32,092 nt of DNA from Planctomycetaceae bacterium (GTDB lineage: Bacteria; Planctomycetota; Planctomycetia; Planctomycetales; Planctomycetaceae): assembly GCA_014762625.1 (NCBI GenBank), contig JABURQ010000102.1:1-32092 (forward strand). Direction: 5' to 3'. Positions within the stretch are counted from its first letter, which is position 1. Each line of letters starts with the position of its first letter. Shown piece after piece: positions 1 to 32,092 of this stretch. The translations under genes and the position numbers were made by a program. A model generated the notes under the pieces. The model was not told the origin of the DNA. It was given only the letters and a program-made list of their open reading frames with translations, and ran no database searches.

Positions 1-1
1 G

Positions 2-208
2 GTGATGTTCGCGGGAGCCGGTATGGCGGCCGCCGAGATTCCCGCCGAATACTTTTCTTTGGATGATCGGGCACGGGCCGCTTCCTGGAGTTCCGCCGGG
101 GACGCGATTGGCGCGAGTCCCAAGACATATGCATTTCTGAAGTCAGTCAGCGACGCACAACCCACCGAGAAAAAACCGACCCGCCCCCGTTCGACCAGCG
201 GTTTCTAG
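2..208 (+). CDS. C-terminal end of an unidentified protein (partial)
   Basis: An open frame enters from the left edge and stops at 206-208, 22 bases before the next gene, in the same direction. About 68 residues are visible. The first part is alanine- and glycine-rich and could be the end of a folded or membrane-associated domain. The tail, after a KSVSDAQPTEKKP stretch, is basic, proline- and serine-rich and probably disordered. Codon use resembles the neighbouring genes, so it is probably the true end of a longer gene rather than chance. The true start lies outside the window. No family is recognised and no function is proposed. Confidence 0.5.
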   Translation: MMFAGAGMAAAEIPAEYFSLDDRARAASWSSAGDAIGASPKTYAFLKSVSDAQPTEKKPTRPRSTSGF

Positions 209-230
209 ATCACTCCCTGTGCTTGATTTC

Positions 231-1388
231 ATGACCGCCATCTCCCGCCAAGCCGCTTTGATCACTCCTCGGGGACGAGGAGCAGTCGCTACCTGGTGGA
301 TTCGTGGGGATGTAGAGAGTTGGCAGAGACTCCCCTTTGAGTCGGCGATTTCTCTCACACCCGTCGATCAACCGCTGGGACGGATTTTGTTCGGACAGTG
401 GCGTGGGGAAAAGGTCGTGTTGGCTAAAACCGGGGAATTCGAATGGGAACTCCACAGTCATGGAGGAGCCGCGGCCGTTAATCGTCTCCAAACGGATTTG
501 GAGGAAGCGGGCTTTCAAATCATTTCCTGGCAGCAGTCACTGACTGAAAAAACGACGCGGTTGGAATCAGAGTTTTTGATCGCGACGACTCAGACCGTCA
601 CCTGGAAGACCACGGAAATTCTGCTGCGACATTCGGCGGATCATTTTCTCCAGCGTCTCCGTACCTGGAAACAGAAACTTGCGTCCCCTTCCCCGGAATT
701 GGAGGAAGTGATTTCCGAATGCGATGAGATTCTCCGTTGGGAAACTCTGGGGCAACGCTTGACCCAGCCGACGAGAGTGGTGTTAGCGGGAGTTCCCAAT
801 GCCGGGAAGTCGAGTTTGCTGAATCGACTGGCGGGGTACGAACGAACGATCGTGCAAAATCAACCGGGGACCACTCGAGATGTCATCGGAGTGGAGATCG
901 CCTTGGACGGGTTTCCGGTGACCCTCACGGATACAGCCGGCTTACGGATGACTGAAGACCGTTTGGAATCTCTGGGAATTTCAAAGGCCCGTGAGGTCTT
1001 GAAAAAAGCGGATCTTATCGTGCATCTCATCGATCTGACTTCGGAACCGATCGACGAAGAGCGTCAATTCGATGCACAATTTCCCAACGCAATCACCGTG
1101 CTCCACAAATGCGACGCCACCGCACACGCCACGCGTCAACCCACTTCAGATCTTCGCGTCTCCTCTCTGACCGGGGAAGGACTCGATCAGTTGATCGAGG
1201 CGATCGTGCGACGGTTATTTTCTGAATCGCCCGATGAGCAACAAATCATTCCCGTCACGGATCGTCAGTGCCGTTTGCTGGCGACAATTCAGGACTCCCT
1301 CAGAGAGAACGATCCCGCGCGGGCGATTCACGGAATTGAAACTCTGATTCACGGTGAACAACATCCGACCTCTCAGTCAGCACGATAA
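231..1388 (+). CDS. mnmE: MnmE/TrmE-like GTPase, shortened and lacking the C-terminal C-x-G-K motif
   Basis: Family role: MnmE is a G protein with alpha-helices (GAD) that works with MnmG to modify the wobble uridine of certain tRNAs. Visible here (385 aa from ATG 231): an N-terminal formyl-THF-binding-like domain with TPRGRGA near residue 13 and a HSHGG motif near 76-79; a shortened helical segment; a G domain with P-loop GVPNAGKSS (187-195), TTRD (214-217), DTAGLR (234-239) and SSLTGEG (311-317). Odd points: the G4 motif reads HKCD instead of NKxD, and the protein stops after a DRQ...LL helix without the usual last ~35 residues that end in C-x-G-K. It is about 70 residues shorter than typical MnmE (~450 aa). 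ATG 231 was preferred to GTG 219 because MnmE proteins start just before this point. The stop lies 14 bases before the ROK gene, so co-transcription is likely. Family call firm; tRNA-modifying activity uncertain. Confidence 0.75.
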   Translation: MTAISRQAALITPRGRGAVATWWIRGDVESWQRLPFESAISLTPVDQPLGRILFGQWRGEKVVLAKTGEFEWELHSHGGAAAVNRLQTDLEEAGFQIISWQQSLTEKTTRLESEFLIATTQTVTWKTTEILLRHSADHFLQRLRTWKQKLASPSPELEEVISECDEILRWETLGQRLTQPTRVVLAGVPNAGKSSLLNRLAGYERTIVQNQPGTTRDVIGVEIALDGFPVTLTDTAGLRMTEDRLESLGISKAREVLKKADLIVHLIDLTSEPIDEERQFDAQFPNAITVLHKCDATAHATRQPTSDLRVSSLTGEGLDQLIEAIVRRLFSESPDEQQIIPVTDRQCRLLATIQDSLRENDPARAIHGIETLIHGEQHPTSQSAR

Positions 1389-1402
1389 GGAAAAGACCCC
1401 AC

Positions 1403-2359
1403 ATGTATCTGGGAATCGAAATAGGCGGCACCAAACTTCAGGCCGCTGTCGGTGAGGACGGGCAAATCGAAAAAATCGTTCGTCGAACGGTAGACGCGCA
1501 GCGGGATGCGGAAGGGATTCGCGAACAATTGTCGGAAATCGTACCTGCCCTCTGCTCCGAATTTCCGATCCGGGGTGTCGGTGTCGGCTTTGGTGGACCT
1601 GTTGATGCCGCGAACGGAATTGTCACGACGTCTCATCAAGTCGCTGGTTGGGATGATTTTCCTCTCTCGAAGTGGCTTACGGAACTCTCGGGAGCAAACT
1701 GTCAACTTCTCAACGATTGCGATTCCGCGGCTCTGGCGGAAGCTCACTTCGGTGCGGGGAAAGAGGCCGGTCGCGTTCTTTATCTCACCGTGGGTACGGG
1801 AGTTGGGGGCGGGTTCGTGATCGATGGTGTCGTTCAGGGAACCGATCGGCCCGCTGCGACCGAGATCGGGCATCTACGACCGGGGCTGGATTGTTCCGAC
1901 CCGCATGCGACGGTCGAATCAATCTCGAGCGGTCGCGGAATTGAAAACGGAATGCGACGTCTGATGGACGAGCAGCAGGACGATGTCGAGCTCCTGGAAC
2001 TCAATCTGAGCAAAATGGAGGATGACGAAACACTCTCTGCTAAGGAAATCTGTGCTTTAGCCGGTGAAGGGAACCCGCTCGCTTTACAGGTTCTCGATCG
2101 TGCGTGTCGGACACTCGGATGGGGCATTGCTCAGGCAATTACCTTGATGGCTCCGGAGGTTGTTGTGATTGGAGGAGGTGTCTCTCTCTCCGGCGAAAAA
2201 CTGTTTCTGGGACCGGTGAGAAAAGCGACTGCTGATTTCGTATTCCCCGGTCTCGCAGAGAGTTACGAACTTGTTCCCGCCGCGCTCGGCGAAGAGGTTG
2301 TGCTCTACGGGGCTCTCTCTCTCGCCGCTTCCGGTTCCGGGACTGGAAATTCCTGTTGA
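1403..2359 (+). CDS. ROK-family sugar kinase / glucokinase-like protein
   Basis: ROK proteins are ASKHA-fold kinases that phosphorylate hexoses such as glucose, N-acetylglucosamine or mannose, or act as repressors. This one has no N-terminal helix-turn-helix, so it should be a kinase. Seen in 318 aa: phosphate-1 loop GIEIGGTK (4-11), the catalytic Asp in LLNDCDSAAL (Asp105), phosphate-2 loop LTVGTGVGGG (128-137), and EIGH (154-157). After EIGH the canonical CxCGxxGCxE zinc cluster is missing; the segment reads LRPGLDCSDPHATVES. A purine-side glycine motif VVVIGGGVS lies toward the C-terminus. The start has an AAGGA Shine-Dalgarno at 1388-1392. It follows the MnmE-like gene by 14 bases on the same strand. 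The substrate cannot be told from the sequence. Confidence 0.85.
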   Translation: MYLGIEIGGTKLQAAVGEDGQIEKIVRRTVDAQRDAEGIREQLSEIVPALCSEFPIRGVGVGFGGPVDAANGIVTTSHQVAGWDDFPLSKWLTELSGANCQLLNDCDSAALAEAHFGAGKEAGRVLYLTVGTGVGGGFVIDGVVQGTDRPAATEIGHLRPGLDCSDPHATVESISSGRGIENGMRRLMDEQQDDVELLELNLSKMEDDETLSAKEICALAGEGNPLALQVLDRACRTLGWGIAQAITLMAPEVVVIGGGVSLSGEKLFLGPVRKATADFVFPGLAESYELVPAALGEEVVLYGALSLAASGSGTGNSC

Positions 2360-2461
2360 CGGGATTCCACATCTGTTCTAGGGTTTCGTTCTCTCCAGAA
2401 CCCCTTTCCCGGCAATTCCTTTGCCAGAACTGATTTTACAAATTCCACAACGAGACGCGCC

Positions 2462-3535
2462 ATGCGCCATCAACTAATGATGATCGGCGTCGGACTGTGT
2501 ATTTCAGTCACGATGAGCGCCGACACATTTCACGATTCCGTCTATGGAGCAGACACCGCTCCCTCGGAAGTTCAAAATCCTCATCCGCGCGTGATCGTCA
2601 CCACGATGGGACGATTGGTGGAAGGGAAAATCACCTACTCCGCGGGGGGATATGTGGTGGATGTGAGAGGCGGATCGTTTCTGGTGCCGTTCCAGCTTGT
2701 GAAATTTACAGCCGACTCGCGTCACGATGCCTACGTGCAATATCGCAAGTTGATTCCCGAGGAAACCGCCCAAAACCATTTGCGACTCGCGAAATGGTGC
2801 TTGAATTATTCGCTGGTCAATGATGCAGTCCACGAACTGAAACAAACTCTTTTCCTGGATGAATCTCGAAAAGATGCCGCACAACTGCTCGCCGCCATCG
2901 AACGTCGACGTCGGCTAGGCACCCTGGGAGAAGAGAGCGAGATGACGACACCTCGCGAGCCTGCCGTCAAGGTCGCGGTCTCCTTACAAGGGCTCTCTCC
3001 TGAGACTGTGAAGGAATACAGCTCAGCGATCCAGCCGGTGCTGATGAATAATTGCGCGAAAGCGGGTTGCCATCATTCGCAAGCCGACAACGACTTTCGT
3101 TTGAATTACGTTCGCGTGACCGGGTTCGGCAACCGAATCGCTTCCTCGGAAAATCTCGCGGCGGTGATCGATCAGCTCAATGTGGAAAATCCTGGACAAA
3201 GCCCGTTTCTGGTCAAAGCACGAGCCAATCACGGAGAGGCTCGAAACACACTCGTCTTTTCGCCTCACGGGAAAGAAATATTAGCGCGGCTCGAAAAGTG
3301 GTCCGTAAAAGCCTCTCGGGAGTTGTCTCCACAGCAGAGTTTTGCGAATTCTTCGTCCGGTCACTCGATGAGAGAGACTCGAAAACGTGTTGATGACCCA
3401 TCGAACAAAACCATCACCCGGGAATCTCTACCGAAAGACAAAGAAGTATTTATCGAGGAGATTCTCAGCCAACAACGCCGCGATCCATTCTCACCACAAC
3501 AATTCAACCGAAACGTTCGCCCATCGGGGAATTGA
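2462..3535 (+). CDS. Secreted protein with a C-terminal CX4CH haem-like motif
   Basis: A 357-aa protein beginning with a hydrophobic signal sequence (about residues 1-20). Residues 43-90 form a small beta-rich segment (VIVTTMGRLVEGKI). Residues 95-150 are helical and resemble a tetratricopeptide-like stretch (LAKWCLNYSLVNDAVHELK). Residues 187-212 contain NNCAKAGCHHSQ, with Cys198, Cys203 and His204. This resembles planctomycete 'QPVL...C...CH' segments annotated as cytochrome c-like, but the spacing is CX4CH rather than CXXCH. The C-terminal 70 residues are polar and include one DPF triplet near the end. The gene is followed after 55 bases by a lipoprotein gene on the same strand. Haem binding is inference; the protein could use the Cys/His pair otherwise. 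Confidence 0.6.
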   Translation: MRHQLMMIGVGLCISVTMSADTFHDSVYGADTAPSEVQNPHPRVIVTTMGRLVEGKITYSAGGYVVDVRGGSFLVPFQLVKFTADSRHDAYVQYRKLIPEETAQNHLRLAKWCLNYSLVNDAVHELKQTLFLDESRKDAAQLLAAIERRRRLGTLGEESEMTTPREPAVKVAVSLQGLSPETVKEYSSAIQPVLMNNCAKAGCHHSQADNDFRLNYVRVTGFGNRIASSENLAAVIDQLNVENPGQSPFLVKARANHGEARNTLVFSPHGKEILARLEKWSVKASRELSPQQSFANSSSGHSMRETRKRVDDPSNKTITRESLPKDKEVFIEEILSQQRRDPFSPQQFNRNVRPSGN

Positions 3536-3590
3536 ATGTTTCCGCGTGCAACGACAAGCCAATCAGATTATCCAGAAGGGATTCTTTCCG

Positions 3591-4244
3591 ATGTACCGAT
3601 CCATCTTGTTTCTGACGATCGCCTGCGTGTTGTATTCGTCTGTCGGCTGTGCCAAACATACGGGATCCGTCGTTTCCTCCGATCCTTTTGAGATGGAAGG
3701 AGATCCCTTCCAGGCCGCCGAGCAGGAAATGAGTTCACCACCGCCGTCAGAAGAATCGATGTACGCCGCCAAGACATCCGCCCCCATGCCTCAGCATCCG
3801 ACTCAGTGGAGTCGCTCTGAGCCGGAAGCGACGCAAATGTCATCGTCGAACTCCGCTGGATTTGCTTCGACCGGAACGCGGATGCGATTCCAGGCATCGG
3901 CTCCGATGCCGGAAATCTTGGCCGAGAAACCGATCGCTCGCAAACCGATGGTCCCTCCCGTCAATGCCTCAACCTCAATGGCTCCCACACAGCGAGAATC
4001 GCCGGTCTCAACGATTCAGAGCGCAGAATTCGTAACTAACGCCAATGCTGATTCGGGAGTCACTCCTGCCGGCTTCGAGCGTTCACAACCCGAGCCTCGG
4101 TCAATGCCGAAGTTCGAAGCCGCTCCCGGTGAATCGCCGGCGAGTCTCGAAATGCCGGTATTCGCCGAGGACGAGAACTCCACATCGACGACCACGGATT
4201 CATTTACATCACAAGCTACGTCGGACGAATGGTGGAAGCAGTAA
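3591..4244 (+). CDS. Putative lipoprotein, low-complexity, function unknown
   Basis: A 217-aa protein with a signal peptide and a lipobox ending SSVGC (Cys20), so it should be lipid-anchored and exported. ATG 3591 was chosen because it places the signal peptide at the N-terminus and follows an AGAAGGG ribosome site; the longer frame from 3387 overlaps the preceding gene and has no signal peptide at its start. The mature part has no recognisable domain: it is rich in Ser, Pro, Met, Glu and Ala and looks disordered. Two DPF triplets occur at residues 31-33 and 38-40, as also seen in the large protein at 19584-22769. It lies 55 bases downstream of the CX4CH protein, probably in one transcript, and ends 3 bases from a convergent gene. 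Confidence 0.6.
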   Translation: MYRSILFLTIACVLYSSVGCAKHTGSVVSSDPFEMEGDPFQAAEQEMSSPPPSEESMYAAKTSAPMPQHPTQWSRSEPEATQMSSSNSAGFASTGTRMRFQASAPMPEILAEKPIARKPMVPPVNASTSMAPTQRESPVSTIQSAEFVTNANADSGVTPAGFERSQPEPRSMPKFEAAPGESPASLEMPVFAEDENSTSTTTDSFTSQATSDEWWKQ

Positions 4245-4247
4245 CGG

Positions 4248-5378
4248 TCATCCCTGGCAATATTTCTGAATGAGAGTGCGATAGAGTTCGGTTCCCTGTT
4301 CCAATTGCTGGAGACTGATCCACTCGTCGTGTGTGTGAGCCTGGGCGATGTCTCCCGGACCGCAAACCACGAGGTTCTTGAGTTCGGTGAACATCGCTCC
4401 GTCCGTGCCGTAAGCAACGGTTTTCGCGGCGTCCGAATTCGTCAGTTCCAGCATCTCTTTGATGAATTTTGAATCGGGATCGGTATAAACGGGATTTCCG
4501 CGAATTTTCTCGTCGTAAACCAATCCATACTTTTCGGCCAGACGTTGAACTCGGTCGAAAAGTTCATCGGAATCAGTTCCCGGCATAGGACGGAAGTAAA
4601 CCGTACAGACACTCTGCGGCGGTGTGATGTTGACGGCGGGAGTGTGGTCGTTGATACCGATATTCCAGGTGACGGTGGGAGGCTGGAATTCATCATTCAT
4701 CCAGCGCGGATCGGTTTCGGTTTCCTGATGGATGGCCAGCATTTCCTGCAGAAACGGGATCATCGCCAGATTGGCGTTGAGACCATCCCGAGTGCTGGAA
4801 TGAGCGGCACGGCCCTCCGAGATGACGCGAAACCCACCAACACCCTTATGAGCATAGACGACCGATAACAAAGTCGGTTCGCCGATCACGGCCGGCGTTT
4901 GAGATTCGACCATCTCTCGATAATACGTCGAGCGGGCAACAACATCCGCCGCGCCACCGAATCCGATTTCTTCATCGGCGGTGCAGGTGACATACACAGG
5001 AGCGGTTTGGCTTTCTGGAGGGACGGATTCACAAGCGGCGAGAAAACAGGCCAGCGAACCCTTCATATCGCAGCTTCCGCGCGCATACAATCGATCCTCT
5101 TTCAGAACCGGATCAAACGGTCCATGTTCCCGATCGAGCCAGTCTTCCGCCGGGACGACATCGGTATGAGCGAAATATCCCAATCCTCCCTGACCGGGAC
5201 CGCGACAGCCCACAACCGAAACTTTCAACACATCTTCCGCGTCACGATACTCCAGGTATTCGACCTCGAATCCGAGGTCTTTGAGTTTCTCAGCGACATG
5301 ATCGGATATTTCCCGATTACTGGTCGAGCTGACAGAGGGAAAACGAATCAAGTCTTTCAGGTACGTCAAAGCATCCAT
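4248..5378 (-). CDS. M20 family metallopeptidase (ArgE/DapE-like deacylase)
   Basis: A 376-aa zinc amidohydrolase of the M20 family, which includes acetylornithine deacetylase and succinyl-diaminopimelate desuccinylase. Metal and catalytic motifs are all visible: YFAHTDVVP (His71, Asp73), ARGSCDMKGSLA (Asp104), TADEEIGFGG (Glu136/Glu137), VIGEPT (Glu167) and AHTHDEW (His348). A dimerisation lid domain lies between about residues 175 and 285 (KGVGGFRVISEGRAAHSS). Length and motifs fit ArgE best, but the exact amide substrate is not decided by sequence alone. It is cytoplasmic, with no signal peptide. It lies 51 bases downstream of the alpha/beta hydrolase gene on the same strand, so the two may be co-transcribed. 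Confidence 0.85.
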   Translation of the reverse strand: MDALTYLKDLIRFPSVSSTSNREISDHVAEKLKDLGFEVEYLEYRDAEDVLKVSVVGCRGPGQGGLGYFAHTDVVPAEDWLDREHGPFDPVLKEDRLYARGSCDMKGSLACFLAACESVPPESQTAPVYVTCTADEEIGFGGAADVVARSTYYREMVESQTPAVIGEPTLLSVVYAHKGVGGFRVISEGRAAHSSTRDGLNANLAMIPFLQEMLAIHQETETDPRWMNDEFQPPTVTWNIGINDHTPAVNITPPQSVCTVYFRPMPGTDSDELFDRVQRLAEKYGLVYDEKIRGNPVYTDPDSKFIKEMLELTNSDAAKTVAYGTDGAMFTELKNLVVCGPGDIAQAHTHDEWISLQQLEQGTELYRTLIQKYCQG

Positions 5379-5429
5379 TGAGAGAGGAATCCAGTCTGGG
5401 TTTCAGAGTATCGGGGATCGTGGCTCGGT

Positions 5430-6368
5430 TCAGGACATCAATTCGGAGGCCAAGGCCTGTTTCGTCTTGTCCCACATTGCTGCGGACAACACATGCCCGG
5501 TCTCAGGTTCGATGAACCAGGACAATTTTTCTTCCGCGTGCATGGATTGATACGCTTTTTCAATCACTTCCATGCTCCAGGGAACGTCTTCGATGGGAGT
5601 CCCTCGGTCAGTTTCTCCAAAATTAAAATGGAGCCGACGGGGAGCAATGAGCGCGGCGATGTCGGGAGTATCGCCGTACTGGTGAATTCCGGGTATAAAA
5701 TTCGGAAAACAATGCAGCATGTGTTCGCGATGAATACCTCGATATGTGGGCAGACAACAGTTTGCCACCAGGCATTTCAAACGCGGTTCCCACGGTCCCA
5801 CCAGCCAGGTATGCGTCGATCCCATGGAATGCCCGTAACATCCCAGACGATCCGCTCGCACTTCCGGAAGTTCGCACAAGACGTCCACGGCACGTTGCAT
5901 GTCCCAGATGTTTTTCCAGGCCAGACATTTGCCGTCGACCGTCCATTTCAAGAACTCGAAACGTTCATAGCTCATCCCTTTCTGGCGTCCGGTTTTATCC
6001 TGCCGCTCCTCAAAGCAGAGTGCATCCACGCAGAAGACCACATACCCCTCCTTAGCGAACGCCACGCCGGTGTGATGCATGGGATTACCGGCAAGTCCTG
6101 CCGGTTCGCTTTTTCCCAAGTGAAACTGTCCGGCGTGTTGATGCCAGATCGCGATTCCGGGGGCAGGATTTTCGGCGGTCGCGGAATCCGGGATCAGTAA
6201 CCATCCCTTCAACCGTTCTTCTGGAGAGACTTCATATGAGACCGCTTCGAGAAGATAGCCTTCTTTTCGTTCCGTGGTTTGACGTCGTTTGAGTCGAACG
6301 GGATGCGGTTCCGGCCAGGCACCTCCCAATCCGTTCAATAATTGTTCGCGAAAGTCTGGCGAAGTCAT
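5430..6368 (-). CDS. Alpha/beta hydrolase, dienelactone-hydrolase-like
   Basis: A 312-aa alpha/beta hydrolase. Visible elements: the strand before the oxyanion hole PGIAIWHQHAG, the nucleophile elbow CYGHSMGS (Ser181), the acid in NFGETDRGTP (Asp254) and the base in EPETGH (His292). An inserted segment between strands three and four (HHTGVAFAKEGY to QKGMSYERF) is typical of planctomycete 'dienelactone hydrolase-like' proteins. There is no signal peptide, so it is probably cytoplasmic. ATG 6368 is preferred; an in-frame GTG at 6392 would add eight residues. The substrate is unknown; esterase or lactonase activity is family-based. It lies upstream of the M20 gene on the same strand. Confidence 0.8.
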   Translation of the reverse strand: MTSPDFREQLLNGLGGAWPEPHPVRLKRRQTTERKEGYLLEAVSYEVSPEERLKGWLLIPDSATAENPAPGIAIWHQHAGQFHLGKSEPAGLAGNPMHHTGVAFAKEGYVVFCVDALCFEERQDKTGRQKGMSYERFEFLKWTVDGKCLAWKNIWDMQRAVDVLCELPEVRADRLGCYGHSMGSTHTWLVGPWEPRLKCLVANCCLPTYRGIHREHMLHCFPNFIPGIHQYGDTPDIAALIAPRRLHFNFGETDRGTPIEDVPWSMEVIEKAYQSMHAEEKLSWFIEPETGHVLSAAMWDKTKQALASELMS

Positions 6369-6709
6369 CGTATTCTCTGACAAGCTAGGCACTTTTCCGT
6401 GGGAAAATTCGAGCGTTCGTGCATTTCACTCTGCTATCGAACTCGAATCAACAGAATTCGATCCGGGAGCGGCGTGAATCACAGCCTCCCCTTCGACGCA
6501 CTCTCTCTGCTCCTCCTATCTTCACAAGAATGACAGGCATATTCGATACAAACTCCCACAAAACCACAGATTTGAAACAAGAGATCGAATCGACATAACC
6601 GATACAGTTTGTACGACCGCATCCTGTGCGGTTTCGGAAGCAGCATATGTGAACTGCTTCTGAAGTCAGAAAATTGCTGATTTCAACAGTGTCCAACAGG
6701 ATTGTAAGA
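6369..6709 (+). promoter_or_regulatory. 341-base divergent intergenic region with two leader hairpins
   Basis: No gene is supported here. Just upstream of the barrel gene two short inverted repeats can be seen: ACCGCA-tcctg-TGCGGT (6616-6632) and GAAGCAG-N10-CTGCTTC (6637-6660). An ACAAACT copy near 6547 and AGTTTGT near 6606 also form a dyad. No convincing -35/-10 pair was found. An AGGATTGTAAG ribosome-site-like segment lies before ATG 6710. The hairpins could stabilise or regulate the mRNA of the outer-membrane protein, but this is inference. Confidence 0.35.
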
Positions 6710-8032
6710 ATGGCTATTCGAATCATCCGCAGTCTCCTGTGCCTCGCCTGTCTATGCTCCACAGGCGTCGGATTTGCTCAGCTCGCTCCTTACGGAAGCG
6801 GGGGAGCGGGTGCTTACTCATCTTCCCCTTATGCGGCATCGCAGGGATATAGCCCGACAGGCTATTCGGGGTACACGGCACCTCCTCAAGGAGTGATGCC
6901 GATGAATTACGAACGACCTCTTCCAGGCTCTCCCGAGGCGATTGCGAACGGGATGTATATCCCGGATAGTCAGGTTCTTCCGACCGATCCCGGCAACGAT
7001 CGAGCTTTCGACCGGGTCTTCCGCAAGGTATTCGATCGCAGTTGGATTCGACTGGAAGCCCTTCACTGGGACGTCGACAGTCCCGGGAGCCACGTGCTTG
7101 GAGCGAATCCTATCGCCGATCAGGTCGGCGATCCGATCGATCCGACAGTCATTCGGCAAATCTTCGATCCATCGGGAACCTCAATCGGCTTCGGTTTCAC
7201 TCCGACCCTCCGTGGGATGAGCTTCAACGACAATAACGGAATCCGCGGAACCTTCGGACGAGAGGACTCCTGGGGATCTTATCAACTCAGTTTCTGGGGC
7301 ATTGAAGAAGCGAGTGAGACACAGAGGTTTGACGATCTTTTTGGTGGTACAAACTTCTTCCTCACCACCACATTAGATATCGATAATAATCTGACAAACT
7401 ATGCCCTGCTGGCAGACGTGTACGAGAATGTTGCTTACGAGACCAGCCTCTGGGGTGCGAACTCGGAATTCCGCGTTAATACAGGTCAGTGGCCGGATGG
7501 CATGAACGTCCAATGGGTCGGTGGGATGAATTTCACTCAACTCCACGAATCGATGCGAATCAATACCGGATTTAATAATCAAGGCTTAAATACGCTGTTG
7601 GAGTCTCGGATTGAATCCAACATCATGAATAATATGTTCGGTCCCGTCGTCGGGTTGAATGTCGATTTTGAAACTCCCTGGATCACGTTCGGGATCACTC
7701 CCAAAGCAATTCTCAGTGTGAATCAGATTCGGTACAGCATCCGGACAGAAGATCTCGCCTATGTCGGAGATTCCGGGAAATCCGAACGTAACGATTACGA
7801 ACTGTCTCCCATTCTCACTTTGGCTGTTTATGCGAAACTTAAAATCAATGATTCCTTCTCACTGTACGCCAGTTGGGACGGAACCTATTTGTCGCGCATC
7901 GCACGTAGTGCCAATACCATCAACTACAATGACAACTCTGCAACTGCACGAACCGACCTGGGAATCAACCGCAATCTGAACAGTTTTACGATGAGCGGGA
8001 TCAGCGTCGGTGGAGAGTTGTTGCTTTACTGA
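6710..8032 (+). CDS. BBP7-like outer-membrane beta-barrel protein
   Basis: A 440-aa exported protein with a signal peptide (MAIRIIRSLLCLACLCS, cleavage near GFAQ). Residues ~25-65 are Gly/Ser/Tyr/Pro-rich (AYSSSPYAASQGYSP). The rest alternates polar and aromatic residues in barrel-like strands: WIRLEALHWDV, GSYQLSFWGIEE, YETSLWGANSEFRV, NVQWVGGMNFTQL, FSLYASWDGTYLS, and it ends in a hydrophobic strand, GISVGGELLLY. This matches the planctomycete BBP7 family (PF07585-type) that starts with a 'W-x-R-x-E-x-L-x-W' strand. ATG 6710 was chosen because the signal peptide begins there; the upstream extension from 6674 is not peptide-like. It is monocistronic, with a strong terminator at 8062-8111. 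Probably an outer-membrane pore or structural protein. Confidence 0.65.
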   Translation: MAIRIIRSLLCLACLCSTGVGFAQLAPYGSGGAGAYSSSPYAASQGYSPTGYSGYTAPPQGVMPMNYERPLPGSPEAIANGMYIPDSQVLPTDPGNDRAFDRVFRKVFDRSWIRLEALHWDVDSPGSHVLGANPIADQVGDPIDPTVIRQIFDPSGTSIGFGFTPTLRGMSFNDNNGIRGTFGREDSWGSYQLSFWGIEEASETQRFDDLFGGTNFFLTTTLDIDNNLTNYALLADVYENVAYETSLWGANSEFRVNTGQWPDGMNVQWVGGMNFTQLHESMRINTGFNNQGLNTLLESRIESNIMNNMFGPVVGLNVDFETPWITFGITPKAILSVNQIRYSIRTEDLAYVGDSGKSERNDYELSPILTLAVYAKLKINDSFSLYASWDGTYLSRIARSANTINYNDNSATARTDLGINRNLNSFTMSGISVGGELLLY

Positions 8033-8061
8033 GTTAGCTCGAAGCGTGACGCCGACAGCCT

Positions 8062-8111
8062 AAAAAAAACCTTCCGGAAGAGATAAAAGCCTCTCCCGGA
8101 CGGTTTTTTTT
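8062..8111. terminator. Bidirectional intrinsic terminator
   Basis: A run of eight A, an arm ACCTTCCGGAAGAG, a loop near ATAAAAGC, a matching arm CTCTCCCGGACGGT and then a run of eight T. About 20 base pairs form with two mismatches. With A/T tracts on both sides it should end the barrel gene on + and the protease gene (ending at 8140) on -. Confidence 0.9.
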
Positions 8112-8139
8112 ATGACTCGCTTCAATCGAATTTTGAAGA

Positions 8140-9873
8140 TTAGGGAGTGGGGGCTGGTTCACCATCGACCTGCAACGTTCCAGGACCAATCAACCCTAAG
8201 ACGGTATCAATCGGGTTCATGTAGGTAATAAAGAAGTTACCGGCGAAGAGCAGACCGACGGGATGTCGACCATCGCGCGTGACCACCAGAGAACCGGAAT
8301 CGCCGGGGCCGCTGAAAGAGCCGAAGAAATTGCTGTCGGCCACCACACCAATCTGACCGCCATAGATCGCGGTGATAGGCATCGTGGGATCGGCTGGGTT
8401 GTCTGCGATGATCACAGAAATGGTTGAATTCACCAGTAGAACAGTTCCCGTTGTGAAGAGAGTCGTCCGTCCATACTTCATCACTTCCAGGTCGAAGCTC
8501 GCAGTCTGAGTCACTTCGCTGGGCACTCCATAGCCGTTGCAGGGCGTGGCCGTCGATGTAAGCAACGGAGTTGTGGTGGCAATGGAAGCATCAATCAGAT
8601 TGACGAAGTTGTTCGTGGTGATCGCGGTCGTCCAATCGTACAGTTGGCCGACTACCGAGTCCGAGGCGAAGGCACAATTAAAATCGATTGGGCCGGGTTG
8701 AATCACGGGGTCTCCAGCTTGGGCAAAACGAAAAGAAAGATCCGCGCGTCCGTTGTCAGCCAATACGTGAGAATTACTGAGGATGAACTTTTCCGACTCA
8801 TCATTAGTATTTTCGAGGCGACAACCGAGAGTACCCGTCGCACAGGCATCAATTTTCTGGTTCCAACCGGAAACTCCGATGGGAATCGGACGTTCAAAGT
8901 AGCGGGTAGGATCGTCAAAGCAGTTCCCCGCTAAGGGATGAACGGGAAACCCAACACGTCCACCGCGAGTTTGATACAATTCGGCTTGTTCCTGGACCAA
9001 CACATTCACAGGAACGCCGTCTAACTGGTCGGGAATTTTTTTCTTATCCGCAAAGTTTTTCACAAACACAGTCACGCCGGACGACCCATCAGGATGCCAA
9101 CCGGTGGCGACAGTATGAACGCCCTTGATGTCAAACAGCTTCTCGGTCCATGCGTCGGTCGCTTTAGTGGCTCTGGCCACTTCTGCGTTGGTCGGAACAC
9201 GAGGACGAGGAGCGTGGACTCCGCCAAGCTGTTTGTCGCCGTTTCCTTCGTTCCCAGCGAGGGGAGTCGGTTCGGGCCCGGGATCGGGAACCGGTTGAAT
9301 TCCGGAGGAATTATTCGCTCCGCCATTCATGCGGGCGTTTCCGGCTTGGCCTGCCAGAGGAATGAGAGGATTGGACTTTCCTTTTTGGTTGGCCGAGGCG
9401 ACCTGGGTGTCTGGAGTGGTCCGAAGCTGATACAGTTTTGCTGTCAGTTTGAAACTTTCGGTCGGATCCGTTTTCGGTTCGATCAAAGTTTCCAGAGTCA
9501 ATTGCCGCAGCTTCTGAGTTTGCTTGGCTTTCAGCACGCGATTGGGAGCCACGGCCATCAGGAAACCATCCCCCCCTTTGGCGAAGCGACCGTCATACTT
9601 CTTGGGGAGAAGCAGTTCTTTTCCGGTCTTCTCGATCACGAGTACCAATGGGCCGGGAAGATCTTCGGCAGATTTGTTTTCAATCGTCAGCGTCAAATGA
9701 TACTCGTCGCCGCGAGCTTTCTTGAGCGGGCTATGTTCGATATCCACTTTCGCGGTGACGTCTTGCCCCCGATAAAATTTGGATTCCTGAGCCTGCGAAG
9801 TTGAGACGACAACAAAACAGGCCAACACAGCTCCAAGAGCCCTGATTGAACGCATTGATCGTTTGACAGACAT
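8140..9873 (-). CDS. Secreted trypsin-fold (S1-like) serine protease with N-terminal beta domain
   Basis: A 577-aa exported protein. The signal peptide spans about residues 7-29 and ends STSQAQ. Residues 30-160 are beta-rich and Ig-like (YHLTLTIENKSAEDLPGPL). Residues 160-225 are a Pro/Gly/Asn linker. Residues 235-295 form a segment common before bacterial trypsin-fold domains (VHTVATGWHPDGSSGVTVFV; LDGVPVNVLV). Residues 335-560 carry the triad: LSNSHVLAD (His369), NLIDASIAT (Asp428), GPGDSGSLV (Ser526). Cys346/Cys351 and other cysteines may form disulphides. ATG 9873 was chosen over 9924 because the signal peptide starts there. It should act in the periplasm or outside the cell. Its substrate is unknown. 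Upstream leader inverted repeats are listed separately. Confidence 0.75.
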   Translation of the reverse strand: MSVKRSMRSIRALGAVLACFVVVSTSQAQESKFYRGQDVTAKVDIEHSPLKKARGDEYHLTLTIENKSAEDLPGPLVLVIEKTGKELLLPKKYDGRFAKGGDGFLMAVAPNRVLKAKQTQKLRQLTLETLIEPKTDPTESFKLTAKLYQLRTTPDTQVASANQKGKSNPLIPLAGQAGNARMNGGANNSSGIQPVPDPGPEPTPLAGNEGNGDKQLGGVHAPRPRVPTNAEVARATKATDAWTEKLFDIKGVHTVATGWHPDGSSGVTVFVKNFADKKKIPDQLDGVPVNVLVQEQAELYQTRGGRVGFPVHPLAGNCFDDPTRYFERPIPIGVSGWNQKIDACATGTLGCRLENTNDESEKFILSNSHVLADNGRADLSFRFAQAGDPVIQPGPIDFNCAFASDSVVGQLYDWTTAITTNNFVNLIDASIATTTPLLTSTATPCNGYGVPSEVTQTASFDLEVMKYGRTTLFTTGTVLLVNSTISVIIADNPADPTMPITAIYGGQIGVVADSNFFGSFSGPGDSGSLVVTRDGRHPVGLLFAGNFFITYMNPIDTVLGLIGPGTLQVDGEPAPTP

Positions 9874-9906
9874 AGTTGTATCCAACAGATTTGAAGTGTG
9901 GTTGAA

Positions 9907-9972
9907 GCAGGTGAGAACCTGCAAGATAGGTAAGAAAGATATCTTGCCTAATATACTGTATCAGCTATACAG
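9907..9972. repeat. Three consecutive inverted repeats upstream of the protease gene
   Basis: Three dyads lie within 66 bases: GCAGGT-gaga-ACCTGC (9907-9922), TAGGTAAGA-aagata-TCTTGCCTA (9927-9950, nine pairs including a G-U on the plus strand), and CTGTAT-cagct-ATACAG (9956-9972). They sit 34-99 bases before the protease start. They may be operator sites or RNA hairpins of the 5' leader. No homologous element is recognised. Confidence 0.5.
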
Positions 9973-10116
9973 ATACCCGCTCGCCTTGGTCTCTGTCAAC
10001 TTTTTTCGTGACGGTCGGTCCCCTGCGGCGGATGTGCCGATTGTAACGGTTTTAAGGAAGCTCGCTCGATCGGTGTTCCAAATCTCTCGACAAGGTAATC
10101 GCTCAGAGTTGCGCAG

Positions 10117-10144
10117 AAAAAAAGCCCTTACAGCGTAAGGGCTT
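10117..10144 (-). terminator. Intrinsic terminator after the glycine-rich protein gene
   Basis: On the minus strand AAGCCCTTAC pairs perfectly with GTAAGGGCTT around a three-base loop and is followed by a run of T (10117-10123). It lies 28 bases after the stop of the gene at 10172-11125. Confidence 0.92.
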
Positions 10145-10171
10145 GGAGAGAATCAGGTTTCGACTCGCGAG

Positions 10172-11125
10172 TTACTCGGTTTTGAGGCTCTCCCGATTAT
10201 AATAAGGGTCGATCTCTTCGGTTTCCTGAGCTTCTTTCGCACGACGCACTTCGGCCTGCTTTTTGGCAAAGACGAGAAGTTTTTGTGCGGTAGCCAAATC
10301 GCTCGGAGTGAAGTACGGAGTGAGCAGCCCGCCGAAGTGGGCTTCTTTTTTGGCGGCCATTTGCTGGAACGACATTCCATCAGTCAGATACCAGGTCGCG
10401 GCTTGTGCGGCTCGTTCAGGAATCTGTCCCGTGCCGACGATGCTCAACAGTTCGTAGAGCGTGTCGTTTTTGATCACTTTTTCGGCAGGTACTAAAGAGT
10501 ATTTCATTGTTTTCGTAGGAGCATTTTTTCCGTGCTCGAGGCAAACGGTGTTCAGATTCAAGCGAACGCGGTGTTGCGGAGGAATGGAGAAGAAGCCTCC
10601 TCCACCACCACCTTGACCGCCGAAACCGCCGCCACCCTGGCCACCAAAGCCGCCGCCTTGTTGACCGCCGAAACCGCCGCCGCCCTGGCCGCCGCCAATT
10701 CCCTGGTTACCGCCACCTTGACCGCCGCCGAAGCCACCTTGGCCACCGCCTTGGCCCCCAAAACCGCCGCCACCCTGGCCACCAAAGCCGCCACCGCCTC
10801 CACCGAATTGTTTCAGGTTTTGCACGGCGACAATGGTTCGCGGCAATTTCACCGAAACCGGTTTATCCGATTTGTTCTCGACGAAAATGTATCCGTGGTG
10901 TTCGTTGTGAGGAACGACGAAGGCATCTACTTCGCCTTCGTCCATTGCATCGAACAAATCCACTTTGTCGGCGGTTGGATCGAAACTCGGGCGGAAGATG
11001 GTTTTGACGCGAGTTGATTTCTTCGCCGTGTTGTCCGCCGCATTCACGTTGACGGATACGATCATCCCGGCACTCAAAGCGACCGAAAGTGCCGTCAGAA
11101 TCTGCCTCGTCTTGAGAAAACTCAT
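10172..11125 (-). CDS. Secreted glycine-rich protein, function unknown
   Basis: A 317-aa protein with a signal peptide (residues 1-29, ending VNVNAA). Residues 35-105 form a small folded segment with FRPSFDPTADKVDLFDAMD and a beta-like FVVPHNEHHGYIFVENKS, which could be a copper- or cupredoxin-like or Ig-like strand pair but is not assigned. Residues ~107-184 are almost pure Gly with FGGQ units. Residues 185-317 are helical and charged (PAEKVIKNDTLYELLSIV; AQKLLVFAKKQAEVRRAKEA). The ATG is preceded by AAAGGAC at good spacing. It is monocistronic, with its own terminator at 10117-10144. Histidines near 73-77 and the Gly-rich stretch recall surface or matrix proteins; no function is claimed. 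Confidence 0.7.
   Translation of the reverse strand: MSFLKTRQILTALSVALSAGMIVSVNVNAADNTAKKSTRVKTIFRPSFDPTADKVDLFDAMDEGEVDAFVVPHNEHHGYIFVENKSDKPVSVKLPRTIVAVQNLKQFGGGGGGFGGQGGGGFGGQGGGQGGFGGGQGGGNQGIGGGQGGGGFGGQQGGGFGGQGGGGFGGQGGGGGGFFSIPPQHRVRLNLNTVCLEHGKNAPTKTMKYSLVPAEKVIKNDTLYELLSIVGTGQIPERAAQAATWYLTDGMSFQQMAAKKEAHFGGLLTPYFTPSDLATAQKLLVFAKKQAEVRRAKEAQETEEIDPYYNRESLKTE
10575..10807. repeat. In-gene GGN/FGGQ-coding repeat tract
   Basis: Imperfect direct repeats on the plus strand, based on units such as CCGCCGCCACCCTGGCC and CCGCCTTGTTGACC, encode Gly-Gly-Gly-Phe-Gly-Gly-Gln units of the glycine-rich protein. Such tracts are prone to copy-number change by slippage. Confidence 0.85.
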
Positions 11126-11686
11126 TGTCAGTTGTCCTTTCGTGAGGGCGTTGACTCTCGCTCACGCCGCGGTCTTTACTATTTGTATTTCGATTCCCGA
11201 ACAGGGAAAGATTTGATCACAGAGCAGTAAAGAACAAAGTGTACAGTGTCTTCCTCGCTGAACGCGAGTTGTTTCTATCATATCGCACATGCTGGCACGG
11301 AAACAACAAAAAGTTTACCCACTTATGCTCTTTTTACCTCTGATCTCCCGCAATCCCCCTGTCTTAACCGTTACAGGCGGACTTTTTAAGACAGTCCAGA
11401 GCGATCGAAGTCGATCGTCGGAGAGAAATCAGTTTGCTTTTTGCCGATGTCCGGTCAGGCAATCTGGGGAATTTGTTCCCGGATTGCCGGATATCTCCAG
11501 TGGGTCGAAAATCCCGCCTCAAAACTGACCAGAGCATTACGGAGAGCCGAACCGGACGGACGATAAGTGATGAATAGACAGAAGTGACAGCCACGATCTG
11601 AAGCCCTGGAAGAACGAACGAAGTTCCCTCATATCATCTCTGAGGTTTGCTGACCGGGTCCGACCAACACAGAAGCCATTGCAATC
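11126..11686. other. 561-base divergent intergenic region with structured elements
   Basis: No coding sequence is supported: the longest frames here lack homology, codon bias and ribosome sites. The region contains a perfect 9-bp dyad CTGTCTTAA-N18-TTAAGACAG (11359-11394), the dyad CGATCGA-ag-TCGATCG (11402-11417) and a strong hairpin (11458-11488). It separates the divergent glycine-rich protein and lipoprotein genes, so it should hold both promoters, but I could not pick clear -35/-10 boxes. Confidence 0.5.
11458..11488 (+). other. Strong 13-bp RNA hairpin in a non-coding region
   Basis: GGCAATCTGGGGA (11458-11470) pairs with TGTTCCCGGATTGCC-type sequence (arm 11476-11488) around a five-base loop. 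Two of the pairs are G-U on the plus strand and would be A-C mismatches on the minus strand, which favours a plus-strand RNA. No T tract follows, so it is not a usual intrinsic terminator. It could be part of a 5' leader or a small RNA for the gene at 11687. Confidence 0.45.
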
Positions 11687-12439
11687 ATGATATTCTCGCC
11701 GACTTCTCGTCATAGAATCTCGCTCGGATTCCTGATCGCATTATTCTCGTTGACTTTCATTCCAGGATGCGCGCTGCGAGGGACTCTCTCCGCCTGGAAA
11801 AAAAACAGACCTCAAGAGAATTTCAAAGTCCAATACGCCTTACAGGATGCCCAGCGGGAAATCGACCCTTGGTCTTCCTTCTCCGAAGACGGACTACAGA
11901 CGGCGAACTGGATGCCTCGATCGTTTGTGAATCACAACTCTTCAAAGCCGGCGGCACTCACAATCGAATATCCCAACCCCCAAGGAGACGCTGAGACGGC
12001 TCTCGCGACGTTGAAAATTTATTCAGAACCTCTCGATAAAGAGACTTATCAACCGGCCCCGGAACAACGATGGTATTCACGAGTCTGGCCTGTCCGTCGC
12101 AAGTCTGACGCCTCCTCCACCCAGCTTCCGATTCCGGAAGAAGTGGTCACGCTGGAACTCCCTCGAGAGAAATTTGAATCGGTCATGAATGAATTGAATC
12201 GAAATCAGTATCTGGATGAGAACGACCGCCATCCCCAGCAAACCGAACTCGCTTCGCTGATGATCGAACGCAATCAGCGAACCATCCACTCGTCGGGTGA
12301 AGTGGCTCCGCTGTTGAATGAGATGATTCGTCATATTTATGAAAACGGTCATTGGATTGTTGGTGACCGAGGCCGGTCAACTCCAAGCGTCTTGCAGACA
12401 TCGGGGATTGAGGCTCCCTTCCCTCGCGCCGTTCAATAG
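11687..12439 (+). CDS. Putative lipoprotein, function unknown
   Basis: A 250-aa protein with a signal peptide and lipobox FIPGC (Cys near 27), so probably lipid-anchored. The mature part begins with a basic segment (LSAWKKNRPQE), then an acidic stretch with WSSFSEDGLQTANWMP. Residues ~140-200 form a likely amphipathic helix region (EEVVTLELPREKFESVMNEL) that looks like the DNA-derived 'ELPREKFE' type of planctomycete hypothetical proteins, but no named domain is recognised. It ends 16 bases from the convergent aroF gene. No function is proposed. Confidence 0.65.
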   Translation: MIFSPTSRHRISLGFLIALFSLTFIPGCALRGTLSAWKKNRPQENFKVQYALQDAQREIDPWSSFSEDGLQTANWMPRSFVNHNSSKPAALTIEYPNPQGDAETALATLKIYSEPLDKETYQPAPEQRWYSRVWPVRRKSDASSTQLPIPEEVVTLELPREKFESVMNELNRNQYLDENDRHPQQTELASLMIERNQRTIHSSGEVAPLLNEMIRHIYENGHWIVGDRGRSTPSVLQTSGIEAPFPRAVQ

Positions 12440-12455
12440 AGCCTGAAGCGTTCGA

Positions 12456-13472
12456 CTATCCCAATTCCACTTGCATGGCATCTGCCACGCGCTGGCACAG
12501 CTTCATCGTCTCACGAAATGTTTGTGGATCCAGTGATTGGGCTCCGTCGCTCATTGCTTCGGAGGGTTGGGGATGGACTTCGACGATCAATCCGTCCGCT
12601 CCCGCTGCGATGGCCGCCGCGCACATCGACGGAACCAGAGACGCTTTACCGGTTCCGTGACTCGGATCGATCACCACCGGAAGGTGAGTGCGTTCGTGGA
12701 GATAGGGAACCGATGCCAGCGGCAGCGTGAATCGGGTATGCGATTCGAAAGTTCGCACGCCTCGTTCGCAGAGTGCAACCTGTTGATTTCCGGCGTCGAG
12801 AATGTACTCTGCCGCCAACAGGAATTCGTCCATCGTCGCCGACATACCACGTTTGAGCAGGATCATCCTGTCGGTTTCTCCCACCGCTTGCAGGAGCTGA
12901 TAATTTTGCATATTTCGAGCGCCGATCTGAAGGACATCGGCATATTCGGCAACCAGCGGGACATCGGACGGAGTCATTACTTCAGTCACCACCGCCAACC
13001 CGGTTTCTTCGCGGGCCGCGGCTAAAAGTTTGAGCCCTTCTTCTTTGAGTCCCTGGAAAGCGTATGGGCTGGTTCTCGGTTTGAAGGCTCCTCCTCGCAG
13101 GCCGGTCGCTCCCGCCTGCTTGACTTCGCGAGCCGCGGTCATGATTTGTTCTTCGGACTCCACGGAACAGGGCCCCGCGATGACACCGACGTGCCCCCCT
13201 CCCAAGGTTAACCGGAGTGCCTTGAGAACGGTCGGTTCCGGTTTCGCTTCCCGACTGGCGACTTTGTAGGGTGCGAGAATCGGGACGACTTTTTCCACCC
13301 CCGGAAGACTGGCGAGCGTTTCCTGAAAGCCGTTCCGTTCATCACCGATGGCGGCGACGACTGTCCGTTCCTCACCTACGATTACATTCGATCTCAAGCC
13401 CAAAGAATCGACCTTCTGAGCGACCATTGAGACCGTTTCTGTGGAGGCCTCTTTTTTCATCACCACGATCAT
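12456..13472 (-). CDS. aroF: 3-deoxy-7-phosphoheptulonate synthase (DAHP synthase, ACT-like N-domain type)
   Basis: Catalyses condensation of phosphoenolpyruvate with erythrose 4-phosphate, the first step of the shikimate pathway to Phe, Tyr and Trp. The 338-aa product has the N-terminal ferredoxin/ACT-like regulatory domain of the Thermotoga-type enzymes ([10 protein letters not shown] to [10 protein letters not shown], ~1-70) and a TIM-barrel with GPCSVES (100-106), [11 protein letters not shown] (131-141), [19 protein letters not shown] and DPSHGTG, which carry substrate and metal ligands. Length equals that of the known short type I-beta enzymes. ATG 13472 was chosen over an upstream TTG at 13496 because it starts at the domain boundary and follows GACAGG at good spacing; the TTG would lie in the terminator U-tract. 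Regulated very probably by the attenuator upstream. Confidence 0.95.
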
Positions 13473-13494
13473 GATTTCTACCTGTCTGGGAGCC

Positions 13495-13533
13495 AAAAAA
13501 AATCCCCTGAAACCTTATCAAAGATTTCAGGGG
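13495..13533 (-). terminator. Intrinsic terminator in the aroF leader (attenuator)
   Basis: On the minus strand CCCCTGAAATC (13533-13523) pairs with GGTTTCAGGGG (13514-13504), 11 pairs including one U-G, around the loop TTTGATAA, followed by A and eight T (13502-13495). It ends 22 bases before the aroF ATG, too close for an aroF promoter between the two. It therefore controls read-through into aroF. Confidence 0.92.
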
Positions 13534-13562
13534 AGACGATGTAATTTAATCCTGAAACCTTT
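13520..13562 (-). promoter_or_regulatory. Antiterminator pairing in the aroF leader
   Basis: AAAGGTTTCAGG (13562-13551) overlaps the leader-peptide stop codon and can pair with CCTGAAATCTTT (13531-13520): 12 pairs including one G-U. This uses the 5' arm of the terminator, so the two structures exclude each other. The ten-base segment AGGTTTCAGG occurs twice, at 13560-13551 and 13515-13506, which is what creates the choice. Confidence 0.8.
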
Positions 13563-13653
13563 AGTCGAGGTCATACCAGCCATAAAAGAACCCATCGCCA
13601 AAACCGAAGTTCCGGGTCGTGAGGTTTAGAGATGTCTGGCAGGAGATCAACAT
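13561..13653 (-). CDS. aroF leader peptide, rich in Phe, Tyr and Trp (30 aa)
   Basis: A short ORF from ATG 13653 to TAA 13561-13563, too short for normal gene calling. The first half is MLISCQTSLNLTTR; residues 15-30 read NFGFGDGFFYGWYDLD. Seven of residues 16-27 are aromatic: Phe16, 18, 22, 23; Tyr24, 27; Trp26. A GAAAGG ribosome-site-like segment lies 12 bases before the ATG. It begins about 25 bases after the predicted transcription start and its stop codon touches the antiterminator arm. By analogy with pheL/trpL-type leaders, ribosome stalling at these codons when aromatic aminoacyl-tRNA is short should favour the antiterminator and switch aroF on. A real small protein is the alternative. 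Confidence 0.8.
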   Translation of the reverse strand: MLISCQTSLNLTTRNFGFGDGFFYGWYDLD

Positions 13654-13683
13654 GATTCAGAAAAACCTTTCGGAGTTGCCGTT

Positions 13684-13711
13684 ATTATCGCACTGGACGA
13701 ACCCTCGTCAA
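13684..13711 (-). promoter_or_regulatory. Sigma70-like promoter of the aroF leader transcript
   Basis: TTGACG (13711-13706), a 16-base spacer and GATAAT (13689-13684) on the minus strand, eight bases after the stop of the DUF1080 gene. Predicted start near 13677, giving a leader of about 200 bases that contains the leader peptide, antiterminator and terminator. Confidence 0.7.
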
Positions 13712-13718
13712 TTGCCAA

Positions 13719-14504
13719 TTACTCGCTTTGATGCCAGGAGGCAATTTCAGGTTCGCTCAATTTGCGTAATTTGATGTATTCCACCCCACCAGTTGTCTGG
13801 TAGGTCGCGATTCCCAGAGGACACGAGAGCTCCACTTCCGCACGAATCGAGATATCCGTATCGACAATACTCTCATCGATGATCCGTTCCCCATCGATCC
13901 AGGCCAAAATGCGATCGTCCAGCACCATCAACTTGATCACATACCACTCATCCTCCCTAAACAGGCGATAAGAGGTCGTATTATTCTCTGAAGCATCCAT
14001 ACTATCCAGGCTCGACAAGCCACAGACTCCTCCGCCCCAGCCCCCCAGAATCAGGCTGCAAAACGAGTCTTTGACGGGAAATGTCAGTCCGCTGAAAAAG
14101 TCGAGTCCATCCAGGCGGGCGGCTTTCATTTCGATCACATAATTGGATTTCGGAAGCTTCATGGCCCCGTCATACGTGACGCCGGTCATGTAAGCCCCCA
14201 ACTCCATCAGGATCTTGCCGTCCTTAACGTCGACTTCCCCTTGCCCTCCGAAATCGGTCACTTTCCAGTTTTCGAGAGATTTCTGATCGAAGAGACTCAC
14301 CCATTCCGGGGCCGGAAGCGGCTGGGGATGCGTTGCGACCAACGCGGGGGGATGGTTGTCGGCGGAGTGTTTCGGCGTTTCCGCCGACGTTCGTTCCTGA
14401 GTCGTCATCACCAGGAAAGCGGTCATCAGAATTGTTGTCAGCACGAAAATATTTGCGAGGGTTTGCTGGGAGGATCGTGGTGGGTGCTCTGATGAAGAGA
14501 TCAT
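13719..14504 (-). CDS. Membrane-anchored DUF1080 (3-keto-disaccharide hydrolase-like) protein
   Basis: A 261-aa protein with an N-terminal membrane segment (LANIFVLTTILMTAFLVMTT, ~16-35) and then a DUF1080 concanavalin-like beta-sandwich. Typical opening: EWVSLFDQKSLENWKV near residue 85, then EVDVKDGKILMELG, NYVIEMKAARLDGLDFFSGL, EWYVIKLMVLDDRILAWIDG and GVEYIKLRKLSEPE at the end. DUF1080 proteins are abundant in planctomycetes and some act on keto-sugars, but many are uncharacterised. ATG 14504 was chosen because it places the membrane segment near the N-terminus; the longer frame to 14663 runs through an intergenic dyad. The aroF promoter starts right after its stop codon. Confidence 0.75.
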   Translation of the reverse strand: MISSSEHPPRSSQQTLANIFVLTTILMTAFLVMTTQERTSAETPKHSADNHPPALVATHPQPLPAPEWVSLFDQKSLENWKVTDFGGQGEVDVKDGKILMELGAYMTGVTYDGAMKLPKSNYVIEMKAARLDGLDFFSGLTFPVKDSFCSLILGGWGGGVCGLSSLDSMDASENNTTSYRLFREDEWYVIKLMVLDDRILAWIDGERIIDESIVDTDISIRAEVELSCPLGIATYQTTGGVEYIKLRKLSEPEIASWHQSE

Positions 14505-14561
14505 ATCGAATATTCCGTGAATCGTGACAAAGTGTTTGAAGCAGTCAGGAAACGATTTATC

Positions 14562-14582
14562 GATGTTACTGGGGGTAACATC
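14562..14582. repeat. Perfect 8-bp dyad in a divergent intergenic region
   Basis: GATGTTAC-tgggg-GTAACATC lies between the divergent DUF1080 gene (start 14504) and the GGDEF gene (start 14798). Candidate operator or hairpin. The rest of 14505-14797 shows nothing else that I can assign. Confidence 0.45.
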
Positions 14583-14797
14583 TTCTGAGGAGTCGAAAAC
14601 ATGAATTTCCTGCAAAAACGAGGGGGAAGCTCCCGTGCAACAACGATTTGCGTCTCCTATCAACCGGAATAACTGATTCCATTGATTGGAAATTGACCGA
14701 AATCAGGAAGTGATCGGGAATCCCGGGCCTCTCATCTAGTAGACTCGAAAGAGCCGATCCTGGACTCAGTTTTGAATTACCACACATCATCACCGCA

Positions 14798-16510
14798 ATG
14801 ACTCCGTTCATTTTCTCTCCACTGCTAGCCGTTCAAAACGGCTATCTGTTGGCATTGATTCTGATCTGCCTGCTGCAGTTCCTGATCCATGTCATGCGGG
14901 TGAAACGCTTGCGCCGAAAGATGGCGGAAGATGCCGACAAATTACGGACGTTGCAACGCGAAGTCTCCTCTCTCCAGAAGGACCGCGCGCAAATTCGGTT
15001 CGAACATCAAATCTTTGAAGAGTTCATCGTTCAGCCGAACTTCGAGGAAGCGATGAAGCTGCTGTTGAAACGATCCCTTCCGGTTCCCGGACAAGGATTC
15101 GGAGCCTGGCTGGAAAAACGGAAAGAGACCTTTCTCTGGTCTCATTTTCGAGGTCTTCCCGAGGATGAACTGAAACCGATTCCCGTCACGGAAGATTGGT
15201 CGCAAGAATTCGGCCGGCGAGAGTTTCATCTTCTTCAACAAGACGAAATCGAGAAATCGATTCTCTACAACTACCTTCCCGAATCCGCTCGAGAACGCCT
15301 CAAACAGTTGTTTGTCTTCCCCGTGAAACATCAACAGGAGATCACGGGGTTGATGATCACAACGGCTTTGTATCCAGCCGGAATGACACTCGAAGGGCGC
15401 GTCTCTTTGGCGTTGCGATTACTCAACGGCCTGGAACGTCACTTTCGTCATTCGCAGGAGCTACGAATTCAGCAGACTGAATTGAAAACAAAACAGGAAG
15501 TCCTCGAACTTCGCGATTTGGCCGATCGGTATGCGAACAATGTCCGCGAACTGGTCGACCAATATCTTTCTTGCCTCGCCCGACAATTGGAATGCGACCG
15601 CGGTTTGATCGCTTTCTCGAACGATGATAATTTTCAGAATATTCGGGCGATTCAACGAGTTGGGATCAAACCCGACGAAGGACAACAGGAAAAATGGGAC
15701 CGCGATGAAGGACACCTCATCAGAATTGCCGCCCACCGGAAACGCCGGCTAATCCTCGATCCCGCGGAACTCGACATCTATGGGTTTTCCGGACCGTTGA
15801 AGAACGTGATTCTGATACCGATGATTCCGCGTCAGGGGACATACGGCGTAATGTGCCTGATGCGTCACGAAGAGACAGCTTTCAGTGAGGAAGAAAGGCA
15901 TCATAGCGAATGGGCGGGAGATTATCTGAACGAGACCCTTCGACGTAGCCTGGATCAGGCGACGATGGAAATTTTGGCGACCTGCGATCCTCTGACCGGA
16001 TTACTGAATCGACGTGCCTTTCAGGAGAAACTCGACAAAGAACTCATCAAAGCCGACGATCGCTCGGAGCCCTGCTCGTTGGTGATGGTCGATCTCGACC
16101 ACTTCAAGAAGATCAATGACACTTTCGGTCATTTGATGGGAGATCAGGTTTTGCGCCGTGTCGCGAAGACAATGAAGTTAACTCTTGAAAATGAAGAGCG
16201 GTTGCAGAAGGTGTTAGCGGCTCGTTACGGGGGTGAGGAACTGGCGGTCATCCTTCCTCGACTGGAGGGACGAGAGGCGATGCGAGTGGGAGAAAAATTG
16301 AGAGCACAAATCGCTGCTCTGGAATTGGAGTTCCACGGAAAACCATGTCCCGTCACCGCCAGTATCGGAGTCTCCTGTTACCCCGATCAGGCCAGCGGGG
16401 CGGAAGAAGCGATCGCTTTCGCAGACAAGGCCCTCTATCGGGCGAAATCCGCCGGACGAAATCAGGTCTGCCTCTTCTCTCCAACCGAAGATCTCCTGTT
16501 GGAAAATTAG
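14798..16510 (+). CDS. Membrane-anchored GAF-GAF-GGDEF diguanylate cyclase
   Basis: A 570-aa signalling protein predicted to make cyclic di-GMP. Order: membrane segment (GYLLALILICLLQFLIHVM, ~15-33); coiled coil (~36-68, RRKMAEDADKLRTLQREVSS); a first GAF-like domain (~75-215); a linker helix; a second GAF-like domain (~245-385, with VILIPMIPRQGTYGVMCL); GGDEF domain from ~395 (CDPLTGLLNRRAF, VDLDHFKKINDTFGH, RYGGEEL at 476-482, ASIGVSCYP, ADKALYRAKSAGRN). The active-site sequence is intact. The usual inhibitory RxxD site before RYGG reads LQKV, so product inhibition should be absent. No clear Shine-Dalgarno precedes ATG 14798. It is convergent with the kinase gene. The GAF ligands are unknown. 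Confidence 0.9.
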   Translation: MTPFIFSPLLAVQNGYLLALILICLLQFLIHVMRVKRLRRKMAEDADKLRTLQREVSSLQKDRAQIRFEHQIFEEFIVQPNFEEAMKLLLKRSLPVPGQGFGAWLEKRKETFLWSHFRGLPEDELKPIPVTEDWSQEFGRREFHLLQQDEIEKSILYNYLPESARERLKQLFVFPVKHQQEITGLMITTALYPAGMTLEGRVSLALRLLNGLERHFRHSQELRIQQTELKTKQEVLELRDLADRYANNVRELVDQYLSCLARQLECDRGLIAFSNDDNFQNIRAIQRVGIKPDEGQQEKWDRDEGHLIRIAAHRKRRLILDPAELDIYGFSGPLKNVILIPMIPRQGTYGVMCLMRHEETAFSEEERHHSEWAGDYLNETLRRSLDQATMEILATCDPLTGLLNRRAFQEKLDKELIKADDRSEPCSLVMVDLDHFKKINDTFGHLMGDQVLRRVAKTMKLTLENEERLQKVLAARYGGEELAVILPRLEGREAMRVGEKLRAQIAALELEFHGKPCPVTASIGVSCYPDQASGAEEAIAFADKALYRAKSAGRNQVCLFSPTEDLLLEN

Positions 16511-16569
16511 CGTACATCCAACTTAACTGGAGCATTCTGTCTGGCTGCACCGACGTCGTCAAACAACCG

Positions 16570-18087
16570 TCAACTCGGAACACTTCTCAAAGTGGAAGAG
16601 TCCTGATTTGTGTGCTGTAAGGTGAGGTGGATTTCCTTACGGAGGTCACGCAACGTAATCGGAGAGAGCATCACTCGATTGTTGGACGTCTTTTTAAATT
16701 CCGTTTTCAGGTCCAATTGCTCTTTAGACAAAACGGCAATCACTCCCAGGGGATAATGATTCGAGGCTTTCGAGGCGATATGAAAGGCTTTGACGATGTC
16801 GTCTTCCACGACTTCACCGAAAAAAACCACACAATCGGGGACATTTTGAGATTGGAGACGTTTGATGGCTCTAACTGCATCACTGACAAAGAGCGGCCGA
16901 AACCCCCGTTTGGAAAGATATTCTCGCAACACATTTTGCTGCTTGGTTCGATGTTCCACGCACAACACGCTCGGCAACGCATTTTCTTCCATCGCCGCTT
17001 CCAGCGGTGAGATACTAGAGCCGCCACTCGGCTCAAAAGAGGTCCCGCCGACAGATTTTGAATTCCGCGAGTCCTGATCTTCCAGGGTGGGGAGAATTTC
17101 ATGGATCTCGGAAATCAGTTCCCCCGCCGACTGGTATCGCCCTTCCGGATCGAAGGAGAGCAAGCGATGAATCACTCCCTGAACGTTGCGTGGTGCCTGA
17201 GGGGCGACTTCCTCAATCGGTCGAATATTTTTGTAACGCTGGACCTGCTTGCGTTCCTGGACATCGCTGGTCTTCGGATAGGCGGACTGGCCCGAAAGTA
17301 ACTCGTAGAGAATCACTCCCAGAAAAAACAGATCGCTGCGTGGATCGTTGGCAGGTGCCCCGGTTGCTTTTTCGAGGGTCGCGTATTCGACGGCTCGTTG
17401 ATGGTGGCTTTCAGCATCGGTTCCAGCAAGTCCGAAATCGACCAGCTTCGCCACACCTTTACTGCTCATTAAGACGTTGGTGAGCTTCAAGTCGCGATGG
17501 GTAAATCCCATCGCGAGGGCGGCTTTCAAACCCTGAGCGATATCCAGAGCATACTGCATCGATTCACGGGGAGAGAGCTGCTTGCGAATCTGAATAAAAT
17601 CACGCAGGTTCCCACCTTCCACAAACTCCATCACCAGATAATGAATGTCTCCATTAGGACTCGATTTCGTCCCGTGATCGTAGATCGGAACGATGTTTTC
17701 ATGCACTAAGGTCATGCCGAGTTGGGCTTCGCGATGGAAGTCCTCGACGTGCTTTCGTTCCTGAGCCCAGCGGGATCGTAAAACTTTGATGCCGACCATA
17801 TGGCCGTCATCAACGGATCCCGCGCGAAACACCCGCGCGAAACTTCCCGAGGCGTTCTGATACATCAGCTTGTAGTTGCCGAGGACCAGCTCGTCCCACT
17901 CATTTTTCTTGATGCGACTGACTTGCCACGAAGTGAGCAAACTCCGCGATTCCAAATTTTTCAGCAGGTCTTCCGACGATGCGGAGGAGGAACCCAACTG
18001 TCGTAGCGACTGATCGAGTTCGATCTGTTGTATCAACCGTTCTCGAACCAGCCGGTCACCAAGTTGGTGGATATGTGGTAGGGCCAT
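16570..18087 (-). CDS. Ser/Thr protein kinase fused to a degenerate receiver domain
   Basis: A 505-aa protein without membrane segments. Residues ~1-65 are helical. The kinase domain (~70-335) has the ATP-lysine in GIKVL (Lys101), catalytic loop THRDLKLTN (Asp198, Asn203), DFG (Asp217) and DPRSDLFFLGVILYELLSG. The glycine loop is poor (NASGSF) and the APE motif is replaced by YATLEKATG, as often in planctomycete kinases. A Ser-rich linker leads to a receiver-like fold (~373-490: LPSVLCVEH, NVPDCVVFFGEV, PLGVIAVLSKE, VMLSPIT). The first acidic pair is Glu-His, the phospho-acceptor Asp position is occupied by Phe/Gly, and the conserved Lys is Ser; it is probably not phosphorylated. ATG 18087 is preferred over GTG 18102; neither has a clear ribosome site. 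Targets unknown. Confidence 0.85.
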   Translation of the reverse strand: MALPHIHQLGDRLVRERLIQQIELDQSLRQLGSSSASSEDLLKNLESRSLLTSWQVSRIKKNEWDELVLGNYKLMYQNASGSFARVFRAGSVDDGHMVGIKVLRSRWAQERKHVEDFHREAQLGMTLVHENIVPIYDHGTKSSPNGDIHYLVMEFVEGGNLRDFIQIRKQLSPRESMQYALDIAQGLKAALAMGFTHRDLKLTNVLMSSKGVAKLVDFGLAGTDAESHHQRAVEYATLEKATGAPANDPRSDLFFLGVILYELLSGQSAYPKTSDVQERKQVQRYKNIRPIEEVAPQAPRNVQGVIHRLLSFDPEGRYQSAGELISEIHEILPTLEDQDSRNSKSVGGTSFEPSGGSSISPLEAAMEENALPSVLCVEHRTKQQNVLREYLSKRGFRPLFVSDAVRAIKRLQSQNVPDCVVFFGEVVEDDIVKAFHIASKASNHYPLGVIAVLSKEQLDLKTEFKKTSNNRVMLSPITLRDLRKEIHLTLQHTNQDSSTLRSVPS

Positions 18088-18140
18088 GAATACGAGTTTC
18101 ACGGACGATTTGGCAATCGCCCGTGCCTGAGGAATATTAA

Positions 18141-18173
18141 TTGAGTGTGAAAAAAATACTCAAAATAACTCAA
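18141..18173. repeat. A/T-rich TTGAGT/ACTCAA repeat cluster upstream of the kinase gene
   Basis: TTGAGT (18141-18146) is followed by two ACTCAA copies (18158-18163 and 18168-18173), spaced one helical turn apart and inverted relative to the first. They sit 54-86 bases before the kinase start in a noticeably A/T-rich patch. Probable promoter or operator region; no factor can be named. Confidence 0.4.
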
Positions 18174-18287
18174 TAAGGAAATCTTACCTGACAGTCGGGG
18201 AGGCAGCAGCGTGAATGGCCCAAATTCTTCGGAATGATTCCGATCTGCAACCAGCCACCCTCATTCTTTCTCCAGAACCAACTGCGT

Positions 18288-19451
18288 TCAATGGGTGAGC
18301 TCCCCATAACACAGCTCTCCGTGAGAAATTGTACTGTTCATACGGATTGTACCTTTGCTTTCAGAGATTTCCAAGCAAATAAAGTCGGCTAAATTTCCCG
18401 GCTCGAACAATACTTCCTCATCCCCAAACACTTTTGCCACCTGATTGCCGGCCATATCGCAAGCCGCGCGAAGGCCAATGTCGGGCAACTTCGAGGCCCA
18501 GGCGACACAATCGAGCGTCGAAGCTCCCGAGCCGGCCAGGTACTGTCTTTGGCCCGCAACGACGACTTTGCCGTCCTCCAGAACTTCCACATCGAGTCCC
18601 GGTTCGTGATAGATTCCGGGAGGGCAGCCGGCCAGACCGGAGGCATCGCAGGTAATAATGCAATTCTCCGTCCCTTTGACCCGGACCATGCACTTGACGA
18701 CTGAGGCTGGAAGGTGATGACTGTCCGTGATCAGTCCCGGCATCAATCGATCTTCCGCCAACTGCTCCCAGATATAGTTCGGATGACGGCGAATCGTTCC
18801 ATGTGCTCCATTTCCCAGATGGGTACTCATGGTCGCCCCCGCATCGACCGCGCGTTGAATGTCGTCCGGTTCAGCCGCCGTATGCCCGATCGACATGACG
18901 ATCCCCGCATCGACCGCCCGCTTGATAAAATCGATCGCTCCTTCCGTCTCGGGGGCAATGGTCACTAATCGGATCCGACCTCCGCTGGCTTCCTGCCAGC
19001 GCTGAAACTCGTCCCAGTTCGCGGGTCGAATATGTTCCAGAGGATGAGCGCCTCGGGGACCGTCTTCGCCGGAGAGATACGGGCCTTCCAGATGACAGCC
19101 CGCCACGAGACGATCGGCCCATGGTTCCTGTTCGCAGGCCTGGCGAATGCTGGTAAAGCCATTGAGTAAATTTTCATCCGAATTCGTGATCAAGGTGGGA
19201 AACATCCGCGTGACGCCGAACCCGAAATGCGGTTTCAGAGCCGTCAGCACTTGCTCGGGGATGAGCCCCGGTTGACCGAACCAGATCCCGCCGTGGCCGT
19301 TAATCTGCAGATCGTAAAACGCGGGCGCGATAATGGGGAGAGACTCGGGATCGTGCGCGTCTTCGAGGGGCGTCACCGATTTGACTCGCTCTCCTTCAAT
19401 TGTCACCTGGACCGGTTGACCGGTATCGTACCGCTTGCCGTGAAGTTCCAT
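18288..19451 (-). CDS. nagA: N-acetylglucosamine-6-phosphate deacetylase
   Basis: Converts GlcNAc-6-P to glucosamine-6-P, a step in amino-sugar use and cell-wall recycling. The 387-aa amidohydrolase shows APAFYDLQINGHGG (~42-55), HLEGPYLSGEDGPRGAH (metal Glu and substrate contacts), SIGHTAAEPDDI (metal His), STHLGNGAHG (metal His), and ITCDASGLAG with the catalytic Asp. The first metal-site HxH is replaced by QxN, as in E. coli-type mono-metal NagA. ATG 19451 is preceded by CAGGTTTAGCG. A few motif positions (NGAHG in place of NAM) are unusual, so a related amidohydrolase is possible but less likely. It is flanked upstream by the terminator of the large protein gene, so it needs its own promoter. 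Confidence 0.85.
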   Translation of the reverse strand: MELHGKRYDTGQPVQVTIEGERVKSVTPLEDAHDPESLPIIAPAFYDLQINGHGGIWFGQPGLIPEQVLTALKPHFGFGVTRMFPTLITNSDENLLNGFTSIRQACEQEPWADRLVAGCHLEGPYLSGEDGPRGAHPLEHIRPANWDEFQRWQEASGGRIRLVTIAPETEGAIDFIKRAVDAGIVMSIGHTAAEPDDIQRAVDAGATMSTHLGNGAHGTIRRHPNYIWEQLAEDRLMPGLITDSHHLPASVVKCMVRVKGTENCIITCDASGLAGCPPGIYHEPGLDVEVLEDGKVVVAGQRQYLAGSGASTLDCVAWASKLPDIGLRAACDMAGNQVAKVFGDEEVLFEPGNLADFICLEISESKGTIRMNSTISHGELCYGELTH

Positions 19452-19524
19452 CGCTAAACCTGTACTGGAAGAATGAAATATTTCTCCAGCATACAGGTGA
19501 GGGGGCGAGTCTCAATATCCGCGC

Positions 19525-19557
19525 AAAAAAACGCTTCGAGAATTTCCCGAAGCGTTT
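19525..19557 (-). terminator. Intrinsic terminator after the large DPF/DUF11 gene
   Basis: On the minus strand AAACGCTTCG pairs perfectly with CGAAGCGTTT around a nine-base loop and is followed by a T tract ending at 19525. It lies 27 bases after the stop at 19584 and 74 bases before the nagA start. Confidence 0.93.
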
Positions 19558-19583
19558 GGAAGGTCGAGTTTTGAAAACCAGCA

Positions 19584-22500
19584 TTACTGTCGCTGATGCA
19601 CTTCGATGGCAGAAGCTTTCATGAGCGGTTTCGTCATCTCCCGAGATTGAATCGAAACACTCACTTTGGCAGGAGTCGCCGTCGTGGCCCGCACTTCCAG
19701 TTCGATCAGTTCGGTTTCTCCTGCTGCGAGTGCTTGCAGAGGCTCGAAGACTAACTCTCGCGTTTTGTAATCCACTCGGTATCGCGTTTCTCCTCGGACC
19801 TCGAGAAGTTCCAGTGACGGCGGAATTTTGGCTCGCACTTCCACGTTCTGAGCGGCGGCATTCCCGCGGTTCGTCGCTTCGATCCTCAGATCCACGGTAT
19901 CCCCGGCCAGAATCGGATCCTCCAGTTGGGTAACATCCAGTCCAATGGAGGCGTAACTCCGAATTTTGGTGTGGGAAACCATCTGGATTTCTTCACCCTG
20001 ATTTTCGAGGACGCGAACGAGGCTTTCACCGCTTCCCGTCTGAGTCGGGATTAACCGTGATTGCAAGGTCAAAGACTGTCCCGGCGCTAATTCCGGAATT
20101 CGCCAGTGAATTTCCCGACTGGCCGCATGATACTGGCCTCCGGAGTCGGCTCGTTCGAACTGCATTCCGGGAGGCAATGTTTCCACGACGACCGAATCCT
20201 TCACGACGTCCTTGGATTTATTGGTCACGATGTTCTGATAGATGGCCGGGCGTCCGACGAATTGTTCTTTGGGACCGCGACGAGTGACCGTTAGTCGATT
20301 GCCGACGGCGTTAACCGTAGAACTCTTCCGAATTTTCAGTCCTCCTTCAGCAGTCAGAATCGCTTCGTTGGAGTGCCGTCCCGGTTTCATCACTTTCAGT
20401 TGCAGCACTTCGCTGATTTTTTGTCCGGGCTTCAGGTCGCCTAACGGATTCTCAAGATCGCTTCCCGCGGGATGATGTAATCCCGCCGGAATGATGTCTC
20501 GCAATACGATTCCGGAAACGACGTCCTGGCCGTGGTTTTCAATCGCGAATCGACAATCGACGATCTCTCCCACTTTGGCATCGTCGGGGATTTGCATCTC
20601 GAACGTCACATTCGGAGGCTCAATCACCGTCTCCGCCCCCACCTCCGCCACGAAATTCACCGTCGCGACGCTGCCGAGAGGTCCCGGTTCGACGGGAACG
20701 ATCCGTACCGCGATTTTCTGATCCTGCCCTGGTTCGATGCGACCCAGTTTCCAGACAAGCCGTCGACCAACAAGCTCGGCTTGGGGAATTGTGCCGGTCA
20801 GATTCGAGCCTTTGGGGATTTGATCCTGAACGGTGACTTCGTTCGCAGCAACATCTCCGACATTCTTCACCAGAATCGTATACACAAAGGGACGGTTCAG
20901 GACCGCTTTGGGAGGAGCCTGTTTCGTAATCTCTAGGTACGGGAGTTTCATTTCGCGCGGCGTGTCGGGTTTCATCACGCCGTCACCCCGCAACTCAGTC
21001 AACGAAGGAATCTGACCTTCCGGTTCTCCTCCCGGAACATTCGGTTCGGAATTCGGCTCCGGCAATTCCTCCGGAACGTCTTCCACTTTCGGGACCGGCT
21101 TTAATTCAATCTCTTTGGCGTTCGATTTGAGTTTCTCATCCAACTCAGGGAATTCATTCACATCCGGGAGAGAATCCAAATTCGATCCTGCTGAGGGTTG
21201 AGGTTGTTCGGTGGCTGCTTCCTCGGGTGATGATTCCAACGGTTCCAAAGAGGGAAACGGGGCTTCCGACACCGGAGGTTCGGCAGAATCCAGGTCTTTC
21301 GGGAGCGGCTTGGGTTTCTCTTCCGACTCTGTTGACGGAGCGACCGGAGTACCGAATGGATCGGAGTTGCCGAAGGGATCGTTGTTGTTTTCAATCTTCG
21401 GTGCGTTGGTCAGCTCCTCAGATTGAGGGGCCGATGCTTTCGGTTCTTCCGAGAGAGAGGGAAAGTCGTCGGTCTCTTCTCTCGGTTCAGTTTTCGTGGG
21501 GACTTCCTCTCCAAATGGGTCCTCGGAAGGGACCGGAGTTGGAGTCGGGGTCGGGGTCGGAGACGCCTCCCCTTCAGGTTTTGTTTTTTCTTCCAGCGGC
21601 GGAAACGCGCCGAAAGGGTCCGCTTCCAGGCTGGGTGTCGGTCTCTTCAAGTCGGGAGTGGGCTCTTTCGTTTCACCGGGAAACGCCGGGAAGGGATCTT
21701 CCGACGGCGACGATTCCAAACTTTTCTCGGACGAGCTTTTTTCTGGGGAAAGCTTCGGTTTCTCTGTGTCGGGAGATTCCAGAAAACTCTCGCCGAACGG
21801 ATCGTCGGTCAGTTTGGGCTTATCGGGTGTCTTCGGTTTGGGGCCAGGCTCATCGAGTCCCAAAGCGGGGAATGGGTCTTCCTGGCTGTCGAGATCGGGA
21901 ACCTGTTTTGACTTTTTCTCGGGAAGATTTGGCTTGTTAAGCTTTGCATCCGGGAGAGGGGCGAACGGATCCTCGCTCAAGAGTGGGTCGAGCTGTTTAG
22001 GCTTTTCGCTCCCCGTGGGTTTGTCAGAATTCTTCTCGGGGGCAGGTTCCAAAGCGGGAAAGGCGTCCGTTTCCAATTCGGGGGGAGCGTTCTTTTTCTC
22101 GGATTCTTCGGAGCTGACGGTATCCTCACCGAACGGATCAAATTCTTTGAGCGGCTCTTCTTTTTTGGTTTCGACAGCCTCAGAGGATTTGATCTCATCC
22201 CCAAACGGATCGGCCGCATCGAACGGATTGGGTTTCTCTGTCGCTAATTCTTCGGTGGATTTTTCAGGCGCCTCGTCCAGTTCTGTCGGGACCGATTTCG
22301 GATCTTCAGCAAAGGGGTCCTCATTGGCAACCAGCGTGATGCTTCCCGTTGCTGCCGATGTTCCGTCCGCCGTCCTGACGAGAGTCGATTCGGTCGCAGG
22401 AGCCTCAGTATCGCGAAAATCGAGGGTCTCCACGGAAAAGTCTTCCGCATTCTCCGTCAAGACGATTGTCTTTTCAGAAGAATCTGTTTCCTCGGAAAGC

Positions 22501-22769
22501 ATCGCGACGGCCGGTTCCGATTCCTGTTGAGGGGCGGCAGACCAATCATCTGTGGTCGGTTCGAGGTCGGGGATCTCGTCGTTAGGTTTGGCGGCGGAAA
22601 TGGCGGTCGCAGACTCTCCCCCCGGTCCCAGGCTCAACGCGTCTGCCTCCGCGGAAGATTTCTGCGTCAGGGAATCAGGCTGCCCCAATTGATTTTGAGC
22701 CAGATAAAGGACGTAGAAACCGGCCGACATCACGCCGACCAGAGATACCAAACGAATCAGAGCACCCAT
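19584..22769 (-). CDS. Large membrane-anchored protein: DPF-rich acidic region plus DUF11-like repeats
   Basis: A 1061-aa protein. Residues ~2-25 are a hydrophobic anchor (LIRLVSLVGVMSAGFYVLYL). Residues ~35-590 are acidic, Pro/Ser/Glu/Lys-rich and probably disordered, with eleven DPF triplets (DPFGE, DPFAE, DPFPA, DPFGN variants) and one NPF. Residues ~605-1055 contain about four DUF11/CARDB-like beta-sandwich repeats: YTILVKNVGDVAANEV, CRFAIENHGQDVVSGI, YQNIVTNKSKDVVKDS, LRIEATNRGNAAAQNV, each followed by a 'P.G' loop and an 'L.PGQ' turn. ATG 22769 was chosen because GGGAAGGGA precedes it; the longer frame starts with TTG 22829 and has none. DUF11 repeats are usual in surface and cell-wall proteins. 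The protein probably spans the periplasm and displays the sandwich domains. Specific role unknown. Confidence 0.8.
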   Translation of the reverse strand: MGALIRLVSLVGVMSAGFYVLYLAQNQLGQPDSLTQKSSAEADALSLGPGGESATAISAAKPNDEIPDLEPTTDDWSAAPQQESEPAVAMLSEETDSSEKTIVLTENAEDFSVETLDFRDTEAPATESTLVRTADGTSAATGSITLVANEDPFAEDPKSVPTELDEAPEKSTEELATEKPNPFDAADPFGDEIKSSEAVETKKEEPLKEFDPFGEDTVSSEESEKKNAPPELETDAFPALEPAPEKNSDKPTGSEKPKQLDPLLSEDPFAPLPDAKLNKPNLPEKKSKQVPDLDSQEDPFPALGLDEPGPKPKTPDKPKLTDDPFGESFLESPDTEKPKLSPEKSSSEKSLESSPSEDPFPAFPGETKEPTPDLKRPTPSLEADPFGAFPPLEEKTKPEGEASPTPTPTPTPVPSEDPFGEEVPTKTEPREETDDFPSLSEEPKASAPQSEELTNAPKIENNNDPFGNSDPFGTPVAPSTESEEKPKPLPKDLDSAEPPVSEAPFPSLEPLESSPEEAATEQPQPSAGSNLDSLPDVNEFPELDEKLKSNAKEIELKPVPKVEDVPEELPEPNSEPNVPGGEPEGQIPSLTELRGDGVMKPDTPREMKLPYLEITKQAPPKAVLNRPFVYTILVKNVGDVAANEVTVQDQIPKGSNLTGTIPQAELVGRRLVWKLGRIEPGQDQKIAVRIVPVEPGPLGSVATVNFVAEVGAETVIEPPNVTFEMQIPDDAKVGEIVDCRFAIENHGQDVVSGIVLRDIIPAGLHHPAGSDLENPLGDLKPGQKISEVLQLKVMKPGRHSNEAILTAEGGLKIRKSSTVNAVGNRLTVTRRGPKEQFVGRPAIYQNIVTNKSKDVVKDSVVVETLPPGMQFERADSGGQYHAASREIHWRIPELAPGQSLTLQSRLIPTQTGSGESLVRVLENQGEEIQMVSHTKIRSYASIGLDVTQLEDPILAGDTVDLRIEATNRGNAAAQNVEVRAKIPPSLELLEVRGETRYRVDYKTRELVFEPLQALAAGETELIELEVRATTATPAKVSVSIQSREMTKPLMKASAIEVHQRQ
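21345..22325. repeat. Region encoding eleven DPF motifs
   Basis: Within the large protein gene, short degenerate repeats recur that encode (E/D)DPFxxx separated by 25-60 residues of Lys/Pro/Glu/Ser. On the plus strand they appear as recurring ...AAxGGATC or AAxGGGTC blocks. The spacing is irregular and the codons vary, so selection on the peptide is more likely than recent DNA duplication. Confidence 0.75.
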
Positions 22770-22923
22770 GGGAGTCCCTTCCCAATTACGATCCTGTTTC
22801 CTGTTGCTGCTTACTTTTTCGTCGCGCAACGCAAGTGATGGCTACGGACGTCGGGGAAAACTATCAAAATCCGGGGCGGGCGGAAACCCCGACCTGTCGG
22901 CCGTTGGCTGTAAAATCTTGAGG

Positions 22924-22929
22924 ATTATA
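22924..22929 (-). promoter_or_regulatory. Possible -10 box (TATAAT) for the large DPF/DUF11 gene
   Basis: A perfect TATAAT lies on the minus strand inside GGAATATAATCC, 155 bases before the ATG at 22769. The best -35 at 17 bases is ACAGGA, which is weak. The remainder of 22770-23061, shared with the divergent lipoprotein gene, shows no other feature that I can assign. Confidence 0.3.
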
Positions 22930-23061
22930 TTCCGCTCTTGACCAATTCCTGTAAATCTGCAAGAACTCCCGACCTCCACGTCACCGGTTCCAGGTGACTC
23001 GCGACAACCTTTCCGGCCGTTCGGCCAAAAATTCACTTCCGAATACAATCAGGACATTGCC

Positions 23062-25239
23062 ATGACTGCTGTCCGCCGTCTGACTCTCGGTCTATTAACC
23101 TTGTTGACATTCACAGGTTGCTCCTCTTTCAAGTTGTCGGAATGGGTTCCGGAGACGGAATACAATCCGCTGGTCTACTCACGGGAAACGTTCAAAGACG
23201 ATCCGTACGAGTCGGAAAAGATCGCCATTCAACGGTTCATGAACGCGATGGAACTGGAAGAATTGGACGCGGTGCGTCTCACCACCAGCAAACAATTCAA
23301 TTCGACCGCGCTCCGTCATCCCGATTCCTATAAAGATCTCGAATTCCTCAATATCCCTACCGGCGAGGTGGAAGTGGTGGAAATCGATCACGTCTCGGGA
23401 ACCGAAAAACGGGTGCAGGCGGCGATTGGAGAAAACAAACAGAATCTGACCTTCCTGTTAACCTTTAACGACGAGATCGACGAGTGGCTGGTCGACAACC
23501 TGTTTATGAAACAGAAAAAAGATGGTGTGATCGCCGTTCGTTCCGTCTCCGACCAGATGCAACTACTCGTCACGGTTCGGGAATTCATGGAATCCGCTCA
23601 ATCGGGTGAGACCGATACCCTGCTCGCTCTGACCTCGAATGAATTTAAAGAAATCCTCTCGCATATCCCTGAAAAATCGTTCGAGAAAATGCGAGAAAAA
23701 ATCGCTGGCGACAAGCCGATGAAAACTCTCCAACCCCAAGCGCAATTCGATGAAAACCAGGCGATGGTCAAGATCCATCGCTTGAGCGGTCAAATTCTCA
23801 TGACCCTTGTCTCGAACGAGGGAAGCTGGAAGGTCGATGATATCGCCATCGAATCTCGGGAAGACCAGTATCACGTACCGTCTCTACGAAGAACGGCTGC
23901 CGTGATGGGAACCGGAATCGAATTCCTGAAAGCTTACCAGTCCCACGACCACGCCAAACTTGCAGAAGTTTCGGACTCGAAATTTTATAAGTATGTCCTG
24001 AAGAACGCGGATCTCTCCTCCTTCCCGTTGCCGTTCGAGAATATCCTCGACCAGGAATATCGCATCAAAGCCTCGGGAAGCATCGCAATGATCGTGATTC
24101 CTGCGGGTGAGGATGTTGTCACACTCGATCTCGAGGTGGATGACGCTTCCGAAACAGGAACGAAGGCGATCAAATACCGGGTTCGCGAAGTCACCCACTT
24201 CGACGCCGCCAATCAACAACAACGTCTATTGTCATCGGTCTTCACGTCTCAAGCGACATTGAAAGCGTTTGTGTCGGCGTTGGAAAAACGGGATCTGGAG
24301 ATCCTGCAACGTCTCTCGACACCCGACTTCAACAAGCAGGTTTGGGATCGACTGGATCGCGAGACGGTCCGCACTCTTCCCATCGAGGGAGTCGGACACG
24401 GCACACCTCGGATGATCTGGTCCAATTACCAGGGTGATCTGACCGAATTTCGTCTGATGCAGGGAGAGTACGCGATCACCTATCAGATTCGCGATTGGAA
24501 CGGCGAGCAGTTAGTCGACGACATTCTGGTCACGATGCCGAATCGACCGCAATCTCTGAAAAACACACTCGCGCTGGTCGTCCCCGTGCATCAGTTTCGG
24601 GCGGGGATCGTGAAGAACGATTTGATCCGCATCCAGAAATCAGTGAGCGGCGACTTCAATCGCCTCGTCTGGAAACATGCTCCGTCGGTACCAGCTATCG
24701 CCAAATCGACGGTCGGCTTCTATCAGCATCCCATCGAACAAGTCCGGATTCGTGCGAACGAAGCCGATCTGACACTCGGCAGCAACAACGCGGGAACGAC
24801 CGTTCGATTGATTCAGGAACACGAACAGTGGCTGATTGATGAAATCCTGCTCAAATCGCCGGGACCGCAAATGAAAACCGCGGAACTCAAGCAGGCGATG
24901 CGCATCCAGGTCTCCGGCGGCTCCCCTTACGTCACAGGTGATTCTCAGCCCCCTCAGTACGGCACCACTTATTCCGGCGGCGTCCAACAAGTGGGATACG
25001 AACAACCCGCTTCGGCCCCAATCCAGCCGCCCCTTAACCAGCCCCCGACGGAACTTCCGCTCGACCAGATGCCGAGCCTGGAGATTCCTTCTTCGTCGCT
25101 AGATGATGCTCCCGCGAACGATGCGAGCGGCGTCACTCAGCCGACAAGCTCCCCCCAGGCGATTCCCGCCTACGGCAAACTGCCGCACGAGAGCCACAAG
25201 AAACGAGTCAATCCGATGGCTCCGATCTGGAAACAATAA
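23062..25239 (+). CDS. Lipoprotein with five tandem NTF2-like repeats
   Basis: A 725-aa exported lipoprotein (signal peptide 1-19, lipobox TFTGC, Cys20). The body is five repeats of about 100 residues, each starting with a helix with a 'F..A......D...L...s..eF' pattern and ending in a beta hairpin with W-L-V-D-D-I. Repeats: ~52-150 (ends EWLVDNLFM), ~165-264 (WKVDDIAI), ~280-380 (YRVREVTHF), ~398-491 (QLVDDILV), ~505-598 (WLIDEILL). This is the layout of NTF2-like/DUF4878-type domains, which bind small hydrophobic ligands or serve as scaffolds. Residues ~600-725 are a Pro/Gln/Ser-rich tail. The divergent partner is the large DPF/DUF11 gene. The ligand is unknown; the repeat call is by eye. 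Confidence 0.7.
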   Translation: MTAVRRLTLGLLTLLTFTGCSSFKLSEWVPETEYNPLVYSRETFKDDPYESEKIAIQRFMNAMELEELDAVRLTTSKQFNSTALRHPDSYKDLEFLNIPTGEVEVVEIDHVSGTEKRVQAAIGENKQNLTFLLTFNDEIDEWLVDNLFMKQKKDGVIAVRSVSDQMQLLVTVREFMESAQSGETDTLLALTSNEFKEILSHIPEKSFEKMREKIAGDKPMKTLQPQAQFDENQAMVKIHRLSGQILMTLVSNEGSWKVDDIAIESREDQYHVPSLRRTAAVMGTGIEFLKAYQSHDHAKLAEVSDSKFYKYVLKNADLSSFPLPFENILDQEYRIKASGSIAMIVIPAGEDVVTLDLEVDDASETGTKAIKYRVREVTHFDAANQQQRLLSSVFTSQATLKAFVSALEKRDLEILQRLSTPDFNKQVWDRLDRETVRTLPIEGVGHGTPRMIWSNYQGDLTEFRLMQGEYAITYQIRDWNGEQLVDDILVTMPNRPQSLKNTLALVVPVHQFRAGIVKNDLIRIQKSVSGDFNRLVWKHAPSVPAIAKSTVGFYQHPIEQVRIRANEADLTLGSNNAGTTVRLIQEHEQWLIDEILLKSPGPQMKTAELKQAMRIQVSGGSPYVTGDSQPPQYGTTYSGGVQQVGYEQPASAPIQPPLNQPPTELPLDQMPSLEIPSSSLDDAPANDASGVTQPTSSPQAIPAYGKLPHESHKKRVNPMAPIWKQ

Positions 25240-25240
25240 A

Positions 25241-26611
25241 CTACCTGAGTTCTTCGATTCGTTTTTGAATATCGACGTTGACGCTCTGATAGCGCTGGAG
25301 CAGATTCGAGCGCGCAAACGTTTGCGTTCGTTGATACTCGAAATCCTCGGCTCCGATCGCGTTGGTGAAGATTTTGGTCAGAAACTCCATCCCCTGGAGC
25401 GAGGGCTGGAATCGTTCTTCATCGTAAAAGCTGTGATGGACCATGCGGGGATGAATCGTGCCCCAGCGATCGCGTAGTTTGTTGGCGGAAAAGGAACTGG
25501 TGAAGAAGTCCCGTTCTTCTGACCACTGCAAGGTGGCGATGTAATTGTTCTGCTCGTCCTTAATCATCTCGGTTGCTTTGCCACCCAGTTGGGCCGCATA
25601 AAACCGGTCGAACCGAATGGGATGACCGCCGCGTTGGGTGTGTCCGACGCGACGCGTGAAGATTGCTTGGGCGGCTGAATTATGACGCATTCGCGAACGG
25701 AAGAAGTCATCTCCCATTTCCTGGATCAGAATTTGGCGGAGTGCTTCGGCGGTTTCCCCGTAAATCGGGTTACCGGCCGGGTCGAATTTCCCCAGACTGC
25801 AACCCAGCTCCTCGCCGTCTTCATTCAACAACCCTTCTCCCACCGCGATCACGACATGTTTCTGCAGGTCGTAGAGTTCGCGAATCCGGTTTTTGAGACG
25901 TTCGAGATTCAAAGGGACTTCGGGGATGAGAATAATGTCGGGTTGCCCGTAGGCCGACCCTAGTGAGATATAGCCGGATTGTCGTCCCATCACTTCCACG
26001 ATGCCGATCCGCCGATGGCTTTCCGCGGTCGTTCGAATCCGCTGGAGCCCTTGCGTCACGACATAGACCGAAGTGGCGTATCCCGGCGTGGCGTAATTGA
26101 TAATTTCGGGGAGTTCGAACGTTTTCCGACTGGCCTGCCGGAGATAACTTGAGTCGTCGGCTTCGTCCTCGCGCAACCAATCGTTCGGTTCGTCAAGGTA
26201 GTTCAGCCCCAAGTCGTTATCGATGGTTTTGGGAGCCAGCACGCACGGGAAAAATTCCGAGAGTGGTTGCATGCCGTTAATCGTTCCGTCACCGCCAATG
26301 CAGATCAGTCCGTCCAACCCCAATTTTTCCAGACGCACCGAGACCGCCTTCAGCATCTCGGTTTTCTCGGGATCGATATACGTGCGGGACGCCCCCAGAA
26401 TCGTTCCTCCGCGCATCGGATCGAGTTCGGGAATCGTCTGAAACAGCGGGTTAAGGCGAACGTGGGGAACATCCTCCCGCAACAAGCCTTCAAATCCCTT
26501 GATAATCCCCACCATTTCGATTTCGAGCTGAGACGCTCGCTCGACAGCACCGTAGATTGTGGCGTTCAAGGCGGGGGTGTCGCCACCAGCCGTCAGGATT
26601 CCAACTCGCAT
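25241..26611 (-). CDS. pfkA: 6-phosphofructokinase (PFK-A superfamily)
   Basis: Phosphorylates fructose 6-phosphate in glycolysis. The 456-aa product shows GILTAGGDTPALNATI (4-19), CIGGDGTINGM (104-114), APKTIDNDLGL (126-136), ATPGYATSVYVV, VEVMGRQSGYISLGSAYGQPD and a long C-terminal half with HTQRGGHPIRFDR. GGDGT (Gly at the position that is Asp in PPi enzymes) indicates ATP as donor, whereas PKTIDND has the Lys usual in PPi-dependent and in plant/trypanosome ATP-dependent forms. About 30 extra residues (NYLDEPNDWLREDEADDSS) lie between IDND and GYATS. ATG 26611 is preferred over 26626 because GGAAAGAG precedes it. The stop is one base from the convergent lipoprotein stop. Confidence 0.88.
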   Translation of the reverse strand: MRVGILTAGGDTPALNATIYGAVERASQLEIEMVGIIKGFEGLLREDVPHVRLNPLFQTIPELDPMRGGTILGASRTYIDPEKTEMLKAVSVRLEKLGLDGLICIGGDGTINGMQPLSEFFPCVLAPKTIDNDLGLNYLDEPNDWLREDEADDSSYLRQASRKTFELPEIINYATPGYATSVYVVTQGLQRIRTTAESHRRIGIVEVMGRQSGYISLGSAYGQPDIILIPEVPLNLERLKNRIRELYDLQKHVVIAVGEGLLNEDGEELGCSLGKFDPAGNPIYGETAEALRQILIQEMGDDFFRSRMRHNSAAQAIFTRRVGHTQRGGHPIRFDRFYAAQLGGKATEMIKDEQNNYIATLQWSEERDFFTSSFSANKLRDRWGTIHPRMVHHSFYDEERFQPSLQGMEFLTKIFTNAIGAEDFEYQRTQTFARSNLLQRYQSVNVDIQKRIEELR

Positions 26612-26843
26612 GTGATCTCTTTCCATTCAACTCGCCAATCCAGTTTGAGCACAGCAACCTGATCGACGGGCTTTCCCGAAATCTTCGGGAATCGCGGGGT
26701 TGAGCAAATTTGCGATCTTCAATATACAAAACAGACCGTCTTTCGCAGCCACAGGAGGACGAGAAACCTTAAAATGGTTTCAGATTACAGTTTTCGCTCA
26801 CAAATTATCGATAATCCATCCCTTTCCGACGGGAGTCCGTCTT

Positions 26844-28016
26844 ATGAAACTCTCAGTTGCCTGCTTTCTCTCCGCGATTCTGGGAAGCCTGTTTACCATC
26901 TGGATGACGGGACCGGATCGGCTCCCCACCGCCGCCGCCCAGCCGCGCGGCCCGGAACTCCCCGGCTTGGAATTACCGGCGACACCGCGTCGCATTCCGG
27001 CCGCGCTCGACCGCGATCGTCTCTCCCAGGAGGAATCGATCAACGTCGCCATCTACGAAACCTGTAACAAATCGGTCGTCCATATCACGAGCCGGGGTGT
27101 GGAAGTTGATAACTTCTTCTTTGCCGAAGTCCGGGAAGGGGACGGCTCGGGTGCCGTACTCGATAGCAACGGTCACATCCTGACGAATTATCACGTCATC
27201 GAAGGGGCGCGCGAAGTGAGCGTCGGTTTGTTTGACGGCAGCAGCTATCCCGCCTCGCTGGTGGGAGCCGATCCGATCAGCGACGTGGCCATTCTAAAAA
27301 TCGACGCACCGCGGGAATTGTTGTTCCCCGTGTTGCTCGGGGAGATGTCGGAACTCCAGGTCGGGATGCGTGTCTTCGCGATCGGAAATCCCTTCGGACT
27401 GGAACGCACGATGGCGACCGGCATTATTTCGTCGCTCAATCGAACGCTTCCTCTCCGCGGCAATCGAACCGTCCGCAGTATCATTCAGATAGACGCCTCG
27501 GTGAATCCCGGCAACTCCGGAGGACCGCTGCTCGATTCCAAAGGCCGACTCATCGGCATCACGACTGCTATCGCGTCCCGCACCGGTCAATCCGCCGGCG
27601 TCGGATTTGCGATTCCCGTCAATCTTGTGAAACGGATCCTGAACGACCTGCTGACTTTTGGTCGCGTCATTCGTCCGGAAAGCGGGATTCGAAAGGTTTA
27701 CGAAACCGAGAGCGGGTTACTGGTCGCCTCTCTCACACAAGGCGGACCCGCGGAGCAAGCGGGCTTGCAAGGCCCGAAAGTAACGCGCGAACGTCGCGGT
27801 CCTTTCGTTCTCGAACGGGTGGACCGACACGCCGCCGACCGCATCATCGGTGTGGACGGTAAAACGGTCGAAACCGCCGACGATCTCCTCTCCTATCTCG
27901 ACAGCAAACGCCCCGGCGACCGAGTCGAGCTGAAGGTGTTGCGGGACGGGAAAAAGATCGATTTGCCGTTAGTGCTCGGCGGAGACGATCCGCGTCGGGG
28001 CCGACTCCCTGACTGA
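26844..28016 (+). CDS. HtrA/DegP-like serine protease with one PDZ domain
   Basis: A 390-aa envelope protease for damaged or misfolded proteins (family role). An N-terminal hydrophobic segment (VACFLSAILGSLFTIWM, ~5-21) acts as signal or anchor. The trypsin-fold domain has the triad LTNYHVIEG (His117), SDVAILKI (Asp147) and NPGNSGGPL (Ser225), with AIGNPFGLERTM. The PDZ domain begins near 290 (SGLLVASLTQGGPAEQAGL) and carries an inserted segment of about 25 residues (KVTRERRGPFVLERVDRHAAD) before IIGVDGKTV. ATG 26844 was chosen because the hydrophobic segment begins there and GGGAG precedes it. One PDZ only, so it resembles DegS/HhoB more than DegP. Three bases separate its stop from the convergent giant gene. 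Confidence 0.9.
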   Translation: MKLSVACFLSAILGSLFTIWMTGPDRLPTAAAQPRGPELPGLELPATPRRIPAALDRDRLSQEESINVAIYETCNKSVVHITSRGVEVDNFFFAEVREGDGSGAVLDSNGHILTNYHVIEGAREVSVGLFDGSSYPASLVGADPISDVAILKIDAPRELLFPVLLGEMSELQVGMRVFAIGNPFGLERTMATGIISSLNRTLPLRGNRTVRSIIQIDASVNPGNSGGPLLDSKGRLIGITTAIASRTGQSAGVGFAIPVNLVKRILNDLLTFGRVIRPESGIRKVYETESGLLVASLTQGGPAEQAGLQGPKVTRERRGPFVLERVDRHAADRIIGVDGKTVETADDLLSYLDSKRPGDRVELKVLRDGKKIDLPLVLGGDDPRRGRLPD

Positions 28017-28019
28017 TGC

Positions 28020-31000
28020 CTACTTCAACGTCTGTAGATACGCGATCAGGTCGGCGAGTTGTTCGGGGGTCAGGTTGTTGACGATCCCTTTCGGCATCAT
28101 GGAAGTCGGCTGCTTCACTCGTTCGTCGATGTCGTCCTGAACCAATTCCACCGAGAGGCCGTCGGTCTTCCGCAGCGTCAACGTCTCGGCGGACTCACTC
28201 ACCACAAACCCGGTCACCACTTTGCCGTCGTCGGTGACGAAGGTATAAGTGTCGAAGCCTTGAGCGATCTTCGCATCGGGTTTGAGAATCGATTCGACCA
28301 GTTCCTGCGGCTTGTAACGCTTGCCGATATCGACCAGATGCGGCCCTTTCGGCTGTTGACCGTTGGCGTACGTGTGACAAGCGACGCACGATTGCTGTCG
28401 GAACAGCTTGGCTCCCTGTTCCGGATCACCTTCGGTGTTGAGAGTCTGGGAGAGTGCTTTCTCGAAGGCAATGTTCGCGAGAATATGGGGATCGTTCTTA
28501 TCGACTTCCGGAATCTTGATGGCCACTTCCGGTTCTTTCTGCATCACATCCGCAATCCGATCCGCACCCGGCAATCCATCAATTTTAACCACGTGGCGGG
28601 CGACCTGTTCCAAAATATGCTGTACGGTCTCCTTGTCCGAATCGGTGACCGCGACGCGGATCGTGTCTTCGATTTTCTTCGTCCCGGCCCACGGCTTACG
28701 ATCGTAATACGGCCCGGTCGTATCGGGACGCGTCCCCCACCAACCACCGGTGTAATCCGCTTCCCGGTAAAACAGACGAATCAGCGTCGTGAACAGTTCG
28801 CGTCGCAGCGGCTTATTGTATGTCTTGCTCAGTTTCAGCAGTAATCCATCCACCGCGGCAACATCGTGCATCCCTTTCAGTGCCCACAAGGCGCCTTCCT
28901 GATACGGTCCGGGGATCGCTTTCAGGCACGCTTCGTACGCATTCAATTCTCGCAACGCCTGAACCGCCAGATGCGGCAATACACGACCGGAATCGGGTTG
29001 ATTCCAGGCCGGTTCTTCCGTCGGCAGTTCAGATCCATCCGTCCGCACAGTCAACGGAAGAATCTCTTCCGCGACATCGGTCTTTCCGAGTCGCCCCAGA
29101 CTGATGAGACCCTGAGCCCGCACGCGCGGGTTTTCATCCGAGAGAGCCTTCACAAACGGCTCGACGGAAACATTTCCCAACTCCGACGTGCGATCGGTCA
29201 ATGCCCGCAGGGCGTATTCGCGTGTCCGTGGTAATTCGACCAGAGCAAGAAGTTGACTTTGAGCGTCCGCGCCTGCGAGTTGCTTCAGGGTGAAGATCGC
29301 CGCCACCATTCCCGCTTCAGTCGTTTCCGGATTCTTCGCCAATGCAACCAGAGAAGAGGTCGTGTTGCCGTCGGCGTCTCGACGCAGGATTTCCCGCTGA
29401 GCGTGAAGCCGGTGCTTGGCACTCGCCGCGTCCAGCAGGGCCACCAGTTCATCATTGCTCAGTGCGGACAATACCGGGAACGGTTTGGGGAGAAAGTCGA
29501 TGGGCGTGATTTGAGCCACGAACCCGACGTTTGGACCGTCGTATTTGAACTTTCCGTTCTTCCAACTGGAAATATACATCCGCCCGCTGCCGTCCACATC
29601 GAGATCGGTCGGACGGGGAATCTTGACGAACGGCTGCTCGTCGGGCAGGAAGGTCGGTCCCGCGTTGGGAAGCTTATGCATGTAGACTTCACTGCGACCC
29701 CAGTCGCAGGTGTAAAGAGCTTCGTTGTAAGGAGCCGGCCAGCGACTGTCCTGAAAGAACATCACTCCGCAACCGGAACCGCCACCGTAATTCGCCAGCG
29801 GAGGCATGATCTCTTCGCTGAAGTTTTTGTACAACGAGGGATAACCGTAATTCGCGGACTGCATGATGTGCGAGACGCGAATATCCCAGCCGCCGCCGTC
29901 GTTCGTGTTGTCGCGAGTGAAGAGATTCAGATACGGATCGACGGCGATATCCACAATGTTTCGCAGTCCCCAGCAGTAATACTCCATGTCGGTCCCATCG
30001 GGCCGCACGCGAACCACGCCTCCGCCGCGACGAGCGAGCACTTTACCGTCCGTCCCTTTCGCTTCGGTGAAGCCGAAGTCACCGACGGCGATGTAAATCC
30101 AGCCGTCGATTCCCATACGGATTCCGTTTGTGGTGTGATCGGCTCCACGCTTGTTGACTTCGTCGGTGCTGATGCCGGTGATCAATGTCTGCTCATCATC
30201 GGCTACGCCATCTCCATCGGTGTCCTGGAAGAGCGTCAGAAACGGCGGATGCAGGACCCACAATGAACCGTCGTCGTAAACCAGCCCCCGCGGGTGATCC
30301 ATTTTCGCGAAGACGTTTATCTGGTCGGCCTGACCATCGCCGTCGGTATCGAGACAACGCAGGACTTTGCCGCGTCCCGTTTCTTTCCCCAACGATCCCT
30401 GCTCATCAACGCCGATGAAAACCTCTCCCGTCGGAGCCGCCGTCACACAGACCGGGTAATTCACTTCCGGCGGAATGCCGAACAGCGTCGCCTGAAAACC
30501 ATCCGGCACCTGAACGTCGGCCAGCGTTCCCGATTTCATATCCGGCTTGCGGGGATTCTTCGGTAACTGGGGGAGTTTTCCCGCCGAGGCTTCGAACTCC
30601 CAGAAACTGGCGAAGGTGTTTCGCGACGATCCGAGGAACGTCACTTTGAGATAACGAGTATCGGGCGCGTCTACCTGGTGTTGGTTGTAGGGGGCTCGCT
30701 TGCTGTTCTGGCTTTGATCGACGAGCAGCTTCCAGCTTTCGCGATCGGCGGAGCCTTCAATTTTGTACTGATAAGCGGCGTTCTCGAATTCCCAGTGAAT
30801 GCGGAGGTCTTTGATGTGGGTCGGTTCTCCGAGATCGACCTCCCACCATTCGTTCTTCGCCGGTCCGTTCGCACACCAGCGAGTTTTTAAATCGCCGTCA
30901 ACCGCCTTGGCGGCGAAGTTTTTCTTGTTACTTTCTTCCGAACTGGCACTCGTGTTTTTCCCAACGGCGACATTGCCCTTCGTGGGAATTTTCTGACCGA

Positions 31001-31844
31001 ACTCGGGAATCGGCTGCACGTTGACGGGAGCTTTGGCGAGGGCTTTGATCTCGGCGTCTGTTTTCTCATTCGTCTTGTGAAAATCTTTTTCCGGATCGCG
31101 TCCCGCCGCCCACAGAATCCCTTTGGTGAGCATGTCGAGATAACGGGGCGCGATCATCGTTTCATTGTAATGACCGACCGTGGTGCAGAAGACGCGCGTG
31201 TCTTTGTTGTACTGATTGGTCCAAATGCAGGTTTGCGGCTCGTTGTCTTTCTGTCGTCGCGCCTGGGCGAGAGGCGTCGCGGTCGGCCACAATTTGACCG
31301 TGTGATAAAGTTCCCCCTTCGGCACTTCCCAACTGTCGCCGAAATCCGACATGATCGCGTGATCCGATTTCAGATTTTCAATTTTATACGCGTAGTGCGG
31401 ACCGTGTCCGGGAGACTGTACGCCGACAAATTCAAACCAATCGTCCGTCCCCGTGCGATAACAGTGCATCGCACAGTGAATGAGGACGGCGGGCGTGCCT
31501 TCTTTGTGCGGCTTGAGAATTCGTCGGACGAATTCTTTATCTTTGACGTGAGCGAAGCATTCGTTATGGACGACCACATCGAAACCTTCCGCCCAATCCG
31601 GATCCTCATAGAGCGGGATTTTCGTGTCGGTCGTGGTGCCTCCCTGATGCACGATCGTCCAAACAATATCAGCCCGAGCGGCGGTCCCCTTAGCAAGGAT
31701 CGCTTTCTGACGTTCGTAATCGTGACAGCAGCCTCCGGTGACCAGCAGCGCTTTAATCGGTCGGGTATCTGCCCCCTGAGCGGCCGTCTCTTTTTGTGCA
31801 ATAAAACAAGTCAGAATCAGAACGGCGACCAGAGAACGCTTCAT
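28020..31844 (-). CDS. Secreted ThuA / discoidin / beta-propeller / HEAT / cytochrome c fusion protein
   Basis: A 1274-aa exported protein (signal peptide ~1-24). Domains in order: ThuA, a glutamine-amidotransferase-like fold (~28-255: ALLVTGGCCHDYERQK, VHNECFAHVKD); F5/8 type C discoidin, carbohydrate-binding (~285-425: ASSEESNKKNFAAKAVDGD, WWEVDLGEPTHIKDLRI); six-bladed PQQ-sugar-dehydrogenase-like propeller (~445-790) with calcium loops DTDGDGQAD and DTDGDGVADD; HEAT-like helices (~810-1110); C-terminal cytochrome c (~1140-1274) with CVACH (Cys1153, Cys1156, His1157) and a distal Met in SMMPKG. This is the PVC-type 'haem-binding membrane-bound dehydrogenase' architecture, probably oxidising sugars in the periplasm and passing electrons to the haem. 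The substrate is unknown. GGGTGATG precedes the ATG. Confidence 0.88.
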   Translation of the reverse strand: MKRSLVAVLILTCFIAQKETAAQGADTRPIKALLVTGGCCHDYERQKAILAKGTAARADIVWTIVHQGGTTTDTKIPLYEDPDWAEGFDVVVHNECFAHVKDKEFVRRILKPHKEGTPAVLIHCAMHCYRTGTDDWFEFVGVQSPGHGPHYAYKIENLKSDHAIMSDFGDSWEVPKGELYHTVKLWPTATPLAQARRQKDNEPQTCIWTNQYNKDTRVFCTTVGHYNETMIAPRYLDMLTKGILWAAGRDPEKDFHKTNEKTDAEIKALAKAPVNVQPIPEFGQKIPTKGNVAVGKNTSASSEESNKKNFAAKAVDGDLKTRWCANGPAKNEWWEVDLGEPTHIKDLRIHWEFENAAYQYKIEGSADRESWKLLVDQSQNSKRAPYNQHQVDAPDTRYLKVTFLGSSRNTFASFWEFEASAGKLPQLPKNPRKPDMKSGTLADVQVPDGFQATLFGIPPEVNYPVCVTAAPTGEVFIGVDEQGSLGKETGRGKVLRCLDTDGDGQADQINVFAKMDHPRGLVYDDGSLWVLHPPFLTLFQDTDGDGVADDEQTLITGISTDEVNKRGADHTTNGIRMGIDGWIYIAVGDFGFTEAKGTDGKVLARRGGGVVRVRPDGTDMEYYCWGLRNIVDIAVDPYLNLFTRDNTNDGGGWDIRVSHIMQSANYGYPSLYKNFSEEIMPPLANYGGGSGCGVMFFQDSRWPAPYNEALYTCDWGRSEVYMHKLPNAGPTFLPDEQPFVKIPRPTDLDVDGSGRMYISSWKNGKFKYDGPNVGFVAQITPIDFLPKPFPVLSALSNDELVALLDAASAKHRLHAQREILRRDADGNTTSSLVALAKNPETTEAGMVAAIFTLKQLAGADAQSQLLALVELPRTREYALRALTDRTSELGNVSVEPFVKALSDENPRVRAQGLISLGRLGKTDVAEEILPLTVRTDGSELPTEEPAWNQPDSGRVLPHLAVQALRELNAYEACLKAIPGPYQEGALWALKGMHDVAAVDGLLLKLSKTYNKPLRRELFTTLIRLFYREADYTGGWWGTRPDTTGPYYDRKPWAGTKKIEDTIRVAVTDSDKETVQHILEQVARHVVKIDGLPGADRIADVMQKEPEVAIKIPEVDKNDPHILANIAFEKALSQTLNTEGDPEQGAKLFRQQSCVACHTYANGQQPKGPHLVDIGKRYKPQELVESILKPDAKIAQGFDTYTFVTDDGKVVTGFVVSESAETLTLRKTDGLSVELVQDDIDERVKQPTSMMPKGIVNNLTPEQLADLIAYLQTLK

Positions 31845-31880
31845 AACATCACCCGGAAGAATGCAGAATTATCAGACGAT

Positions 31881-31908
31881 AAAAAAAGCGGCTTCGTAAG
31901 AAGCCGCT
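31881..31908 (-). terminator. Intrinsic terminator of a minus-strand gene beyond the right edge
   Basis: On the minus strand AGCGGCTTC-ttac-GAAGCCGCT is followed by seven T (31887-31881). It lies 37 bases upstream of the giant gene's start, so it ends a transcript arriving from beyond 32092. Confidence 0.9.
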
Positions 31909-32092
31909 GGTGTCTCACGAAGAGATTTACAGCGTGTTGAGAAACGGATTTGTTGGCGAGAATGAGAGTTTTGAGATGAGCACAAGGAAGAAATTCGCAG
32001 GTGAATCCCATGATTCATCGAGAATTTGTGACGCGGTGATTCAGCTCAAAAATCCATTCGCAGTAAAATTGAGTTTTTCAACGGGCTGCTAA
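31909..32092. other. Right-edge non-coding stretch with an IS-end-like motif
   Basis: No supported gene. The last bases read GAGTTTTTCAACGGGCTGC, which resembles the terminal inverted repeats (GCAGCCCGTTGAAAAACTC on the minus strand) of some insertion sequences. Only one end would be inside the window, and no transposase is visible, so this is a note rather than a call. Confidence 0.2.

Follow-up and report, generated by a model that had tools for sequence, protein, structure and literature searches.

Why is a DAHP synthase gene in a planctomycete preceded by a 30-codon open reading frame (ORF) crowded with aromatic codons? DAHP synthase supplies all three aromatic amino acids, and a first-pass annotation of this locus had proposed an attenuator leader with a mixed Phe/Tyr/Trp codon set ahead of it. 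We followed up this proposal in the window, by which we mean the whole 32,092-nt stretch of Planctomycetaceae DNA analyzed (contig JABURQ010000102.1), and in related genomes. Judged from sequence and fold modeling, the leader appears to be best explained as a transcription attenuator of the ribosome-mediated type, sensing Phe, Tyr and Trp as end products (probability roughly 0.85).

Leader ORF, terminator and downstream gene

The leader ORF (MLISCQTSLNLTTRNFGFGDGFFYGWYDLD*, 30 codons), defined from its translation, relatives and controls, occupies 13561..13653 on the reverse strand and ends in a TAA stop codon. Its translation agrees with the earlier description of four Phe, two Tyr and one Trp within residues 16–27 (F16, F18, F22, F23, Y24, W26 and Y27; 13573..13608, reverse strand), and the sequence agrees with the positions given for the Phe codons (13608-13585) and the Trp codon (13578-13576). 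No strong Shine-Dalgarno sequence was seen by eye at the leader start. A promoter-like site (TTGACG-16-GATAAT with an extended -10 TG; 13684..13711, reverse strand) has 10/12 consensus matches, and a transcript from it would start near 13677; a promoter scan of the region gave 2 sites versus 1.3 in shuffles, and the assignment of 13711-13684 as the leader promoter is only suggestive.

On the same strand, the leader ORF is followed by an intrinsic terminator of 14 bp (TCCCCTGAAATCTT-TGAT-AAGGTTTCAGGGGA plus T8; 13534-13495) and then by the start of the DAHP synthase gene (12456..13472), the gene under putative control. The product of this gene comprises a DAHP_synth_1 domain (PF00793) and an N-terminal DAHP synthase ferredoxin-like domain (PF18152), and scored above the cut-offs of the DAHP synthase models NF006421 and TIGR01361. 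The 5' arm of the terminator (arm 3) lies at 13521..13534, its 3' arm (arm 4) at 13503..13516 and the T8 run at 13495..13502. The candidate antiterminator arm (arm 2, TAAAGGTTTCAGG; 13551..13563, reverse strand) starts at the leader stop codon and is complementary to CCTGAAATCTTTG, within the 5' part of the terminator; the arm 2/arm 3 duplex reached -17.4 kcal/mol, a value equalled by 0/100 shuffled tails. The Trp codon is close to this arm, as had been noted, at a distance of 12 bases (arm start 13563) rather than 13. The locus combines an ORF rich in product codons, an intrinsic terminator and, by computed pairing, an antiterminator that would exclude it.

A ligand- or tRNA-binding RNA (riboswitch or T-box), with the ORF being incidental, would likewise work through a terminator that has a competing pairing, and the PyrR-site model gave a weak match at 13495-13574 (17.2 bits at E 5.8, against a gathering score of 54). 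However, the density of aromatic codons is far above that in the controls described below, and we consider this explanation very improbable. Across the whole window, no match to an Rfam family reached the gathering score, and the six matches to 13400-13760 at E up to 10 were all far below gathering, with neither an amino-acid leader nor a T-box among them; a riboswitch or T-box was discarded on this absence of Rfam support.

Elsewhere in the window's genome, no dense aromatic ORF was found within 350 nt upstream of a trpE-like gene, of the prephenate dehydratase gene or of L001 (contig C172 of G000), with gene starts set from a plausible Met. L001 encodes another DAHP_synth_1 protein (PF00793, E 3.8e-86). 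The pattern TTYTWYTWYGGNTGG, the one motif searched, had a single occurrence in this genome, namely in the leader at 13653-13561, which may be the sole aromatic leader of the genome. Also encoded in the window (28020-31844, reverse strand) is a protein of 1274 aa that combines ThuA, F5/8 type C, DUF7133 and cytochrome c domains.

Aromatic-rich leaders upstream of DAHP synthase in relatives

Upstream regions of the same gene were collected from genome contigs and from a class-wide genome search. The search, with the DAHP synthase as query (E<=1e-80), matched 314 of 397 genomes; the 83 genomes of the class without a match at this threshold include members of several genera in the family to which the window belongs, and genomes of this kind may use another DAHP synthase. 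From the contig set, 60 of 80 loci were used and 20 from other or distant groups were excluded, three of which (L062, L069 and L071) have an upstream stretch of 12 codons with five or more aromatics and are taken up in the next section. To these were added 29 loci (the best 30 of the class-wide search minus the window), 40 loci hand-picked across genera and the window itself. The resulting 130 regions were reduced to 119 by removal of 11 duplicates and to 116 by removal of three that were too short.

To be scored as a leader, a short ORF had to contain five or more F/W/Y within 10 codons and lie no more than 400 nt upstream of the gene. Such ORFs were present in 90 of the 116 regions, window included, compared with 2/116 reverse complements and 56/1160 dinucleotide shuffles; at the stricter density of at least 6 in 10, the counts were 63/116, 0/116 and 11/1160, respectively. 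The 26 regions below the cut include two (L042 and L082) with such a leader farther upstream and eight with a 4-of-10 ORF followed by a terminator, although a density of 4 of 10 is weak evidence on its own because shuffles gave exactly 4 in 221/1160. In 16 of the 116 regions, we found neither such a leader nor its weaker or farther-upstream form.

A terminator was located within 95 nt past the leader stop in 86 of the 90 leader-bearing regions, and a terminator score of at least 20 after the leader was reached in 83/90 versus 2/450 mononucleotide-shuffled stretches. In the tail between the aromatic codons and the terminator, the computed pairing with arm 3 was better than in shuffles (p<=0.05) for 68 of these 86 leader–terminator pairs. 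The spacing between stop codon and arm 3 had a median of 28 nt (10–90%: 20.5–35) where 0–95 was allowed. Thus, the occurrence of an aromatic-rich leader before DAHP synthase is beyond chance.

Leaders in other phyla

Two of the excluded loci, L071 (labeled as a Geobacteraceae MAG) and L069 (labeled as a Thermodesulfovibrio MAG), show the same arrangement as the window and belong, by label, to Thermodesulfobacteriota and Nitrospirota, respectively. We examined 30 of the 57 matching genomes of Geobacterales, including L071, and 30 loci among the 43 listed matches of Thermodesulfovibrionales, including L069, with membership in the two orders taken from the labels of L071 and L069.

In Geobacterales, leaders with F, W and Y were found in 30/30 loci examined (e.g., MNSNRFFSAFYFFFWYGFYFRPSARAKV), compared with 0/30 at a density of at least 5 on the reverse strand. 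A scored terminator was detected in 25/30, a rough count since the terminator chosen automatically for L162 has a poor T run, and its pairing was better than in shuffles in 18/25. In Thermodesulfovibrionales, leaders with at least 6 aromatics were found in 9/30 loci and on the reverse strand in 0/30; 13 of the 30 loci have no start codon at the inferred start, and the more distant enzymes mostly lack a leader. Seven of the nine leaders contain all three amino acids and two contain F and Y; eight have a terminator, with significant pairing in 8/8. Because relatives in three bacterial phyla carry it, we regard the device as real, and it is very probably an attenuator that reads aromatic codons.

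In L069, at 2264-2338, about 15 nt separate the end of a tRNA-Pro gene from the ATG of the leader's short form (MFKRVFYWFGFFFI), and the two may be on one transcript. L062 (Phycisphaerales) has an aromatic-rich short ORF (MEQFSSEQAGGRAWRFFYYPFM) for which no terminator pair was found.

Codon content and conservation of the leaders

Comparison of codon content across relatives showed that aromatic codons are kept, in line with the earlier proposal: the cluster contains F, W and Y in 73 of the 86 leader–terminator pairs, F and W in 9, and F and Y in 4. F is the commonest of the 566 cluster residues (F 275, W 164, Y 127) and forms the last aromatic of the cluster in 68/86, and W occurs in 82/86 clusters, often as WW or WWW. 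In four loci (L031, L032, L037 and L048), the cluster is without Trp (F and Y) or consists of Phe only; the Phe-only leader of L048 falls below the density cut.

The leaders of the two closest relatives, L004 and L005, are 30 aa long like that of the window, align with it without gaps and share its ATG and stop. Where the window's leader has its seven aromatic residues, L005 is aromatic at all 7 and L004 at 6, and F and Y are swapped at codons 23 and 24 in the window relative to both, so that these positions stay aromatic. L004, which belongs to the same genus as the window, has GGA at the position of the window's Trp codon; therefore, Trp is not fixed even within the genus. In a group of 12 closely related sequences, no excess conservation of the aromatic columns was detected (variable in 7/13 versus 11/23 of the other columns).

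These changes bear on whether the nascent peptide or its codons matter. A functional, aromatic-rich small protein such as a membrane peptide would fit the translation in that hydrophobic residues gather in the C-terminal half. However, 12/14 N-terminal codons after the ATG differ non-synonymously between the window and L004 or L005, which counts against conservation as an ordinary small protein, and the ORF is followed on its 3' side by a terminator with a competing arm; of the explanations weighed here, this is the least probable. Between L004 and L005, which are closer to each other, only 3/14 of these codons differ non-synonymously and the N-terminal half is well kept. An arrest peptide, in which the nascent sequence would stall the ribosome on a ligand instead of codon-wise sensing of tRNA, is an improbable alternative: very similar motifs (FYFWFGFYF) are common to the Geobacterales and Thermodesulfovibrio relatives, but the order, spacing and identity of the aromatics vary widely in Planctomycetes, and the F/Y swaps between close relatives are hardly tolerable for an arrest motif. 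An attenuator leader with mixed aromatic codons, as first proposed, is supported by the retention of aromatics while the N-terminal half changes.

It is likely that Phe, Tyr and Trp are all effective in the cell. The competing view, which we consider unlikely yet worth more weight than the other alternatives, is that the attenuator is real and only one or two of the aromatics act, with the other codons being passengers that add little. Such a view could draw on the predominance of F (275/566), on the 13/86 clusters without W or Y, on the missing cluster Trp of L004, and on AroR of Corynebacterium glutamicum, a leader ahead of aroF with the codon series Phe-Tyr-Phe, for which the accessible text describes increased transcription upon Phe limitation and no effect of Tyr availability (PMC11802643). 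The frequency of W, often in runs, and the presence of all three amino acids in every Geobacterales locus examined argue against passenger codons.

Modeled effect of ribosome position

In the attenuator as we propose it, scarcity of charged tRNA for Phe, Tyr or Trp would stall the ribosome within codons 16–27, leaving arm 2 free to pair with arm 3, so that the terminator would be blocked and DAHP synthase made. With all three in good supply, the ribosome would reach the last three codons and the stop and cover arm 2, and the terminator would form. The ribosome at the leader end would itself be the off switch, in place of a protector hairpin, and an untranslated leader would be read through.

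We modeled partial transcripts ending before arm 4, with the ribosome footprint held unpaired. For a leading edge of 12 nt, arm 3 of the window paired with the tail at 0.78 for A-site codons 2–27, 0.60 at D28, 0.09 at L29 and 0.00 at the stop; when the leading edge was 14 nt, the longest footprint, the values were 0.71 at the last Tyr and 0.20 at D28. This profile is flat over the aromatic codons and gives no support, for the window, to the first-pass idea that the strength of the response varies with codon position; nor do the relatives, in which F, W and Y have no fixed order (mean relative positions 0.55, 0.46 and 0.46, respectively, in the 86 pairs). The equal modeled effect of every aromatic codon in the window suggests an OR gate rather than a graded hierarchy. 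Modeled antitermination was lower at the final Phe and Tyr codons of the Geobacterales leader L162, and codon position could matter in leaders other than that of the window.

Without a ribosome, the pairing was 0.78 in the window and 0.66 on average in the class. The E. coli controls trpL and pheL showed classical behavior under the same model: 0.07 and 0.13 without a ribosome, respectively, as expected of a protector, unlike the 0.78 of the window; 0.32-0.69 at the Trp codons of trpL and mostly 0.65 at the Phe codons of pheL; and 0 at the stop in both. The model is rough because hisL, a known attenuator, gave a weak contrast only. No protector of the classical four-arm form (arm 1 with arm 2) appeared in the model of the window, and a default-on leader without a protector is slightly more probable than not. 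CTGAATC at 13661-13655, a protector candidate picked by eye and from a full-length fold, was rejected, since 0.78 was still obtained without a ribosome when the modeled partial transcripts included these bases.

Pairing at aromatic stalls was higher than at the stop by over 0.1 in 81 of the 86 loci and was never lower by that much, where the stop values (including the 0.00 of the window) count only pairs downstream of the ribosome. When pairs across the ribosome were permitted, the window had 0.44 at the stop and the contrast in the class shrank: aromatic stalls were above the stop by 0.1 in 45 loci and below it in 7, and they were above the lowest tail position in 77/86. Antitermination at the aromatic codons was below 0.3 in 9/86 loci, for which the model fails. 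Ribosome-free pairing was below 0.3 in 7/86 relatives, and the model makes a protector possible in these.

The center of arm 2 lies within the stop-codon footprint in 37/86 loci, which is rarer than in shuffled tails (1116/1720), and among the relatives it lies at a median of 19.5 nt upstream of the stop. Since arm 2 is upstream of the stop in most relatives, the masking step there differs from that of the window; arm 2 would be covered during reading of the last codons and not at the stop itself.

Discussion

Most likely, the leader switches DAHP synthase on when Phe, Tyr or Trp is scarce. Leaders that read more than one amino acid are known, namely thrL (Thr/Ile) and the ilv leaders (Ile/Val/Leu). 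As proposed for the window, a single leader of this kind responds to several amino acids that the controlled pathway produces or supplies, although the pathways are other than that of the window. E. coli trpL and pheL share with the window the codons for pathway products, the antiterminator and the intrinsic terminator; unlike the window, each has one aromatic amino acid as its control set and stands ahead of a terminal branch.

The AroR leader of aroF (DAHP synthase) in C. glutamicum was reportedly described by Neshat and colleagues in 2014. Its Phe-Tyr-Phe series means that the earlier statement that known leaders of DAHP synthase read one amino acid is not quite right (PMC11802643, accessible text), and the accessible part of another source attributes control by Phe and Tyr to the aroR leader (PMC7356990). 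AroR resembles the window in placing an aromatic-codon leader with Phe and Tyr before DAHP synthase, and in AroR stalling is described as raising transcription; it differs in that it has no Trp, comes from an actinobacterium and is reported, in the text accessible, to respond to Phe limitation only, whereas codons for Phe, Tyr and Trp occur side by side in the leaders of Planctomycetes, Geobacterales and Thermodesulfovibrio relatives. In E. coli, according to the same text, the DAHP synthase isozymes are under TyrR and TrpR repression, and the Trp and Phe leaders are on terminal branches (PMC11802643).

Surveys of leaders, each of which was accessible in part, place the locus in a wider frame. 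A 2010 terminator survey describes leader peptide systems as shown until then solely in Proteobacteria and Actinobacteria, to which it adds histidine leaders of bacilli, and aroF, aroG and Planctomycetes are absent from its main text (PMC2965389). According to the accessible text of an Actinobacteria survey, operons for Phe or Tyr showed no conserved structures (PMC1262725). In a Shewanella study, aroF is listed as having an attenuator that senses Tyr-tRNA, with older E. coli work as the reference (PMC2659441, accessible part), and another Shewanella study names six attenuators, with aroF and aroG absent from its accessible text (PMC3223726). Leader genes near structural genes have also been counted with Planctomycetes included, with aromatic or DAHP unmentioned in the portion accessible (PMC4833913). 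A leader with codons for all three aromatic amino acids was not described in the literature searched, from which subscription papers were mostly outside, and this is not proof of absence. As far as searched, the new points are the combination of three codon types, the phyla concerned and the apparent absence of a protector; the kind of device itself is known.

We hold at even odds the broader proposal that default-on three-arm OR-gate leaders, in which a ribosome at the leader end would be the off state, are widespread at the entry to the shikimate pathway in Planctomycetota and in the Geobacterales and Thermodesulfovibrio relatives. Leader-peptide control would then extend to phyla for which the literature searched, mostly without subscription papers, shows none. 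The apparent absence of a protector gives a clear prediction, namely read-through from an untranslated leader. The natural series of leaders with Phe only, Phe and Tyr, Phe and Trp, or all three offers tests of how leader codons tune a common pathway. A DAHP synthase leader with three codon types would let translation itself sum the demand for the three amino acids.
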